Below are positions 1-64,000 of a DNA stretch of 64,000 bases, in pieces. Every line of letters starts with the position of its first letter. Positions within the stretch are counted from its first letter, which is position 1. The stretch is from Herbiconiux solani NBRC 106740. GTDB lineage: Bacteria; Actinomycetota; Actinomycetes; Actinomycetales; Microbacteriaceae. The notes under the pieces were generated by a model. It did not search any database and had not been told where the DNA came from. It saw only the letters and a list, made by a program, of their open reading frames with translations. A program made the translations under genes and the position numbers. The stretch covers positions 248,001 to 312,000 of the forward strand of contig NZ_BCST01000006.1 in NCBI RefSeq assembly GCF_001571005.1. Direction: 5' to 3'.

Positions 1-249
1 TACGCGTACCACCTGTGGGGCGGGCTCGCGAACCTCGTCGGGGTCGTCTCGACCTTCTCGAGCTTCGGCGTCGAGATGGGCGGCAGCGTCTGGACGCTGG
101 TGATCGCCTACGCCGCCGTGCCGATCGTCGTCTACGCCGCGGCGCTGCTCGTGGGCCGCACGCTCCGCAACGGGGAGCGCGCCGTCGTATTCGTGGTGGG
201 CTTCGCGGTCGTCTCGGTCATCTCGCTGGGCATCCTCGCGATCGCCTGA
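1..249 (+). CDS. C-terminal end of a membrane protein (partial)
   Basis: Frame 1 is open from the window edge to TGA and gives 82 residues. Two hydrophobic stretches (about residues 33-50 and 63-81) are separated by a short basic loop (GRTLRNGERA), so this is the end of an integral membrane protein. The upstream part is missing and the family cannot be named. The gene converges on the DoxX gene, leaving 16 bp between the two stop codons. Confidence 0.5.
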   Translation, partial: YAYHLWGGLANLVGVVSTFSSFGVEMGGSVWTLVIAYAAVPIVVYAAALLVGRTLRNGERAVVFVVGFAVVSVISLGILAIA

Positions 250-265
250 GCGACTGCCTCGCCCG

Positions 266-676
266 TCAGAGGAACGCGACGACGAGCACCAGCGCGGCCA
301 GCACGACCTGCCCGACGAGCCTCGGCCAGAACGGGATCGCCAGCGCCCCGAACTTCTCGCGGCGCCCGGCCGCATAGGCGTTCGCCGGGAAGACGCAGGC
401 CAGGAACAGCACGAGCGCGATGCCGGCGGCGATCCGCGTCGGCGGGAACAGCAGCCCCAGCCCGCCCGCGATCTCGCAGACCCCGGTGAGGTAGACCAGC
501 GTCAGCGGGGTGACCCGGCCGTCCGGCCGGAGCCACGGCGGGATCATCGCCGCCATGGTGCGCGCCGACCGGGGGACGAAGTGATTCACGCCCATCCCGA
601 TGAACACGACGGCGATCAGGATGCGGAGGATCGTGACGACGACATCGAGCGTCACAGAGCCGGTTGCGGAGTCCAT
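266..676 (-). CDS. DoxX family membrane protein
   Basis: 136 residues with four hydrophobic segments, a usual DoxX/DoxD-like size. The family signature is visible in the first helix (RILIAVVFIGMGVNHF) and in the second half (TGVCEIAGGLGLL, FPANAYAAG). DoxX-like proteins are small four-helix membrane proteins; some are linked to thiol or redox homeostasis, but the role here is unknown. A GAGAAT hexamer lies 6 nt before the ATG, compatible with a leaderless start. The gene is divergent from serA with about 64 bp between them. Confidence 0.8.
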   Translation of the reverse strand: MDSATGSVTLDVVVTILRILIAVVFIGMGVNHFVPRSARTMAAMIPPWLRPDGRVTPLTLVYLTGVCEIAGGLGLLFPPTRIAAGIALVLFLACVFPANAYAAGRREKFGALAIPFWPRLVGQVVLAALVLVVAFL

Positions 677-740
677 GCCCTCATTCTCGCTGCACTACAG
701 TTGAGAAGTTCCCCCGCCGAAGAACCGAAGGACCCGTCTC

Positions 741-2330
741 GTGTCGAAGCCGGTCGTGCTGATCGCCGAAGAACTCTCTCCCGCCACCGTCGACGCCCTC
801 GGGCCCGACTTCGACGTGCGCTCCGTCGACGGGACCGACAGGCCCGCCCTGCTGGCCGCGCTCGCCGATGCGAACGCCATCCTCGTGCGCTCCGCGACCA
901 AGGTCGACGCCGAGGCCATCGCCGCGGCCCCGAAGCTGCAGGTCGTCGCCCGCGCCGGAGTCGGCCTCGACAACGTCGACATCAAGGCGGCCACCACCGC
1001 CGGCGTCATGGTGGTCAACGCGCCCACCTCGAACATCGTCTCGGCGGCCGAGCTCACCGTCGGCCACATCCTGAGCCTGGCCCGCCACATCCCCGCCGCC
1101 CACGCCGCGCTCGCGCAGGGGCAGTGGAAGCGGTCGGCCTACACAGGTGTCGAGCTGTTCGAGAAGACCGTCGGCATCATCGGCCTCGGCCGCATCGGCG
1201 CGCTGATCACCGCGCGCCTGCAGGCCTTCGGCGTGAACGTGATCGCCTACGACCCCTACGTCACCGGCGCCCGCGCCCAGCAGCTCGGCGTCACCCTGGT
1301 GACCCTCGACGAGCTGCTCGAGCAGAGCGACTTCATCACGATCCACATGCCGAAGACGCCCGAGACCACGGGCATGATCTCGGACGAGCAGCTGGCCAAG
1401 ATGAAGCCGACCGCGTTCATCGTGAACGTCGCCCGTGGCGGCCTGATCGACGAGGATGCGCTCTACCGCGCCCTGACGAACAACGTGATCGCCGGAGCCG
1501 GGCTCGACGTCTTCGTCTCCGAGCCGCCGAAGGACTCGCCGCTGCTCGCGCTGCCGAACGTGGTCGTCACCCCGCACCTCGGCGCCTCGACCGACGAGGC
1601 TCAGGAGAAGGCGGGCGTCTCGGTCGCGAAGTCGGTGCGCCTCGCGCTCTCCGGCGAACTGGTCCCGGATGCGGTCAACGTCGCCGGCGGGGTCATCGAC
1701 CCGTACGTGCGCCCCGGCATCCCGCTGATCGAGAAGCTCGGCCAGGTCTTCTCCGGTCTCGCCGAGAGCCCCCTGACGAGCATCGACGTCGTCGTCAAGG
1801 GCGAGCTCGCCGACTACGACGTGAGCGTGCTGAAGCTCGCCGCGCTCAAGGGCGTCTTCACCAACGTCGTGAGCGAGAGCGTCTCGTACGTGAACGCGCC
1901 CCTGCTCGCCGAGCAGCGCGGAGTGACCGTGCGGCTGATCACCGACCCCGTGTCGGAGGAGTACCGCAACGTCATCACCCTGAGCGGTGCGCTCAGCGAC
2001 GGCTCGCAGGTCTCGGTCTCAGGAACGCTGACCGGCACCAAGCAGATCGAGAAGATCGTGGAGATCAACGGCTACGACGTCGAGGTGCCGATCGCCGAGC
2101 ACCTGATCGTCATGCTCTACACCGACCGCCCCGGCATCGTCGCGGTCTACGGCAAGGAGTTCGGCGACGCCTCGGTCAACATCGCGGGCATGCAGATCGC
2201 ACGCCACGAGGCCGGTGGCAAGGCGCTCAGTGTGCTGATCGTCGACTCGCCCGTGCCCGACGGGCTGCTCGAGAAGGTGCGAACCACGATCGAGGCCGAC
2301 CTCATGCGCGAGATCGACGTCACTGATTAG
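741..2330 (+). CDS. serA: D-3-phosphoglycerate dehydrogenase
   Basis: 529 residues, the long actinobacterial form of the first enzyme of serine biosynthesis, which oxidises 3-phosphoglycerate with NAD. The order is a split substrate-binding domain, a Rossmann domain with GIIGLGRIG near residue 144, then the catalytic Arg (NVARGGLID), Glu (GLDVFVSEPP) and His (TPHLGAST). These are followed by an intervening domain and a C-terminal ACT domain (LIVMLYTDRPGIVAVYGKEF) expected to sense serine. The GTG start has a GAAGGA Shine-Dalgarno about 7 nt upstream. leuB and ilvE follow on the same strand, so this is an amino-acid biosynthesis cluster. Confidence 0.97.
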   Translation: MSKPVVLIAEELSPATVDALGPDFDVRSVDGTDRPALLAALADANAILVRSATKVDAEAIAAAPKLQVVARAGVGLDNVDIKAATTAGVMVVNAPTSNIVSAAELTVGHILSLARHIPAAHAALAQGQWKRSAYTGVELFEKTVGIIGLGRIGALITARLQAFGVNVIAYDPYVTGARAQQLGVTLVTLDELLEQSDFITIHMPKTPETTGMISDEQLAKMKPTAFIVNVARGGLIDEDALYRALTNNVIAGAGLDVFVSEPPKDSPLLALPNVVVTPHLGASTDEAQEKAGVSVAKSVRLALSGELVPDAVNVAGGVIDPYVRPGIPLIEKLGQVFSGLAESPLTSIDVVVKGELADYDVSVLKLAALKGVFTNVVSESVSYVNAPLLAEQRGVTVRLITDPVSEEYRNVITLSGALSDGSQVSVSGTLTGTKQIEKIVEINGYDVEVPIAEHLIVMLYTDRPGIVAVYGKEFGDASVNIAGMQIARHEAGGKALSVLIVDSPVPDGLLEKVRTTIEADLMREIDVTD

Positions 2331-2333
2331 ATG

Positions 2334-2564
2334 CCGCGCCGCCGCCTCTGCGGCGCGGGCGAGATGTTCGCGTGCCGTCGCGGATCGCGGCCTTCGGTCG
2401 TGATCCGCGGCGACGCGCTCACCCTGGGTCGTCGAGAACGGCCTGTTGCGGTCGTGATTCGCGGCGACGCGCTCACTCTGGGGCGTTGAGTACGGCCTGT
2501 TGCGGTCGTGGTTCGCGGCGGCGCGCTCACCCTGGGGCGTTGAGTACGGCCTGTTGCGGTCGTG
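2334..2564 (+). repeat. Structured intergenic repeat, copy 1, with three tandem 54-bp units
   Basis: This element fills the serA-leuB gap. It opens with a 9-bp stem and 7-nt loop (2334-2358), then a GAGATGTTCG box, then CGCGGATC and GATCCGCG arms 15 nt apart. Three tandem units of exactly 54 bp follow (2398-2451, 2452-2505, 2506-2559) plus a 5-nt remnant. Positions 2334-2429 match 4796-4891 with three differences, two of which are a compensating base-pair change in the stem. A third, diverged copy lies at 39478-39578. Apparent short reading frames across it carry the same peptide three times and are by-products of the repeat. Confidence 0.85.
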
Positions 2565-2592
2565 TGCCGGTCTGGACAGTAATCTGGGGGAC

Positions 2593-3672
2593 ATGGCTCG
2601 CACGATCAAGATCGCACTCATTCCCGGGGACGGGATCGGACCCGAGGTCGTCGCCGAGGCGGTGAAGGTGCTCGACGCCGTCACTCCCTCCGACGTCGTG
2701 TTCGAGAAGACGACGTTCTCGCTCGGGGCGGGGCGGTATCTCGAGACCGGTGAGGTGCTCACCGATGAGGATCTGGCGGCGATCGCGGGCAACGATGTCA
2801 TCCTGCTCGGCGCCGTCGGGGGAGTGCCCGGCGACCCCCGGCTGAAGGACGCGAACATCGAGCGCGGCCTGCTGCTGAAGCTGCGGTTCTCGCTCGACCA
2901 CTACGTGAACCTCCGCCCGACCACGATCTACCCGGGAGTCCCGTCGCCGCTGGCCGAGCACGGGGACGTCGACTTCGTCGTGGTCCGCGAGGGCACCGAA
3001 GGGCCGTACGTCGGCAACGGCGGGGCGATCCGCGTCGGCACACCGCACGAGGTCGCCAACGAGGTCTCGGTGAACACCGCCTACGGCGTCGAGCGCGTCG
3101 TCCGCGACGCCTTCGCCCGGGCGGCGGCCCGCCGCGGCAAGCTCACCCTGGTGCACAAGACCAACGTGCTGACCTTCGCCGGCGGGCTCTGGAAGCGGAT
3201 CGTCGACGAGGTGGGGGCCACCTTCCCACAAGTGGCCGTCGACTACCTCCATGTCGACGCCGCGACCATCTTCCTGGTCACCGACCCTGCTAGATTCGAT
3301 GTCATCGTCACGGACAACCTCTTCGGCGACATCCTCACCGACCTCGCCGGCGCGATCAGCGGCGGAATCGGATTGGCGGCCTCGGGCAACATCAACCCCG
3401 ACGGCACGTATCCCTCGATGTTCGAACCGGTCCACGGATCCGCTCCCGACATCGCAGGTCAGAACAAGGCCGATCCCACGGCGGCGATCCTCTCGGTCGC
3501 CCTGCTCCTGGACCACCTGGGGCTCGACGAGGCGGCCGGTTCCGTTCGCGACGCCGTCGTCACCGACATCTCCTCGCGCGCCGGCACCCGCCGCACCACG
3601 ACCGAGATCGGCGACGCGATCGCCCAGGCCGTCACCCGCGCGACGGCCGCCGCACCCACTTCAGCACTCTGA
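2593..3672 (+). CDS. leuB: 3-isopropylmalate dehydrogenase
   Basis: 359 residues from ATG. Third step of leucine biosynthesis: NAD-dependent oxidative decarboxylation of 3-isopropylmalate. The start fits the family N-terminus ([14 protein letters not shown]), and the later blocks are present: [12 protein letters not shown], the lysine motif LVHKTNVL, the metal-binding [15 protein letters not shown], and [13 protein letters not shown]. An in-frame extension to 2500 would run through the repeat array and was rejected. A TAATCT hexamer lies 7 nt before the ATG, so a very short or absent leader is likely. ilvE follows after 13 bp, probably co-transcribed. Confidence 0.97.
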
Positions 3673-3685
3673 CGGAAGACAGATC

Positions 3686-4795
3686 ATGACCATCGCAGAC
3701 AGCACCACCTTCCCCCTCCAGTTCGAGCTCACGCCGACCCAGGATGCGCGTGCCGAGGCCGAACGCGAGGTCATCCTCGCCGACCCCGGGTTCGGCAAGC
3801 ACTTCACCGACCACATGGTGCGGATCGACTGGAGCGTCGACGAGGGCTGGCACGACGCGACCGTGATCCCGTACGGACCGCTGATGCTCGACCCCTCGGC
3901 CGCGGTGCTGCACTACGCCCAGGAGATCTTCGAGGGCCTCAAGGCCTACCGGCACGCCGACGGCGGCATCTACACCTTCCGCCCGGAGAAGAACGCCGAG
4001 CGCCTGCAGCGGTCGGCCCGCCGGCTCGCCCTGCCCGAGCTCAGCACGGAGGACTTCGTGGAGTCGATCCGCCAGATCGTCACGATCGACGCCGGCTGGG
4101 TGCCGAGCGCGCCCGAGACGAGCCTGTACCTGCGGCCCTTCATGATCGCCAACGAGTCCTTCCTCGGCGTGCGGCCGGCGCAGAAGGTCAGCTACTACGT
4201 GATCGCGAGCCCCGCGGGCGCCTACTTCCCGGGCGGAGTCGCGCCGGTGTCGATCTGGCTCTCGACCGAGTACTCCCGGGCCGGTCGCGGCGGCACCGGG
4301 GCGGCCAAGTGCGGCGGCAACTACGCCGCCTCGCTGCTGCCCCAGCAGGAGGCCTACGAGAACGGATGCGCGCAGGTGCTCTTCCTCGACGGCGAGACCG
4401 GCGAGCACATCGACGAGCTCGGCGGGATGAACGTGTTCTTCGTGCACCAGGGTGGCACGATCGTCACGCCCCGGCTCACCGGCACGATCCTCGAGGGGAT
4501 CACGCGCGACAGCATCATCCAGCTCGCGAAGGACCGCGGGCTCCGAGTGGAGGAGCGCGACGTCACGGTGCAGGAGTGGCGCGAGGGCATCGAGTCCGGC
4601 GAGATCACCGAGGTCTTCGCCTGCGGCACCGCCGCCGTGATCACCCCGATCTCGTCGCTCAAGTCGCCCGACTTCACGATCGGCGACGAGAACGCGCCGG
4701 CGGGGGAGCTGACCATGTCGATCCGCCAGGAGCTGACGGACATCCAGTACGGCCGTATCCCGGACCGCCATGGTTGGCTGACGAAGCTGGTCTAG
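3686..4795 (+). CDS. ilvE: Branched-chain amino acid aminotransferase
   Basis: 369 residues, class IV PLP aminotransferase of the longer actinobacterial type. It interconverts leucine, isoleucine and valine with their 2-oxo acids and so completes the pathway fed by leuB. Visible motifs are LHYAQEIFEGLKAY near the N-terminus, the PLP lysine in GAAKCGGNYAAS, and FACGTAAVITPI towards the C-terminus. The start lies 13 bp after leuB with GGAAG upstream. A second copy of the structured repeat begins directly at the stop codon. Confidence 0.97.
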   Translation: MTIADSTTFPLQFELTPTQDARAEAEREVILADPGFGKHFTDHMVRIDWSVDEGWHDATVIPYGPLMLDPSAAVLHYAQEIFEGLKAYRHADGGIYTFRPEKNAERLQRSARRLALPELSTEDFVESIRQIVTIDAGWVPSAPETSLYLRPFMIANESFLGVRPAQKVSYYVIASPAGAYFPGGVAPVSIWLSTEYSRAGRGGTGAAKCGGNYAASLLPQQEAYENGCAQVLFLDGETGEHIDELGGMNVFFVHQGGTIVTPRLTGTILEGITRDSIIQLAKDRGLRVEERDVTVQEWREGIESGEITEVFACGTAAVITPISSLKSPDFTIGDENAPAGELTMSIRQELTDIQYGRIPDRHGWLTKLV

Positions 4796-4914
4796 CTGCG
4801 CCGCCGCCTCTGCGGCGCAGGCGACATGTTCGCGTGCCGTCGCGGATCGCGGCCTTCGGTCGTGATCCGCGGCGACGCGCTCACCCTGGGTCGGCTGGGA
4901 GGGGCCTGTTGCGT
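4796..4914 (+). repeat. Structured intergenic repeat, copy 2
   Basis: Starts at the ilvE stop codon. The 9-bp stem with 7-nt loop is 4796-4820. It differs from copy 1 at one base pair by a compensating change (C:G to T:A). The GACATGTTCG box, the CGCGGATC/GATCCGCG pair and one 54-bp unit from 4860 follow. No tandem expansion is seen here, unlike the serA-leuB copy. Confidence 0.85.
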
Positions 4915-4953
4915 TCGGTTCCGGGGTGGATGCTGCGGCCAACCGGTGCGCCG

Positions 4954-4959
4954 TAGGGT
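4954..4959 (+). promoter_or_regulatory. Predicted -10 box of a leaderless promoter for the FAH-family gene
   Basis: TAGGGT lies exactly 6 nt upstream of the ATG at 4966, so transcription would start at or next to the start codon. The same geometry recurs at many genes in this window. Confidence 0.5.
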
Positions 4960-4965
4960 GGGGGT

Positions 4966-5724
4966 ATGAAGATTGCACGGTTCAGTCATCGGGGGGCCAT
5001 CAATTTCGGGATCGTGGATGACGACGCACTCGTCGTTCTGAACGGCGACCCGATGTTCGCGGGGTTCGACACGACGGGCGAGCGCGTGCCGCTCACCGAG
5101 GCGACGCTGCTGGCCCCGGTCATCCCGCGGTCGAAGGTCGTCTGCGTCGGCAAGAACTACGCCGACCACGCCGCCGAGATGGGCGGGGAGGCGCCGGCAG
5201 AGCCGCTGCTGTTCCTGAAGCCCAACACCTCCGTGATCGGCCCCGGCGACCGGATCGTGCGCCCGCCGCAGTCGAACCGCGTCGACTTCGAGGGCGAGCT
5301 CGCCGTGGTGATCGGCTCGGTCGCCAAGAACGTCGCCGCGGCCGACGCCGCCAGCGTGATCTTCGGCTACACGATCGGCAACGACGTCACGGCCCGCGAC
5401 CTGCAGAAGACCGACGGCCAGTGGGCGCGGGCCAAGGGCTTCGACACCTTCTGCCCGCTGGGACCGGTGATCGAGACCGAGTTCGACCTCGGCGCCGGCA
5501 CGGTCGAGACCCGGCTGAACGGCGTGCTCAAGCAAAGCGCTCCGCTGACCGACATGATCCACTCGGTGGCCGAGATCATCGCCTACGCCTCGGCCGTGTT
5601 CACGCTGCTGCCGGGCGACGTCATCCTCACCGGCACACCGGCGGGGATCGAGCCGATGGAGTCCGGCGACACCGTCGAGATCGAGATCGCCGGAATCGGT
5701 GTGCTCAGCAACCCGTTCGTCTGA
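4966..5724 (+). CDS. Fumarylacetoacetate hydrolase family protein
   Basis: 252 residues. Enzymes of this fold hydrolyse or isomerise beta-diketone-type acids in aromatic catabolism, or decarboxylate oxaloacetate; the substrate is not readable here. After a short N-terminal domain come VGKNYADHAAEMG, the metal-binding residues in VDFEGELAVVIG, the block GYTIGNDVTARDLQ, and the C-terminal GDVILTGTPAGI. Family members commonly follow leucine/isoleucine genes in related actinobacteria, so a housekeeping or metabolite-repair role is possible. Confidence 0.9.
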   Translation: MKIARFSHRGAINFGIVDDDALVVLNGDPMFAGFDTTGERVPLTEATLLAPVIPRSKVVCVGKNYADHAAEMGGEAPAEPLLFLKPNTSVIGPGDRIVRPPQSNRVDFEGELAVVIGSVAKNVAAADAASVIFGYTIGNDVTARDLQKTDGQWARAKGFDTFCPLGPVIETEFDLGAGTVETRLNGVLKQSAPLTDMIHSVAEIIAYASAVFTLLPGDVILTGTPAGIEPMESGDTVEIEIAGIGVLSNPFV

Positions 5725-5791
5725 GGCTGAGCCGCTGACCGCGACCCGCTGACCCGCGACCCGCTGAACCGCTGAAGGGCGCGGCGGTTCG

Positions 5792-7927
5792 CTACCGGCC
5801 CCGCTGCGCCAGCTCGCCGAGCAGCGAGTCCGGCTGGATCGGCAGCGACCGCACCCGGATCCCGGTCGCGTCGTGCACCGCGTTCCCGACGGCGGCCGCG
5901 GCACCCACGATCCCGATCTCGCCGATGCCCTTGCCGCCCATCGGGGCCAGGGCGTCGTCGTGCTCCGGCAGCCACACCACCTCGATCGCCGGCACGTCGG
6001 CCGAGACCGCCACGTGGTACCCGGCTAAGTCGTGGTTGGCGTAGTCGCCGAACCGCGCATCCAGTTCGCCGTTCTCGTGCAGCGCCATCGAGATGCCCAT
6101 CGTCATGGCACCGAGGAACTGCGATCGGGCGGTGCGCGGGTTCAGGATGCGGCCGGCCGCGAAGACCCCCGTCATCCGCGTCACCGCGATCTCGCCCGAG
6201 TCGAGGTCGACCCGCACCTCGGCGAACTGCGCGCCGAAGGCGAAGCGCGCCCGTTCGGCCATGGCCCCGACCTCCTCGGTCGTGTCGACGGTCACCGACA
6301 GGCCCTCGGGCGGCAGCGGAGCGCCCTGATCGAGCTGGGCACGCAACCGGGTGCAGGCCTTCGTGACGGCCCAGCCCCACGACGCCGTGCCCGACGACCC
6401 GCCCGCGACCGAGGCCTTCGGCAGGTCGCTGTCGGCGATGCGGATGACGACCGTCTCGGCCGGTACGCCGAGCGCGTCGGCGGCGATCTGCAGCAGCACC
6501 GTGCGTGCCCCGGTGCCGATGTCGGTCGCGTTGACGCCGACCTCGTAGCGGCCCTCCGGGAGCGCGGTGACGGTGGCGCCGCTGACCTGGGTCATCGCCG
6601 GGTAGATGGATGACGCGACCCCGGCTCCGGTGAGGAACCGCCCGCGGCCCTGCGCCCCGTCCGTCGGCCGGCCTCCGCGCCGCCGCTCCGGCCACCCGAA
6701 GAGCTCGGCTCCCCGCCGCAGGCACTCCACGAGGTGCCTCGAGCTGAACTCCAGCCCGCTCTCCGGGTCGACCGAGGGCTCGTTCAGGATGCGCAGCTCG
6801 ACCGGGTCGATGCCGGTCGCCTCGGCGAGCTCGTCCATCGCCGACTCGAGGGCGTACATGCCAGGGCACTCGCCGGGCGCGCGCATCCAGCGCGGCGTCG
6901 GCACGTCGAGGGCCGCGACCCGGTGCGTGGTCAGCCGGTTCGGGGCCGCGTAGACGTGCCGGGTGACCTCGGCGGTCTGCTCGGCGAACTCCTGCACGGT
7001 CGAGGTCTGCGAGTAGGCCTGGTGCGAGATCGCGGTGAGCCGGCCGTCGGTTCCGGCCCCGAGCCGGAAGCGCGAGATGGTCGGCGTGCGGTATCCGGCC
7101 AGCGCGAACATCATCTGCCGTGTGTAGACCACTTTGACCGGGGTGCCGGGCAGCATCAAGGCGGCCATCGTCGCGAGCACCACGCACGGCCGAGGGGAGC
7201 CCTTCGAGCCGAAGCCGCCGCCGACGTGCTCGGCGCGCACCCGGATGCTCTCGGGATCGCGGTCGAAGAGGGTCGCCAAGGACGCCTTCACGGCGCTGGT
7301 GCCCTGCGACGAGTCGATCACCTCGAGCCGGTCGCCCACCAGCCGGGCCACGGTGGCGTGCGGCTCCATCGGGTTGTTGAACAGGGCCGGGGTGGCGTAC
7401 TCGACGTCGACCGTGTGCGCGGCGGTCGCGAGCGCGGCGTCGACGTAGCCCTGCTCGCTGTCGGTGGCGAAGCCGGCGTTGACCTTCTCGGGGGCGTAGA
7501 GCGCCGGCTGGGTGGTGCTCAGCAGGGAGTCCGGAGCCTCGTCGGCGTAACGGACGACCAGGGCTGCCGCGGCCTCGCGCGCCTCCTCGGCCGTCTCGGC
7601 CACGACGAGGGCGACGACCTGCCGGCGGTAGGCGACCCGGTCGCTCTGCAGCACCAGCAGCTCGCCGTCGCCCGCATCCGCGAGCCGGAGCGCGTTGGCC
7701 GAGGTGATGACGAGCCGAACGCCCGGGAACGCCTCGGCGGCCTCGACATCGATCGAGCGGATGCGGCCGCGCCCCACGGTGGCTTGTACGGGCCAGCCGT
7801 AGAGCGTGCCGCTCGGGGTGTGCTCGGCGGCGTACCGCGCGGCGCCGGTGACCTTCGCGTGGCCCTCGAGGCGGGGCAGCGGTTCGCCGAGGGCGCCCGG
7901 TGTGCCGGCCAGCTCCTGGATGCTCAT
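5792..7927 (-). CDS. Molybdenum hydroxylase large (molybdopterin-binding) subunit, PaoC-like
   Basis: 711 residues, third gene of a three-gene operon; its ATG overlaps the stop of the FAD subunit by 4 bp (ATGA). It belongs to the xanthine dehydrogenase/aldehyde oxidase family and would carry the molybdenum cofactor and active site. Visible blocks are PLPRLEGHAKVTGAARYA at the N-terminus, EHVGGGFGSKG, the central cofactor-binding domain, and the C-terminal GGKGIGEIG holding the conserved active-site Glu. At about 700 residues it matches the PaoC/YagR group rather than single-chain enzymes. The substrate is likely an aldehyde or N-heterocycle, which cannot be told from sequence. Confidence 0.9.
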   Translation of the reverse strand: MSIQELAGTPGALGEPLPRLEGHAKVTGAARYAAEHTPSGTLYGWPVQATVGRGRIRSIDVEAAEAFPGVRLVITSANALRLADAGDGELLVLQSDRVAYRRQVVALVVAETAEEAREAAAALVVRYADEAPDSLLSTTQPALYAPEKVNAGFATDSEQGYVDAALATAAHTVDVEYATPALFNNPMEPHATVARLVGDRLEVIDSSQGTSAVKASLATLFDRDPESIRVRAEHVGGGFGSKGSPRPCVVLATMAALMLPGTPVKVVYTRQMMFALAGYRTPTISRFRLGAGTDGRLTAISHQAYSQTSTVQEFAEQTAEVTRHVYAAPNRLTTHRVAALDVPTPRWMRAPGECPGMYALESAMDELAEATGIDPVELRILNEPSVDPESGLEFSSRHLVECLRRGAELFGWPERRRGGRPTDGAQGRGRFLTGAGVASSIYPAMTQVSGATVTALPEGRYEVGVNATDIGTGARTVLLQIAADALGVPAETVVIRIADSDLPKASVAGGSSGTASWGWAVTKACTRLRAQLDQGAPLPPEGLSVTVDTTEEVGAMAERARFAFGAQFAEVRVDLDSGEIAVTRMTGVFAAGRILNPRTARSQFLGAMTMGISMALHENGELDARFGDYANHDLAGYHVAVSADVPAIEVVWLPEHDDALAPMGGKGIGEIGIVGAAAAVGNAVHDATGIRVRSLPIQPDSLLGELAQRGR

Positions 7928-8979
7928 GCGTCGTCTCCCGTCGTCGGCCCCGTCGGCGCCGTCGTATCCGTCGACTCGGGCGGCTCCGTCTCGTCTCGCA
8001 GCTCGGTCAGCTCAGTCAGCACGCCGACGATCAACCGCTCGGCCAGGCCCACCTTGAAGGCGTTCTGCTCGGTCGGGGTCGCCTGGGCCAGTTCGGCCGC
8101 GGCCGCCCGCTCGAACTGCTCGCGCATGGCAGCGCCGCCGATGAGCAGTTCCTCCGCCCGGCGCGCCCGCCAGGGCTTGTGGGCGACGCCGCCGAGAGCG
8201 ATCCGCACGTCGCGCACCCGCCCGTCCTCGACGTCGATCGCGGCCGCGACGGTCGCCAGCCCGAAGGCGTAGGAGCGACGGTCGCGCGCCTTGCGATAGG
8301 TCGAGACGGCCCCGTAGGGCAGGCCCGGGATGCGCACTCCGGTGATCACGGCGCCGGCCGGCAGCGTCGTGTCGCGCTCGGGATGCTCGCCGGGCAGCCG
8401 GTAGAACTCCTCGATCGGCAGGGATCCCGGGCCGTCTGACGTTTCGAAGCGGATCTCGGCGTCGAGCGCCGCGAGGGCGACCGCGAAGTCGCCGGGGTGG
8501 GTGGCGATGCAGGCGTCGGAGACCCCGAGGATGCCGAGCTCGCGCGAGAGGCCGGCGTGAGCCGGGCATCCAGTGCCGGGTTCGCGCTTGTTGCAGGGCT
8601 TCGTGGTGTCCATGAAGTAGGTGCAGCGGGTGCGCTGCAGGAGGTTGCCGCCGGTGCTCGCCATGTTGCGGAGCTGCCCGGACGCAGCCGAGAGCAGGGC
8701 CCGCGCGACCACGGGGTAGCGGGTGCGCACGAGGAGGTCGGCGGCGAGCTCGCTGTTGCGGACCCCGGCCCCGATCAGCAGACCGCCGTCGGGCTGCGCC
8801 TCGATGCCGCCGAAGTCGACGCGGTTGACGTCGACGACGAGTTCGGGGCGTTCGACGCCGAGCTTCATCAGGTCGACGAGGTTCGTGCCTCCCGAGAGCA
8901 GTCGGGCCTCGGGATGCGCGGCGAGGGCGGCGACGGCCTCGCGGGCGTCGGCGGGGCGGAGGTAGTCGAAGGTCTTCAT
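7924..8979 (-). CDS. Molybdenum hydroxylase FAD-binding subunit with extra Fe-S motif, PaoB-like
   Basis: 351 residues, middle gene of the operon, overlapping both neighbours by 4 bp. FAD-binding blocks are LLSGGTNLVDLMK and ASTGGNLLQRTRC. Directly after comes a cysteine-rich stretch (RCTYFMDTTKPCNK, then GTGCPAHAG). In the E. coli PaoB subunit this region binds an extra 4Fe-4S cluster, and this is the main reason to place the operon in the periplasmic-aldehyde-oxidase group. The C-terminus is rich in Thr, Pro and Asp. The start was chosen from the ATGA overlap and the typical MKTFDYLRP N-terminus. Confidence 0.9.
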   Translation of the reverse strand: MKTFDYLRPADAREAVAALAAHPEARLLSGGTNLVDLMKLGVERPELVVDVNRVDFGGIEAQPDGGLLIGAGVRNSELAADLLVRTRYPVVARALLSAASGQLRNMASTGGNLLQRTRCTYFMDTTKPCNKREPGTGCPAHAGLSRELGILGVSDACIATHPGDFAVALAALDAEIRFETSDGPGSLPIEEFYRLPGEHPERDTTLPAGAVITGVRIPGLPYGAVSTYRKARDRRSYAFGLATVAAAIDVEDGRVRDVRIALGGVAHKPWRARRAEELLIGGAAMREQFERAAAAELAQATPTEQNAFKVGLAERLIVGVLTELTELRDETEPPESTDTTAPTGPTTGDDA

Positions 8980-9656
8980 CGGGCCGCGTCCAGGATGGCG
9001 GGGACGATGTGGGCGTAGGCGCCGCAGCGGCAGAGGTTGCCGCTCATCCGCTCGCGCACCTCCTCGTCGTCGAGGATCACGCCCTCGGCGGCGATGTCGG
9101 CCGTCGCGTGGCTGGGCCAGCCTTCGCGGGCCTCGTCGAGCATCCCGACCGCGGAGCAGATCTGGCCGGGGGTGCAGTAGCCGCACTGGAAGGCGTCGCG
9201 GCGGAGGAAGGCGCGCTGCACGGGATGGAGGCGGGACCCGTCCTCGCCGGCATCGTGCTCGTCGGTGCCGGCCCAGTCGGTGCCGGCCCAGTCGGTGTCG
9301 GCCTCGCCGGACAGGCCGCCGTCGCGGTCGCGGCCGGTGTCGGTGTCGGTGCCCCTGTCGCCGCCGGCGTCGCGTTCGCCCGAGCTGTCGCTCGCGAGCC
9401 CTTCGATCGTCACGACCTCCGACCCCGCGGCCTGCACGGCGAGGATCAGGCAGCTGTTCATCCGCCGCCCGTCGACGAGCACCGTGCAGGCGCCGCACTG
9501 CCCGTGGTCGCAGCCCTTCTTGCTGCCGATCAGGTCGAGGTGCTCGCGGAGCGCGTCGAGCAGCGTCGTGCGGGTGTCGAGCTCGAGGTCGTGCAGAGCG
9601 CCGTTGATGCTGAGGATGACCGCCTCGGTGCGCGGGCGGTCTGCGATGTCCGTCAT
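8976..9656 (-). CDS. Molybdenum hydroxylase 2Fe-2S subunit, PaoA-like, with acidic insert
   Basis: 226 residues from ATG 9656. The ferredoxin-like cluster ligands are Cys49, 54, 57 and 69 (GCDHGQCGACT...NSC). The second cluster domain has QCGYCTPGQ and CRCGAY. Between the two domains, residues about 91-141 are a low-complexity Asp/Gly/Thr-rich insert containing DTDWAGTDWAGTD; small subunits of this family normally have only a short linker there. An upstream in-frame GTG exists, but the ATG has a TAGCGT box exactly 6 nt before it. No twin-arginine signal is evident, unlike E. coli PaoA, so the complex may be cytoplasmic. Confidence 0.9.
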   Translation of the reverse strand: MTDIADRPRTEAVILSINGALHDLELDTRTTLLDALREHLDLIGSKKGCDHGQCGACTVLVDGRRMNSCLILAVQAAGSEVVTIEGLASDSSGERDAGGDRGTDTDTGRDRDGGLSGEADTDWAGTDWAGTDEHDAGEDGSRLHPVQRAFLRRDAFQCGYCTPGQICSAVGMLDEAREGWPSHATADIAAEGVILDDEEVRERMSGNLCRCGAYAHIVPAILDAAR

Positions 9657-9662
9657 GCGCAC

Positions 9663-9668
9663 ACGCTA
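9663..9668 (-). promoter_or_regulatory. Predicted leaderless -10 box of the molybdenum hydroxylase operon
   Basis: On the minus strand TAGCGT ends 6 nt before ATG 9656. This supports that ATG over the GTG 6 nt further upstream. Confidence 0.5.
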
Positions 9669-9781
9669 TGCCCGACCACGGAGCCCCGCCAGGGTCGCGG
9701 GGGAGTTCTCCCCATCGACCCCCGCGACGCCGACACCCTACGGTGGGATGACACGGCGGGGCGACACGGAGGGGGTGCCGG

Positions 9782-11314
9782 ATGGCGGTCTACGGAGCCG
9801 ACGTCGAGGAGCTGAGGCGGCTCGCGAAGACCTTCAGCGATGCTGCGGGCCGGCTCGCCGGAGCGGGGTCGACGGTCTCGGCCCAGGTCGCCGCGAGCCC
9901 GTGGAGCGGCCCGGACGCGCAGCAGTTCCGCGTCGTGTGGAGCGCCCAGCACACCAAGCAGCTGATGAGCGCGGTGCAACTGCTCGGCCAGGGCGCGTCG
10001 TCGCTGGCGAAGAACGCCGACGAGCAGGAACGGACGAGCACCGACGACGGCGGAAGCGGCACCGGCGGTACCGGCACCGGAACGGGCGGTACCGGCGGTA
10101 CCGGCGGTACCGGCGGCTCGGGCAGTGAAGGCGGCACGCCCGGCCTCCCCGCCGACGGCGCCTCGGCCGACAGCGTGCGCGACTGGTGGGACTCGCTGAG
10201 CGAGGCCGAGCAGCAGCAGTACATCCAGGAGCACCCGGGCGACATCGGGAGCCTCGACGGCATCCCGGCGGCCGTGCGCGACGAGGCCAACCGTCTCTAC
10301 CTCACCGAAGAGCTCGCCCGCCTCGAGAGCCTGCCCGTCCCCACCGACGCGGCCGCCGCCGAACGGCTCGCCAACGCGATCGCGGTGCTGAAGAACACCC
10401 AGGACGTGCTGGAGGCCCCGGGGCAGGATGCCCACCTGCTCCTGCTCGACACGACCTCCGGCGACCCGGTGCGCGTCGCCGTCGCGCTCGGCGACGTCGA
10501 CACCGCCGACCACGTGGGCGTCTACACGCAGGGGATGAACTCCCGCGCCGACACCGCCGACGGGCTCTCCGGCCCGGTGGCCGAGATGGCGGCCCTCCGC
10601 CGCGAGACAGAGCAGCAACTCGCGCAGAGCGGCCGGGGCGAGGAGACCACCGCGATGGTGGTCTGGATGGGGTACCACGCCCCGCAGAACCTCGAGGTCG
10701 CGGACCCCGCTTACGGCGCCGAGGGCGGCCAGGACCTGGCGAGCTTCGGCGAGGGCATCCGCGCGAACAACGCCGACGGGCACCTGACGGCGCTCGGCCA
10801 CTCCTACGGCTCGTACACGACCGGCATGGCCCTGCAGCAGACGGATGCTTTCGACGACTTCGTGGCGTTCGGTTCGCCGGGCATCGGCACGGGCGACATC
10901 GGCGACATCCGCACCTCCAGCGGCGAGGTCTACGTGCTCGAGGCGGCGTACGACCCGGTGGCCGACCTCGGCTACTTCGGCCCCGACACGAACCACCTCG
11001 ACGGCGTCACGAACCTGAGCTCGAGCCCGCAGGACGGGATGACCGGCTCGCTCATGCACTCGGCCTACCTCGCCGACAAGTCGACCAGCCAGTACAACAT
11101 CGCCACCGTCGTCGCCGGGATGCCGGACGAGTCGATCGTCTCGCCGAACGGCAACACCGGCGGGGGAGACGTCGTGCGCGAGACGGTCGGCGACGCCGTG
11201 CGCACGGTCGACCGCGCCGTCGACACCGTGGTCGACACGGCGGTCGAGACCGCCACCGAGGCCGGCCGCTACCTCCGTTACGGCTGGGATCTCGCGACCG
11301 GCTGGCTGCCGTGA
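9782..11314 (+). CDS. WXG100-like domain fused to a DUF1023-type alpha/beta hydrolase
   Basis: 510 residues. Residues 1-85 are helical with a central WSG (SPWSGPDAQQF), as in WXG100 proteins of type VII secretion. A Gly/Thr/Ser linker made of GGT repeats (about 88-125) follows. The rest is an alpha/beta hydrolase with HLTALGHSYGSYTTG, whose nucleophile is Ser341, and a VLEAAYDPVADLGYFGPDTNHLDG block of the DUF1023 family. The C-terminus is an amphipathic Val/Asp-rich helix. No signal peptide is seen. A secreted or surface esterase is plausible, but no ESX secretion genes lie nearby. A TACGGT box (9737-9742) and GGAGGG precede the ATG. The lipoprotein gene overlaps the stop. Confidence 0.8.
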   Translation: MAVYGADVEELRRLAKTFSDAAGRLAGAGSTVSAQVAASPWSGPDAQQFRVVWSAQHTKQLMSAVQLLGQGASSLAKNADEQERTSTDDGGSGTGGTGTGTGGTGGTGGTGGSGSEGGTPGLPADGASADSVRDWWDSLSEAEQQQYIQEHPGDIGSLDGIPAAVRDEANRLYLTEELARLESLPVPTDAAAAERLANAIAVLKNTQDVLEAPGQDAHLLLLDTTSGDPVRVAVALGDVDTADHVGVYTQGMNSRADTADGLSGPVAEMAALRRETEQQLAQSGRGEETTAMVVWMGYHAPQNLEVADPAYGAEGGQDLASFGEGIRANNADGHLTALGHSYGSYTTGMALQQTDAFDDFVAFGSPGIGTGDIGDIRTSSGEVYVLEAAYDPVADLGYFGPDTNHLDGVTNLSSSPQDGMTGSLMHSAYLADKSTSQYNIATVVAGMPDESIVSPNGNTGGGDVVRETVGDAVRTVDRAVDTVVDTAVETATEAGRYLRYGWDLATGWLP

Positions 11315-11886
11315 CGCGACTCCCGCTCCGCGCCGTCCTCGGCGCCGCCGCCCTGCTCGTCACCGCCGCAGCCCTGACCGGCTGCGGGAAAGGACCGAAC
11401 GTGAACGACTCCGCCCCCGACCGGGGAACCACCGATTCGCAGTCAGGATCGCAGCCCGGCTCGCAGCCGGCCGAATCCGGCGCCCGCCCGCCGCTGCCCG
11501 AGGTCGTCGCCGGCTACGACGAGATGCTCGAGGAGATGAAGGCCGAGATCGCAGCCTCCGTGCCCGGCGGCGGCTGGACCGCGCTGAAACCGGCCCAGAC
11601 CCTGCAGGGCGACCGGCTCGAAGCGGGGGAGGACGCCCTGATCGCGTTCTCGACGCTCTGGGGCTACGACGAGCCGTTCCCCGCCGAGAAGGATGCGCGG
11701 CGCGCTCTGGTCGAGCGCCTCGGCGCCATCGGCGAGACCCACGGCTTCTCGCCCGTCACGGTCTTCGTCGAGCAGGACGACGAGGTACAGGCGGTCGCTG
11801 ACGACGGGTACGGCGCGGAGTACCGGTTCGGCAGCCGGTCGGAGTCGACGGTGTCGTACTCGACCGGGTCGCACCCGGCGGGCTGA
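11311..11886 (+). CDS. Putative lipoprotein of unknown function
   Basis: 191 residues starting at a GTG that overlaps the previous stop (GTGA), so the two genes are translationally coupled. The N-terminus has a basic start, a hydrophobic core and the lipobox LTGC near residue 24; then comes a Ser/Gln/Gly linker (SQSGSQPGSQP). The folded part (about 60-191) is not recognised. Coupling with the WXG100-hydrolase suggests they act together at the membrane. Just after the stop, a stretch including the stop region is repeated once in degenerate form. Confidence 0.75.
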   Translation: MTRLPLRAVLGAAALLVTAAALTGCGKGPNVNDSAPDRGTTDSQSGSQPGSQPAESGARPPLPEVVAGYDEMLEEMKAEIAASVPGGGWTALKPAQTLQGDRLEAGEDALIAFSTLWGYDEPFPAEKDARRALVERLGAIGETHGFSPVTVFVEQDDEVQAVADDGYGAEYRFGSRSESTVSYSTGSHPAG

Positions 11887-11968
11887 GCGCGCTGCGTACC
11901 GATCACGCGGCGGGCTGACCCGCTGCGTACCGATCGGCCCGCTCACGGACCGAGCCGGCTGAAGCCGG

Positions 11969-12409
11969 TCAGCTCTTCGGCGTGACCTCGGCCGCGAACT
12001 CCAGGGCGTCGAGGGCCCCGGCGATCGACGCGATCTGCTCGGCGCTCAGCTCGTCGAAGAGGGTGAGCACCCGCTCGGCACGCTCGGTGCGCGCCCGCAG
12101 GATCGCGTCGGCGCCGGCCGGGGTCGACGAGACGAAGAACGAGCGGCCGTCGTCGGGGTCGGCCGAGCGCACGACGAGGGCCTTCGACTCGAGGTCGGCG
12201 AGCAGCCGGGTGATCGTGGGCGCGGCGACGCGCTCGGCACGGGCCAGGTCGCCGGGGCGGATCGGGCCGCCGCGCACGATCGTCGACAGCGCGGAGACCT
12301 GACCGGGCGTGAGTTCGCTCGTGGCCCGGATGCTGCGATTGAGGCGGCCCAGCGACAGTGCCAGGCGTGCCGCGATCTCGGCGCGGTCGGTGCGGGGATC
12401 TGAGGTCAT
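11969..12409 (-). CDS. MarR family transcriptional regulator
   Basis: 146 residues from ATG 12409. Winged-helix MarR pattern: LALSLGRLNRSIRATSELTPGQVSALSTI, the recognition helix region RVAAPTITRLLADLESKALVVRSAD, then the wing DPDDGRSFFVSSTPAG and a C-terminal dimerisation helix. Longer versions from GTG 12445 or TTG 12469 are possible; a GAGACT box 5 nt before GTG 12445 gives some support. It is divergent from an MFS transporter, which it probably represses. Confidence 0.88.
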   Translation of the reverse strand: MTSDPRTDRAEIAARLALSLGRLNRSIRATSELTPGQVSALSTIVRGGPIRPGDLARAERVAAPTITRLLADLESKALVVRSADPDDGRSFFVSSTPAGADAILRARTERAERVLTLFDELSAEQIASIAGALDALEFAAEVTPKS

Positions 12410-12509
12410 CGGGAGGAGGCTTTCGGTACCGGGGGTGACGGACACGGTCGAGTCTCGCACAGAAGCCAACTTCTTGTAGGGAATGAACGATCTACGGCAG
12501 GATCGTCGG

Positions 12510-13742
12510 GTGACCTCCGGCGACCCGACGCGCGCGTGGCGCGGCTTCGAGCGGGGCGAGCGTGCCTACCGCCGGATCGTCGTCGCCCTCTTCGCCGCGG
12601 GCTTCGCGACCTTCGCGCAGATCTTCGACGCCCAGGCCGTGCTCCCGGCACTGCGGAGCGAGCTGGGGATCCCGGCGGCCACCGCGGCGCTCACCGTCTC
12701 GGCCACCACCGTCGGGCTCGCCGTCTCGGTGCTGCCCTGGTCATCCCTCGCCGACCGCATCGGGCGCACGACCGCGATGAAGCTCTCGCTGCTCTCGGCG
12801 ACCGCGCTCTCGCTCGTCGTGCCCCTGATGCCGAGCTTCGAAGCGGTGCTGGTCGCCCGGGGACTGGTCGGGCTCGCTCTCGGGGCGGTGCCCGCGGTCG
12901 CGGTCGCGTACCTCGCCGAGGAGCTGCACGGCGCATGGGTGGGCGTGGCCGCCGGCACCTACGTCGCCGGCAACACGATCGGCGGCATCGCCGGGCGGCT
13001 CGTCGCCGGCCCCCTCTCCGAGGTGGTCGGCTGGCGCACGGGGCTGCTCGCGGTGTCGGTGCTGGGCGCCGCGGCCGCCGCCGTGTTCTGGGCGCTTGTG
13101 CCCGAGCCGCGCGGATTCGTGCGGGAGCGGGCGTCGGCGCATCCACTCTCCACCCGCATCCTGTTCTCGCTCCGCGACCCGGTGCTGGTGGCCCTCTACG
13201 GTCTCGGCTTCCTGCTGATGGGGGCTTTCTCGGTGGTCTACAACTACCTCGGCTTCCACCTCACCGGGGCGCCCTTCGGGGTGCCGCAGACGCTCGTGAG
13301 CCTGCTCTTCCTGGCCTATCTCTCCGGCACCGCGGCCAGCAGGGTCTCGGCTGGGCTGGGCGGGCGGATCGGCTACCTCCGGGTCATCCTCGGCGGCATC
13401 GCGGTGATGGTGCTCGGCCTGTTGCTGATGTTCAGCGACTCGCTCGTGGTGGTCGTGATCGGACTGGTGGTGTTCACGATCGGGTGCTTCAGCGCGCATC
13501 CGGTGGCCAGTGGGCTGAGCGGGCGGTGGGCGCAGGTCGGCCGGGCGCAGTCGACCGCGCTCTACCAGCTGTCGTGGCTGGGCGGCACGGCGTTCTTCGG
13601 CTGGGCCGTCGGCGTGGTCTACGACCGGCTCGGCTGGATCGCGACGCTCGTCACGGTGATCGGGATGTGCGCGGTGGCGGCCGTGATCGCCGCCACAGGG
13701 CTCGGGATGCTCCGCACCCGTAGACCGGTCCCGCCCACCTGA
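12510..13742 (+). CDS. MFS transporter
   Basis: 410 residues from GTG 12510, with about 12 hydrophobic segments and the MFS loop signature LADRIGRTTAMKLS after helix 2. The arrangement resembles the YnfM/arabinose-efflux-like drug exporter group; the substrate is unknown. Upstream ATG 12483 is in frame, but the GTG has a CAGGAT hexamer exactly 6 nt before it, the promoter geometry common in this window. It is divergent from the MarR gene, the usual setting for a ligand-inducible exporter. Confidence 0.88.
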   Translation: MTSGDPTRAWRGFERGERAYRRIVVALFAAGFATFAQIFDAQAVLPALRSELGIPAATAALTVSATTVGLAVSVLPWSSLADRIGRTTAMKLSLLSATALSLVVPLMPSFEAVLVARGLVGLALGAVPAVAVAYLAEELHGAWVGVAAGTYVAGNTIGGIAGRLVAGPLSEVVGWRTGLLAVSVLGAAAAAVFWALVPEPRGFVRERASAHPLSTRILFSLRDPVLVALYGLGFLLMGAFSVVYNYLGFHLTGAPFGVPQTLVSLLFLAYLSGTAASRVSAGLGGRIGYLRVILGGIAVMVLGLLLMFSDSLVVVVIGLVVFTIGCFSAHPVASGLSGRWAQVGRAQSTALYQLSWLGGTAFFGWAVGVVYDRLGWIATLVTVIGMCAVAAVIAATGLGMLRTRRPVPPT

Positions 13743-13755
13743 CCAGAATGGAGGC

Positions 13756-14184
13756 ATGACCGTGCGCGAATTCGAGATCCTGATCGAGGCCCCCGTCGAG
13801 CGGGTCTGGCAGTCGCTGACCTCTCCGGAGTACACGCGCGAGTGGTGGTTCGCGAACACGGTCGAGTCGACCTGGGAGGTCGGCGCCCCGATCCGGTACC
13901 TGGGGGAGGACGGGCTGCCCGACATCGTCGGCGAGGTGCTCGTGCACGAGCCGCCCCGGCATCTCGCGACGACCTTCCAGCCGGTCTGGTCGAAGGAGGT
14001 CGAGCACGAGGACGGCACCCGCGTCGACTGGCGGCTGGACCGCGTCGACGACGTGGCCGACGCCGAGAGCACGCTCGTGCGGCTCATCCACACCGGGGTG
14101 GTCGCGGGCAGCGTGCTCGACCGCGAGACCGACCCGGGGTGGGAGTACCTGCTGGAGAGCCTGAAGAAGGCCGTCGAGCGCTGA
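13756..14184 (+). CDS. SRPBCC (AHSA1-like) domain protein
   Basis: 142 residues. The START-like cavity fold is indicated by FEILIEAPVERVWQSLTSPEY at the N-terminus, WWFANTVE, RHLATTFQPVW and the C-terminal helix GWEYLLESLKKAVE. Such proteins bind hydrophobic ligands; the function here is unknown. The gene is 13 bp after the MFS gene. CAGAAT lies exactly 6 nt before the ATG, so it may also have its own start site. Confidence 0.88.
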   Translation: MTVREFEILIEAPVERVWQSLTSPEYTREWWFANTVESTWEVGAPIRYLGEDGLPDIVGEVLVHEPPRHLATTFQPVWSKEVEHEDGTRVDWRLDRVDDVADAESTLVRLIHTGVVAGSVLDRETDPGWEYLLESLKKAVER

Positions 14185-14265
14185 CCCGGCGGGCCGGCCC
14201 CGCGGGCTGATCCTGTGGGCCGATCCCACGGGCGGTTCGCTGCGGGTCTGGTCTTTTCGCGCCCT

Positions 14266-14286
14266 AATGTGTACGCTGTTCACATT
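14266..14286. promoter_or_regulatory. Palindromic operator candidate (TetR-like) upstream of DHA2 MFS gene
   Basis: AATGTGTAC and GTTCACATT form 9-bp arms with one mismatch and a 3-nt centre. Size and position, about 105 bp before the MFS start, suit a TetR-type repressor site. No TetR gene is adjacent, so the regulator would be encoded elsewhere. Confidence 0.5.
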
Positions 14287-14391
14287 GGGACCGCGGCCGA
14301 GGGGGAATACGGCGGCCGGTTCCGCGTTCACTCTCTCCGTACCCGTGCACTTCCGGAATCCCCGGCCGCCGATCGACGACAGGACTTCCCC

Positions 14392-15861
14392 ATGACCGAC
14401 GCCATCACCGAGCGACGCAACAAGCTCGTCATCAACCTGCTCCTCGTCTCGGCCTTCGTCGTCATCCTGAACGAGACGATCATGGGTGTGGCCATCCCGC
14501 ACCTGGTCACCGACCTCGGCATCACCGAGGTGGCCGCCCAGTGGCTCTCGACCGCGTTCATGCTCACCATGGCGGTCGTGATCCCGGTCACCGGCTTCCT
14601 GCTGCAGCGGTTCAACACCCGCCCGATCTTCATCGCGGCGATGTCGCTCTTCAGCCTCGGCACCCTGATCGCGGCCTCCGCGCCCGGGTTCGAGATGCTG
14701 CTGATCGGCCGCGTCGTGCAGGCCAGCGGCACTGCGATCATGATGCCGCTGCTCATGACGACGGTGATGACCCTCGTACCGCCGGCGGTGCGCGGACGCA
14801 CGATGGGGAACATCTCGATCGTGATCTCGGTCGCCCCCGCGATCGGGCCGACCATCTCCGGCGTCATCCTGAGCACGCTGTCGTGGCGGTGGATGTTCAT
14901 CCTCGTCCTGCCGATCGCGCTCGGCGCGCTGCTGCTCGGCATCATGCGGGTCAAGAACGTGACCACGCCGCGGAACGTGCCGATCGACGTCGCCTCGATC
15001 ATCCTCTCGGCCTTCGGGTTCGGCGGCCTGGTCTTCGGCCTCTCGAACCTCGGTGCCGCGGCCACCGTGATGACCGCGGGTGTGCCGCTGTTCGTCGGGA
15101 TCGTCGCGCTGGCCCTCTTCGTGCTGCGTCAGGTGCGGCTGCAGCGCCGCGACCGTGCGCTGCTGGATCTGCGGACTTTCAAGTCGAGCACCTTCACGGT
15201 GACGATCCTGCTGATGGCGGTGAGCATGCTCTCGCTGTTCGGCACGATCATCGTGCTGCCGTTCTATCTGCAGGACGTGCTGCAGCTCGACTCGCTCTCG
15301 ACGGGCCTGCTGCTCCTGCCGGGCGGGATCATGATGGGCGTGCTCGCGCCGTTCGTCGGCCGGTTCTACGACAAGCACGGCCCCCGGGTGCTGCTGGTGC
15401 CCGGATCGATCATCGTCAGTGCCGTGCTCTGGGGGCTGACCATGGTCACCGAGACCACGTCGGTCTGGTGGGTGCTGACCGCGCACGTCGCCCTGAGCGT
15501 GGGCCTCGCCCTGCTCTTCACCCCGCTGTTCACGGCGGGCCTGGGCTCGCTGAAGCCGAAGCTCTACTCGCACGGATCGGCTGTCGTCGGCACGGTGCAG
15601 CAGCTGGCCGGCGCCTCGGGCACCGCGCTGTTCATCGCCGTGATGGCCGGGGTGTCGGCCACCCAGCAGCAAGCAGGGGTCGCCGAGGTGACCGCCACGG
15701 CGGCCGGCGTGCAGGCCGCGTTCCTCTGCGGTGCCGTGATCTCGCTCGCCGGGATCGTGGCCGCGTTCTTCGTCAAGCGCCCCAAGGAGGGCTCGGTCGA
15801 CGAGGACGGCCTGCTCGCGGCGGGCGAGGGCGGCGCGATCGAGGGCATCCCGGTCCACTAG
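14392..15861 (+). CDS. DHA2 family MFS multidrug efflux transporter
   Basis: 489 residues with 14 predicted membrane segments, typical of the DHA2 (EmrB/QacA) drug:H+ antiporters. The first helix carries LNETIMGVAIPHL, followed by AAQWLSTAFMLTMAV. The start follows a clear boundary after the operator and a 100-nt leader. In-frame sequence up to 14215 is open but includes the operator region. The last codons and stop are followed by two further degenerate copies of an 18-bp unit (CCCGGTCCACCAGG). Confidence 0.88.
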   Translation: MTDAITERRNKLVINLLLVSAFVVILNETIMGVAIPHLVTDLGITEVAAQWLSTAFMLTMAVVIPVTGFLLQRFNTRPIFIAAMSLFSLGTLIAASAPGFEMLLIGRVVQASGTAIMMPLLMTTVMTLVPPAVRGRTMGNISIVISVAPAIGPTISGVILSTLSWRWMFILVLPIALGALLLGIMRVKNVTTPRNVPIDVASIILSAFGFGGLVFGLSNLGAAATVMTAGVPLFVGIVALALFVLRQVRLQRRDRALLDLRTFKSSTFTVTILLMAVSMLSLFGTIIVLPFYLQDVLQLDSLSTGLLLLPGGIMMGVLAPFVGRFYDKHGPRVLLVPGSIIVSAVLWGLTMVTETTSVWWVLTAHVALSVGLALLFTPLFTAGLGSLKPKLYSHGSAVVGTVQQLAGASGTALFIAVMAGVSATQQQAGVAEVTATAAGVQAAFLCGAVISLAGIVAAFFVKRPKEGSVDEDGLLAAGEGGAIEGIPVH

Positions 15862-15925
15862 GCAGCCCGGTCCACCAGGCCTCCCGGTCCACCAGGGCGG
15901 CAGCGGCCCGCCCCACCGGGCGGGC

Positions 15926-16342
15926 TCAGCCGGCGTTCGCGGCGTCGATCTGGGCCATGTGCAGTTCGGCCCAGTCCCGCAGGGCGGCGATCGGTTCGGT
16001 GAGCGAGTAGCCCAGGTCGGTCAGCCGGTAGTGCACGCGGGGCGGGGTGGTCGCCTCGACCCGTCGGGCGACGAGCGTGTCGCGCTCGAGGCTGCGGAGC
16101 GTCTGCGCGAGCATCTTCTGCGAGATGCCGGGCATCCGCCGCTTGAGCTCGGCGAATCTGACCTCGCCCGGGTACTCGTCGCCGAGCACCTTGACGGCCA
16201 TCGAGACCCACTTGCCGCCGATCCGGTCGAGAAGCTGCCGGGTCGGGCAGTCGCGGCTGAAGAGATCGCCGCGGTGCGCGTCGGCGCCGGTGGTCACCGA
16301 AAGGTGACCAGGTGTGTCGAAAGTGCCGTCTTCCGCCGTCAT
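15926..16342 (-). CDS. HxlR family transcriptional regulator
   Basis: 138 residues. The HxlR winged helix is clear: CPTRQLLDRIGGKWVSMAVKVLG, then FAELKRRMPGISQKMLAQTLRSLERDTLV, then the wing RVHYRLTDLG. The N-terminal CPT cysteine is conserved in redox- or electrophile-sensing members. ATG 16342 was chosen over an upstream in-frame ATG at 16420 because it matches usual family length and leaves room for a promoter. It is divergent from the epoxide-hydrolase-like gene. Two palindromes, in the gap and in its own 5' coding region, are likely operators. Confidence 0.88.
   Translation of the reverse strand: MTAEDGTFDTPGHLSVTTGADAHRGDLFSRDCPTRQLLDRIGGKWVSMAVKVLGDEYPGEVRFAELKRRMPGISQKMLAQTLRSLERDTLVARRVEATTPPRVHYRLTDLGYSLTEPIAALRDWAELHMAQIDAANAG
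16291..16310. promoter_or_regulatory. Palindrome inside the 5' end of the HxlR gene
   Basis: TGGTCACC and GGTGACCA are perfect 8-bp arms separated by GAAA. The site lies within the first codons of the HxlR gene and shares its half-site with the palindrome at 16365-16383, which suggests autoregulation. Confidence 0.5.
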
Positions 16343-16364
16343 CGCGCGCTCCCTATCGTTGGGC

Positions 16365-16383
16365 TGGTCACCAATGGTAACCA
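16365..16383. promoter_or_regulatory. Palindromic operator between the divergent HxlR and hydrolase genes
   Basis: TGGTCACC and GGTAACCA with a 3-nt spacer, one mismatch between arms. It sits 13 bp before the hydrolase start and 23 bp before the HxlR start. The half-site equals that of the site at 16291-16310. Confidence 0.55.
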
Positions 16384-16395
16384 CCGAGGAGCACC

Positions 16396-17340
16396 GTGAA
16401 CGCACCGATCCCGAACGCACCGGCCCTGTCGCTGAGCGCGGTCACGACGAACGGCACGACGCTCAACGTCGCGAGCGGCGGCGAGGGTCCGGCCGTGCTG
16501 CTGATGCACGGCTTCCCCCACACCTGGCGCGTGTGGAGCCCGATCCTCGACGGTCTCGCCGCAGGCCACCGGGTGATCGCGCCCGACCTCCGCGGCCTGG
16601 GAGACAGCGCTCGCGCCTCGGACGGCTACGACGCCGGCAACCTGGCGAGGGACATGCGCGGTGTCCTCGAGGCCTTCGGTGAGACGTCGGCGGTCGTGGT
16701 CGGGCTCGACGCAGGGGGGCCGCCGGCTTTCCTTCTCGGGTTGGAGCATCCGGAGCTCGTAGACGGTCTCGTGCTGATCGAGTCGACCATCGGGCGTCTT
16801 CCCGGGGCGGACGAGTTCTTCCGCGCCGGACCACCGTGGTGGTTCGGGTTCCACGCCGTGCCGGGCCTCGCGGAATCGGTGCTCGCGGGGCAGGAGGAGG
16901 CGTACGTCGACTTCTTCCTCCGCATCGGCACCGCGGACGGCAAGGGAATCGACGCCGGCATCCGAGATGCCTTCGTCGAGGCCTACCGGAGGCCCGACTC
17001 GCTCCGCTGCGCCTTCGAGTACTACCGGGCGATGCCCACGAGCGCCCGGCAGATCGACGAGGCGGTGCGTCGGAATCGGCTCACCGTTCCCACGCTCACG
17101 GTCGGCGGAGGGGTGGTGGGTGACGCCACCACCCGGCAACTCGGCCCGATCGCAGACGATCTCACGAGCCGGCTCATCAGCACCAGCGGGCACATCGTGC
17201 CCCTCGATGCGCCGGAGGAGCTGGCCGGACTTCTGAAGCGCTTCCTCGACGGGCTCGGCGAGACCGACGGGCCCGACGGGCTCGAAAGGCTCGGTGGAGA
17301 GCCGGGTCAGGCGGCTCGGGCGATGAGCCCGCGGGCGTAG
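16396..17340 (+). CDS. Epoxide-hydrolase-like alpha/beta hydrolase
   Basis: 314 residues. Oxyanion motif HGFPHTWRVW, then DLRGLGDSARA. The nucleophile elbow VVGLDAGGPPAF has Asp105 where esterases have Ser. An Asp nucleophile is typical of epoxide hydrolases and haloalkane dehalogenases. The C-terminal catalytic His is probably in STSGHIVPLDAP. The GTG start has GAGGAG 4 nt upstream. Divergence from an HxlR regulator suggests induction by its substrate or a reactive electrophile. The 3' end overlaps the next, convergent gene by 34 bp. Confidence 0.88.
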   Translation: MNAPIPNAPALSLSAVTTNGTTLNVASGGEGPAVLLMHGFPHTWRVWSPILDGLAAGHRVIAPDLRGLGDSARASDGYDAGNLARDMRGVLEAFGETSAVVVGLDAGGPPAFLLGLEHPELVDGLVLIESTIGRLPGADEFFRAGPPWWFGFHAVPGLAESVLAGQEEAYVDFFLRIGTADGKGIDAGIRDAFVEAYRRPDSLRCAFEYYRAMPTSARQIDEAVRRNRLTVPTLTVGGGVVGDATTRQLGPIADDLTSRLISTSGHIVPLDAPEELAGLLKRFLDGLGETDGPDGLERLGGEPGQAARAMSPRA

Positions 17341-17708
17341 TTCGCGCGGTTCTGCAGCTCGTAGAGCTGGGCGGCCGGGTTGTAGCCGACGGGCTCGGCA
17401 GACTGGTAGGTGAACGAGCCGTTGACCACCGTGATCTGCATGAAGCCCGAGACCCGGTTGTCGCGGGCCAGCAGGAACAACAGGCTGAACAGGAACACCA
17501 CGAAGAAGCCCACGATCGCCAGCACGATCGCCCAGGTCGGGGTGACGCGGTCGACGCGGGTCTGGTCGGTGATGTAGATCTGGGTGCCGGCCAGCGGCAC
17601 GGTTCCCTGGGGCGTCATCAGCCAGTGCTCGGTCATCACGATGTCGCCGAAGCGCACGAGCGGCTGTTCGGTCGACGGACTGCCCGTTCCGGACTGTTCG
17701 AGTGACAT
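17307..17708 (-). CDS. Membrane protein of unknown function
   Basis: 133 residues, not recognised. A polar N-terminal half (VRFGDIVMTEHWLMTPQGTVPLAGTQIYITDQT) resembles a small beta domain. A single strong membrane helix follows (WAIVLAIVGFFVVFLFSLLFLLA), then a C-terminal region with VNGSFTYQSAEPVG. A TAGGGT box about 55 nt upstream and a perfect 7-bp hairpin in the leader (17739-17754) precede the gene. Its last 34 bp overlap the hydrolase gene on the other strand. Confidence 0.65.
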   Translation of the reverse strand: MSLEQSGTGSPSTEQPLVRFGDIVMTEHWLMTPQGTVPLAGTQIYITDQTRVDRVTPTWAIVLAIVGFFVVFLFSLLFLLARDNRVSGFMQITVVNGSFTYQSAEPVGYNPAAQLYELQNRANYARGLIARAA

Positions 17709-17738
17709 GACGGTGTTTCCCCCCGGAGTGATGCGCGA

Positions 17739-17754
17739 TGCTGGGGACCCAGCA
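17739..17754. promoter_or_regulatory. Hairpin or operator in the 5' leader of the small membrane protein gene
   Basis: TGCTGGG and CCCAGCA, perfect 7-bp arms with a 2-nt centre, lie about 30 bp upstream of the start at 17708. They could be a protein-binding palindrome or an RNA hairpin. Confidence 0.35.
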
Positions 17755-17776
17755 CCCCATCGACCCTACCGGGAGC

Positions 17777-18148
17777 TCAGGTGACAGGCGAGAGCAGCAC
17801 CGCGAGACCGGCGACCGTGACGCCGCTGAGGTTCAGCACGATGCCGACCCGGATGCTGAACACCTTCTGCGCGTAGGCCTGGTCGAGTTCGAAGCCCAGC
17901 ACGGGGCAGCCGGCCCAGACCAGCAGGGCGAGCCCGAAGCCCGCGACCACGGCACCGAACCAGAACGCGACCGCGATCGGGAACGGCAGTTCGAAGGGGC
18001 GCCAGCCCGACGCGATGAGGGGCCCGAGGGCGAGCGCGGGGGCGATCATGGCCGCCGCCGTCCAGATGGTGCCGGACCGCATGATCCGCTGCACCTCGAC
18101 GGCGCGGGTGATCACCTGATCGGCGGTGGTGGTCGCGAAGTCAGTCAC
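17777..18148 (-). CDS. Small integral membrane protein of unknown function
   Basis: 123 residues from a GTG start, with three to four hydrophobic segments (IWTAAAMIAPALALGPLIAS, AVAFWFGAVVAGFGLALLVWAG, IVLNLSGVTVAGLAVLL). No family is recognised. It precedes another membrane-protein gene on the same strand, 68 bp away, with a separate TAGGGT box between them, so they need not be one operon. Confidence 0.65.
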   Translation of the reverse strand: MTDFATTTADQVITRAVEVQRIMRSGTIWTAAAMIAPALALGPLIASGWRPFELPFPIAVAFWFGAVVAGFGLALLVWAGCPVLGFELDQAYAQKVFSIRVGIVLNLSGVTVAGLAVLLSPVT

Positions 18149-18230
18149 GATTCCCAGTTCTACTCTTCGCGGTGCGCCGCGGCAATGCCGATCGTTGATT
18201 CAGGTCAACGAGTTTTCGGGGAGCCGGTTC

Positions 18231-19853
18231 TCACTGGTACGAGATGAAGTCCGGCACCGGGTTCACCTGGGTCATCGTCTCCTGCGGCGTGAGCATCGGG
18301 GCGTCCTCGTCGTAGAAGTTCTTCCACCCCCACGCGATGCCGGCGGGGGCGTTCTCGTGCAGCGCGTTCCAGGTCGACTGCTTGTCAGGCTGGGCGCCCT
18401 GGCCGTCGACGTGGATGAGGTACTCCAGCTCGGGACGGGACAGATCCAGCGACGCCCGGTCGCCCACCATCGAGGTGCGGAACTGGTGCAGCACGAACAT
18501 CTTCGGCGGCAGCGCCTTCTCGGCCACCAGGTCGGCGAGCCAGTCGGCCACGGACTCCACCTCGGCCCGGCTGACCGTGCCGATCTGCTCGAGCGGCACC
18601 TGGTCGGGCGCGAGCCGCCACTCGGGGTCGAGGGCGAGCCCGACCCCCGGGTACTCGAGCAGCTTCTGGTAGAGCTTCGCCTGGGTGAGGAAGTCGGTTC
18701 GGCCCGGCTGCAGGTCGAGCACCACGGCGACGCCCGCCGCGGCGGCGGCCTGCACGTAGGGCTCGAGCGCCGAGACGTCGCGCTCGTTCGAGTAGTCGCC
18801 GTCGTCGCCCGCATCTCCGGCGGCCACGGTCGCGATGATCTCGAGGGTCGGGACGACGAGCCGGTCGGAGTAGGGCTGGTACGAGGATGCGAGCTGCTGG
18901 GCACGCGCGATGGTCGCGTCGACGCCCTGCTCGCCGAGCACGCCGAGGACCGGGGCATCCGGCGTGCCGTAGATCGCGACGTAGCGGTGCTCGCCGAAGA
19001 GGCCGAGGCCGCCGCCGGGCACCTCGGCGCCCGATCGGGCGACGCGGACGGCCCAGTCGGCGGCGGACGCGGCGGCGGTCTCAGGGCTGCCGGTGGCGCC
19101 GTCGGCGCCTCGGGCGAAGTCCTCGCCGAGGAAGAGCACGTGCGGAGCGTCGCTCGCCCGCAGGGCGTCGACGAGCTCGGGGGAGTCGAGCAGGCGCTCG
19201 GGCGGATCGGTGATCGCGGTGACCGCGACTCCGGCCGCGCGGGCCGTGGCCGCCGGGGCTGCCGCCGCTCCCGTCTCGGCCGCGCCCTCGGCCAGGGCGA
19301 CGGTGTCGGTCAGGGGCTCGGCGGGTTCGGGCCGCGCCGAGTCGGGTAGCGACGGCTCGTCGGCGAGCGGCACGACCTGGATGTCCGGGTCGGCGGGATC
19401 GAAGGAGCCGGAGCCGGCGATGACGACCGTGCGCACCTCGAGCCGGGCCAGCTCGTCGGCCAGCGCGGAGGAGGATTCCGGCGACGACGATTCCGCCGAC
19501 GGGGTAGCGGTCGGCGAGGCGTCGCCCGCCGGGCTCAGGAGCAGGGGCACGTGCAGGCGCTCGCTCGCCTCGGCTCCCTCGGCGATCGCGGCGTCGTAAC
19601 CCGCCGGGGCGACGACCACGAGCGGCGATCGTTCGAAGAGGGCCGAGCTCGCCGCGATCGCGGCGGCCACGGGATCGGGGGAGGCGAGCACCGTGGTCGC
19701 GTCGGCCGGGGCGGTGGTGACCACGCTGCCGGCCCCGGCATCCGCCGAGGGGCTCGGAGACGCCCCGCCCATCGCGACGCAGGAGCTGAGGAGGAGGCTG
19801 CCGGCGAGGGCGGCGGTCACGGACAGGGCCAGGGTCGATCGCGTTCTCGTCAT
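18231..19853 (-). CDS. Large lipoprotein, possibly cell-wall associated
   Basis: 540 residues from ATG 19853. The N-terminus (RTRSTLALSVTAALAGSLLLSSC) is a lipoprotein signal with the lipobox Cys near residue 25. The first part contains alternating segments such as PLVVVAPAGYDAAI and RTVVIAGSGSFDP that resemble tandem cell-wall-binding type 2 repeats. The second part (SNERDVSALEPYVQAAAAAGVAVVLDLQPG ... LALDPEWRL ... IAWGWKNFYDED) resembles a TIM-barrel hydrolase-like domain. This is inference from motif appearance only. A TAGCCT box 7 nt before the ATG supports this start over the longer frame. Confidence 0.7.
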   Translation of the reverse strand: MTRTRSTLALSVTAALAGSLLLSSCVAMGGASPSPSADAGAGSVVTTAPADATTVLASPDPVAAAIAASSALFERSPLVVVAPAGYDAAIAEGAEASERLHVPLLLSPAGDASPTATPSAESSSPESSSALADELARLEVRTVVIAGSGSFDPADPDIQVVPLADEPSLPDSARPEPAEPLTDTVALAEGAAETGAAAAPAATARAAGVAVTAITDPPERLLDSPELVDALRASDAPHVLFLGEDFARGADGATGSPETAAASAADWAVRVARSGAEVPGGGLGLFGEHRYVAIYGTPDAPVLGVLGEQGVDATIARAQQLASSYQPYSDRLVVPTLEIIATVAAGDAGDDGDYSNERDVSALEPYVQAAAAAGVAVVLDLQPGRTDFLTQAKLYQKLLEYPGVGLALDPEWRLAPDQVPLEQIGTVSRAEVESVADWLADLVAEKALPPKMFVLHQFRTSMVGDRASLDLSRPELEYLIHVDGQGAQPDKQSTWNALHENAPAGIAWGWKNFYDEDAPMLTPQETMTQVNPVPDFISYQ

Positions 19854-19976
19854 CACGTCGAGGCTACGCGAGCCCCCTGACATCGCAACCGGCACTGACA
19901 GCCGGCGCTGGCATCGCGTCCGACGGCGCAGGAGCCTAGCCTGGACGGGAAGGACACCCACGAGGAAAGGATCCCC

Positions 19977-20771
19977 ATGCAGCTCGACCTCAGCGGAAAG
20001 ACGGCGCTGGTCACCGGATCGACCTCCGGCATCGGTCTCGCCATCGCCCACGGACTCGCCAAGGCGGGCGCGACGGTGGTGGTGAACGGCCGCTCGGCCG
20101 ACCGCGTGGCCGACGCGGTCTCGGGGCTGCGGGACGCGCATCCGTCGGTCTCGGTCATGGGCATCGACGCGGACGTCACGACCCAGCCCGGGGTCGACCG
20201 GCTGCTCGCCGAGATCCCCGCGGTCGACGTGCTCGTGAACAACCTCGGCATCTTCGGCGCGGTCCCGGCGCTCGAGATCACCGACGACGAGTGGCGCCGC
20301 TACTTCGACACCAACGTGCTCGCCGCGGCCCGGCTCATCCGCAGCTACCTGCCCGGGATGATCGAGGCCGGCTGGGGACGCGTGATCGACATCGCGAGCG
20401 ACTCGGCCGTCGTGATCCCGGCCGAGATGATCCACTACGGGGTCTCGAAGACCGCCCTGCTCGCGGTCTCGCGGGGCTTCGCCAAGGCGGCCGCGGGAAC
20501 GGGCGTGACCGTGAACTCGGTCATCGCCGGGCCCACCCACACCGGCGGGGTCGAGGACTTCGTCTACGAGCTGGTCGACACGTCCCTCCCCTGGGAGGAG
20601 GCGCAGCGCGAGTTCATGCGGCTGCACCGCCCGCAGTCGCTCCTGCAGCGCCTGATCGAGCCGGAGGAGATCGCCAACATGGTGGTCTACCTCGCCTCGC
20701 CGCTGGCCTCGGCGACCACGGGCGGCGCGCTGCGGGTCGACGGCGGGTACGTCGACTCGATCCTGCCCTGA
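19977..20771 (+). CDS. SDR family oxidoreductase
   Basis: 264 residues, classical short-chain dehydrogenase. Cofactor motif TGSTSGIG at residues 14-21, NNLG near 86, catalytic Ser in IASDSAV, the YGVSK Tyr-Lys pair, and the C-terminal GGALRVDGGY. The Asn-Gly-Arg after the second strand (VVNGRSADR) favours NADP. The substrate is unknown. An AAAGGA Shine-Dalgarno precedes the ATG. It is divergent from the large lipoprotein. Confidence 0.93.
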   Translation: MQLDLSGKTALVTGSTSGIGLAIAHGLAKAGATVVVNGRSADRVADAVSGLRDAHPSVSVMGIDADVTTQPGVDRLLAEIPAVDVLVNNLGIFGAVPALEITDDEWRRYFDTNVLAAARLIRSYLPGMIEAGWGRVIDIASDSAVVIPAEMIHYGVSKTALLAVSRGFAKAAAGTGVTVNSVIAGPTHTGGVEDFVYELVDTSLPWEEAQREFMRLHRPQSLLQRLIEPEEIANMVVYLASPLASATTGGALRVDGGYVDSILP

Positions 20772-20848
20772 CGCCGGGCGCGCCCTGAGGCCGGGCCTGC
20801 CCTGACCCGGCGTGCCGGAGGGCTCCGGCCCGATGCCAGACTGAGGGC

Positions 20849-21787
20849 ATGACGGATGCCGGCCCCCGCGCCCCCGGTCGCGGTCCGGTCGTGATCGCGA
20901 CCGTGTCGCTTCTCGCGGCCACCCTGTTCTGGGCCGGCAACTACGTCGTCGGCGCGGCCGCGGTGGCGGCGCTCGACCCGATCAGCCTCGTCTTCCTGCG
21001 CTGGGCCTTCGCCGCCCTGCCGCTCGTCGCGGTCGCCCAGCTGGTCGAGCGCCCGCGCTGGCGCGAGGTGCTCCGGGCCTGGCCGTGGCTGCTCGCCCTC
21101 ACCGCCACGGGGCTCCTCGGGTACACCCTGCTGCTCTACACGGCGCTGCAGTTCACCGATCCGTTCAACGCGTCGCTGATCAACGCCTTCAACCCGGCGC
21201 TGATCAGCATCGCGGCCGTGCTGTTCCTGCACGAGCGGCTTCGCGTCTCGGCGGTCGTGGGAATCGTGCTGGCGCTGGTCGGGGTGCTCATCATCCTCAG
21301 CCGCGGCAGCCTGGAGACGCTGCTGGGCGGCGGCTTCGGGATCGGCGACGTCTTCATGGTGGGCGCGATCCTGGCCTGGACCGCCTACACCGTGCTCGGC
21401 CGGCGCGCGCCGCGGCTGCCCGCGATCACCTCCACCGCCGTGCAGGCCGTGATCGCGACCGTCGTGCTGGCCCCGGTCGTGCTCCTCACCGGCGGACCGG
21501 CGCTGCCCTCCGCGCCCGAAACCTGGTGGGCGCTGGCGTTCATCGTGGTCTTCCCCTCGGTGCTGTCGTACCTGCTCTGGAACCGGGCGCTCGCCGTCAT
21601 CCCCCCGGCCCGGGCCGGCGTCTTCCTCAACCTGATCACCGTCTTCACCGCGGTGCTGACCCTGCTGGCCGGCCAGCCGTTCACCGCGGCGCAGGTGATC
21701 GGCGGCGTGATCGTGCTCGGCGGGGTCGCGCTCGCGAACGCGCAGGCGTTCCGCACCCGGCGCCCGGTCGGGCCGCCGGGCGGTTAG
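20849..21787 (+). CDS. DMT superfamily (EamA domain) transporter
   Basis: 312 residues with ten predicted helices in two EamA repeats, the usual exporter arrangement. Typical blocks are LFWAGNYVVG at the N-terminus, DPISLVFLRWAFA, and in the second half FPSVLSYLLWNRAL and RAGVFLNLITVFTAVL. The substrate is unknown. CAGACT lies exactly 6 nt upstream of the ATG. The next small gene begins 9 bp after the stop and may use a promoter overlapping this stop codon. Confidence 0.92.
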   Translation: MTDAGPRAPGRGPVVIATVSLLAATLFWAGNYVVGAAAVAALDPISLVFLRWAFAALPLVAVAQLVERPRWREVLRAWPWLLALTATGLLGYTLLLYTALQFTDPFNASLINAFNPALISIAAVLFLHERLRVSAVVGIVLALVGVLIILSRGSLETLLGGGFGIGDVFMVGAILAWTAYTVLGRRAPRLPAITSTAVQAVIATVVLAPVVLLTGGPALPSAPETWWALAFIVVFPSVLSYLLWNRALAVIPPARAGVFLNLITVFTAVLTLLAGQPFTAAQVIGGVIVLGGVALANAQAFRTRRPVGPPGG

Positions 21788-21790
21788 GGT
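21785..21790 (+). promoter_or_regulatory. Predicted leaderless -10 box overlapping the EamA stop codon
   Basis: TAGGGT shares its TAG with the EamA stop and ends exactly 6 nt before the ATG at 21797, so the small membrane protein could be transcribed separately without a leader. Confidence 0.45.
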
Positions 21791-21796
21791 CGAGCC

Positions 21797-22198
21797 ATGG
21801 GGGAACGGGACGAGCCGCTTACGGATGCTGCGGACAGGGGTGTGGAGCGCCGGGAGTCCGCCTGGGAGCTGCCGCTGACCTGGTTGCGCGAGGAGAAGTT
21901 CTGGCGCGACATCCTGACCCGCGTGGTGGCGGGCGTGCTCACCGCGGCGATCATCTACCTCGGCGCGCTGCTGCTCGGCTATCTGCACACGCCCGAGCTC
22001 GGGGCCACCGTGCTGCTCGCGCTCGGCATCGCCGGCGCCCTGCTGCTGCTCGCGATCGCGGGTGCCGTGCTGCGTTCGGTGCTGCGGCGGCCGGCCGGGA
22101 GCCCGCTGCCGGTCGGACGGATCGTCGTGATCGTCATCCTGGGAATCGCCGCCGTCGCCCTGATCGTGGGGGTCGTCTCGGACGTCGTCGGTCGCTGA
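21797..22198 (+). CDS. Small two-helix membrane protein
   Basis: 133 residues, unrecognised. An acidic N-terminus is followed by VVAGVLTAAIIYLGALLLGYL and LLALGIAGALLLLAIAGAVL, then a short basic loop (RSVLRRPAGSPLPVGR) and a third hydrophobic segment ending the protein. A GC-rich hairpin follows the stop. Confidence 0.7.
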   Translation: MGERDEPLTDAADRGVERRESAWELPLTWLREEKFWRDILTRVVAGVLTAAIIYLGALLLGYLHTPELGATVLLALGIAGALLLLAIAGAVLRSVLRRPAGSPLPVGRIVVIVILGIAAVALIVGVVSDVVGR

Positions 22199-22217
22199 CG
22201 AGCGTCGGGAACGCGGA

Positions 22218-22254
22218 ACGCCCGCCCCGCTCCGTGAGGAGTCGGGACGGGCGT
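22218..22254. terminator. Hairpin terminator candidate
   Basis: Arms ACGCCCGCCCCGCTC and GAGTCGGGACGGGCGT pair with few mismatches. The site sits between the convergent small membrane protein and amidase genes, so it may serve both. No T-run follows, common for actinobacterial terminators. Confidence 0.55.
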
Positions 22255-22285
22255 CCTGCTGCGATGGCTGACCGAGCCGGCCGGC

Positions 22286-24190
22286 TCAGCCCAGTGGCCC
22301 GTACAGCGCGGGCGTGGTGCGCGCGTGCGTGGCCTGCTCGAAGGCGTAGCCGAGCCCGATGATCGTGCTCTCGGCGTAGTCACGGCCGAGGAACTCCAGG
22401 TTCACCCCGCCCCCGGTGACCGTGTTGTCGGCCGCGATCGCCTGGCCCATCGGCACCGTGATCGCGGGCATCCCGGTGTTCGGGCTCAGCCGCATGTTGG
22501 TGCTGTAGGTGCCGTAGGGCGTGCCGGACGGGTAGATGAGGGCATCCAGGTTCTGGGTGTCCATCAGCTGCGTCACGTAGGCCTTGCCGGTGGCGATCTG
22601 CGTGGTGTGCGAACCGGCAGGGCCCGCCCACGCCTGGTAGGCATCCTCGGTCACCGCGTTGCGCTGGTTGTAGATCGAGGTGCGCGAGGTGACGAAGTTG
22701 CCCGAGGCGATGATGTCGCCGAGCGTGCGCGGCACGACGTTCGCCGAGAGGTGGTTCTGGATGTACGTGTTCAGGTCGTGCTTGAACTCGTTCGTCGAGC
22801 CGCTGCCCTCGTTGAGGATCTTGTTGAACGGGTCGGTCGAGGCGGTCGAAACCGTGATCGGCACCACCGTCGCGCCCTGCGCCTCGAGCGTCGCGACCGA
22901 CTGGTTGAACAGGCGGAGCGTGGTGGCGTTCGTGCTGACCATCGAGGTGACGTAGCCGATCCGCTTGCCCGCGAGGGCCGTCGGGTCGAGGGCCGCCGTG
23001 TAGGAGTCCGGCACCTTGCCGATCTGCGCCGAGGTCGCCGGGTCGGCCGGGTCGACCCCGGTGACCGCGTCGAGGGCCACCGCGGCGTCGGTCACGCTGC
23101 GCGCGATCGGGCCGCCGGTGTCCTGCGACAGCGCGAGCGGGATGATCCCGTCACGGCTGGTGAGGCCCACGGTGGGCCGGATGCCGACGAGCTGGTTGTA
23201 CGTCGAGGGCACCCGGATCGAGCCGCCCGTGTCGGTGCCGAAGCCGATCCCGGCGAGGTTCGCCGAGATCGCCGCACCCGTTCCACCGCTCGAACCGCCC
23301 GCGGTCTTCGTGGTGTTGTACGGGCTCGCGACCAGCGAGGTCAGCTGCTTGCCGGTGGCGTCCACCCCCTGGAACGAGGTGTACTCCGAGACGAAGCCGT
23401 AGGCGAACTCGTCCAGGCTCGCCTTGGCGAGGATGACGGCGCCCGCGTCGCGAAGCCCCGTGACCATGGCCGCATCCGTCGTCGGCTGGTTGGCGTTCCA
23501 GCAGGCGCAGCCACCGGTGGTCGGCATGTCGGTGGTGTCGTAGTTGTCCTTCAGCGCGATCGGCACACCGAGCAGCAGGCTGGTCATGCCCGAGCTCGCA
23601 CGGGTCGCATCGGCCGCCGCGGCGACCTGGAGGGCGGCGGCGTTCGTCGTGATGATCGAGTTCAGCGCCCGGCCGCCCTGGCCGGCGTCGACGACCGTCT
23701 TGTCGTACGCGGCGATGCGGTCGAGGTAGTCCTGGGTCAGCTCGACCGAGGTGATCACCCCGGCGTTCATCGCGGCCTGCATGTCGATGGCCGAGGCCTC
23801 GACGAGCTGGAACGGGCCGTCGTCGTAGACCATGCGGCTTGAGACGGCGGCCAGGTCGCTGACCGTGATCGTGCCGTCCGCATCCACGTCGGCGGGGGCG
23901 ACCGCGCTCCAGTCGGCGCTCGCCGCGGTGGCACCGAGGTGCGCCGAGACGACGTCGAGGTCGGCGGTCGTCACCTGGCGGTCGCCGGTGACGTCGAGCT
24001 CGGTGTAGAACGGCGCCAGCAGGGGAGCCGCCGAGCCGGGGGCGGCGGCGGTGGCTGCGGTAGAGGCAGCGGCGGGTGCGGCGCCCAGCTCGGCCGCGCC
24101 GGCCGGGACCGCGACGAGCGTGCCGAGGGCGAGGGTGGAGATGAGGCACGTGGCGGCGGCTGCCGCGGTGCGGACGCGTCGTGGGTTCAC
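22286..24190 (-). CDS. Secreted amidase (amidase-signature family) with N-terminal dockerin
   Basis: 634 residues from GTG 24190. Order: signal peptide (about 1-33, ending near PAGAAELG); dockerin type I (about 62-119) with two calcium loops DVTGDRQVTTADLDVV and DVDADGTITVSDLAAV; then an amidase-signature domain to the end. The Ser-cisSer-Lys triad is visible: Lys214 (ALKDNYD), Ser300 (TAGGSSGG) and Ser324 (GTDTGGSIRVPS), with spacing as in the family. The enzyme would hydrolyse amide bonds outside the cell. GAGGAA lies 7 nt before the GTG; an alternative ATG at 24271 overlaps the upstream stop (ATGA) and would add 27 Pro/Ser/Arg-rich residues. The cohesin gene lies directly upstream. Confidence 0.9.
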   Translation of the reverse strand: MNPRRVRTAAAAATCLISTLALGTLVAVPAGAAELGAAPAAASTAATAAAPGSAAPLLAPFYTELDVTGDRQVTTADLDVVSAHLGATAASADWSAVAPADVDADGTITVSDLAAVSSRMVYDDGPFQLVEASAIDMQAAMNAGVITSVELTQDYLDRIAAYDKTVVDAGQGGRALNSIITTNAAALQVAAAADATRASSGMTSLLLGVPIALKDNYDTTDMPTTGGCACWNANQPTTDAAMVTGLRDAGAVILAKASLDEFAYGFVSEYTSFQGVDATGKQLTSLVASPYNTTKTAGGSSGGTGAAISANLAGIGFGTDTGGSIRVPSTYNQLVGIRPTVGLTSRDGIIPLALSQDTGGPIARSVTDAAVALDAVTGVDPADPATSAQIGKVPDSYTAALDPTALAGKRIGYVTSMVSTNATTLRLFNQSVATLEAQGATVVPITVSTASTDPFNKILNEGSGSTNEFKHDLNTYIQNHLSANVVPRTLGDIIASGNFVTSRTSIYNQRNAVTEDAYQAWAGPAGSHTTQIATGKAYVTQLMDTQNLDALIYPSGTPYGTYSTNMRLSPNTGMPAITVPMGQAIAADNTVTGGGVNLEFLGRDYAESTIIGLGYAFEQATHARTTPALYGPLG

Positions 24191-24267
24191 GGATCGGTTC
24201 CTCGGGCTGGAAGGGCGGGAAGGGCTGGAGGGGCGGGAAGGATGGCCGGGGGCCGGCGGCAGGATGC

Positions 24268-24999
24268 TCATCGCGCGCTCGCAGCCCGGCGCCGGAGCAC
24301 CACGACCAGGCCGACGGCGAGGGCCGCCACGGCGAACACGATGAGACCGCCGACGCCGAAGCCGGTCAGCGCGAGCGAGCCGCTGTCCGACGAGGCGACC
24401 GCGGCAGGGGTCGCGGTGGCGGTCGGGGCGTCACTGGGCGTGGGGCTCGGCGTCGCGGTGGGCGACGTGGTCGGGGGAGTCGTCGGCGGCACGGTCGGCG
24501 CCGCGGCGATGTCGATCGCGGCGGCCGGGGTCGCGGGGATGACGGTGCCGGCGCCCGATCCGTCGACCAGCGTCACGTGGGCGGTGACGGTCGCGTCGCC
24601 GGCGGCGAGTGTCGTCAGCTTCACGGATGCGGCCAGGTCGCCCGAGAGCGCGGGCGAGGTGCCGAGTCGCGTCTGCAGCAGGGTCACCTTTCCGTCTCCG
24701 GTGACGGCCGAGAGGTAGCCGCCGGCCGGACCGGTCTCGGTGTCGGCCTGGTAGGCGAGGAGGGCCGGGTCGAAGTCGAGCTCGATCTGGTAGGCGAAGA
24801 CGTCGGCGGTGCCGGCGAGGCCGATGGTGACGTCGACGGGGGCGCCGACGGTGACCGCGGGGGTCACATCCAGGTCGACGGGCACGGGTGCCGGTGCGGC
24901 GACGGCCGCCTGGGCGCCGAGGAAGGAGAGGCCGAGGGCGAGTCCGCCGGCCAGAGCGGCCGCTCGGATCCGCCGGCGGCGGGTCGGGTTTTCATGCAT
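24268..24999 (-). CDS. Wall-anchored single-cohesin surface protein
   Basis: 243 residues. Order: basic signal peptide (1-34), one cohesin-like module (about 39-165: VTVGAPVDVTIGLAG, FAYQIELDFDPALLAYQ, LAAGDATVTAHVTLVDG), a Pro/Thr linker (about 168-200), LALTG at 209-213, a membrane helix and an RRR tail. LAxTG is the motif of class E sortases in high-GC Gram-positives, so the protein should be covalently wall-bound, displaying the cohesin. Its partner is very likely the dockerin-bearing amidase directly downstream on the same strand. The 319-bp gap upstream separates it from the divergent GH92 gene. Confidence 0.85.
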   Translation of the reverse strand: MHENPTRRRRIRAAALAGGLALGLSFLGAQAAVAAPAPVPVDLDVTPAVTVGAPVDVTIGLAGTADVFAYQIELDFDPALLAYQADTETGPAGGYLSAVTGDGKVTLLQTRLGTSPALSGDLAASVKLTTLAAGDATVTAHVTLVDGSGAGTVIPATPAAAIDIAAAPTVPPTTPPTTSPTATPSPTPSDAPTATATPAAVASSDSGSLALTGFGVGGLIVFAVAALAVGLVVVLRRRAASAR

Positions 25000-25318
25000 C
25001 AGGACGTCGTCCCACTTTCGCTGGTCGGGAACGGGGCTCCGGCAGGTGCGCCGGCGCTCGGAACGCAGGAGAACGCGGCGCGACGGAGCACCCCGCCGGA
25101 GCCGGGTGGAGAACGTCGGTGAAGGGAGCTCACCGCGGAGCGAACCAGGAGCGAACCGCTCGTGGATGGTGCAGGAGACCCCACGCTAACGACGTCCGGG
25201 CACTGCGTGGTTTCGCGGATATTTCGGCTGTGTTAACGACACGCCGCATTGCCATTGACAACGTTGACACATCAGTGTTTGCTTGGCCGCTGTCTGCTCA
25301 ATGTCGATCGGAGAATAA
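25000..25318. other. Divergent intergenic region between the cohesin and GH92 genes
   Basis: 319 bp without a gene. The GH92-proximal 90 bp is AT-richer than the rest, with two TTGACA hexamers (25255-25260, 25264-25269) and a CAACGTTG core that looks like a LacI-type site. The cohesin-proximal part is GC-rich and I see no clear -10 box or hairpin in it. GGAGAA lies 5 nt before the GH92 GTG. Confidence 0.5.
25254..25270. promoter_or_regulatory. LacI-family-like operator in the GH92 promoter region
   Basis: The centre CAACGTTG (25259-25266) is an 8-bp palindrome with near-symmetric flanks, resembling sites of LacI-type sugar regulators in actinobacteria. It overlaps the candidate -35 hexamers, so a repressor there could make GH92 inducible by sugar. 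No LacI gene is in the window. Confidence 0.4.
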
Positions 25319-28300
25319 GTGAAGAAAGTCCGCAGCCGGCGTATCCGGCCCCTCAGGGAGATCCTCGCGGCGGCCACCGTCGCGTCGGTCACCGCCGCTC
25401 TCGCCGTCACCGGCGGAGCGGGCGTCGCCGTCGCGGCGGGCAACCCGCTCACGGACGATCCGGCTCGGTACGTCGACCCGTTCGTCGGCAGTTCGAACGC
25501 CGGCAACACCTACCCCGGGGCGGTCGCGCCGTTCGGCATGCTCGGGTGGAGCCCCGACCAGAGCTCCGTCTCCAACGACGGGACGCTCCGCAGCGCCTCA
25601 CCGAGCGGGTACGAGCACGACCGCGACTTCATCCGCGGTTTCGGGCTGACCCACGTCTCGGGCGCCGGCTGCGCCGGGCTCTCCGGCGACATCCCGTTCA
25701 TGCCGGTCAGCGGGGCGATCCAGACCTCGCCCTCGGCCGCCGACGCGGCGGGCACCCCGTACCAGAGCACCTTCTCGCACGACAACGAGGAGGCCTCGCC
25801 CGGGTCGTACCACGTGGCCCTCGACTCCGGCGTCGACGTCGATCTCGCGGCGACCACCCGCACCGGCTCCGGCCGCTTCACCTACCCCGCGGGGGCTCCG
25901 GCCTCGATGCTCGTCCGCACCTCGGACTCGCTCGTCGGCTCGAGCGACGCCGACGTGCACGTCGACGCCGCCACCCGCACCATCTCCGGCTCGGTCACGA
26001 GCGGCAACTTCTGCGGCGGCTTCGTCGGCGACGGCATCCTGCAGCGCAGCTACTACACGGTCTACTTCACCGTGCAGTTCGACAAGGACTTCCAGTCGGT
26101 CGGCACCTGGCAGGACGGCGAGCTGCGCCCGCAGACCACCGACGCCGAGGGCGGCACCACCTACCCCGGCGGCTACCCGCCGGCGGGCAAGGGGTCCGGC
26201 GCGTACGTCAGCTTCGACACCTCGGCCGGCAGCGCCGTGAACGCGCGGGTCGGCATCTCCTACGTGAGCCTCGACAACGCCGAGCAGAACCTGGCGGCCG
26301 AGAACCCGGCCGGCACCACGCTCGAGCAGGTGAAGGCGGCCACGAAGGCCGACTGGAACACCGAGCTCAACCGCATCCAGACCGGGGGTGGCACGGATGC
26401 GGAACGCACGACGTTCTACACCGCGCTCTACCACGCGCTGCTGCACCCGAACGTGACGAGCGACGTCAACGGCCAGTACACCGGCTTCGACCTCGCGACC
26501 CACACGGTGCCGGCCGGTCAGGACGCGCAGTACGCGACCTTCTCGGGCTGGGACGTCTACCGCTCCCAGGTGCAGCTGGTCACGCTGCTGGACGCCAAGC
26601 GCGGCAGCGACATCGCCGCGTCGCTGCTCAACCAGGCGAACCAGAACGGGGGCGAGTGGGACCGCTGGACGCACAACTCCGGCGGCACGCACGTGATGGT
26701 CGGCGACCCCTCGGCCGTGGCCCTCGCGGGGATCGTGGCCTTCGGCGGCGACGACTTCGACGTCGCGAGCGCCTACCAGTCGCTCAAGACGGCGGCCACC
26801 GTGCCGACGGCGAACGACCTGTCGCGCGACGGCTGGAACATCGCGGTCATCGGCCAGCGCCCGTCGCTGGACCAGTTCCTCGAGCACGGCTACTACCCCG
26901 AGGGCTGCAACGCCTGGGGCTGCCCGAACGAGACGCTCGAGATGGCGGCGGCCGACTACGGTCTCGCCAGCCTCGCGCAGCACCTCGGCAACAGCGCCGA
27001 CTACGACCAGTTCGTGACGCGCTCGCAGTCGTGGCAGAACCAGTTCAACCTGGCCTCGACGCCCGGGGGCGGCTACATCCAGGGCCGCAACGCCGACGGA
27101 TCGTGGACGACCGGGTTCGACCCGGCATCCAGCAACGGCTTCGTGGAGGGCACCAGCGCCCAGTACACCTGGATGGTGCAGCACGACCCGGCGGGCCTGT
27201 TCCAGGCCATGGGCGGGGCGGATGCGGCGAGCGACCGGCTCGACGGCTTCTTCCACGAGATCGGTGACGAGAACGGCAACGGCGTCCCCGGTGAGTGGAC
27301 GCTGGCCGGCGGATCGTGGGACACCAACCTGCACTCCAACGTCGACAACGAGCCCTCGATCGGCGCCCCCTGGCTGTACAACTACGCCGGGAAGCCCTGG
27401 AAGACGCAGGAGACGGTGCGCGCCACGATCCAGCAGCTCTGGCTCGACACGAAGGACGGCGAGCCCAACGGGCCCGACGGCATCCCGGGCAACGACGACC
27501 TCGGCGAGATGTCGTCGTGGCTGGTCTTCTCGGCCATGGGCCTGTACCCGGAGAACCCGTCGCGCTCGGAGCTCACGGTGGCGGCCCCGCTGTTCACCGA
27601 CGTCGTGATCCACCGCGCGAGCGGCGAGACCATGACGATCTCGGCTCCCGAGGCGAGCATCGGCAACCAGTACATCCAGTCGATGTCGGTGAACGGGAAG
27701 GCGCAGACCGCGACCTACCTCGACGCCGACGCCATCTCGGGTGACACCACGGTGGCCTACCAGCTCGGCAGCACGCCGAACCAGCAGTGGGGGACGGGGG
27801 CGGCGGATGCTCCGCCCTCGGTCCGCGACGGCGAGCAGCCGGTGCTGGCGAGCGTCGCGCCCTCGGCCGACACGGTGCGAGGCGGCACGACCGATCCGGT
27901 GACCCTTCGCGCGCAGCGCTTCGGCGACTCGGCGGCGACTGCGAGCTACTCGATCGAGCCGACCCCGGGTCTGACCCCGGATGCGGCGACGGGCACGTTC
28001 TCGTTCGACGCGGACGGCACCGCGGTGCTCCCGGTCGTGTTCCGGGCGTCGGCCGACCTGGCCGCCGGGACCCAGCTAGTGCGCGTGCACTTCACGGCCG
28101 ACGGGAAGGCGCTGCCGGACGGCACGCTGAACGTCGCCGTGCGTGAGCAGGGCACCCCCGTGATCGACACGAGCTTCGAGGACGGGCAGGCCCGCCCGAC
28201 CCCGAACACCGTGATCGACAGCCAGGGCTGGAGCGAGTACTGCTGCGGCATCGGCGGGCCCGAGACCAAGCCGCACCAGGAGAAGGCGCACACCGGTGGC

Positions 28301-29401
28301 TGGTCGATCGTGTACTCCGGCCGTGCCTCCGAGGCCGACGCGAGTGCGACCACGCAGCTGCTGGACGTCGACGCCATCCGGGCGCAGGCGGGGTCCACCC
28401 TCAGCTACGCGGTCTACCCGCAGGCGGAGGCGACGGCGATCGCCGGGCTGGTGCAGGATGCCAGCCAGTACGTGGCGGTCGACCTGCTGTTCACCGACGG
28501 CACGCGACTGAGCGACAGCGGGGTGGTGACCTCGAACGGCAAGACGCTCGACCCCATCCAGCAGGCGCAGGCGCTGACGACGGATGCCTGGAACGACGTC
28601 TCGGTCGTGCTCCCCGACGCGGTCGACGGCAAGATCATCGACCAGGTCGTGCTGCACTTCTCGACCGGCGGGGCGTATGACACGAAGGGCGACAACGGGT
28701 ACCTCCGCGGCTGGGTCGACGACCTGCGGCTCACGCAGCAGTTCGAGCCGCTCACGGTGACCCCGGCCACGGGTGTCACGGCCACGGCCGGAGTCGCGTT
28801 CGACGCCGTGCTGGCTGGCTTCACGGGTGGGGCGGGCGCCGAGGCGGCCGACTTCTCGGCGGCAGTGCAGTGGGGCGACGGGACGGCGGCCAGCGACGCG
28901 GTCGTGGGTGCGGCGGGTGCTGGTGTTGGTGCTGCCGGTGGTGCTGGTGCTGGCGCCGGTGCTCGGGCTGCGGCCGGGTACTCGGTCAGCGCTGGGCACA
29001 CCTACGCCCAGGCCGGGCAGTACGACGCGGTCGTCACGGTGACGGATGCGGACGGCGTGCAGCAGAGCGCGACCGTCTCCATCCAGGTCGCGGCGGCACC
29101 GGACGGTGGCACGCCGGGCGACGGGTCGACCGGCCCGGGCACCGGAACCGGCCCCGGCACGGGAACGGGCCCGGGAACGGGCACCGGCCCCGGAGCGGGT
29201 GACGGCACGGGAACGGGCACTGGCTCAGGTTCGGGCAATTCAGGCTCCGGCTCGACCGGCGCGAACAGCTCGAACGGGCCTCTCGCGCTGACCGGCAGCC
29301 AGGCGTTCCTCGGAGCGTCGGTCGCGGCCCTGCTGCTGGCGGCGGGACTCGGTGCGCTCCTCGTGGTGCGCCGCCGTCGCCGGGCACACGGAGCGAACTG
29401 A
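25319..29401 (+). CDS. Wall-anchored GH92 alpha-mannosidase, multidomain
   Basis: 1360 residues. Order: signal peptide (about 1-40), GH92 N-terminal domain starting YVDPFVGSSNAGNTYPGAVAPFGM, catalytic domain with NEPSIGAPWLY and the signature GNDDLGEMSSW (from residue 724), a jelly-roll/carbohydrate-binding-like segment (about 950-1140), a PKD-like domain (about 1147-1260), a Gly/Thr/Pro repeat linker, LALTG at 1322-1326, a membrane helix and a basic tail. GH92 enzymes are calcium-dependent exo-alpha-mannosidases acting on N-glycans or yeast mannan. The GTG start has GGAGAA upstream. The PKD-like region carries an inserted Gly/Ala/Val run (VVGAAGAGVGAAGGAG). Confidence 0.93.
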   Translation: MKKVRSRRIRPLREILAAATVASVTAALAVTGGAGVAVAAGNPLTDDPARYVDPFVGSSNAGNTYPGAVAPFGMLGWSPDQSSVSNDGTLRSASPSGYEHDRDFIRGFGLTHVSGAGCAGLSGDIPFMPVSGAIQTSPSAADAAGTPYQSTFSHDNEEASPGSYHVALDSGVDVDLAATTRTGSGRFTYPAGAPASMLVRTSDSLVGSSDADVHVDAATRTISGSVTSGNFCGGFVGDGILQRSYYTVYFTVQFDKDFQSVGTWQDGELRPQTTDAEGGTTYPGGYPPAGKGSGAYVSFDTSAGSAVNARVGISYVSLDNAEQNLAAENPAGTTLEQVKAATKADWNTELNRIQTGGGTDAERTTFYTALYHALLHPNVTSDVNGQYTGFDLATHTVPAGQDAQYATFSGWDVYRSQVQLVTLLDAKRGSDIAASLLNQANQNGGEWDRWTHNSGGTHVMVGDPSAVALAGIVAFGGDDFDVASAYQSLKTAATVPTANDLSRDGWNIAVIGQRPSLDQFLEHGYYPEGCNAWGCPNETLEMAAADYGLASLAQHLGNSADYDQFVTRSQSWQNQFNLASTPGGGYIQGRNADGSWTTGFDPASSNGFVEGTSAQYTWMVQHDPAGLFQAMGGADAASDRLDGFFHEIGDENGNGVPGEWTLAGGSWDTNLHSNVDNEPSIGAPWLYNYAGKPWKTQETVRATIQQLWLDTKDGEPNGPDGIPGNDDLGEMSSWLVFSAMGLYPENPSRSELTVAAPLFTDVVIHRASGETMTISAPEASIGNQYIQSMSVNGKAQTATYLDADAISGDTTVAYQLGSTPNQQWGTGAADAPPSVRDGEQPVLASVAPSADTVRGGTTDPVTLRAQRFGDSAATASYSIEPTPGLTPDAATGTFSFDADGTAVLPVVFRASADLAAGTQLVRVHFTADGKALPDGTLNVAVREQGTPVIDTSFEDGQARPTPNTVIDSQGWSEYCCGIGGPETKPHQEKAHTGGWSIVYSGRASEADASATTQLLDVDAIRAQAGSTLSYAVYPQAEATAIAGLVQDASQYVAVDLLFTDGTRLSDSGVVTSNGKTLDPIQQAQALTTDAWNDVSVVLPDAVDGKIIDQVVLHFSTGGAYDTKGDNGYLRGWVDDLRLTQQFEPLTVTPATGVTATAGVAFDAVLAGFTGGAGAEAADFSAAVQWGDGTAASDAVVGAAGAGVGAAGGAGAGAGARAAAGYSVSAGHTYAQAGQYDAVVTVTDADGVQQSATVSIQVAAAPDGGTPGDGSTGPGTGTGPGTGTGPGTGTGPGAGDGTGTGTGSGSGNSGSGSTGANSSNGPLALTGSQAFLGASVAALLLAAGLGALLVVRRRRRAHGAN

Positions 29402-29426
29402 CCCGGGCGTCCTGACGCGTGAACGA

Positions 29427-29462
29427 CCGACGGCGGCCATCCTCACGGGTGGTCGCCGTCGG
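29427..29462. terminator. Hairpin terminator after the GH92 gene
   Basis: CCGACGGCGGCCA and TGGTCGCCGTCGG pair along 13 bp with one mismatch, 26 bp after the GH92 stop, with a 10-nt loop. Confidence 0.65.
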
Positions 29463-29545
29463 CGTCTGTCCGGGCGCGTGTTCGGCGGTGTCCGGGAGGC
29501 CGGGGCGGGCCGGCGCTGCCGTACTGCCGTGGCGGTGCGGGCCGG

Positions 29546-30418
29546 TCAGCCCGCGAAGGTGTCGCAGGCCTGGGCGCCGGACTCGAGCCCGGTCTGGAAC
29601 CACTGCTGACGCTGCTCGCTCGAGCCGTGGGTCCAGGTCTCCGGGTTCACCTGCTGGCCGCTCTGCTGCTGGATGCGGTCGTCGCCGATCACGGACGCGG
29701 CGTTGAGCGCATCCGCGATCTGCTCGCCCGACAGCGGGTCGAGGAAGGTGACGCCGTTCTCGTCTTTGACGGTCGACGCGGATCCCGCCCAGGCGCCGGC
29801 GTAGCAGTCGGCCTGCAGCTCGATGCGCACCGAGTCGGAGTCGGCGCCCGTGCCGCTGCGGTCGGTCGTCTCGTTCAGCCCCGCCAGCTGCTGGATGTGG
29901 TGGCCCCACTCGTGCGCGACCACGTAGAGCTGGGAGAGGCTTCCGCCGCTCGCACCGAACCGGGTGCGCAGCTCGTCGAAGAACGAGGTGTCGACGTAGA
30001 TCGTCTCGTCCGGCGGGCAGTAGAACGGGCCGGTCGCGGCCGAGCCCTGACCGCATCCGGTGCTCGTCGACTGGTCGAAGAGCACGAAGTCGGCGGGGCT
30101 GCGGTAGGTGAGCCCGAGCGCGGGCGCCTCGGCGGCCCAGTAGGTGTCGAGCGAGCTCGCGGCACCGACCATCAGGCAGTCGGTCTCGGAGTTGGCGGCC
30201 GCGCCGGTGGTGCAGCGGTCGAGCGACTCCTCCTCGACGCTCTGCCCCTGGCCGCCGCCGGCCTGGCCGGCCAGCCCGGTCAGGTCGACCCCGAGCAGCT
30301 GCGACAGCACCAGCAGGCCGACGACCACGAGCGCGCCGCCGCCGCCCCCGATCAGGGCACCGCGCTTGCGCCGCGACACCTTCGAGGGGTCGAGCTTCGA
30401 ACTGTCGTTGAAGGTCAT
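29546..30418 (-). CDS. YpfJ-like neutral zinc metallopeptidase
   Basis: 290 residues from ATG 30418. A basic N-terminus and one membrane helix (RRKRGALIGGGGGALVVVGLLVLSQLL) tether the protein; the peptidase domain faces outside. Zinc site HEWGHHIQ and a downstream ELQADCYAG with the third ligand region are as in the putative zinc peptidase family. FYCPPDETIYVDTSFF is another family block. Substrates are unknown. A TACCGT box exactly 6 nt before this ATG supports it over longer in-frame starts. It ends facing the GH92 terminator. Confidence 0.9.
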   Translation of the reverse strand: MTFNDSSKLDPSKVSRRKRGALIGGGGGALVVVGLLVLSQLLGVDLTGLAGQAGGGQGQSVEEESLDRCTTGAAANSETDCLMVGAASSLDTYWAAEAPALGLTYRSPADFVLFDQSTSTGCGQGSAATGPFYCPPDETIYVDTSFFDELRTRFGASGGSLSQLYVVAHEWGHHIQQLAGLNETTDRSGTGADSDSVRIELQADCYAGAWAGSASTVKDENGVTFLDPLSGEQIADALNAASVIGDDRIQQQSGQQVNPETWTHGSSEQRQQWFQTGLESGAQACDTFAG

Positions 30419-30424
30419 GCTCCG

Positions 30425-30430
30425 ACGGTA
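30425..30430 (-). promoter_or_regulatory. Predicted leaderless -10 box of the zinc peptidase gene
   Basis: Minus-strand TACCGT ends 6 nt before ATG 30418. Confidence 0.5.
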
Positions 30431-30509
30431 CTGCGAACCGCCGAGTTCCCCACGGGTGGGCCGGACCCGCCGGATGGGCGAGAGAGGGGAGACGGTCGAT
30501 TCTGCGAGG

Positions 30510-30911
30510 ATGTCGCCTGTGATCAAATGGGCGGCGCTGGTGGGGGCGATCCTCACCGAGGTGACCGCGACGCTGTGTCTGCGCGCCTCGCTCGAGCATC
30601 CGGTGTGGGTGGTCGGGGTGGTCATCGGGTATCTCGCCGCGTTCGGGCTGCTCGTGGTGGTGCTGCGGCACGGGATGCCGATCGGGGTCGCGTACGGGAT
30701 CTGGGGCGCGGGCGGGGTCGCGCTTACCGCGATCGCCGCGTTCGTGATCTTCGGGGAGCCGCTGACCTGGCTGATGGGGCTCGGGATCGTGATCGTGGTG
30801 GCGGGGGTGCTGCTGGTCGAGATCGGGTCGCAGCGGGCGCAGGCGGCGGCTGCGGCTGCCGCTGCTTCGGCTGCTGCTGCCGCGGCTCCTCGAGAGGGCG
30901 AGACCTCGTGA
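30510..30911 (+). CDS. Small multidrug resistance (SMR) subunit 1
   Basis: 133 residues, four helices. The membrane-embedded Glu is in WAALVGAILTEVTATL; VAYGIWGAGGVALTAI is the family block in helix 3. The C-terminal tail is an unusual poly-Ala run (QAAAAAAAASAAAAAA). Start: ATG 30510 has GATTCT 6 nt upstream. GTG 30519 is an alternative with a GAGG Shine-Dalgarno, and it puts the Glu at position 14 as in EmrE. The next SMR gene overlaps it by 4 bp. Paired genes of this kind (EbrAB, YkkCD) form heteromeric exporters of cationic compounds or guanidinium. Confidence 0.88.
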   Translation: MSPVIKWAALVGAILTEVTATLCLRASLEHPVWVVGVVIGYLAAFGLLVVVLRHGMPIGVAYGIWGAGGVALTAIAAFVIFGEPLTWLMGLGIVIVVAGVLLVEIGSQRAQAAAAAAAASAAAAAAPREGETS

Positions 30912-31240
30912 GCTACCTCTTCCTCGCCGGGGCGATCCTGCTCGAGGTGTCGGGCACGCTGGCGCTCCGGCAGTCCGAGGGCTTCCGCAAGAAGAAGTGG
31001 ATCCCGGTCGTCGCCGTGGCCTACGTCGCCGCGTTCCTCTGTCTGAGCGGGGCGCTCGCCGAGGGGATGCAGGTGGGGGTCGCGTACGGGATCTGGGCCG
31101 CCACCGGGGTCGCGCTCACCGCGGTGGCCGCGCGCATCCTCTTCAAGGAGCCGCTCACGGCGCTCATGGGCCTCGGAGTCGTCCTCATCGCGGGCGGCGT
31201 CCTCCTCATAGAACTCGCCGCCCAGTCCGTCGCGGCATGA
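30908..31240 (+). CDS. Small multidrug resistance (SMR) subunit 2
   Basis: 110 residues, starting at a GTG overlapping the previous stop (GTGA). Four helices; the essential Glu is in LFLAGAILLEVSGTLALR (residue 13), and VGVAYGIWAATGVALTAV is the helix-3 block. The unequal loops of the two partners (RKKK here after helix 1) suit opposite membrane topologies, as expected for a heterodimeric SMR pump. Confidence 0.9.
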   Translation: MSYLFLAGAILLEVSGTLALRQSEGFRKKKWIPVVAVAYVAAFLCLSGALAEGMQVGVAYGIWAATGVALTAVAARILFKEPLTALMGLGVVLIAGGVLLIELAAQSVAA

Positions 31241-31302
31241 TAAGCTGAGTAATCATCAGCAGCCTTGCGGGGACTGCTCGGCGGAGGCTTCTCATGACTC
31301 TC

Positions 31303-31319
31303 GTTATACCGCGTTATAC
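31303..31319. promoter_or_regulatory. Operator-like repeat in the MazEF-type promoter
   Basis: GTTATAC occurs twice, 10 bp apart, around CGCG; TATAC-CGCG-TTATA forms an imperfect palindrome. It overlaps the -10 box of the antitoxin gene, the usual site for toxin-antitoxin autoregulation. Confidence 0.5.
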
Positions 31320-31320
31320 T
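31315..31320 (+). promoter_or_regulatory. Predicted leaderless -10 box of the antitoxin gene
   Basis: TATACT, close to consensus, ends exactly 6 nt before ATG 31327. There is no Shine-Dalgarno in this interval (CTCCCC), so the mRNA is probably leaderless. Confidence 0.6.
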
Positions 31321-31326
31321 CTCCCC

Positions 31327-31575
31327 ATGAAGACCGCGATCTCGGTGCCGGATGCGACGTTCCACCGCGTCGACAAGAAGGCGGCCGAGCTCGGGCTCAA
31401 CCGTTCCGAGTTCTACTCCCTCGCCGCAGAGCGCTACCTGCGCGAGCTGGAGGCGGACGACCTGACGACGCGGCTCGATGACGCGCTCGCCCGGTCCGGC
31501 CACGCGGCCGAGAGCGAGGCTAAAGACTTCGCGGCGCACGCCCGACGGCATGCCGACGAACTCGCCGAGTGGTGA
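31327..31575 (+). CDS. Ribbon-helix-helix antitoxin (MazE/CopG-like)
   Basis: 82 residues. The N-terminal KTAISVPDATFHRVDKKAAELGLNRSEFYSLAAERYL is a ribbon-helix-helix DNA-binding module; the C-terminal part is charged and helical, fit to mask the toxin. It overlaps the PemK/MazF-type toxin gene by 4 bp (GTGA), the standard antitoxin-first order. Confidence 0.88.
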   Translation: MKTAISVPDATFHRVDKKAAELGLNRSEFYSLAAERYLRELEADDLTTRLDDALARSGHAAESEAKDFAAHARRHADELAEW

Positions 31576-31913
31576 TCGCGCGCGGCGAGATCTGGTGGTC
31601 GCAGCTGGGCGAACCGCAGGGGAGTGAACCGGGAGGCCGGCGACCGGTTCTGATCATCCAGTCCGACGCCTTCAATCGCAGTGCGATCGCCACCTGCATC
31701 GTCGTCTCCGTGACGTCGAACACGAGCGTCGCCGGGCACCCGGGCAACGTCTTCGTACCGAGTTCCGCGTCGGGGCTCCCTCGGGATTCGGTCGTCAACG
31801 TATCCCAGGTGGCGACCGTGGATCGTGCCGTCCTCGTCGCCCGAGCGGGCTCCCTGCCCGCCTATCTTCTCGAGGAGGTCGAGCGCGGGATGCGCGTGGT
31901 TCTCGACGTCTGA
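31572..31913 (+). CDS. Type II toxin, PemK/MazF family
   Basis: 113 residues from GTG 31572; a GTG one codon earlier is also possible. MazF-fold motifs are IARGEIWWSQLGEPQGSEPGGRRPVLIIQSD, SVTSNT and the C-terminal LPRDSVVNVSQVATVDRAVL. Family members are mRNA interferases. The pair with the upstream ribbon-helix-helix protein is complete and seems intact. Confidence 0.92.
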   Translation: MIARGEIWWSQLGEPQGSEPGGRRPVLIIQSDAFNRSAIATCIVVSVTSNTSVAGHPGNVFVPSSASGLPRDSVVNVSQVATVDRAVLVARAGSLPAYLLEEVERGMRVVLDV

Positions 31914-31938
31914 CGGAAGGGCTGGGCGGGGGCCGACG

Positions 31939-31944
31939 TACGCT
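31939..31944 (+). promoter_or_regulatory. Predicted leaderless -10 box of the TrmB/LuxR-like regulator
   Basis: TACGCT ends exactly 6 nt before GTG 31951. Confidence 0.5.
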
Positions 31945-31950
31945 GGGGGT

Positions 31951-33030
31951 GTGGCTGACGAACCCCTTCTGCTCGACGGCGCCGGGCTCGACCCGATGAG
32001 CGAACGGGTGTACCTCGACCTGCTGGCGCAGGGCCGGGGGAGCGCCGCCCACTCGGCCGAGAAGTTCGGGCTCGGGGTGCCGGCGGCCTCCGCGATCCTC
32101 GAGAACCTGCGGGTGCAGGGTCTCGCCTCCCGCCTCGAGGGCGAGGAGCGCGAGTACGCCGCGGTCGACCCGGGCTACGCGCTCCGCGCCATCGCCGACC
32201 GGATGGGCGACCAGGTGCTGCGCCTGCGCGACGCCCTGCCCCGCCTGGTCGAGATCTTCGAGCGGGTGCCGCCGACGGGCATCGACCAGACCCAGACGAG
32301 CATCCTCACCGACGCGGATGCGGTCGCCGCCTGGTACACGCGCCTCCAGCACCAGGCGCGCACCGAGTTCCTCGCCTTCGACCGGCCTCCCTACGTCTCG
32401 GCCTCGCTCGACCCCGTCGAGGCGACCGCCCTCGACCGCGGGGTCAGCTGGCGCGCGATCTACACGATCGAGAGCTTCGACGACGGCACCACCTGGGAGG
32501 AGGTCGCCGAACTCGCCGAGCAGGGCGAGCAGGCCCGCATCGCGCCCGAACTTCCCGTCAAGCTCGCGATCGTCGACGGCCGCGCCGCCCTCGTCTCGCT
32601 GACCCTCGAGCCCGGGCGCATCTCGGCGCTCGTCACCTCGTCGGCGCCGCTGATCGATGCGCTGCGGCAGCTGTTCGAGTTCCACTGGGCCCGCTCGCTG
32701 CCGCTGGCCGAGGCTCGCGCGCAGGACCACCCGCAGGATCGGCCGCAGCATCCAGGCGATGACCGTACGACGGAGGGGGCGCCGGCACGATTCTCGCCGG
32801 TCGTGCCCGAGGGGTCGATCGCGGGTGCCGGCCGCACCCGCATCCCGACCCCGGAGGAACGCGCCCTGATCGCCCTGATGGCGGTCGGGATGAAGGATGA
32901 CGCAATCGCTCGCCAGCTGCAGATCTCGCCGCGTACCCTCCGCCGCCGCAGCCAGGAGCTGATGCTCGAACTCGAAGCGACGACCCGCTTCCAAGCAGGT
33001 CTCGAAGCCGGCCGTCGGGGCTGGTTGTAA
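31951..33030 (+). CDS. TrmB-like regulator with C-terminal LuxR-type helix-turn-helix
   Basis: 359 residues with two DNA-binding-like ends. Residues about 15-65 resemble a TrmB winged helix (YLDLLAQGRGSAAHSAEKFGLGVPAASAILENLRVQGLASR). The middle resembles the PLD-like sensor part of this group (TRTEFLAFDRPPY, WRAIYTIES). The C-terminus (TPEERALIALMAVGMKDDAIARQLQISPRTLRRR) is a LuxR/GerE helix-turn-helix. The gene is 138 bp upstream of the subtilisin gene, and two palindromes in that gap suggest direct control of the protease. Confidence 0.82.
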   Translation: MADEPLLLDGAGLDPMSERVYLDLLAQGRGSAAHSAEKFGLGVPAASAILENLRVQGLASRLEGEEREYAAVDPGYALRAIADRMGDQVLRLRDALPRLVEIFERVPPTGIDQTQTSILTDADAVAAWYTRLQHQARTEFLAFDRPPYVSASLDPVEATALDRGVSWRAIYTIESFDDGTTWEEVAELAEQGEQARIAPELPVKLAIVDGRAALVSLTLEPGRISALVTSSAPLIDALRQLFEFHWARSLPLAEARAQDHPQDRPQHPGDDRTTEGAPARFSPVVPEGSIAGAGRTRIPTPEERALIALMAVGMKDDAIARQLQISPRTLRRRSQELMLELEATTRFQAGLEAGRRGWL

Positions 33031-33070
33031 GGGGCAGATTGCCCGCGTGTAACGATCACGTTTCCGGGCC

Positions 33071-33105
33071 TGGCCGGTAGCGGCCGTTGGCCGATCTCGG
33101 CCAAC
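33071..33105. promoter_or_regulatory. Two adjoining GGCC-centred palindromes upstream of the subtilisin gene
   Basis: Site 1 (33071-33086) is TGGCCG/CGGCCG-like arms around GTAG. Site 2 (33086-33105) has perfect 9-bp arms GTTGGCCGA/TCGGCCAAC with a 2-nt centre. The centre of site 2 lies about 42 bp upstream of the start site expected from CAGAAT at 33126-33131, a position typical of activators that overlap the -35 region. Confidence 0.55.
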
Positions 33106-33168
33106 ACCCCCCGTTCGGGGTTCCACAGAATGGGACGACTGCACGCCGACCATCGACCAAGGGATCTC

Positions 33169-36100
33169 GTGAACTCGCTTCCTCCGGCACCACAACGCAC
33201 CGCGCGTCGCACCACGACCGCGCGCTCCCGGCTCCTCCCGCTCCCGTCCCGGCTGCTCGCCGCGGGCGCCGTCGCCCTGCTCGCCTCTGCGGCCGCGGTC
33301 GCCGGGGGCGGAGGCGCCTCCGCCGCCCCGCTCGCGAGCGCGACGACCGCAACGACGACGGGGACGAGCGCATCCGCGAACGCGACCGCCTCCGCATCCA
33401 CCCCCACCCCCGACTACACCGACGGCCGCTACATCGTGACCCTCCGCGACGACGCCGTCGCCGGCTACCGCGGCGGCCTCGCGAAGCTCCCGGCCACGCA
33501 GCCCGCCCCCGGCGACGAGCTCGACCTGCAGTCGCGCCGGGCGGTCGACTACACCTCGTACCTCGAGACCGAGCAGCAGTCGCTCGCCGCCTCCGTCGGC
33601 GCCCGGATCACGACCTCCTACACGGTCACGACCAACGGCTTCTCGAGCGCCCTGACCGCCGATCAGGCGACCTCGCTCGCCCGCGACCCGCGCGTCTCCG
33701 CCGTCATCCCTGACGAGCTGCTGCACCTGCAGGCCACCTCGTCGACCGACTTCCTCGGCCTCTCCGGCTCGGACGGCGTCTGGCAGCAGACCGGCGGCGT
33801 CGAGCACGCGGGTGACGGCATCGTCGTAGGCGTGATCGACAGCGGCATCGCGCCCGAGAACGCCTCCTTCGCCGGCGACGCCCTCGGCACCGCCGCCGGG
33901 GATGCGCCCTACCGCGACGGCGACTCGATCGTCTTCGACAAGTCCGACGGCACCACCTTCCGCGGTGCCTGCGAGACCGGCGAGGGCTTCGACGCGGGCG
34001 ACTGCTCGACCAAGCTCGTCACCGCCCGCTACTTCGTCGACAGCTACGGGGCCGACACGATCGGCCGCGACCGCGGAGAGTACCTCTCACCCCGCGACGG
34101 CAGCGGCCACGGTTCGCACACCTCCAGCACCGCAGCCGGCGACGCCGGTGTGGATGCGACGGTGGCGGGCCGCGAGTTCGGCGCCATCTCGGGCGTCGTG
34201 CCGGGCGCCAAGATCGCGATGTACAAGGCCTGCTGGACGGGACCGACCGAGTCGGACGACGGTTGCCAGACCGGCGACCTCCTCGCGGCCATCGACGCCG
34301 CGGTGGCCGACGGAGTCGACGTGATCAACTTCTCGATCGGCGGGGGAGCGGCGCAGACCACGATCTCGGCGACCGACGAGGCGTTCTTGAACGCCGCGGC
34401 CGTCGGCGTCTTCGTCGCCGCCTCCGCGGGCAACGACGGCGCTGCTCCGTCGACCGCCGACAACGCCGCGCCGTGGGTCACCACGGTCGCCGCCACGACG
34501 ATCCCCTCCTACGAAGCCACCGTGCGCCTCGGCGACGGACGCGTCGTGCTCGGCGGCTCGATCACCGTTCCGGCCGGCGCCCCGGTGAAGGGCCGTCTCG
34601 TCGAGGCCGCCGCTGTCGCCGCGGCCGGCGCCGAGGATCCGCAGCTCTGCGGCCCCGGCTCCCTCGACCCCGCGAAGACCGCCGGCCTGATCGTGCTCTG
34701 CGACCGCGGGGTCGTCGACCGCGTCGCCAAGTCGGCCGAGGTCGCCCGCGCCGGCGGCATCGGCGTCGTGATGGTGAACCCCACCCCCAGCTCGATCGAC
34801 CTCGACACCCACTCGGTGCCGACGGTGCACGTCGACGCCGAGTCGTTCGGTCTGCTGCACGATTACGCGAAGACCGCCGGCGCCACGGTGACGCTGGAGG
34901 ACGGCAACACCGCAGGGCTGCCCTCGCCGGCGACCCCGCAGGTTGCGGGCTTCTCGTCGCGCGGTCCGATCCTGGCCGACGGCGGTGACGTGCTGAAGCC
35001 GGACATCGCGGCACCGGGCGTCGCGATCCTGGCCGCCTACGCGAACGCGCCGGGCAAGGCGGGCCAGTACGCATTGCTCTCCGGCACCTCGATGGCCTCG
35101 CCGCATGTGGCCGGACTCGCCGCGCTCTATCTGGGCGAGCATCCGGATGCCACGCCCGACGAGATCAAGTCGGCCATGATGACGACGGCCCACGACACCG
35201 TGGACGCCTCGGGCGACGCGGTCACCGACCCGTTCGCCCAGGGTGCGGGCCAGATCGACCCGACGCGCTACTTCGACCCGGGGATGCTCTACCTGAACGG
35301 GCCGGACGACTGGTACGGCTACGCCGAAGCGGTGACCGGCCTCGACCTCGGGGTCGAGAAAGTCGACCCCTCCGAGCTCAACCTCGCCTCGATCAGCGTG
35401 GGCGGCCTCGCCGGCACCGAGACCGTGACGCGCACCGTGACCTCGACGCGGGCCGGATCCTTCACGGCGGCGCCCGTCGACATCCCCGGTGTCGACGTGG
35501 TCGTCTCGCCCTCGACGCTGAGCTTCGGCGCGGCGGGCGAGTCGCAGGACTACACGGTCACCTTCACCCGCACGGATGCGCCGCTGGACGAGTTCGTCAC
35601 CGGCGTGCTGCGCTGGTCGGACGACGCGAGCGGGCAGACGGTCACCACGCCGCTCGCGGTGCGGCCGATCACGCTCTCGGTTCCGCGCGAGATCGCCGGA
35701 GAGGGCACGGACGGCTCGGTCGCCATCCCGGTCGGCGTGGGCACCACGGGCGAGATCCCGTTGACCAAGGCGGGGCTGGCCGAGGGGCACACGGTCCGCG
35801 GCACCGGTCACGCCGGCGGCGCGCACGATCGGTACCTCGTGACAGTGCCCGAGGGCACGACGCTGTCGCGGTTCGTGCTGACCAGCGCCGACCCGACCGC
35901 CGACCTCGATCTGTACCTGTCGCGCTACGACTATCAAGCGGGCCTGCCGCTGTACTCGAGCGCCACTCCGAACTCCGGCGAGAAGCTCGACGTGCCGGCG
36001 ATGGATGCAGGAACCTACGTTCTCGACGTGGACTTCTACTCGGGAACGGGCGACCTGGGCTATTCGCTGACCAGCTACCTGCTCGGCTCGTCGACGACCG

Positions 36101-37737
36101 CGGGCGCGCTCACCCTGAACCCGGAGACGCTCGAGACGACCCTCGGTCAGCCGGCCACCGAGCAGGTGTCGTGGACCGGTCTCGAGCCGGGGGCGAGTTA
36201 TCTCGGCCGGATCGGGTTCGGCCAGACCGGGTCCAGCACGAACGTGACCGTGACGACGCCGGGTGCCCCCGCGGCACCCGCGCCGGCCGATCCGTCCATC
36301 CTGATCGACCGCGCGACCACCCGGCCGGGCACCGACGTGGGGTTCCAGGCGAGCGGCATCGTGCCGGGCGATCCCTACCAGATCGCGCTCGACGGCCAGG
36401 TGGTGGCAATCGGCCTCGGTTCGGCCGACGGCACCGCCGACCGGGCGTTCCTGCTGCCGGCCGACATCGCCCTGGGCGACCACCTGGTGACCCTCGTGAC
36501 CCGAGGGCTCACCGCGAGGGCCACGCTGACCATCGCCCCGATGCTCGTCTTCTACCAGCTCGACAACCCGCAGTACGACTCGGACGGAGCCGCCACCGTG
36601 GCGATCGAGACCCTGGTCGCCGGCACCGGGACGCTGAAGGTGACGGTCACGGGTTCGACGGGAACGGTGCTCGACGAGCTGCTTCCCGTCGACGTCGACC
36701 CGACCTTCTCGATGGACTCCGTGATGTCGTCGCGGGTGGCGGTCTCGCCAGGCGTCTGGACAGCGGATGCGTGGGCGGTGGGCGCTGACGGCTCGCTGAG
36801 CCAGCACGTGCAGCACTCGTTCACGATCCTGGCGTACGCCCCGAGCGAGGTCTCGATCACGCAGAATCCGAGCGATCCGAACCTCGCGGATCTCGTCTAC
36901 CTCAACCCCTCCGAGGACAGCATCGAATTCTCGCTCCGCTACAAGCTCTGCAGCGGTCCGGTCGTGTTCGCAACGGTGCCGACCAACGAGAGGGACATCC
37001 ACACGACCTTCGACATGACGGCGGTCACCTCGGTCGAGCTGATCCGTCCCGACGGGAAGGTCATCGCGGGCTACCTCAACACCGGGCCGGCGCGCTGTGC
37101 CGCGGAGCCGCACATCACCCAGGACTATTGGGCGACGTTCCGCGACGTGCCGTCGGCCGCCGAGCCGGGCAAGCCGATCTCGATGACCTTCAGCAACCGC
37201 TACCCGGCCTGGAGTGGTGGCTTCTCGTTCACTGCGGGAACCGGGACGAGCTACCGCCAGGGACAGTTCTACTCGCAGGCGGTCTCGCACCCGGTGGTCA
37301 CCGAGGTCGGGCCGGTGGTGGACATCACGCTCGCCGTGCCGGAGGACGAACCGATCTGGACCAGGGCGTTCTACGAGGTGCTGACCCCGGACATGCAGCT
37401 GACGGCGCACCGCGTGATCTATGCGCAGGCGCTGGATCTCGCGATGCTGCAGCCGGTCGTCGACCCGGCCGATCCGGGGACGCCGGCCGATCCCGGGATC
37501 CCGGCCCAGCCGGGCACTCCCGGGAACCCGGGCACGCCTGTCGACCCGGGCACGCCTGTCGACCCGGGCACGCCGGGTGACGGTCCGGGCACTTCGACCG
37601 GCGCGGATGCAGCCCATACCGGCGACCTCGCGTCGACCGGCTGGGCGGCGGCACCCGGCATCGTGATCGCGCTGGTGCTGCTCGGGCTGGGCGGCGGGGC
37701 GATCCTCCTCCGCCGTCGGCGGGCGCACCGCGCCTGA
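33169..37737 (+). CDS. Large wall-anchored S8 (subtilisin-like) protease
   Basis: 1522 residues from GTG 33169, which has AAGGGA upstream; ATG 33130 is in frame but lacks a ribosome site. Order: signal peptide (about 1-55), I9 propeptide (GRYIVTLRDDAV ... SAVIPDELLHLQ), then the S8 domain with Asp224 (GVIDSGIAP), His314 (GHGSHTSS) and Ser641 (SGTSMASPHVAG), interrupted by a PA domain. Next come a fibronectin-like region, a pre-peptidase C-terminal domain (DPTADLDLYLSRYD), further beta domains, PGTPVDP linker repeats, LASTG at 1487-1491, a membrane helix and RRRR. It is therefore a wall-bound extracellular protease, probably controlled by the upstream TrmB/LuxR-like regulator. Confidence 0.93.
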   Translation: MNSLPPAPQRTARRTTTARSRLLPLPSRLLAAGAVALLASAAAVAGGGGASAAPLASATTATTTGTSASANATASASTPTPDYTDGRYIVTLRDDAVAGYRGGLAKLPATQPAPGDELDLQSRRAVDYTSYLETEQQSLAASVGARITTSYTVTTNGFSSALTADQATSLARDPRVSAVIPDELLHLQATSSTDFLGLSGSDGVWQQTGGVEHAGDGIVVGVIDSGIAPENASFAGDALGTAAGDAPYRDGDSIVFDKSDGTTFRGACETGEGFDAGDCSTKLVTARYFVDSYGADTIGRDRGEYLSPRDGSGHGSHTSSTAAGDAGVDATVAGREFGAISGVVPGAKIAMYKACWTGPTESDDGCQTGDLLAAIDAAVADGVDVINFSIGGGAAQTTISATDEAFLNAAAVGVFVAASAGNDGAAPSTADNAAPWVTTVAATTIPSYEATVRLGDGRVVLGGSITVPAGAPVKGRLVEAAAVAAAGAEDPQLCGPGSLDPAKTAGLIVLCDRGVVDRVAKSAEVARAGGIGVVMVNPTPSSIDLDTHSVPTVHVDAESFGLLHDYAKTAGATVTLEDGNTAGLPSPATPQVAGFSSRGPILADGGDVLKPDIAAPGVAILAAYANAPGKAGQYALLSGTSMASPHVAGLAALYLGEHPDATPDEIKSAMMTTAHDTVDASGDAVTDPFAQGAGQIDPTRYFDPGMLYLNGPDDWYGYAEAVTGLDLGVEKVDPSELNLASISVGGLAGTETVTRTVTSTRAGSFTAAPVDIPGVDVVVSPSTLSFGAAGESQDYTVTFTRTDAPLDEFVTGVLRWSDDASGQTVTTPLAVRPITLSVPREIAGEGTDGSVAIPVGVGTTGEIPLTKAGLAEGHTVRGTGHAGGAHDRYLVTVPEGTTLSRFVLTSADPTADLDLYLSRYDYQAGLPLYSSATPNSGEKLDVPAMDAGTYVLDVDFYSGTGDLGYSLTSYLLGSSTTAGALTLNPETLETTLGQPATEQVSWTGLEPGASYLGRIGFGQTGSSTNVTVTTPGAPAAPAPADPSILIDRATTRPGTDVGFQASGIVPGDPYQIALDGQVVAIGLGSADGTADRAFLLPADIALGDHLVTLVTRGLTARATLTIAPMLVFYQLDNPQYDSDGAATVAIETLVAGTGTLKVTVTGSTGTVLDELLPVDVDPTFSMDSVMSSRVAVSPGVWTADAWAVGADGSLSQHVQHSFTILAYAPSEVSITQNPSDPNLADLVYLNPSEDSIEFSLRYKLCSGPVVFATVPTNERDIHTTFDMTAVTSVELIRPDGKVIAGYLNTGPARCAAEPHITQDYWATFRDVPSAAEPGKPISMTFSNRYPAWSGGFSFTAGTGTSYRQGQFYSQAVSHPVVTEVGPVVDITLAVPEDEPIWTRAFYEVLTPDMQLTAHRVIYAQALDLAMLQPVVDPADPGTPADPGIPAQPGTPGNPGTPVDPGTPVDPGTPGDGPGTSTGADAAHTGDLASTGWAAAPGIVIALVLLGLGGGAILLRRRRAHRA

Positions 37738-37757
37738 CCCCGCCCGACCCGCCTATG

Positions 37758-37826
37758 TGTCCGCCATCCGTCACTTGTTGCCGCTTCGAGCCCCCGATAG
37801 CGGCAACAAGTGACGGATCGGCGACA
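37758..37826. repeat. 69-nt intergenic palindrome, copy 1
   Basis: Perfect 20-bp arms (37766-37785 and 37799-37818, ATCCGTCACTTGTTGCCGCT and its complement) around a 13-nt loop, bounded by TGTC/GACA. A second 69-nt element of the same sequence family is at 48223-48291. It lies 20 bp after the subtilisin stop and could act as its terminator, but the sequence conservation suggests a dispersed repeat. Confidence 0.8.
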
Positions 37827-37871
37827 GTCGGGGGCGGGCCGGGGGCGTGCGAGCGGGGGCTGCGGGCGCGT

Positions 37872-39326
<1,455 letters not shown>

Positions 39327-39329
39327 TCG

Positions 39330-39438
39330 CCGGTAGGTGAAGGCGGCAAGACGGGCTTTTGCGTGCCGGCAGGTGGGGGCGGCTTAGACGGTCTTTTTCG
39401 TCCCGACAGGTGAGGGCCGCAAGACGTCCTGCTGTGCT
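39330..39438 (+). repeat. Three degenerate tandem 36-37-bp repeats after argG
   Basis: Units 39330-39365, 39366-39402 and 39403-39438 share CCGRYAGGTG-A/G-GGGCSGC-AAGACG followed by T-rich sequence in the first two. They begin 4 bp after the argG stop. The T-runs (TTTT, TTTTT) may help termination, but no stable stem was seen within a unit. Confidence 0.65.
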
Positions 39439-39477
39439 AGCTGCCGGGATGCGCGTGCTTCGCGCGCGTATCCCGGG

Positions 39478-39578
39478 CTGCGCCGGTCCCTGCCCGGCGC
39501 AGCGCGACATGTTCGGCCTCGGTCGCTGGCGCGGCCAAGGCCTCACCCTGGGGCGTCGGGTACGGCCTGCTGGCCAGG
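39478..39578 (+). repeat. Structured intergenic repeat, copy 3 (diverged)
   Basis: A 9-bp stem with 7-nt loop (39478-39502, CTGCGCCGG/CCGGCGCAG) is followed by GACATGTTCG and by CTCACCCTGGGGCGT ... GTACGGCCTG, as in copies 1 and 2. The stem-closing pair is G:C instead of C:G, a compensating change. A further hairpin (CCGGGAT/ATCCCGG, 39444-39477) lies just upstream. The middle of the element is diverged. Confidence 0.75.
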
Positions 39579-39610
39579 ACTTTCGTGCCGAGGTGCTTGG
39601 GGCCGGGCGG

Positions 39611-39616
39611 TACCCT
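39611..39616 (+). promoter_or_regulatory. Predicted leaderless -10 box of the YjbR gene
   Basis: TACCCT ends exactly 6 nt before ATG 39623. Confidence 0.5.
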
Positions 39617-39622
39617 GGCTGC

Positions 39623-39970
39623 ATGACGCTCAGCCGGGAGGACCTGCTCGAGGCGTGCGCGGCCCTGCCGGCGACGACGGATGAACGGCCTTTCGGACCC
39701 GAGACCGCCGTCGCGAAGGTGGTGGGCAAGGTGTTCGCGCTGATGCCGCTCGACGGGGACGTCGTCAGCATCACGCTCAAGGCTCAGCCCGCCTTCGGCG
39801 AGGCGCTCGTGCGGGACCATGCGTGGATCGCGCCGGGGTACCACATGAACAAGCGACACTGGATCACGGTGACCCTCACGCCCGACTCCGACTCCGAACT
39901 CGTGCGCGACCTCATCGTGAACTCCTACGACCAAGTCGTGGCCGGCCTCCCGCGCGCCCAGCGGCCCTGA
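39623..39970 (+). CDS. MmcQ/YjbR family DNA-binding-like protein
   Basis: 115 residues, full length for the family. Typical segments are ALPATTDERPFGPETAVAKVVGKVFALM, ISITLK-like VVSITLKAQP, and the C-terminal HWITVTLTPDSDSELVRDLIVNSYDQVV. The fold resembles the CyaY/TfoX-like wing; the function is not established. The start was chosen from the promoter geometry and the family N-terminus; the open frame upstream runs through repeats. Confidence 0.9.
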   Translation: MTLSREDLLEACAALPATTDERPFGPETAVAKVVGKVFALMPLDGDVVSITLKAQPAFGEALVRDHAWIAPGYHMNKRHWITVTLTPDSDSELVRDLIVNSYDQVVAGLPRAQRP

Positions 39971-39975
39971 CCCGG

Positions 39976-40006
39976 ACCGCCCGGCCCGCCCGTCCGGGCG
40001 GTTTTT
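39976..40006 (+). terminator. Rho-independent terminator after the YjbR gene
   Basis: ACCGCCCGG and CCGGGCGGT, perfect 9-bp arms with a 9-nt loop, followed by TTTT, starting 5 bp after the stop. Confidence 0.88.
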
Positions 40007-40090
40007 CAGCCGCGCTCCCTAGGCTGTCCTGACCATGGACGACCCTCCGCATCACAGACCCACGCCCCCTCGACCGAAGGGGGCTGCCCC

Positions 40091-41473
40091 GTGTACGAAC
40101 TGATCATGATCGGCGTGGGCCTCGTGCTCACCGTCGGCACCGGCCTGTTCGTGGCCAGCGAGTTCGCCCTCGTGAACCTCGATCGCAGCGAGCTCGAAGC
40201 GCGCCAGGCCCGCGGTGAGCGGCGGCTCGGCCCGACGATCGCGGCCCTCCGCATCACCTCCACCCACCTCTCGGGTGCGCAGCTGGGCATCACGCTGACC
40301 ACCCTCCTCACCGGCTACACCTTCGAGCCCGCGATCTCGGCGCTCCTCGCCGGCCCGCTCACCGCGGCCGGGCTGCCCGCCGCGGTGGTCCCCGGTTTCG
40401 GAGCCGTGCTCGGCATCCTGATCGCCACCGTCTTCTCGATGATCGTCGGCGAGCTCGTGCCAAAGAACTTCGCCCTGGCGCTCCCGCTCGCGACCGCGAA
40501 GCTCGTGGTGCCGTTCCAGAGCGCCTTCACGGCGGTGTTCAAGCCGATCATCCTGCTGTTCAACTCCACCGCGAACGCCCTGATCCGCGCCCTCGGCATC
40601 GAGCCGAAGGAGGAGCTCTCGGGCGCCCGCTCGGCCGACGAGCTCAGCTCCCTCGTGCGCCGCTCGGCCCTCGAGGGCGTGCTCGACCGCGACCACGCGA
40701 CCCTGCTCGACCGCACCCTGCGCTTCGCCCGCCGCGACGCCGACGAGGTGATGACCCCGCGGGTCAGGATGACCGCGGTCGGCCCCCACGAGACCGCGGC
40801 GGGCCTGCTCGCCCTCGCCGGGCGCACCGGGTTCTCGCGCTTCCCGGTGGCCGGCGCATCCGTCGACGACATCGTCGGGCTGGTGCACGTCAAGCAGGCC
40901 TTCGCCGTGCCGCTCGAGGAGCGCGAGACCACGACGGTCCAGAGCCTCATGGTGCGACCGCTGTTCGTGCCCGAGTCGATGGGCACCGACACGCTGCTCG
41001 GCCTCCTGCGCCGCGGCGGCTACCAGTTCGCCGTGGTGACGGATGAGCACGGCGGCACAGCCGGTGTCGTCACGCTCGAGGATCTGGTCGAGGAGATCGT
41101 CGGCGAACTCGTCGACGAGCACGACCGGATGACCGCGGGCGTGCTGCGGCAGGGCTCGGCGATCTCGTTCGACGCCGGGCTGCGGCCCGACGAGCTGCTC
41201 GAGCGCACGGGCCTCCGGATCCCGGGGGAGGGCGACCACGAGACGGTCGCCGGGTACGTGATCGACGTGCTCGACCGGCTGCCCGAGGCCGGTGACGAGG
41301 TGCCTGTCGAGGGCGGGATGTTGCGGGTCGAGCGGCTCGAGGGCCGCCGCCTCGCGCGACTGCGCTTCGTGCCGGCTGCGGACGCGGACGGAGACGCGGA
41401 CGCCGACGGAGCGCCCGGCGCCGCCGCCGTGCCGACCACGGCTGAAGCCCGCGAGACCGGAGGCCCCCGATGA
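40091..41473 (+). CDS. CNNM/CorC-type (hemolysin C-like) membrane protein 1
   Basis: 460 residues. N-terminal CNNM/DUF21 membrane domain with three to four helices (SEFALVNLDRSEL, LSGAQLGITLTTLLTGY, MIVGELVPKNFAL), then two CBS domains (VMTPRVRM ... FAVVTDEHGGTAGVVTLEDLVEEIVGE), then a CorC_HlyC C-terminal domain (ETVAGYVIDVLDRLPEAGDEV). Family members are linked to magnesium transport. The C-terminus ends in an acidic Ala/Asp repeat. The gene overlaps its paralogue downstream by 4 bp. It starts with GTG. Confidence 0.92.
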   Translation: MYELIMIGVGLVLTVGTGLFVASEFALVNLDRSELEARQARGERRLGPTIAALRITSTHLSGAQLGITLTTLLTGYTFEPAISALLAGPLTAAGLPAAVVPGFGAVLGILIATVFSMIVGELVPKNFALALPLATAKLVVPFQSAFTAVFKPIILLFNSTANALIRALGIEPKEELSGARSADELSSLVRRSALEGVLDRDHATLLDRTLRFARRDADEVMTPRVRMTAVGPHETAAGLLALAGRTGFSRFPVAGASVDDIVGLVHVKQAFAVPLEERETTTVQSLMVRPLFVPESMGTDTLLGLLRRGGYQFAVVTDEHGGTAGVVTLEDLVEEIVGELVDEHDRMTAGVLRQGSAISFDAGLRPDELLERTGLRIPGEGDHETVAGYVIDVLDRLPEAGDEVPVEGGMLRVERLEGRRLARLRFVPAADADGDADADGAPGAAAVPTTAEARETGGPR

Positions 41474-42546
41474 GCGACATCGTCCCCGGCCTGGTCTGGC
41501 TCGTTGTGCTGCTGGTCGTCAACGCCTTCTTCGTCGGAGCCGAGTTCGCCGTGATCTCCGCGCGCCGCTCGCAGATCGAGCCACGTGCCGAGGCCGGGAG
41601 CAAGGCCGCCAAGACCACGCTCTGGGCGATGGAGCACGCCACCCTGATGCTCGCGACCAGCCAGCTCGGGATCACGGTGTGCTCCCTGGTCATCCTGAAC
41701 GTCTCCGAGCCCGCCATCCACCACCTGCTGGAGTACCCGCTCGCCCTCACACCGCTCAGCCCCGAGCTGATCGGCGGGGTCGCGTTCGTGATCGCGCTGG
41801 TGGTCGTGACGTTCCTGCACGTGGTGTTCGGCGAGATGGTGCCGAAGAACCTGAGCTTCTCGGTGCCCGACCGCGCCGCGCTGCTGCTCGCGCCGCCGCT
41901 CGTGCTCGTGTCGATCCTCGTGCGGCCGGTGATCTGGGTGCTCAACGGCATCGCGAACCTCGTGCTGCGGGCGTTCGGGGTGCAGCCGAAAGACGAGGCC
42001 ACGAGCAGCTTCACGCTCGAGGAGGTCGCGACGATCGTGGCGCAGTCGACCCGCGAGGGCTCGCTCACGGATGCCTCGGGCACCCTAGGCGCCGCGTTCG
42101 AGTTCACGGCCAAGACGGTCGGCGACGTCGAGGTGCCCCTCGGTGAACTCGTGCTGCTGCGGGCGGATGCGACCCCTCGCGACCTGCAGACCGCGGTCGC
42201 CACGCGCGGCTATTCGCGCTACGTACTGACGGATGCGGCGGGCGCGCCGACCGGGTACCTGCACGTGAAGGACGTGCTCGACCTGACCGGCGAGGCCTTC
42301 GACCGCGCGGTGCCGGTCGCGCGCATCCGGCCGCTCGACTCGGTGCGGCGGGGCGACGACCTCGAAGACGCCCTGGCGGCGATGCGGCGGAGCGGCGCGC
42401 ATGTGGCGCGGACGCTCGACGGCGACGTCGTCGAGACCGGCGCGGTCACCGGCGTGCTCTTCCTCGAGGACATCATCGAGGAGCTCGTCGGCGAGGTGAC
42501 CGACGAGACGAGTGCGGCGGGCGCGGCGGGCCCGCTCCGCGCCTGA
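41470..42546 (+). CDS. CNNM/CorC-type membrane protein 2
   Basis: 358 residues, starting at ATGA over the end of its paralogue. Same DUF21 membrane domain (GAEFAVISARRSQIE, LATSQLGITVCSLVILNVSEP, VVFGEMVPKNLSF) and a CBS pair (VEVPLGELVLLRADATPRDL ... GAVTGVLFLEDIIEELVGE). It lacks the C-terminal CorC_HlyC domain seen in the first copy. The coupled pair of a long and a short form suggests a heteromeric complex. Confidence 0.92.
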   Translation: MSDIVPGLVWLVVLLVVNAFFVGAEFAVISARRSQIEPRAEAGSKAAKTTLWAMEHATLMLATSQLGITVCSLVILNVSEPAIHHLLEYPLALTPLSPELIGGVAFVIALVVVTFLHVVFGEMVPKNLSFSVPDRAALLLAPPLVLVSILVRPVIWVLNGIANLVLRAFGVQPKDEATSSFTLEEVATIVAQSTREGSLTDASGTLGAAFEFTAKTVGDVEVPLGELVLLRADATPRDLQTAVATRGYSRYVLTDAAGAPTGYLHVKDVLDLTGEAFDRAVPVARIRPLDSVRRGDDLEDALAAMRRSGAHVARTLDGDVVETGAVTGVLFLEDIIEELVGEVTDETSAAGAAGPLRA

Positions 42547-42625
42547 TCGTCTGCCCAGATCTTCCCGCCCGGCCGATGCGTGATCGTGCCGGCCGCGGGA
42601 GGCTGGGGGAGACGAAGGAGGGCAC

Positions 42626-43633
42626 GTGAAGATCGCCGTCATCGGGGCATCCGGGAACCTGGGCACCGCGCTGCTGCGCCGGCTCGCGAAGGAGGACGGG
42701 GTCGAGGTGGTCGGCGTGAGCCGCCGGGCCCCACGGCCCGAGGGCCCCTACGCCGGAGTCGCCTGGCACGAGATCGACGTGGCCGACGCCGACTCACGGG
42801 AGCGTCTCGCGCCCGTGCTCGCGGGCGTCGACGCGGTCGTGCACCTGGCCTGGGCGCTGCAGCCGAACCACGACGAGCACGCGCTCTGGACCACGAACGT
42901 CCACGGCACCGCCGCGCTTCTCGACGCCGCCGCCGACGCGGGCGTGCCGCACGTGCTCGTGGCCTCCTCGGTCGGCGCATACAGCCCCGGACCCAAGTCG
43001 CGCCGGGTCGACGAGTCGTGGCCGACGGGCGGTCTGCCCGCCTCGCACTATTCCCGCCACAAGGCGATCAACGAGCGGCGGCTCGACGACTTCGAGCGCC
43101 GGCACCTCGGCACCGTGCTGACGCGGATGCGGCCGGGCCTCGTCTTCCAGGCCGGCGCCGCCTTCGAGATCGCCCGCCTGTTCGCGGGGCCGCTCGTGCC
43201 GAAGCGCCTGCTCGGCCGGCTGCGGGTGCCGATCGTGCCACTGCCGACCACGCTGATCTCGCAGGTCGTGCACGCCGACGACGTCGCCGAGGCGTTCTGG
43301 CTCGCGATCCGGGGGCGGAAGGGCGGAGCCTTCAACCTCGCCACCGAGCCGGTCGTCACCCCCGAGGTGCTGGCCGGAGCGGTCGGCGGCCGGCCGGTGC
43401 CGTTCCGCCGCGCAGTGCTCCGGGCGATCATGTGGGCGACCTGGAAGGCGCGGGTGCAGCCGAGCGATCCGGGCTGGCTCGACATCGCGACGAGCGTGCC
43501 GGTGATGTCGACCGAGCGGGCTCGCGCCGAGCTCGGCTGGGTGCCGACGGTCTCGGCCGAGAGCGCGCTGGCCGAACTGCTCGAGGGGCTGGCCGGCGCG
43601 CACACCGTTCCGGCGTCGCCGCCGCTGCACTGA
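42626..43633 (+). CDS. NAD-dependent epimerase/dehydratase (extended SDR)
   Basis: 335 residues from GTG. Extended SDR with VIGASGNLGTALLRRL at the N-terminus, DAVVHLAWALQP, SSVGAYSPG and the catalytic YSRHK. The C-terminal substrate part has TLISQVVHADDVAEAF and GGAFNLATE. The substrate is unknown. GGAGG precedes the start. A mutated copy of the stop-codon region (GCTGCACCGAG) is found about 25 bp after the stop (GCTGCACTGAG). Confidence 0.9.
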   Translation: MKIAVIGASGNLGTALLRRLAKEDGVEVVGVSRRAPRPEGPYAGVAWHEIDVADADSRERLAPVLAGVDAVVHLAWALQPNHDEHALWTTNVHGTAALLDAAADAGVPHVLVASSVGAYSPGPKSRRVDESWPTGGLPASHYSRHKAINERRLDDFERRHLGTVLTRMRPGLVFQAGAAFEIARLFAGPLVPKRLLGRLRVPIVPLPTTLISQVVHADDVAEAFWLAIRGRKGGAFNLATEPVVTPEVLAGAVGGRPVPFRRAVLRAIMWATWKARVQPSDPGWLDIATSVPVMSTERARAELGWVPTVSAESALAELLEGLAGAHTVPASPPLH

Positions 43634-43741
43634 GCCGCCGGTGGCAGCGCCGACGCTGCACCGAGTCGAGGGCACCGGCGCCGACGCGCATCCGGGCTGC
43701 GGCGGTCACCGCTCCGCTCTCCGTTCGGACATGATGGACAC

Positions 43742-44926
43742 ATGACGAACGCCGGATCGTGGAGCGCCGACCGTTTCGCCACGGTCTTCCAGCCCGTCGT
43801 GCACCTCGACTCGGGGTCCGTCGTGGCGTACGAGGCCCTGACCCGGGCTTGGGCGGGCGAGGACTCGCTGCCGATCGCCGACCTCTTCGCCGAGGCGCAC
43901 CGCGACGGGACGGCCCGGGCCCTCGACGAGACCTGCGCCCGGCTGGCCCGGCGCACGGCTGCCGAGCAGGGGCTGGATGCGGCCCACGCGCTCTTCCTCA
44001 ATCTCGAGCCGGCGACGCTGGCTGCATCCGACGACCCGGAGAGCCTCCGTGGCCCGCGGGTTGTCGTCGAGGTGACCGAGCGGGCTCTCACCAGCGAGCC
44101 GGGGGCCCTCATCCGCTCGACCGAGCGCATCCGCGCGGCGGGCCACCGGATCGCGGTCGACGACCTCGGCGCGCAGCCGGCGTCACTGGCGCTGCTGCCT
44201 CTGCTCGAGCCCGACGTCATCAAGCTCGACATGGGCCTCATCCGCGGCCGGCCCGACCGGGACGCTGCCCGCATCATGACCGTGGTCGCCGGGTACGCCG
44301 AGTCCGGTCGCTCGATCGTGCTGGCCGAGGGGGTCGAGACCGAGCGGCAGCTGGTGACGGCACGCGCTCTCGGCGCCACGCACGCCCAGGGCTGGCTGTT
44401 CGGCCGCCCCGAGGCGGAGATCGGCCCGGTGGCCGCCGGAGTGCCGTTCGCCACTGATCCGCCCCAACCGTCCGGCACCGACACGCCGTTCGAGATCGTC
44501 GCGGAGAACACCCCGCTCCGGTTCGCCGATCGTGCCCTGCTGGTGCAGCTGAGCCGTTTCCTCGAGGATCGCGCCGAGGAGGGCGGGGACAGCGCCGTGC
44601 TGCTGACGACGTTCCAGGCCGGTGACAACCTCATCCCCTCGACCCGCAGCCGGTACGAGCGGCTGGCGGCCGGGGGCGCGCTGGTGACGGTGTTCACGCA
44701 GGGCCCGGCGCCCGAGCTCGCGTCGGCGATCACGCACCGCGACATCCCGCTGGGCGATCCGCTCGCCGAGGAGTGGGACGTGGTGCTGCTCACCGCCGAC
44801 TACGCCGCAGCACTCGTCGCGCGAGAGCGGGACCCGGGTCAGCACGCCACGGGCGACTACGAGTTCGCGCTGACGACCGACCGCGCGCTGGTCAAGGCGA
44901 CCGCGGTCGCGCTGCTGACGCGATAG
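43742..44926 (+). CDS. EAL-domain phosphodiesterase-like protein with C-terminal DICT-like domain
   Basis: 394 residues. EAL residues are kept: Glu31 (YEALTR), Asn87, Glu110 and Glu113 (VEVTER), Asp140-Asp141, Lys161 (IKLD), Glu196 (EGVE) and Gln216 (QGWLFGRP). The usual DDFGTG loop is DDLGAQ, so activity on cyclic di-GMP is probable but not certain. Residues about 240-390 (PLRFADRALLVQLSRFLED ... LLTTFQAGDNLIPSTRSRYERLA ... EWDVVLLTADYAAALVARE) look like a DICT sensory domain, often paired with cyclic-di-GMP and two-component modules. CATGAT lies 6 nt before the ATG. Confidence 0.9.
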   Translation: MTNAGSWSADRFATVFQPVVHLDSGSVVAYEALTRAWAGEDSLPIADLFAEAHRDGTARALDETCARLARRTAAEQGLDAAHALFLNLEPATLAASDDPESLRGPRVVVEVTERALTSEPGALIRSTERIRAAGHRIAVDDLGAQPASLALLPLLEPDVIKLDMGLIRGRPDRDAARIMTVVAGYAESGRSIVLAEGVETERQLVTARALGATHAQGWLFGRPEAEIGPVAAGVPFATDPPQPSGTDTPFEIVAENTPLRFADRALLVQLSRFLEDRAEEGGDSAVLLTTFQAGDNLIPSTRSRYERLAAGGALVTVFTQGPAPELASAITHRDIPLGDPLAEEWDVVLLTADYAAALVARERDPGQHATGDYEFALTTDRALVKATAVALLTR

Positions 44927-44943
44927 CGCGCCTAGTGCGTGCA

Positions 44944-45010
44944 CGAACGGGCTGAAGAAACGCGTCAGGCGTGCATATAGCGCGCAACGACGCGATCTTC
45001 AGCCCGTTCG
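44944..45010. repeat. 67-nt intergenic palindrome between convergent genes
   Basis: Outer arms of 15 bp (CGAACGGGCTGAAGA and its complement, 44944-44958 and 44996-45010) are perfect. Inner arms share CGCGTC with mismatches around a short centre. It lies between the EAL gene and the convergent MFS gene and could be a bidirectional terminator. Its size resembles the 69-nt palindromes, but the sequence is unrelated. Confidence 0.7.
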
Positions 45011-45028
45011 AACGGCCTCCCGCTGGCG

Positions 45029-46474
45029 TCAGTGCACCGGCACGGCGGCAGCCCCATCGCCGGCCGGCAGCAACGCCGACTTCGGCCCGCGGATGAACAC
45101 GGCTGCGACGACCGCGCCCGCCACCATCACGACGGCGGCGGCGAAGAACACGGCGCCGTACCCCGTGGTGAACGCCACGAGCTGCGACGGCCCGTCGGTC
45201 ACCGGCACGCCGGCGACGGCCGAGGCGTAGATCGCGGTGAAGACCGACAGCCCGATCGACCCGCCGATCTGCATCGCCGAGTTCGCGGTGGCGGAGGCCG
45301 CACCCGCGTCGTGCGGGGCGACGCCGGAGAGCGCGAGGTTCTGCAGCGGCACGAACACGAAGGCCATGCCGATGCCCATCAGCACCAGGCCGGGCAGCAC
45401 CTGCACGAGGTAGTCGCCGTCGGCGGTGATGAAGCTGAGCCAGACCAGGCCGGCCGCGACGATCAGCGGCCCCGCGATCATCAGGGGCCGCGGGCCGATG
45501 GCCGGCAGCAGCTTCGTGGCGATCGGGGCGATGACCATGATCACGAGCGTGAGCGGGAGGTTGGCGAGGCCGGCCTCCAGCGGCGGCATGCCGAGCACGA
45601 TCTGCAGGTGGAACGCGAGGTACAGCGTCGCGCCGATCATGACGCAGCCCGCGATGGCCTGGATGAGGAACGCGCCGCCGCGCACCCGGTCGAGCACGAC
45701 CCGGAGCGGCAGCAGCGGCTGCGCCACGCGGGTCTCGATGAACACGAAGAGCACGAGCAGCCCGGCGCCGAGCGCGAGGAAGCCGATCGTGTCCGGCGAG
45801 CCCCAGCCGCCCTCGGCGAGGCTGAACCCGTAGACGAGCGAGCCGAGTCCGAGCGTGACGGTGATCGCACCGAGCACGTCGTAGCGGTTGTCGCCCTCGG
45901 CCTTGGACTCGGTGACGAGGAAGATGCCGCCGACGAAGCCGACGATCACGAAGGCGACGTTGACGAGCAGGCACCAGCGCCAGTCGGCGTACTCGGTGAG
46001 CACCCCGCCGAGCACCAGGCCGACTGCGGCTCCGGCGCCCGCGACCGTGCCGAACACGGCGAAGGCGGTGTTGCGCTCCCGGCCGTGCGTGAAGGTCACG
46101 GTGAGCAGCGCGAGCGCGGCGGGTGCGAGCAGGGCCGCGAACAGCCCCTGGAACCCGCGGGCGATGATCAGCTCCATGCCGTTCTGGGCGAGACCGCCGA
46201 AGGCCGAGGCGACGCCGAAGCCGACCATGCCGACGAGGTAGGTGCGCTTCCGCCCCCAGTAGTCGGCGATCCGGCCGCCGAGCAGCAGCAGGGCGCCGAA
46301 GGCGAGTGCGTACGCGGTGACGACCCACTGGCGCTGCCCGTCGCTCAGGCCGAGCTCCTGCTGGGCCTGGGGCAGGGCGATGTTGACGATGGTGCCGTCG
46401 AGCACGACGACGAGCTGCGTGAGGGCGAGCACGACGAGTGCGAGCCAGCGATTGGGCGTGCGGGCAGGGGACAT
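45029..46474 (-). CDS. DHA2 family MFS efflux transporter (EmrB/QacA-like)
   Basis: 481 residues from ATG 46474, 14 predicted helices. Family motifs: LTQLVVVLDGTIVNIALPQAQ in helix 1, LLLGGRIADYWGRKRTYL in the helix 2-3 loop, and RGFQGLFAALLAPAALALLT. GGAGGAAT sits 5 nt upstream of this start, and longer in-frame starts lack one. Likely a proton-coupled drug exporter. Confidence 0.9.
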   Translation of the reverse strand: MSPARTPNRWLALVVLALTQLVVVLDGTIVNIALPQAQQELGLSDGQRQWVVTAYALAFGALLLLGGRIADYWGRKRTYLVGMVGFGVASAFGGLAQNGMELIIARGFQGLFAALLAPAALALLTVTFTHGRERNTAFAVFGTVAGAGAAVGLVLGGVLTEYADWRWCLLVNVAFVIVGFVGGIFLVTESKAEGDNRYDVLGAITVTLGLGSLVYGFSLAEGGWGSPDTIGFLALGAGLLVLFVFIETRVAQPLLPLRVVLDRVRGGAFLIQAIAGCVMIGATLYLAFHLQIVLGMPPLEAGLANLPLTLVIMVIAPIATKLLPAIGPRPLMIAGPLIVAAGLVWLSFITADGDYLVQVLPGLVLMGIGMAFVFVPLQNLALSGVAPHDAGAASATANSAMQIGGSIGLSVFTAIYASAVAGVPVTDGPSQLVAFTTGYGAVFFAAAVVMVAGAVVAAVFIRGPKSALLPAGDGAAAVPVH

Positions 46475-46637
46475 GGGATTCCTCCGGGCTTCGATGCGGA
46501 TGCGGGATGCCGGAGGTTTCCAGCCTCGGATCGACCGCACTCGTGGCAGCTCGGCTGCCGGCACACGTCGACCACACCGACCCGAGGGTCGGTCAGGCCA
46601 TCAGTCTACCCGTTACGCCAGCGTGGGTCAGCAGAGC

Positions 46638-47018
46638 TCAGTCGTACCAGACCTTGACCTTGCCGACCGTGCCGTAGAGCGCCGAGAGGAGGGCGAGGAA
46701 CGGCACGAGGATGCGGAGGAAGTAGCTGATAGCGGTGAGCTCGAGGAAGTCGCCGAGCGCGAAGAGCCCGATGGCGACGAGGCCGGCGATGAGCACGTTG
46801 CGGAAGGGGGTGCGGTAGCCGAGCTTGGCCACGCCGAAGCCGACCGAGGCGAAGACGATGCCGCTGTCGATCAGGAACGCGCCCCAGAGCGGGTTCGTCA
46901 TGAACGGCGCGATCACCCAGAGTGCGATGGCGACGAGCCAGAACAGCACGAAGACCCCGCCCTTCAGCGGCTTCGCCAGCTCTTTGCCGGGCTTCTCGTC
47001 AAAGACCACAACCGTCAC
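46638..47018 (-). CDS. Four-helix membrane protein of unknown function
   Basis: 126 residues from GTG, with AAGGAG about 7 nt upstream. Four hydrophobic segments (GGVFVLFWLVAIALWVIAPF, LIDSGIVFASVGFGVA, NVLIAGLVAIGLFALGDFL, LVPFLALLSALYGTVG). No family recognised. Confidence 0.68.
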   Translation of the reverse strand: MTVVVFDEKPGKELAKPLKGGVFVLFWLVAIALWVIAPFMTNPLWGAFLIDSGIVFASVGFGVAKLGYRTPFRNVLIAGLVAIGLFALGDFLELTAISYFLRILVPFLALLSALYGTVGKVKVWYD

Positions 47019-47078
47019 GTCGCATGCTCCTTCAGGGATGTGCGTGACGTCGTGCCGGTCACGCGCTTCACCCTCACT

Positions 47079-47480
47079 CTACCGGTCGAAGCGCGCCCGG
47101 CTCGCTTCGATCTCGTCGCGGTGGTCGACGGTCCACTGCACGAACGCGCGCACCGGTCCGCTCAGAGTCTCGCCGAGCGGGGTGAGGGCGTACTCCACCC
47201 GCGGCGGCGACTCGGCGTACGCGGTGCGCGACACGAGGCCCGCGCGCTCGAGCGAGCGCAGGGTGCGGGTCAGCATCCGGTGCGAGATTCCGTCGACGGC
47301 CGCCATCAGGCCGGTGAACCGCACCGGCCCCTCGCCGAGCGCTCTGATCACCGCCATCGACCACTTGTCGCCGGTCATCGCGAAGACGTCGCGCACCAGC
47401 GAGCGGGTGTCTTCGGATGCGCAGACGCCGCCGGGTGCGAAATCGGCGCCGACATCGGTGATCGCGGGCTCAGGCGACAT
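47079..47480 (-). CDS. HxlR family transcriptional regulator
   Basis: 133 residues from ATG 47480. HxlR winged helix: TRSLVRDVFAMTGDKWSMAVIRALGEG, FTGLMAAVDGISHRMLTRTLRSLERAGLV, wing RVEYALTPLGETL. A Cys in GGVCASED sits just before the helix core, as in thiol-sensing members. It is divergent from an FMN reductase gene, a classic HxlR target, with two palindromes in the gap. Confidence 0.88.
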   Translation of the reverse strand: MSPEPAITDVGADFAPGGVCASEDTRSLVRDVFAMTGDKWSMAVIRALGEGPVRFTGLMAAVDGISHRMLTRTLRSLERAGLVSRTAYAESPPRVEYALTPLGETLSGPVRAFVQWTVDHRDEIEASRARFDR

Positions 47481-47508
47481 GGCGCGAGACGTCCTCTCGT
47501 GTTCGTGA

Positions 47509-47591
47509 CGCACTTCGAAGTGCGGGGCCGTCGGTGGGACTATTTCCGCCGGTGGCCGGTTCAGTACGGGTGACAACGTGCGATACGCACG
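47509..47591. promoter_or_regulatory. Two palindromes between HxlR and FMN reductase genes
   Basis: CGCACTTCGAAGTGCG (47509-47524) is a perfect 16-bp palindrome. CGTGCG-ATA-CGCACG (47577-47591) has perfect 6-bp arms. They share the CGCAC half and are candidate HxlR operators on each side of the divergent promoters. Confidence 0.5.
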
Positions 47592-47620
47592 AAAAGTTCC
47601 CGACCTCGCAAGGAGACCTC

Positions 47621-48217
47621 ATGACCACGATCGGCATCATCCTCGGCAGCACCCGTCCCGGCCGCAACGGCGAGGCGGTCGCGAAGTGGGTACTCGAGAT
47701 CGCGCAGCGGCGGGCGGATGCGGAGTTCGAGCTCGTCGACCTCGCCGACTACCCGCTGCCCCACCTCGACGAGCCCGGATCCGCCGCCTGGGGCAACTAC
47801 CAGAACGACCACACGAAGGCGTGGTCGGCACGCATCGCGGAGTTCGACGGCTTCGTCTTCGTCACCCCCGAGTACAACCACTCGACCTCGGGTGTGCTGA
47901 AGAACGCGCTCGACTACCTCTACAAGGAGTGGAACAACAAGGCGGCGGCCTTCGTCAGCTACGGCGGAGTGGGCGGCGCCCGTGCGGTCGAGCACCTGCG
48001 GCTGATCGCGTCGGAGCTGCAGCTGGCGACGGTGCGGGCACAGGTCGCGATCTCGCTCATGACGGAGTTCGAGAACTTCTCCGTGTTCGCGCCGCACGAC
48101 TACCTGCTGCCGCAGGTCGACACGATGCTCGACCAGCTCGTCGCCTGGTCGGACGCGCTGCGCCCGCTGCACGCCCCCGTCGAGGTCCCCGCGCCCGTCG
48201 AGGTCTCCGCGGCCTGA
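47621..48217 (+). CDS. NADPH-dependent FMN reductase family protein
   Basis: 198 residues, flavodoxin-like fold. Motifs: GIILGSTRPGRNGEAVAKWV (FMN phosphate loop), FVFVTPEYNHSTSGVLKNALDYLYKEW, and VSYGGVGGARAVEHLR. Such enzymes reduce FMN, quinones or azo compounds. AGGAGA lies 6 nt before the ATG. Control by the divergent HxlR regulator, possibly in response to quinones or electrophiles, is inferred from the arrangement. Confidence 0.93.
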   Translation: MTTIGIILGSTRPGRNGEAVAKWVLEIAQRRADAEFELVDLADYPLPHLDEPGSAAWGNYQNDHTKAWSARIAEFDGFVFVTPEYNHSTSGVLKNALDYLYKEWNNKAAAFVSYGGVGGARAVEHLRLIASELQLATVRAQVAISLMTEFENFSVFAPHDYLLPQVDTMLDQLVAWSDALRPLHAPVEVPAPVEVSAA

Positions 48218-48222
48218 CCGAC

Positions 48223-48291
48223 TGTCCTCGATCCGTCAGTTGTTGTCGCCAAAGCGCTCGGATAGCGACAACAAGTGACGGATCGCGGACA
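48223..48291. repeat. 69-nt intergenic palindrome, copy 2
   Basis: Arms 48229-48249 and 48265-48285 (CGATCCGTCAGTTGTTGTCGC and its near-complement, one mismatch) around a 15-nt loop, bounded by TGTCC and GGACA. Same length and same arm sequence family as 37758-37826. It lies between convergent genes. Confidence 0.8.
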
Positions 48292-48301
48292 TTCGTGGGG
48301 G

Positions 48302-49240
48302 TCAGGGGGCGGGGACGGGGGCCAGGGAGCGGCCCTCGGTGGCGAGACGGCGGATGCGGGACATGGCCGCCGCCTCGGTCGAGGAGGCGTCGCCCATGAA
48401 GGAGCGCACCACCGCGAGCACCCGGCCGGTCGCCCAGATCACCGGGAGCGGCGACCGGCGGAGGCCGAGCATCCGCCGGTACTCCTTCGGCAGTGACGCG
48501 ACCGCACCCGCGAACATCACGCGGTAGGCCGGCATCATGCCCTTCGCGAGCGGGGGCCGGCGGATGAAGCGCACGGCCTCCGCGACGCGCTCGTCGCTCT
48601 TCAGCACACCGGCCACCCGGAAGCCGTCGATCTGCGCCCTCAACCGCGCCGCGCTCCGGGGCGGGTCGGGTACCCCGATCAGCTCGCCGGCGGTCGCCCA
48701 CTCGTCGACGTAGCGGTCGGCTCCGCCCTCGGGAAGCGGCTTGTCCCAGCGCAGGTGGCTCGCGAGGAACGCATCGGTGAAGACCAGGTGCACCCAGCTC
48801 AGCAGCTCGGGGTCGCCGGCGCTGTAGGGCACGGTCTCGCCGCGTGCATCCACGTACTCGCCGCGCACGCGGTCGTGGAAGTGCGCGACCCGCCCGGACT
48901 CGCGGCGGGCGAGCGCCGTGTCGGCGAAGGTCACGGTCACCAGCCAGCGGATGGTGCCGGTCAGCCGGCCGAGTGGGTCCTCCTTGTAGCGCGACCAGTC
49001 GTGCACACCGGCCATGGCTCCGGGATGCAGCGTCTGCATGAGCAGCGCTCGGATGCCGGCGACCATGGTCGCCATGCCCCCGTGCACCGCCCAGGAAGCC
49101 GAGCCCGGGCCGAAGAAGCCGACGTCGTCGCCCTGCTCGACAGCATCCACCCATTCGGGCCGGCCGTCGGAGCGACCGGACAGGGTGGAGAGCAGGTGGG
49201 AGCGCCAGCGGTCGGCGATCGTTCCGGAGGATCGTGCCAT
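48302..49240 (-). CDS. MpaB-like oxygenase (DUF2236) family protein
   Basis: 312 residues from ATG 49240. Family features: FGPGSASWAVHGGMATMVAGIRALLMQTLHPGAMAGVHDWSRY, then FADTALARRESGRVAHFHDRVRGEY and LLSWVHLVFTDAFLASH. MpaB-family proteins are heme- or metal-binding oxygenase-like proteins; the reaction here is unknown. TACGGT lies exactly 6 nt before this ATG, which argues against the much longer in-frame start through the Ala/Gly-rich upstream region. Confidence 0.88.
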   Translation of the reverse strand: MARSSGTIADRWRSHLLSTLSGRSDGRPEWVDAVEQGDDVGFFGPGSASWAVHGGMATMVAGIRALLMQTLHPGAMAGVHDWSRYKEDPLGRLTGTIRWLVTVTFADTALARRESGRVAHFHDRVRGEYVDARGETVPYSAGDPELLSWVHLVFTDAFLASHLRWDKPLPEGGADRYVDEWATAGELIGVPDPPRSAARLRAQIDGFRVAGVLKSDERVAEAVRFIRRPPLAKGMMPAYRVMFAGAVASLPKEYRRMLGLRRSPLPVIWATGRVLAVVRSFMGDASSTEAAAMSRIRRLATEGRSLAPVPAP

Positions 49241-49246
49241 GACCTC

Positions 49247-49252
49247 ACCGTA
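49247..49252 (-). promoter_or_regulatory. Predicted leaderless -10 box of the MpaB-like gene
   Basis: Minus-strand TACGGT ends 6 nt before ATG 49240. Confidence 0.5.
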
Positions 49253-49346
49253 CGACCGGCCGAGTTTGCCGCCACACCGCGGGGTCGGTTGTCGAGAAGG
49301 CTCCCAGCCGCCAGAGTGGAGGGGCCACTCGTGAAGGGGACCACGC

Positions 49347-50189
49347 ATGACAGATCCATCCGCCGCGCCCACGCCCGCGCAGGCACCGACGCCCGCCGCA
49401 GCGCCCGCACCCACGCCCGCCGCCGGCACCACCGGCACCGCCGCGATGCAACTCACCGGCCTGACCAAGCACTTCGGCCAGAAGCTCGCCGTCGACGCCC
49501 TGAGCCTGACGGTGCCGGAGGGCTCGTTCTACGGGCTCGTCGGCCCGAACGGCGCCGGCAAGACGACGACGCTGTCGATGGCCACCGGCCTCCTCCGCCC
49601 CGACGCCGGCCAGGCGCTCGTGCACGGCGTCGACATGTGGCGCGACCCGATCAAGGCGAAGGCGCTGATCGGCAACCTCGCCGACGGCGTGAAGCTCTTC
49701 GACCGCCTGAGCGGCGAGCAGCTCGTCACCTACAACGGACTGCTCTTCGGCCTCGACCGCGCCGAGGTCGCCGACCGCGTCGCCGACCTGCTGCGCCTGC
49801 TCGACCTCGAGTCGGCGGCCGGCTCGCTCGTCGTCGACTACTCCGCCGGCATGACCAAGAAGATCGCGCTCGCCTGCGCCCTGGTGCACGCTCCGCGCGT
49901 GCTGGTGCTCGACGAGCCGTTCGAGTCGGTCGACCCGGTCTCGGCCGCGAACATCCGCGACATCCTCACCGGCTACGTGCAGAACGGCGGCACGGTCATC
50001 GTCTCCAGCCACGTGATGGACCTGGTGCAGCGGATGTGCGACCACGTCGCCGTCGTCGCGAACGGCAGGGTGCTGGTCGCCGGCACCGTGGACGAGGTGC
50101 GCGGCGGATCCACTCTCGAAGACCGCTTCGTCGAGCTCGTCGGCGGTCGCACGCACGCAGAGGGGCCGGAATGGTTGCGACGCTCGTAA
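49347..50189 (+). CDS. ABC transporter ATP-binding protein
   Basis: 280 residues. An Ala/Pro/Thr-rich N-terminal tail of about 33 residues precedes the nucleotide-binding domain. Walker A is GPNGAGKTT, Walker B is VLVLDEPF followed by ES, and the switch His is SSHV. The signature motif is atypical (YSAGMTKKIALA instead of LSGGQ), seen in some exporter subfamilies. AAGGGGA precedes the ATG. The permease gene starts inside its 3' end, so it is half of an ABC-2-like exporter. Confidence 0.93.
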   Translation: MTDPSAAPTPAQAPTPAAAPAPTPAAGTTGTAAMQLTGLTKHFGQKLAVDALSLTVPEGSFYGLVGPNGAGKTTTLSMATGLLRPDAGQALVHGVDMWRDPIKAKALIGNLADGVKLFDRLSGEQLVTYNGLLFGLDRAEVADRVADLLRLLDLESAAGSLVVDYSAGMTKKIALACALVHAPRVLVLDEPFESVDPVSAANIRDILTGYVQNGGTVIVSSHVMDLVQRMCDHVAVVANGRVLVAGTVDEVRGGSTLEDRFVELVGGRTHAEGPEWLRRS

Positions 50190-51748
50190 AGCTGCGGTTC
50201 CTGCTGCTGCGCAACTCGCTGAAGCGCAGCGCCTGGCAGCTGGTCGCCGTGATCATCGGCGCCCTCTACGGCCTCGGCGCGCTCGGACTCGCGGTGCTGG
50301 GGCTCGTCGCCCTGCGGTTCGCGCCGCTCGAGTTCGCCACGACCGTGGTCATCCTCGCCGGCTCGGCCGTGATCCTCGGCTGGATCGTGCTGCCCCTGAT
50401 CGCCTTCGGTATCGAGCAGTCGGTCGATCCCGCGCGCCTGCGGGTCTTCCCGATGTCGATGACCCAGCTGCTGGTCGGCCTGACCCTGGTGGGCCTGCTC
50501 GGCGTGCCCGGAATCGTCACCTCGATCGCCGCGCTCGCGACGGTGGTCACGTTCTCGGTCTCGCTGCCGGCGGCGATCGCCGCGGTCATCGGCGCGATCC
50601 TCGGGGTGCTGACCGCGGTCATCGCCTCGCGCACGGTCGCGGCCCTCAGCACGAGCCTGCAGTCGCGCCGGCGGTTCCGCGAGCTCGGCGGCATCCTGAT
50701 CTTCATCCCGATCCTGCTGCTCGGCCCGCTGCTGGCCTGGTTCACCCGGGGTGTGGCCGACTCGGCGGATGCTCTGCCCGGCCTCGCGCGCGCCCTCAGC
50801 TGGTCTCCGCTCGGCGCCCCGTTCTCGATCGCCCCCGATGTCGCGATCGGCGACTACGGCCCCGCCGCGCTCAAGCTGCTGATCAGCCTCGCGACCCTCG
50901 TGCTGCTCGTGCTGGTCTGGCGCCACTCGCTCGCGGTCAGCCAGGTGAACCCGCCGGCCGCCGCCCGCAAGCAGGCCGCCCGGGGCAAGACCGGGCTGTT
51001 CGGCGTGCTGCCGGCCACCCCGGCCGGTGCCGTCGCCGCGCGCTCGCTGACCTACTGGCGACGCGACCCGCGCTACGCACGCCAGCTGATCATCGTGCCG
51101 CTGGTGCCCGTGCTGTTGTGGTTCTACTCGGTCAACAACGACGCCCCGGCCCTGCTCAACCTCACCGGCCCGGTGCTCGCGTTCTTCCTCGCCGTGTCGA
51201 TCTACACCGACATCTCGTTCGACGGCACCGCGTTCGCGACCCACCTCGCCGACGGCGTACGCGGCCGCGACGACCGGCTCGGCCGGCTCGGCGCGCTGGC
51301 GATCATCGCGGTGCCCCTGGTGCTCCTCGGCACGATCGTGCCGATGTTCTGGACCGGGTCGTGGAACCTGCTGCCGATCTTCCTCGGCCTCTCGGCCGCG
51401 GCGCTCCTCGGCGGCTTCGGGGTGGTCAGCGTCTCGTCGTCGCGGATCGTGATCCCGGTGCCGCAGGCCGGCGACAACCCGTTCCGCTCGGCGCCGGGTG
51501 CGAGCTTCACCACGGCGCTGTCGGGCTTCGCCACCTGGGGCGTCGCCCTGCTGCTCGCGCTGCCCGCGACCATCCTGGCCGTGTGCGCCCTGATCTTCTC
51601 GTCGGCGCTGCTCGGCTGGCTGACCCTGCTCGTGGGCGTGGTGCTCGGCGCCGTGTTCCTCGTGGTCGGCGTACGGATCGGCGGCGCCGAGCTCGACCGG
51701 CGCGGCCCCGACCTGCTGATGCGGCTCAGGATGCTCCGCGGGGCGTGA
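50171..51748 (+). CDS. ABC exporter permease
   Basis: 525 residues, overlapping the ATPase gene by 19 bp. About 12 hydrophobic segments in two halves of six, with cytoplasmic loops such as LSTSLQSRRRFRELGG and YWRRDPRYARQLI. The second half carries a Phe-Asp-Gly-Thr-Ala-Phe block (DISFDGTAFATHLADGVRGRDDRLGR) common in ABC-2-type permeases of actinobacteria. The substrate is not known. Confidence 0.9.
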   Translation: MVATLVKLRFLLLRNSLKRSAWQLVAVIIGALYGLGALGLAVLGLVALRFAPLEFATTVVILAGSAVILGWIVLPLIAFGIEQSVDPARLRVFPMSMTQLLVGLTLVGLLGVPGIVTSIAALATVVTFSVSLPAAIAAVIGAILGVLTAVIASRTVAALSTSLQSRRRFRELGGILIFIPILLLGPLLAWFTRGVADSADALPGLARALSWSPLGAPFSIAPDVAIGDYGPAALKLLISLATLVLLVLVWRHSLAVSQVNPPAAARKQAARGKTGLFGVLPATPAGAVAARSLTYWRRDPRYARQLIIVPLVPVLLWFYSVNNDAPALLNLTGPVLAFFLAVSIYTDISFDGTAFATHLADGVRGRDDRLGRLGALAIIAVPLVLLGTIVPMFWTGSWNLLPIFLGLSAAALLGGFGVVSVSSSRIVIPVPQAGDNPFRSAPGASFTTALSGFATWGVALLLALPATILAVCALIFSSALLGWLTLLVGVVLGAVFLVVGVRIGGAELDRRGPDLLMRLRMLRGA

Positions 51749-51784
51749 GCGGGACGGTGTCGGCCGGTCGCCCGGCCACGTCGC

Positions 51785-52603
51785 TCAGAGCTTCGCGAGC
51801 CGGGCGCGCACGCCCAGGTACACGCCGTAGGCGATCAGCCCGATGCCCACGGCCACGAGCACGGCCACACCGAACGGCAGCCCGACGAGCGCCTTGAGCG
51901 CCCCGTCGAGGCCGGAGGCCTTCTCGGGGTCGTAGGTGAAGGCCGCGACGACGAAGAGCACCCCGACGACGAACAATGCGATGCCCTTGGCGATGTAGCC
52001 GACCGTGCCGAGCACGACGACCGCGCGCCCGGCCTGTCCCGCAGGCACGTGGATCTGCTTGCGGAAGGTGCGGCGGATGCCGATCACGACGAAGCCGATC
52101 CCGCCGCCGACGACCGCGAGTCCGATCGCGACCAGCAGGAAGACGCCGCCGGGTGTCTCGAGGAGCCGCGCGCTCAGGGTCTGACTGGAGTCGGACGAGT
52201 TCGACGACCCGCCGAGCGCGAAGGTCAGCGCAGTGACGCCCAGCGCGATGTAGACGACGGCCTTGCCCGCCTCGGAGGCCCGCCGCCCCCACTTCTTCTT
52301 CGCATCCGGATCGTCGACCAGCCGCACCTGCACGATCTGCCAGAGGCCGAGCGCGAAGAGCCCGATCACCGCGACCCAGAGCACGAAGAGCCCGCCCGGG
52401 GTCGAGGAGACCTGGCGCAGTGCGCCGGACTGGTCGGCCTCCCCGCCGCTGCCGCCGCCGGCTCCGGAGAGCGCGACGCCGATGGCGATCCCGCCGATCA
52501 GGATGTGCAGCAGGCCGTTGACGGCGAAGCCGCTCCGGGCCAGCACCTGGAAGACCGGGTTGTTGCTGGCATCGCGGGCGGCGTTCTTCGTAGGGGTCGA
52601 CAT
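51785..52603 (-). CDS. DUF1206 membrane protein
   Basis: 272 residues with three repeats of a two-helix unit: ARSGFAVNGLLHILIGGIAIGVAL, ASEAGKAVVYIALGVTALTFAL and GQAGRAVVVLGTVGYIAKGIALFVVG. The repeated (R/K)-x-G-x-x-(V/A)-x-G pattern is the DUF1206 signature. Function unknown. CACGCT lies 6 nt before the ATG. Confidence 0.92.
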   Translation of the reverse strand: MSTPTKNAARDASNNPVFQVLARSGFAVNGLLHILIGGIAIGVALSGAGGGSGGEADQSGALRQVSSTPGGLFVLWVAVIGLFALGLWQIVQVRLVDDPDAKKKWGRRASEAGKAVVYIALGVTALTFALGGSSNSSDSSQTLSARLLETPGGVFLLVAIGLAVVGGGIGFVVIGIRRTFRKQIHVPAGQAGRAVVVLGTVGYIAKGIALFVVGVLFVVAAFTYDPEKASGLDGALKALVGLPFGVAVLVAVGIGLIAYGVYLGVRARLAKL

Positions 52604-52629
52604 CCTTCCAGCGTGGCATGGCGCACGGG

Positions 52630-52664
52630 GAACGGCCCCCTCCGTCGCGCGGAGAGGGCCGTTC
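52630..52664. terminator. Hairpin terminator candidate
   Basis: GAACGGCCCCCTCC and GGAGAGGGCCGTTC pair along 14 bp with one mismatch and a 7-nt loop, 50 bp after the stop of the secreted protein on the minus strand. No T-run. Confidence 0.65.
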
Positions 52665-52714
52665 AGGGTGCCCGGCTCGAGGAGCCGACGCGATGGTGCG
52701 CTGGGGTGGGGGAC

Positions 52715-53686
52715 CTAGCGCACCGGCTTCTTGCGGATCGCGAAGGCGACGACGCCGCCCAGCATCATCAGCGCGACGGCGCCGATGGCGAGCGGGGCCG
52801 CCTCGGAGCCGGTCTCGGCCAGTGCGCCCGTGTTCGACACCTGGGCCGAAGCCGGGGTGCTGGGAACCGACGGCACGACGGCGGCGGGGGTCGCCGGCGT
52901 GGTGGCGACCGGGACCTCGGGGGTGGGGGTCGGGGTCGGGGTCTCGACGACGGCCTTCAGGCACTTCTGCACCGAGACGGTGCCGGAGCTGGTCTGCTCG
53001 GTCACGGCATCGGTGACGGTCGCGGTGTACTCCATGCCGGAGGGAATGCCCTCGAAGGTGACGGTTCCGGGCTTGTCGAGCGAGCGGGACTGCACCGCGG
53101 TGCCGGTCGCATCGGCGATGGTCACGTCGAAGCCGTGCTTCTCGTCACCGCCGGCGACGACGGTGATGGTGCCGTTTCCGACACCGGTCACCGGGTCACA
53201 GCTGGTGACGGCGCTCGAGACGGTGACGACGGGCGGCACCGGGGGAGTGGTGGGAGGCGTGGTCGGCGGCGTCGTGGGCGGCGTGGTCGGCGGCACGCAC
53301 GGGGTCGAGCTGCCCTTCTCTGTGACCGAGTAGCCCTTCGAGCCGTTCGGGTCGTCCGAGGTCTTGATGGCGACCACGTAGTCGTGCGCGACCGTGCGGT
53401 CGGCGAAGTCGTAGGTCTTCGAGAACTGGGTGTCGAACGACGTCTTCGGCTGGACGTCCTTGCCGTCGATGGTCACCGTGATGGTGTTGTCGGCGTTCGC
53501 GCTGTAGTTCGCGGTCTTCACCGAGAGGGTGTCGCAGGTCGACGACACGGTGGGGGTGTGGGCGGATGCCGGGCTCGCCACGGCGAGGCTGAGCCCCGTC
53601 GCCGCGAGGGCTGCGACGGCCAGGCCGGCCGCCAGGGTCAGGGCTCTACGGGTGAGCGGGGGTCGGGTCGAATTGTTTTCGGGCAT
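52715..53686 (-). CDS. Wall-anchored secreted protein with Pro/Thr linkers
   Basis: 323 residues. Signal peptide (1-42, RRALTLAAGLAVAALAATGLSLAVASPASA), then two small beta domains each with a Cys pair (STCDTLSV ... STPCVPP and VTSCDPVTG ... VQKCLKAV) separated by PPTT repeats, a second Pro/Thr/Val-rich linker, LAETG at 289-293, a membrane helix and an RKK tail. This is the layout of a class E sortase substrate. The folded domains are not recognised. A LuxR regulator gene lies upstream on the same strand. Confidence 0.85.
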   Translation of the reverse strand: MPENNSTRPPLTRRALTLAAGLAVAALAATGLSLAVASPASAHTPTVSSTCDTLSVKTANYSANADNTITVTIDGKDVQPKTSFDTQFSKTYDFADRTVAHDYVVAIKTSDDPNGSKGYSVTEKGSSTPCVPPTTPPTTPPTTPPTTPPVPPVVTVSSAVTSCDPVTGVGNGTITVVAGGDEKHGFDVTIADATGTAVQSRSLDKPGTVTFEGIPSGMEYTATVTDAVTEQTSSGTVSVQKCLKAVVETPTPTPTPEVPVATTPATPAAVVPSVPSTPASAQVSNTGALAETGSEAAPLAIGAVALMMLGGVVAFAIRKKPVR

Positions 53687-53812
53687 GCCGAAGTTGTCCT
53701 CTCGATCAGAGATCGACGCTGCGGGTGACAGCAGTCGGGAGGGCTGCGGGGAATGGCAGCGCTCCGTTCCACATTCGCAGGCCTCACCCGGATCGGATGG
53801 GTCGCCGAGGGG

Positions 53813-55447
53813 TTAGATCGAGGGTGACCGGTGGGTGATCCCGAGGCGATGCCCCATCTGGATCGCCTCATCCCGGGAGGCCACGCCCAGCTTCCGGTAG
53901 ATGTGTCGGAGGTGGGTCTTCATCGTATTCGGCGAGATGAAGAGTTCCTGCGAGAGTTCCCGGGCCGTCCTCCCCTCGCCGAGCGCGACCAGGATCTGGT
54001 GCTCCCGCTCGCTCAGCCGCAGCACCGGCTCGGCCGCCGACTCGAAGGTGGCGCCGAGCTCGTCCAGGAGCGCCACGACCGCCGCGGGCTGAGGGCGCGT
54101 CCGGGCCGAGGCCAGGAGCGGCACGAGCTGGGCGAGCGGCAGGTGGAGGAAGGCCCGCCGGATGCCGCTCTCGGCGCCGAGGGCGAGCGCGTAGTCGAGG
54201 CTCGTCGCGCTGCCGACCGCGTCGCCGAGGGCCGCGCGAGCGGTGGTGTCGATCAGCAGCACGTCGATCAGCGTGCCGCGCGCATGCCCGTCGCCGAGCC
54301 GGATGCACTCCTCGATCTCCTCGATCGCCTCCTGATACTGCCCCTGGCTGAGCTGCAGCCAGCCGAGGTAACGGCCCGAGCAGAAGACGTGGCGGGCATC
54401 CGTCGTCCGACCCGCGACGGGGTCGACGGCGTGCGGGCGGCGGAGGCCGATCTCGATGCCGAGGCGCACCCCGTAGGAGAGGGCGTCGAGGAGGATGGCG
54501 TCCTCCCACTTGCGCGAGAGCTGCCGCGCCAGGCGGAGCGACTCGAGCGCGTCGGTGTAGCGGCGGAGGAGCAGCAGACGGGTCGCGGTGAAGACCGCGG
54601 TGTAGGCGCGCCACTCGCTGCCCGTCGAGAGGCGTTCGAGCAGCGGCACGACCTCTCCGGCCGCGTCGAGCCGGCCCCGGTCGAGGAGGGTGAGGGCGTG
54701 GGCGAACAGTGCCGGCGCCATCGCGGTCGACTCGGCCAGCGGGATCTCGCTCGGATCGCTCCCGAGCTCGGTCGCCTCGGCGGCGGCCAGAGCCCGGTCG
54801 AACCAGAGGTCGGCGCGCTCGGGATTCTCGGCGATGACGGCCTGGAGACCCGCGAGTCCGTAGGCGGCGACCTGCTCTTCCGGATAGAGGGAGTCCTCGG
54901 CGAGGGCGAGGGCGGGCCCGATCGAGGAGTCGCCGGTGTCGAAGCCGGCCCGGTGCCAGTCGACCAGTGACAGCTCGAGCTGGAGTCGTGCATCCATCGC
55001 CAGCCGCCACTCGAAGGGGACGTCGTCGGTGAGGGCGAGTGCGGTGGTGAGCTCGTCGAGCTCGGCGGCCGCGCGGTCGAAGCGGCCGATGCTCCGCTGG
55101 TGCTTGGCGAAGCCGAACCGGGTCATCAGCTCGATCTCGGCCGAGACGCCCGGCGGGCGGCCGAGCGCGACGAGCCGTTGCGACTCCTTGAGGAACAGGG
55201 TGGCGCCGGCGCGTTCGACCGAGTCCGGGGAGCCGTACGACGAGGAGGCGAGGCCCAGCAGGAGCCAGGCGTCGGCCTGCCAGAGCGAATCCGGCAGGGC
55301 CTGGATGGTCTCGCGGACGCAGGACGGATCGGTGGTCACGAGGGCCGACCACTCGTCGCGCACCAGGGCCGCTGCGGCCTCGACATCGCCCGCGTCGAGG
55401 GCCTGCCGAACCGTGCGCGACCAGGCGCGCGCGCGTCGTTCAAGCAC
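53813..55447 (-). CDS. LuxR family transcriptional regulator with TPR-like sensor region
   Basis: 544 residues from GTG. Residues about 1-475 are helical repeats resembling MalT-type TPR (RAAAELDELTTALALTDDVPFEWRL, GRYLGWLQLSQGQYQEAIEEIEECIRLG). The end is a LuxR/GerE helix-turn-helix (LSEREHQILVALGEGRTARELSQELFISPNTMKTHLRHIYRKLGVASRDEAI). Unlike full MalT/LAL regulators, no N-terminal P-loop ATPase is present, so it would lack the ATP switch. It is divergent from gltX and upstream of the LAETG surface protein, a possible target. Confidence 0.88.
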   Translation of the reverse strand: MLERRARAWSRTVRQALDAGDVEAAAALVRDEWSALVTTDPSCVRETIQALPDSLWQADAWLLLGLASSSYGSPDSVERAGATLFLKESQRLVALGRPPGVSAEIELMTRFGFAKHQRSIGRFDRAAAELDELTTALALTDDVPFEWRLAMDARLQLELSLVDWHRAGFDTGDSSIGPALALAEDSLYPEEQVAAYGLAGLQAVIAENPERADLWFDRALAAAEATELGSDPSEIPLAESTAMAPALFAHALTLLDRGRLDAAGEVVPLLERLSTGSEWRAYTAVFTATRLLLLRRYTDALESLRLARQLSRKWEDAILLDALSYGVRLGIEIGLRRPHAVDPVAGRTTDARHVFCSGRYLGWLQLSQGQYQEAIEEIEECIRLGDGHARGTLIDVLLIDTTARAALGDAVGSATSLDYALALGAESGIRRAFLHLPLAQLVPLLASARTRPQPAAVVALLDELGATFESAAEPVLRLSEREHQILVALGEGRTARELSQELFISPNTMKTHLRHIYRKLGVASRDEAIQMGHRLGITHRSPSI

Positions 55448-55533
55448 GTGAGCCCCCGAATCCCCTACGCCGCACCGATGCGCGTTCTGTTGAATATAGC
55501 TCGGTGCGCCCCGCCCCGTAGAATCGGGGGGTC

Positions 55534-57057
55534 ATGAGTGCTGCTTCCTCTTCCCAGACCCATCCCTTCTCCGACGCCACCGGGGCCGATGTGCGCGTGC
55601 GGTTCTGCCCGTCGCCGACCGGCACGCCGCACGTCGGACTGGTTCGCACGGCCCTGTTCAACTGGGCCTATGCGCGGCACACGGGCGGGAAGATGGTGTT
55701 CCGGATCGAGGACACGGATGCGGCGCGCGACTCCGAGGAGAGCTTCGAGCAGATCGTCGAGGCGCTCACCTGGCTCGGCCTGAACTGGGACGAGGGGGTC
55801 GGTGTCGGGGGACCGCACGCGCCCTACCGTCAGTCCGAGCGCTACGGCATCTACCGCGAGGTGATCGCCGCGCTGCTCGAGTCGGGCCACGTCTACGAGA
55901 GCTTCTCGAACGCCGAGGAGATCGATGCCCGCAACGAGGCCGCGGGCCGGGCCAAGCAGCTCGGCTACGACAACTTCGACCGCGACTTGTCGGAGGAGCA
56001 GAAGGCCGCCTTCCGTGCCGAGGGCCGCTCGCCCGCGCTCCGCCTGCGGGTGCCGGACACGGATCTCTCGTTCGACGACCTGGTGCGCGGCGAGATCACC
56101 TTCCCGGCCGGCTCCTTCACCGACTTCGTGATCGTGCGGCCCAACGGGCACCCGCTCTACACGCTCGTCAACCCGGTCGACGACGCGTTGATGGGCATCA
56201 CTCACGTGCTGCGCGGCGAAGACCTGCTCTCCTCCACCCCGCGGCAGATCGCGCAGTACCACGCGCTGATCGACATCGGCGTGACCACGTTCGTGCCGCG
56301 CTTCGGGCACCTTCCCTACGTGATGGGCGAGGGCAACAAGAAGCTCTCCAAGCGCGACCCCGAGTCGAACCTGTTCCACCACCGCGACCGGGGCTTCATC
56401 CCCGAGGGGCTCGTCAACTACCTGGCACTGCTCGGCTGGTCGCTCGCGCCTGACCGCGACGTCTTCTCGCTCGAGGAGATGGTCGCGGCCTTCGACGTCG
56501 TCGACGTGCTGCCCAACCCGGCGCGCTTCGACCTGAAGAAGGCGGAGTCGATCAACGGCGACCACATCCGGCTGCTCGACGTCGCGGACTTCGCGGCCCG
56601 GCTCGTGCCGTACCTCGAGACCGCCGGCATCGTGACCGCACCGCTGACCTCGGCGCAGGAGGGCGTGCTCGCCGCCGTCGCCCCGCTGGTGCAGACCCGC
56701 ATGGCGCTGCTCGGCGAGGCGCCTGAGCTGCTCGCGCCGTTCTTCGTCGACGCCGCCGCGCTCGAGTACGCTCCGGATGCGCTCGCCTCGCTCCCCGAGA
56801 ACGCCGGCCTCGTGCTCGCCGCCGCGATCAACGGTCTCGAAGAGGTGCCGCTGTCGGAGTGGGATGCCGCGACCATCCAGGCCGCGCTCGTCTCGGCCCT
56901 GATCGAGGGCCTCGCGCTCAAGCCGCGGGTCGCCTACGGGCCGCTGCGGGTGGCCGTCTCGGGTCGCCGCGTGTCGCCGCCGCTGTTCGAATCGATGGAG
57001 ATCCTCGGCAAGGAGGAGACGATCGCGCGTCTCGACCGGCTCGTGAACGCGCGATGA
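55534..57057 (+). CDS. gltX: Glutamyl-tRNA synthetase
   Basis: 507 residues. Class I synthetase: HIGH-type motif in [21 protein letters not shown] near the N-terminus, the KLSKR loop at 270-274, and the anticodon-binding C-terminal helical region. It charges tRNA-Glu; in bacteria without GlnRS it also mischarges tRNA-Gln for later amidation, relevant since tRNA-Gln lies 4 kb downstream. A TAGAAT box sits 9 nt before the ATG. The next gene overlaps the stop by 4 bp. Confidence 0.97.
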
Positions 57058-58070
57058 GCGGGTCGGGCGACTCCGGCAGCTTCGGCGACGTGGCGGGCGA
57101 CCGCTACGACGTCGTCATCATCGGCGGCGGGCCGGCCGGGCTCTCGACCGGCCTCAACCTCGTGCGGGCGCGCCGGCGCGTGCTCATCCTCGACAGCAAC
57201 CGGCCACGGCACTCGGCGACGCTCGTCTCGCACGGGTTCCTGACCCGCGACGGGGTCTCGCCGCTCGAGCTGCGGGCGCTCGGCCGTGAGGAGTTCGCGG
57301 GGTACCCGACCGCCGAGTTCCACCAGGGGCTCGTCGACTCCGTGACGCCGACCGCGTCCTCGGCACCGGCGGCCTCGCCCTCCTCGTCGTCTCCGACCTC
57401 GGCCGGTGCGGACGACTTCACGATCACCTCGCGCGGCGTGCGCGGTTCGGCCGACCGGGTGGTCACCGCCCCCGTCGTCGTGCTCGCGAACGGGCTGGCC
57501 GAGACGCTGCCGGCGCTGCCGAGCATCCGGGCTTACTACGGCACGAGCCTGCACAGCTGCATCGAGTGCGACTCGTTCGAGAAGAGCGGGCAGCCGCTCG
57601 CCCTGATCGGCACGACCGCCGACCTCGCCGAGCGCGCGGTGCTGATCTCGCAGGTCACCGACGATCTCGTCGTCTTCACGAACGCGTCCCCGGATGCGGT
57701 CACGCCCGCCGAGGAGGCGGCGCTCGCCGGTCGCGGCATCGGTGTCGAGCGCCGGCCGATCGCCGACGTCGTGGGCGACCGCTCGGGCCTCACGGGTGTG
57801 GTGCTGGAGGACGGCACGACCATCCCGCGCACCGGCGGTTTCGTGCGCCCGCTCTGGAGCGTGCCGCTCGACTTCGCCGACGCCCTCGAGCTCGCGGTCG
57901 ACGGCGAGGGGCACGTCGTGGTCGACGACCGTGGCGCCACCTCGGTGCCCGGCGTCTACGCCGTGGGTGACATCACGCCTCCCGGGTCGCAGCAGCTCAT
58001 CGTGGCGGCGGGGGCCGGCGCGCGGACGGCGGCGGCGGTGAACCGGCACCTGCTGGGGCCGCTGCTCTAG
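57054..58070 (+). CDS. Thioredoxin-reductase-like FAD-dependent oxidoreductase
   Basis: 338 residues starting at ATGA over the gltX stop. FAD motif [17 protein letters not shown]; a redox CIEC pair in [11 protein letters not shown], at the position of the CATC centre of thioredoxin reductase; C-terminal FAD block [15 protein letters not shown]. The NAD(P)-binding part has [13 protein letters not shown], departing from the usual GGGxSA. A Ser/Pro/Ala-rich insert ([16 protein letters not shown]) lies in the FAD domain. The partner thiol protein is unknown; coupling to gltX probably has no functional meaning. Confidence 0.85.
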
Positions 58071-58134
58071 CCCTCGCGCTGTCTCCCTCGCGCTGTCTTC
58101 CTCAGGGCTGTCGGCCTCGCGCCGGTGCGGGGCT

Positions 58135-58140
58135 TATGGT
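58135..58140 (+). promoter_or_regulatory. Predicted leaderless -10 box of the DedA gene
   Basis: TATGGT ends exactly 6 nt before ATG 58147. Confidence 0.5.
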
Positions 58141-58146
58141 CGAGTC

Positions 58147-58818
58147 ATGGCGCATGCGGACCTCTTCAACCTTCAGGAGACGATCCAGGGGGCGGGCGGC
58201 TGGGGGCTGCTCGTCGTGTGCGCGATCATCTTCGCCGAGACGGGCCTCTTGATCGGCTTCTTCCTGCCGGGTGACACCCTGCTGTTCTTCACCGGCCTGC
58301 TCACCTTCACGGGAGCCATCCCGCTGCCGCTGCCCGTGGTCATCCTGGCCGTCTTCGCCGCCGCCTTCCTCGGCGACCAGGTCGGGTTCGTGATCGGCCG
58401 GAGGGCGGGGCCCGGCATCTTCGAGCGGCGCGACTCGGGGTTCTTCAGCCGCAAGAACGTCGAGCGCACGCAGGGCTTCTTCGACCGGTTCGGCGGCTGG
58501 GCGGTCACGATCGCGCGGTTCGTCGCCGTCGTGCGCACCTTCGCTCCCGTCGCGGCCGGCGTCGGCAAGATGCGGTACTCGCACTTCGTCGGGTTCAACG
58601 CGCTGGGAGCCGCGATCTGGGCGACGCTGATCATCGGGGTCGGCTACGCGCTCGGGAACATCCCCGAGGTGGCCACGGTCGTGGAGCAGTACATGGAGTG
58701 GGTGCTGATCGGGCTCGTCGTGATCACGGTCGGGTCGGGTGTCGTGGCGTACCTGCGGCAGCGAGGTCGGGCGCGGAAGGAGAAGGCGGCGGGGGCTTCG
58801 GGGTCTTCCGGGGACTGA
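58147..58818 (+). CDS. DedA family membrane protein
   Basis: 223 residues. DedA/SNARE-associated domain: FAETGLLIGFFLPGDTLLFFTGLL, GDQVGFVIGRRAGPGIF, FFDRFGGWAVTIARFVAVVRTFAPVAAGVGKMRYSHFVGFNALGAAIWA. The family is connected with lipid scrambling/flippase activity and membrane homeostasis. A short basic tail (RQRGRARKEKAAG) ends the protein. Confidence 0.93.
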   Translation: MAHADLFNLQETIQGAGGWGLLVVCAIIFAETGLLIGFFLPGDTLLFFTGLLTFTGAIPLPLPVVILAVFAAAFLGDQVGFVIGRRAGPGIFERRDSGFFSRKNVERTQGFFDRFGGWAVTIARFVAVVRTFAPVAAGVGKMRYSHFVGFNALGAAIWATLIIGVGYALGNIPEVATVVEQYMEWVLIGLVVITVGSGVVAYLRQRGRARKEKAAGASGSSGD

Positions 58819-58836
58819 GGCCACCAGCGCCGCGGG

Positions 58837-59316
58837 TCAGAGCAGCTTCAGCTTCTTGACGATGCCGTCGACCGTCTCGCGCGGGCCCACGATGCTGATC
58901 GCGCACACCTCGAGATCCTCCGGCTGCGTGCCGGCGAGTTCGGCCAAGTACTCGTCGTAGACCCGGTTGGTCTGGGCCGAGAGTGGCATGTCGGCCACCC
59001 ACACGCCCGTGGCGGCGACCGCCTTGGCGCGCGTGTTGGCGAGCCGCTCGGCCGTGGCGCCCAGCACCGTGCATCCGGCCCAGGCGAGGCCCGGATGCGG
59101 GTAGCCGCTCGCGTCGGGGCCGCCCGGTCCCTGCATCCCCTCGATCGCCTCGCCCGTCGCGGCGGCGATGCAGGCAACGGCGTTGACCATGCGGCCCGCG
59201 GGCAGTGCGCTGTCGACGACGATCGCCCACTTCAGGCGCGCCGAGCGGGTGGGTTCGCTCGTGACGATCTCGTCGGGGGCGTAGGCGGGGATGTCGGGCA
59301 GGGACTCTTCTGGCAC
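58837..59316 (-). CDS. DUF2000 family protein
   Basis: 159 residues from GTG 59316. The family core is seen in RLKWAIVVDSALPAGRMVNAVACIAAATGEA, GLAWAGCTVLGATAERLANTRAKA and VYDEYLAELAGTQPEDLEV. Function unknown; the fold is related to peptidyl-tRNA hydrolase 2-like proteins. An upstream in-frame ATG (about 59376) would place the divergent operator inside the gene. It is divergent from an Lrp/AsnC regulator that may control it. Confidence 0.82.
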   Translation of the reverse strand: MPEESLPDIPAYAPDEIVTSEPTRSARLKWAIVVDSALPAGRMVNAVACIAAATGEAIEGMQGPGGPDASGYPHPGLAWAGCTVLGATAERLANTRAKAVAATGVWVADMPLSAQTNRVYDEYLAELAGTQPEDLEVCAISIVGPRETVDGIVKKLKLL

Positions 59317-59353
59317 GGCGGTCTTCTTTCGATCGGATGGAGAACAGAATCCT

Positions 59354-59367
59354 ATGCACACATGCAT
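59354..59367. promoter_or_regulatory. Palindrome between DUF2000 and Lrp/AsnC genes
   Basis: ATGCA and TGCAT, perfect 5-bp arms with a CACA centre, lie midway between the divergent starts. A candidate Lrp/AsnC operator. Confidence 0.4.
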
Positions 59368-59411
59368 CTGCGCTACCGTGGTCCCGTACTTAATCCTGCT
59401 GGAGGTGCCGA

Positions 59412-59873
59412 ATGGCGATGCTCGACGAACTAGATACGGCCATCCTGCGCGAACTGCAGGCGGATGCACGGCGCACGAACCGCGACATCGCCGCGGCCGT
59501 CGGCGTCTCGCCCACCACGGCCCTCGACCGCACGCGCTCGCTGCGGGAACGCGGGGTGATCCGCGGGGCGGCGCTCGAGGTCGACCTGCCCTCGATCGGG
59601 CGGCCGGTGCAGGCGATGATCGCGGTGCGCATCCGTCCGCCGTCGCGGCGGAACATCGAGGGCTTCCGCAACTGGGTCAGCGCCCTGCCCGACACGCTCG
59701 GGGTGTTTGTGACCTCGGGCAACGAGGACTTCCTGGTGCACGTCGCCGTGCCCGACAACGACAGCCTCTACGCCTTCGTGATCGACCGCCTGACGGAGCG
59801 GCCCGAGGTGGCCGACGTGCGCACGTCGGTCGTGTACGAGCACCTGCAGAACCGGGGCATCCGCCCGGTCTGA
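59412..59873 (+). CDS. Lrp/AsnC family transcriptional regulator
   Basis: 153 residues. N-terminal helix-turn-helix (LDELDTAILRELQADARRTNRDIAAAVGVSPTTALDRTRSLRERGVIRG) and C-terminal RAM/ligand domain (VQAMIAVRIRPPSRRNIEGFRNWV ... FVTSGNEDFLVHVAVPDNDSLYAFVIDRL). GGAGGT precedes the ATG. Its likely targets are itself and the divergent DUF2000 gene. Confidence 0.95.
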   Translation: MAMLDELDTAILRELQADARRTNRDIAAAVGVSPTTALDRTRSLRERGVIRGAALEVDLPSIGRPVQAMIAVRIRPPSRRNIEGFRNWVSALPDTLGVFVTSGNEDFLVHVAVPDNDSLYAFVIDRLTERPEVADVRTSVVYEHLQNRGIRPV

Positions 59874-59900
59874 GTCCGCCGCCGGCCTCGTGCAGCCGGG

Positions 59901-60266
59901 TCAGGCAGGGTTCTGGATGATGGTGAGTTGGGTGCCGTCGAGGTCGATCAGGAACCCGGCGCGCTGGCCCCAGGGCTGCACGCGCACGGGGTGGAGGCGG
60001 GGGCTGCCCGTCGTCCGCTCGTCGACGCCGGCGGCACGGATCGCGGCGTACAGCGCATCGAGGTCGTCGACCCGCACGGTGCACCGGAAGGAGCTCTCCT
60101 CGGGGACGAGCTCGGGGTGCGGGAAGAACTCCAGTTGCAGGTCACCGCGGCGGAGGATCAGCCACCCGTCGTCCCGATGCGCGACCTCGAACCCGAAGCC
60201 GCCGTAGAACGCCGTCGTGGCATCGAAGTCCCGCGACGGGAGGTTCGGGACGGCGCGATCGACCAT
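59901..60266 (-). CDS. VOC family (bleomycin-resistance-like) protein
   Basis: 121 residues, usual size for the bleomycin-binding subgroup. Two beta-alpha-beta-beta-beta modules: AVPNLPSRDFDATTAFYGGFGFEVAHRDDGWLILRRGDLQLEFFPHP and VDDLDALYAAIRAAGVD ... QPWGQRAGFLIDLDGTQLTIIQ. It may sequester a glycopeptide or be an enzyme of the same fold. Confidence 0.9.
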   Translation of the reverse strand: MVDRAVPNLPSRDFDATTAFYGGFGFEVAHRDDGWLILRRGDLQLEFFPHPELVPEESSFRCTVRVDDLDALYAAIRAAGVDERTTGSPRLHPVRVQPWGQRAGFLIDLDGTQLTIIQNPA

Positions 60267-60272
60267 GCGGCC

Positions 60273-60278
60273 AGGCTA
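60273..60278 (-). promoter_or_regulatory. Predicted leaderless -10 box of the VOC gene
   Basis: Minus-strand TAGCCT ends 6 nt before ATG 60266. Confidence 0.5.
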
Positions 60279-60338
60279 CCCACCGTCGTCCCGGCCCGTC
60301 GAGCATCCCGTGCCGCGGCGACGGCGGAGTGGGCGGCG

Positions 60339-60935
60339 TCAGATCGGGGGCTGGGGGTCGTACTGGATGCCGCGGCGCACCTCGACGGCACGGTCGCGAC
60401 CGGCCAGGCGGTCGACGAGGTGGAGGGCCATGTCGATTCCGGCCGAGACGCCGGAGGCCGTGATGAGGTCGCCGTCGTCGACGAAACGGTCGTCGCCCCG
60501 CACATCCGCGGTCGGCTCGAGCTCGGCCAAAAGGTCGAGCGACCCCCAGTGCGTGGTGGCGGGACGGCCGGCGAGCAGGCCGGCGGCGGCGTAGACCAGG
60601 GAGCCGGTGCAGACGCTCGTCATCAGCGGCACGGTCTCGCGCTGGGCGCGCACCCAGGCGAGCTCGGCCGGATCGGCCAGCCGTGGCCGCGTGCCCCGCC
60701 CGCCCGGGTAGACGAGCACCTCGAGCGGCGGTGCCTGGGCGAGCACCGTGTCGGGCAGCATCCGCAAGCCTTTCGCGCAGGTGACGGGCCCGGGGTCGGC
60801 CGCGAGCATCCTGACCTCGTAGCCGTCTTCGGGGTGATTACGGGTCCAGTAGGAGAGCACCTCCCACGGGCCGACGGCGTCGAGTTCTTCGACGTTCTCG
60901 AACAGCAGGATGCCGATCGTCTTCACGCTGGTCAT
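60339..60935 (-). CDS. DJ-1/PfpI family protein
   Basis: 198 residues from ATG 60935. Glutamine-amidotransferase-like fold with the nucleophile Cys in LMTSVCTGSLVYAAAGLLAG, an N-terminal TIGILLFENVEELDAVGPWEV, and C-terminal LITASGVSAGIDMALHLVDRLAG. These features match the isonitrile-hydratase-like (InhA) branch or AraC-type sensor domains; no helix-turn-helix follows here. TAGCGT lies 7 nt before the ATG. Confidence 0.9.
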   Translation of the reverse strand: MTSVKTIGILLFENVEELDAVGPWEVLSYWTRNHPEDGYEVRMLAADPGPVTCAKGLRMLPDTVLAQAPPLEVLVYPGGRGTRPRLADPAELAWVRAQRETVPLMTSVCTGSLVYAAAGLLAGRPATTHWGSLDLLAELEPTADVRGDDRFVDDGDLITASGVSAGIDMALHLVDRLAGRDRAVEVRRGIQYDPQPPI

Positions 60936-61046
60936 GCCCACCACGCTAGTGCCGGCCACCGACGGCACGCCGAGCTGAGGCGATTTGGGCGAGCGCGGTT
61001 CGATGGGCTAAAGTAAACAGTCGGCTCGGGCTGAGGCTCGGATCGG

Positions 61047-61118
61047 TGGGGTATGGTGTAATTGGCAACACGGCTGATTCTGGTTCAGTTGTTCTTGGTT
61101 CGAGTCCAGGTACCCCAG
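61047..61118 (+). tRNA. tRNA-Gln (anticodon CTG)
   Basis: Complete cloverleaf: 7-bp acceptor stem TGGGGTA/TACCCCA, D-arm GTGT/ACAC, anticodon stem GCTGA/TCAGT with loop TTCTGGT giving anticodon CTG, and T-arm CTTGG/CCAGG around TTCGAGT. Discriminator base G; the full CCA end is not encoded. A terminator follows within 10 nt. No second tRNA is adjacent. Confidence 0.96.
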
Positions 61119-61126
61119 CAAGCAAT

Positions 61127-61151
61127 GGTCCACTTCGGTGGGCCTTTTTTG
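61127..61151 (+). terminator. Rho-independent terminator after tRNA-Gln
   Basis: GGTCCAC and GTGGGCC pair (one G:T) around a TTCG tetraloop, followed by TTTTTT. Confidence 0.93.
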
Positions 61152-61196
61152 TTGCCTATTTGGTTGGGGTTGTTGGGCCTCGGTTTTGGGTGGGTG

Positions 61197-61307
61197 GGCG
61201 GCCGTGGAGCGGGTATTCCGGGCGAGCCGCAGTCCCACGTCCGCTGCGCGGACGTCCGCCAGACCCGATGCCTGCGGCTCGCCCGGAACACCCGCTCCAC
61301 GGCCGCC
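61197..61307. repeat. Large inverted repeat with 36-bp arms downstream of tRNA-Gln
   Basis: Arms 61197-61232 and 61272-61307 are reverse complements with one mismatch. Inside is a second hairpin (61237-61255, ACGTCCGC/GCGGACGT, 3-nt loop). There is no gene between 61119 and 61460; beyond this element the region to 61430 is GC-rich with short hairpin-prone segments and no other feature I can name. Confidence 0.8.
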
Positions 61308-61435
61308 GGCGCTCTGCGCGGCAAGCTGCCGGGACCCTGCGGCAATCGCCGGCGCTTCGCGCGGCGGGGTGCCGGGAGCTTTGGCGTTCGAGATCGTGCT
61401 CGGCCATCAGTGGTGTTGACGCCCTGGAAGGGGGT

Positions 61436-61451
61436 GTATCACGGGTGATAC
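61436..61451. promoter_or_regulatory. Palindromic operator of the VapBC-like operon
   Basis: GTATCAC and GTGATAC, perfect 7-bp arms with GG between. It ends 9 nt before the antitoxin ATG and overlaps the likely -10 box TACGCT (61449-61454), which lies exactly 6 nt before the ATG, predicting a leaderless, autoregulated transcript. Confidence 0.6.
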
Positions 61452-61460
61452 GCTCTTCGT

Positions 61461-61697
61461 ATGTCTACTGTCAGCGTGCGGGAGCTTCGGAATCATGGGG
61501 GGGACGTGTTGGCGCGGGTGGCTCGAGGGGAAGAGCTGGTCGTGACGAGTGATGGGGCGGCTGTGGCGGAGTTGCGGCCGGTGCGACGGCATTCGCCGTC
61601 GACGCGGCAGCTGATCGAGCGGCGGCGGCGGTTGCCGGTGGTGGATGCGGACGCCCTGCGGTCCGACATCGACGAACTGATCGATCCGTCGCTGTGA
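61461..61697 (+). CDS. Phd/YefM-type antitoxin
   Basis: 78 residues. The Phd/YefM DNA-binding fold is seen in STVSVRELRNHGGDVLARVARGEELVVTSDGAAVAELRPV; the C-terminal tail (RRRRLPVVDADALRSDIDELID) would bind the toxin. It overlaps the PIN toxin gene by 4 bp (GTGA). Confidence 0.92.
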   Translation: MSTVSVRELRNHGGDVLARVARGEELVVTSDGAAVAELRPVRRHSPSTRQLIERRRRLPVVDADALRSDIDELIDPSL

Positions 61698-62107
61698 GCG
61701 ACGTGGCGCGTGGGTTGCTCGACACGTCGACGGTGATTCTGCTGGGGCGGATCACGGATCCGGATGCGCTGCCCGATGAACTTGTGATCAGCACGGTCAC
61801 GATCGCCGAGCTGAGCGTGGGGCCGTTGGTCGCGACCGACGACAGCGTGCGGGCCGCGCGTCAGGCGCACCTGCAGCAGGCCGAGGCCGACTTCGAGCCG
61901 CTTCCCTTCGACGCCGCCTCCGGGCGAGCCTTCGGGCAGGTCGCCGCGGCACTGCGGGGCGCCGGCCGGAAGCCGGCCGCTCGCGCGTATGACGCCCTGA
62001 TCGCCGCCATCGCGATCGCCAACGACCTCCCGGTCGTGACGGCGAACCCTCGGGACTTCCAGGGCATCCCGGGACTGACCGTGATCCCGGTCGACGTTCC
62101 CGCCTGA
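61694..62107 (+). CDS. PIN-domain (VapC-type) toxin
   Basis: 137 residues from GTG. Acidic PIN residues: Asp in GLLDTSTVI, Glu in TIAELSVG, Asp in AYDALIAAIAIANDLPVVTANPRDF. Family members are ribonucleases cutting tRNA or rRNA. Together with the upstream Phd/YefM protein it forms an apparently intact type II toxin-antitoxin pair. Confidence 0.93.
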   Translation: MSDVARGLLDTSTVILLGRITDPDALPDELVISTVTIAELSVGPLVATDDSVRAARQAHLQQAEADFEPLPFDAASGRAFGQVAAALRGAGRKPAARAYDALIAAIAIANDLPVVTANPRDFQGIPGLTVIPVDVPA

Positions 62108-62118
62108 CTCCCCGCTCG

Positions 62119-62805
62119 TCAGGGGGGCGTGAGGCGGAAGGGGTCTTCCTTGTCTTGGGTGACGAGGGCTGTGGTGTCGGTGGAGACGGAGCCGTCGGCG
62201 CCTAGGGCTACCGAGTGGCCGTCGGGCCAGGTGCAGGTGACTCCGGCCAGGGCTGCGGTCTCGACGGCGAGGATGGGGTCGCAGTCGGCGTCGGTGAAGG
62301 GGAGCCAGGTGCCATCGGCCGCGATGATGCCGTCGCCGAGGTCGGCGTTGCCCTCGGGATATGCGCTGGGTCGGCCGGCGCTGCCTGCCGTGGTGGTGCC
62401 GGCGGCCGCGTCGGTGGCGGCGGGGGCGCTGTCTGCGGCTGTGCGGTCGGCGCTACCGGCGGCGAAGCCCGCGGCCGCCGAGATGACGGCCACCGCCGCC
62501 AGGGCCGCGGCCGCAGACAGGGCGATGACAGCGGGCTTCCATCGGGGGCTCGACGCGGGGCCGCTCTTCTGTCCGGCGCCCGCGGCGTCGGGATCCGGCT
62601 CAGCGGGATCGGGGTGTGCGGGAGCCGGCCGGGCGGGATCGGTCTGCTCGCGGCTCGGCGGTTCTCCCGTGCGGACGGCGGGGTCCGTGCGGGCGGCGGG
62701 CGCGGCGTGGCGGCGGTGGAGCTCGGCTCGCTCGGCATCCGTCAGGGGCGGCTGGCCGGGGCCGTAGGCGCGGGTCTGGAGGTCGTCGCTCTCGCTTGTC
62801 GCCAT
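62119..62805 (-). CDS. Single-pass membrane protein with extracellular domain, unknown function
   Basis: 228 residues. A charged Pro/Ala-rich cytoplasmic part (about 1-85, containing LTDAERAELHRRHAA), one membrane helix (AVIALSAAAALAAVAVISAAAGFAAG), an Ala/Thr linker and a small C-terminal domain with one Cys pair (DADCDPILAVETAALAGVTCTWPDGHSVAL). No family recognised. Confidence 0.65.
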   Translation of the reverse strand: MATSESDDLQTRAYGPGQPPLTDAERAELHRRHAAPAARTDPAVRTGEPPSREQTDPARPAPAHPDPAEPDPDAAGAGQKSGPASSPRWKPAVIALSAAAALAAVAVISAAAGFAAGSADRTAADSAPAATDAAAGTTTAGSAGRPSAYPEGNADLGDGIIAADGTWLPFTDADCDPILAVETAALAGVTCTWPDGHSVALGADGSVSTDTTALVTQDKEDPFRLTPP

Positions 62806-62811
62806 GGAACG

Positions 62812-62817
62812 ACGTTA
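62812..62817 (-). promoter_or_regulatory. Predicted leaderless -10 box of the single-pass membrane protein gene
   Basis: Minus-strand TAACGT ends 6 nt before ATG 62805. Confidence 0.5.
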
Positions 62818-62988
62818 CGCCGGTCGGGCCACTTCTGCCGGACGGGCGCGACACGCGGCGTCGGTGAGGCGGTGGCCATCGCGGAACTCGAGCTCGCCGA
62901 GTGGTGCACGCGCAACGGCAGGGTCAGCCTGCCGCCGTGACGGCCTCGTCGAGTTCGGGCCCGGGTGCAACCGTGGCAGAGTGTCGGG

Positions 62989-63489
62989 GTGGATGACGCG
63001 ACTGTTCAGGATGGCCCGACCGTCGCCGTGAGCGCCTACGCCCCGGCCGATGCGCCCGGCACGCTGGACCTCTTTCTGGCCGCGGTGACCGAGACGGCCG
63101 CCGCCGATTACACGGCCGCGGAGATCGACGCCTGGGCCGACCGCGAACGGCGCGACCTCGGGCGGTGGGATGCGGCGATGCGGGCGCGCGGCGCTTTCGT
63201 CGCCGAGATCGGCGCCGAGCTGGCCGGGTTCTCCGATGTCGGCCCGGAGGGCTACGTGGACATGATGTTCGTGGCGCCGCGCTTCCTCCGGCGCGGGGTC
63301 GCGCGGACACTCATCGCGCACGGTGAGGCACTCGCCCGTGGGCGCGGAGTGAGCGAGCTCTCGGCCGACGTGAGCATCACGGCCCGCCTCTTCTTCGAGA
63401 GCCAGGGCTTCGCGGTCGAGGCGCAGCAGGCGCCGGTCCGTCGCGGTGTCACCCTCACCAACTTCCGCATGCGCAAGCCCCTCACCTGA
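62989..63489 (+). CDS. GNAT family N-acetyltransferase
   Basis: 166 residues from GTG 62989; GTG 62965 is also in frame. GNAT fold with the acetyl-CoA loop in YVDMMFVAPRFLRRGVARTLIAHGEA (R-R-G-V-A) and the later strand TARLFFESQGFAVEAQQAPVRRGV. It resembles YafP/ElaA-like acetyltransferases; the substrate is unknown. CAGAGT lies 6 nt before the chosen start. Confidence 0.88.
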   Translation: MDDATVQDGPTVAVSAYAPADAPGTLDLFLAAVTETAAADYTAAEIDAWADRERRDLGRWDAAMRARGAFVAEIGAELAGFSDVGPEGYVDMMFVAPRFLRRGVARTLIAHGEALARGRGVSELSADVSITARLFFESQGFAVEAQQAPVRRGVTLTNFRMRKPLT

Positions 63490-63529
63490 CCGCCGGGTGA
63501 CGCAGCGCGGCGGGCGTCCGCGGTGCTCG

Positions 63530-63535
63530 TACGCT
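63530..63535 (+). promoter_or_regulatory. Predicted leaderless -10 box of the last GNAT gene
   Basis: TACGCT ends exactly 6 nt before ATG 63542. GGAGG also lies in this interval, 1 nt from the ATG, too close for a normal ribosome site. Confidence 0.45.
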
Positions 63536-63541
63536 GGAGGC

Positions 63542-64000
63542 ATGACCGCGCGCATCCGCCTCGCTCGGGCCGACGATCTCGCGGCGTTCGAGCAGCTCGA
63601 GAACGACGCCGATCGCATCCTCATCGACCGCCTGAAGCCGGAGAACTGGGGTGCTGCACCGACGGGCGCGGAGCGCGCGGCCCAGCCCGGGTTCCTGCTG
63701 GTGGCCGAGGTGGATGACGCGGGCGGGGTCGGTGCTGTCGGCCAGGACGGCGGGGTCGGCGAGGCGGGCGGGGCCGGTGAGGCAGGTGGGGCCGGCCGGG
63801 CGGGTGGGGTCGTGGTCGGCTTCGTGCACGTTCTCGAGGTCCACGGCTGTGCGCATCTCGAGCAGCTCTCGGTCGCCCCGGCGCACGCGCGGCACGGCAT
63901 CGGGCGGGCGCTCGTCGAAGCGGCGATGCGGGAGGCGTCCGACCGGGGCTATCGTCGGCTGTCCCTGCGCACGTACGCCGAGGTTCCGTGGAACGCGCCG
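63542..64000 (+). CDS. GNAT family N-acetyltransferase (partial, cut by window end) with Gly-rich insert
   Basis: 153 residues visible, no stop before the window edge. GNAT domain: RIRLARADDLAAFEQLENDAD, then the acetyl-CoA region LEQLSVAPAHARHGIGRALVEAAM and YRRLSLRTYAEVPWNAP. Between the strands ending LLVAEVDD and VVVGFVHV lies a run of GGxG units (63717-63808: AGGVGAVGQDGGVGEAGG and so on), about 30 residues where relatives have a short turn. It probably forms a flexible loop away from the active site. Confidence 0.85.
   Translation, partial: MTARIRLARADDLAAFEQLENDADRILIDRLKPENWGAAPTGAERAAQPGFLLVAEVDDAGGVGAVGQDGGVGEAGGAGEAGGAGRAGGVVVGFVHVLEVHGCAHLEQLSVAPAHARHGIGRALVEAAMREASDRGYRRLSLRTYAEVPWNAP

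Follow-up and report, generated by a model that had tools for sequence, protein, structure and literature searches.

In cellulosomes, cohesins and dockerins routinely bind each other on proteins anchored at the surface; there a scaffoldin carries several cohesins and a carbohydrate-binding module, and the cargo is carbohydrate-active. The two genes considered here use the same two module families as the clostridial cellulosome, with a surface-anchored cohesin that would present a dockerin-bearing enzyme, and they differ from it in having one cohesin, one enzyme, no scaffold series, an amidase as cargo and an actinobacterial host. A cellulosome was rejected as a description of the locus because of the one cohesin, the lack of any carbohydrate-binding module match by Pfam on either gene product and an amidase that is not carbohydrate-active cargo. 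The closest solved folds to the cohesin are also non-cellulosomal, namely the cohesins of Clostridium perfringens glycoside hydrolases (2jh2, 2w1n and 2vo8) and of Archaeoglobus fulgidus (2xdh); going by their entry titles these sit in a glycoside hydrolase or an archaeal protein, whereas the cohesin described here belongs to a separate, apparently wall-anchored protein encoded next to an amidase. For the catalytic domain the closest solved relatives are the peptide amidases 5ac3 and 1m21, with the cut-off of the nearest NCBIfam amidase model not reached. A third comparison is offered by the SLH amidases of Bacillota (L172-L178, L180, L183, L184, L188, L193 and L200), in which a homologous amidase carries an N-terminal wall-binding module and is anchored through the same chain, whereas the amidase described here has a dockerin and would depend on a separate anchor protein. 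No description of a cohesin paired with a dockerin-amidase was found in the literature searches made, and an earlier note on this DNA knew of none for the arrangement in this family; an earlier mention is possible in Peer et al. (2009) on non-cellulosomal modules.

The pair lies in a stretch of 64,000 nucleotides from Herbiconiux solani NBRC 106740 (the window). Our main reading, to which we give a probability of about 0.8, is that the pair constitutes a minimal cohesin-dockerin unit outside any cellulosome, which holds the amidase at the cell surface. The features of the locus are:

22286 to 24271, minus strand: amidase gene, encoding a signal peptide, an N-terminal dockerin and an amidase-signature domain (PF00404, PF01425)
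23834 to 23995, minus strand: dockerin, residues 93-146, with two calcium-loop repeats, DVTGDRQVTTADL and DVDADGTITVSDL (PF00404)
24268 to 24271, minus strand: ATGA overlap of the cohesin stop and the amidase start (from the sequence and the ends of the open reading frames)
24268 to 24999, minus strand: cohesin gene (PF00963 match; signal peptide read from the sequence)
24493 to 24888, minus strand: cohesin module as modelled, residues 38-169, 132 aa (alignment A2 and AlphaFold2)

The two genes are consecutive on the minus strand and share the ATGA, both as the earlier note had proposed, and translation of the cohesin and amidase genes may well be coupled there. A pattern scan returned no promoter-like sites around the cohesin and amidase region and two terminator-like sites on the plus strand within the cohesin gene, against 0.7 expected. 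The divergent neighbour (25319 to 29401, plus strand) encodes a secreted glycoside hydrolase of family GH92 that itself carries an LALTG sorting signal; unlike the amidase, this enzyme is predicted to be anchored in cis.

The cohesin gene product (243 aa) has a signal peptide and a single cohesin module, followed by a Pro/Thr linker, the LALTG motif (residue 209), a segment of hydrophobic residues and an RRR tail. It scored 29.1 bits against PF00963 (cut-off 24.1), and the cohesin and the wall-anchor signal first read by eye were both borne out. The AlphaFold2 model of the module, built from an alignment of 43 sequences, had a mean pLDDT of 95.4 and the beta-sandwich fold of a cohesin: among its top 16 Foldseek matches in the PDB, 15 were titled cohesin (best E 1.6e-10, with the C. 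perfringens cohesins 2jh2 and 2w1n in the lead), the remaining one was 2o4e, a module of a C. perfringens GH84 enzyme, and rank 17 was a streptococcal adhesin domain. A search with the cohesin by sequence only matched C. perfringens NagJ chains and no others, at E 0.001 to 0.007. LAxTG is the motif of class E sortases, and the window genome encodes one (NF033747, 243.1 bits against a cut-off of 160), as well as a second sortase that is closest to class F and under the cut-off for that class. With its sorting motif followed by a hydrophobic stretch and basic residues, and with a class E sortase encoded in the same genome, the protein has the marks of a sortase-anchored protein, and the gene looks to encode a secreted, wall-anchored single-cohesin protein.

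The amidase gene product (661 aa) matched PF00404 over residues 93-146 with 25.5 bits (cut-off 22.9) and contains two calcium-loop repeats beginning at residues 93 and 128, which together place the module in Dockerin type I and bear out the dockerin with two calcium loops that had been claimed. The numbering given for it in the earlier note, 62-119, does not hold when residues are counted from the ATG in the overlap; a start codon further downstream was apparently used there. In each repeat the loop aspartates at positions 1, 5 and 12 are shared by 26 to 28 of the 28 relatives in the alignment. Asp or Asn is the usual residue at position 3 of a dockerin calcium loop; in the first loop this position is Thr in all 28 aligned relatives. 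Over the same alignment the second dockerin helix (positions 14-19 of repeat 2) is more conserved than the first, which suggests one main dockerin binding mode. Profile searches, the check put forward with the original claim, thus matched both modules to their Pfam models over cut-off. The conservation of the loop aspartates, together with the recurrence of the two modules side by side across genera described below, places the modules beyond chance. A chance motif was rejected on the curated cut-offs and on conservation.

The remainder of the protein matched PF01425 at E 5.6e-76 and has the complete amidase-signature triad attributed to it, with K241, GGSSGG at 325 and S351, positions to which we presume the catalytic roles belong. 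All 26 rows of alignment A4 agree in the columns of the Lys, Ser-Ser and Ser motifs, and with these motifs and the PF01425 match the protein belongs to the amidase signature family. Its nearest solved structures, the peptide amidases 5ac3 and 1m21, matched at E about 1e-74, with the match beginning past the dockerin at query residue 152. The nearest NCBIfam amidase model, NF006006, which we take to stand for peptide amidases, scored 344.6 bits against a cut-off of 534 and so gave no family-level match to peptide amidases, and the amidase is under the cut-offs of all NCBIfam amidase models among the matches listed (25 of 27).

In the window genome (3.85 Mb, 18 contigs) Pfam found one cohesin and one dockerin over cut-off, both at the window locus, and the genome search for other dockerin proteins therefore returned none over cut-off beyond the amidase. 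A further dockerin match had E 0.78 and 12.4 bits. The dockerin model has limited specificity at E up to 1, since it matched 9 of 14 control genomes, 2 of them over cut-off; the cohesin model at the same threshold had matches in 2 of the 14 (over cut-off in 1).

The distribution of the two genes within the genus followed the proposed pairing, as the cohesin is found in 5 of 16 Herbiconiux genomes and the orthologous amidase, at 72-100% identity, in exactly those 5. In the remaining 11 genomes no cohesin was detected at E 0.01 and amidase matches do not exceed 39% identity, and no dockerin was found in the 7 of these that were searched. Across a sample of 398 genomes of the family, a cohesin over cut-off occurs in 19, and all 19 have the dockerin-amidase; 18 of these pairs lie in one stretch, and in G010 the halves stand at the ends of two contigs and are presumably adjacent. 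A dockerin over cut-off occurs in 24 of the 398 genomes, with 26 matches, 23 of which fall within this amidase. All 23 dockerin-amidases adjoin a cohesin, counting the presumed neighbour in G010, and 6 of the 23 cohesins were recognised only by comparison with the window cohesin and not by Pfam. Seven more family genomes have a cohesin match at E 0.01 that is under the cut-off, and one of them (G145) has the pair (L099).

The other three dockerin matches in the family lie in an 86-residue frame (G274), in a protein of 1251 aa in G009 (L116:3357-7109, plus strand) and in one of 1239 aa in G367 (L115:1969-5685, minus strand). Neither of the two long proteins has a catalytic Pfam match, and the one in G009 ends in a LAATG tail of its own, with its dockerin under the cut-off in the protein scan. 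It could be supposed that the dockerin serves another cohesin, or the cohesin another cargo, in a small multi-enzyme system, a reading which draws on these second dockerin proteins and on the 9 to 28 dockerin matches in three Paenibacillus genomes but which we consider extremely improbable given the one cohesin and one dockerin over cut-off in the window genome and the separate tail of the G009 protein. In a sample of 396 genomes of the phylum, a cohesin over cut-off was found in 4, being the window genome and 3 of another genus, whose cohesins sit in frames of more than 2000 aa. These matches (L204, L205 and L206) lie in very long surface-like proteins of that one actinobacterial genus, and in L204 a dockerin-like calcium loop seemingly stands just before the cohesin match, as judged by eye.

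A set of named genomes, the best 80 of 514 confirmed matches, comprised 79 loci, in which dockerins and cohesins were called by models built in this analysis; this set overlaps the family set by at least 9 loci, and the two are not independent. Among the best 80 of 514 matches, the dockerin is carried by 49 of the 79 loci. A cohesin accompanies it in 46 of them, 37 times upstream, 6 times downstream and 3 times as a fusion, and none of the 30 dockerin-less amidases has a cohesin nearby, some of their flanks being cut off at contig ends. The three exceptions among the 49 are L129 and L132, which are at contig ends, and L171, which has a divergent upstream cohesin (hhalign 98%; no Pfam family). 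A Fisher test on the association gave p about 1e-18, a value that is descriptive only, as related loci are treated as independent. The pair recurs in two phyla, in both gene orders and as fusions, and the pairing of a cohesin with the dockerin-amidase is conserved. Within the cellulomonad family, parts of the unit are found in Cellulomonas iranensis, with a dockerin-amidase whose locus lies at a contig end (L132), and in Oerskovia merdavium, where dockerin and cohesin are both present (L164); a published study of cellulomonad genomes reports neither dockerins nor cohesins in those it covered.

Cohesin-dockerin distances were also compared, beyond what the amidase accounts for, by a partial Mantel test on 71 loci reduced to 63 without repeats, with L137 left out. 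The 63 loci, which include very divergent rows, gave a partial r of 0.35, with 0 of 2000 permutations as high, but the 52 core loci showed no correlation (partial r 0.025, equalled or exceeded in 708 of 2000 permutations); because of this null the test is not used as support. A structure model of a natural fusion was too poor overall to serve as evidence on the interface (pLDDT 66.5, pTM 0.58), with only dockerin blocks 11-60 at pLDDT 81-91. The null in the core set would suit a reading in which the dockerin does no more than bind calcium as a spacer, the cohesin acts on its own as a surface protein, and the two are neighbours through an accident of operon inheritance. We judge this very unlikely, as the association (46 of 49 against 0 of 30) extends over two phyla, both gene orders and fusions, and as the calcium ligands and much of the second dockerin helix are conserved. 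For the window pair, we infer binding between cohesin and dockerin from module identity and genomics.

What the dockerin is for can be read from the way in which related enzymes and cohesins are anchored. An LPxTG-like motif stands at the end of 36 of the 46 named cohesins and takes the form LAxTG in 30 of these (best 80 of 514 matches); no clear sorting motif was found in L151 and L099. The cohesins of all 3 Paenibacillus loci have three SLH domains each, the L170 cohesin being under the Pfam cut-off. The Bacillota account for 16 of the 30 dockerin-less amidases, and SLH domains were found over cut-off in 13 of these 16, under cut-off in 2 and not at all in 1; they lie in the N-terminal part of the same chain. 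In the amidase tree (82 rows, midpoint root, L181 and L187 dropped as too short) all 54 dockerin-bearing rows fall in one clade (support 98/96), which adjoins a clade of 12 SLH-bearing amidases (99/96) at a fork supported at 94/94, and L172, also with SLH, is placed elsewhere. Homologous amidases thus appear to be anchored either by their own SLH domains or via a dockerin and an anchored cohesin. This anchor exchange among homologous amidases argues that the dockerin is there for surface attachment, and it is our strongest argument for that role.

Several loci do not fit simple display. In five Nocardioides loci (L161, L162, L163, L165 and L166) the cohesin is followed by Ig-like sequence and no wall anchor was recognised; in L162, L165 and L166 dockerin, amidase and cohesin lie in one open frame, and the dockerins of L162, L163 and L166 had no Pfam match in the genomes and were found by the model built here. 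In one family genome (L118) the modules are fused in reverse order, separated by a sorting-like signal, and an internal start is possible. The distant copies are weak by Pfam, and their module calls rest on models built here. Whole-genome searches covered 22 of the genomes that contain the 49 loci, 3 of Paenibacillus and 19 actinobacterial. The 19 actinobacterial genomes had one cohesin match in 14 and none by Pfam in 5, and one dockerin match in 14, none by Pfam in 4 and two in G009. The Paenibacillus genomes (G810, G811 and G812; loci L168, L169 and L170) had 15, 15 and 33 cohesin matches and 10, 9 and 28 dockerin matches, respectively, and are not one-enzyme systems. The one-enzyme display first proposed for this locus therefore fits the actinobacterial genomes sampled, but it does not extend to the three Paenibacillus relatives or to the five Nocardioides loci without a recognised wall anchor. 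Some cellulosomal dockerins are accompanied by X-modules; in one Paenibacillus amidase (L168:5299-7656, plus strand) the module that precedes the dockerin is weakly cohesin-like (hhalign 13.5%, E 0.0021) and is perhaps comparable to these.

In the three Paenibacillus genomes, a cohesin match lies no more than 700 nt away on the N-terminal side of 37 of the 47 dockerin matches. Taken with the three Nocardioides frames that join all modules without a recognised wall anchor and with the natural fusion in the other order in L118, this could mean that cohesin-dockerin binding mainly assembles or stabilises the enzyme, as chains, rings or an intramolecular clamp, and that wall attachment is a secondary trait of some lineages. 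Such a role appears unlikely to us in view of the sorting signals on 36 and the SLH domains on 3 of the 46 named cohesins, and of the SLH domains in 13 of the 16 dockerin-less Bacillota enzymes themselves. A history to which we would give even odds is that one amidase lineage swapped the SLH domains of its own chain for a dockerin and a separate cohesin-SLH protein in Paenibacillus, that a single enzyme-anchor pair then reached the actinobacteria, where a sortase signal replaced SLH, and that Nocardioides dropped the anchor and fused the halves, the order of these steps being drawn from the midpoint-rooted tree.

On the surface-display reading, the cohesin protein would be secreted and linked through its LALTG to peptidoglycan, most probably by the class E sortase, and the amidase would be exported separately. 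The N-terminal dockerin would then fold around two calcium ions and dock on the single cohesin, so holding at the cell surface an amidase that may hydrolyse amide bonds in peptides or similar small amides and so retain the product or ammonia close by. For the window pair, the need for calcium, processing by the sortase, catalytic activity and substrate are all predictions.

Taken together, the pair is a real and conserved variant that brings a known principle down to its minimal form, one socket and one enzyme, with an amidase as its unusual cargo and anchors exchanged in nature among its relatives. Small binding pairs of high-GC origin for protein engineering could be drawn from such loci, which also point to a large Paenibacillus cohesin and dockerin set, of which no description was found in literature searches that were not aimed at Paenibacillus. 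The natural versions of the enzyme, anchored in cis (SLH), in trans (a cohesin with SLH or a sortase signal) or fused without a recognised anchor, allow a direct test of what outsourcing the anchor brings. If the reading proposed here is true, cohesin-dockerin pairing outside cellulosomes would be a way to move the surface anchor off an enzyme.
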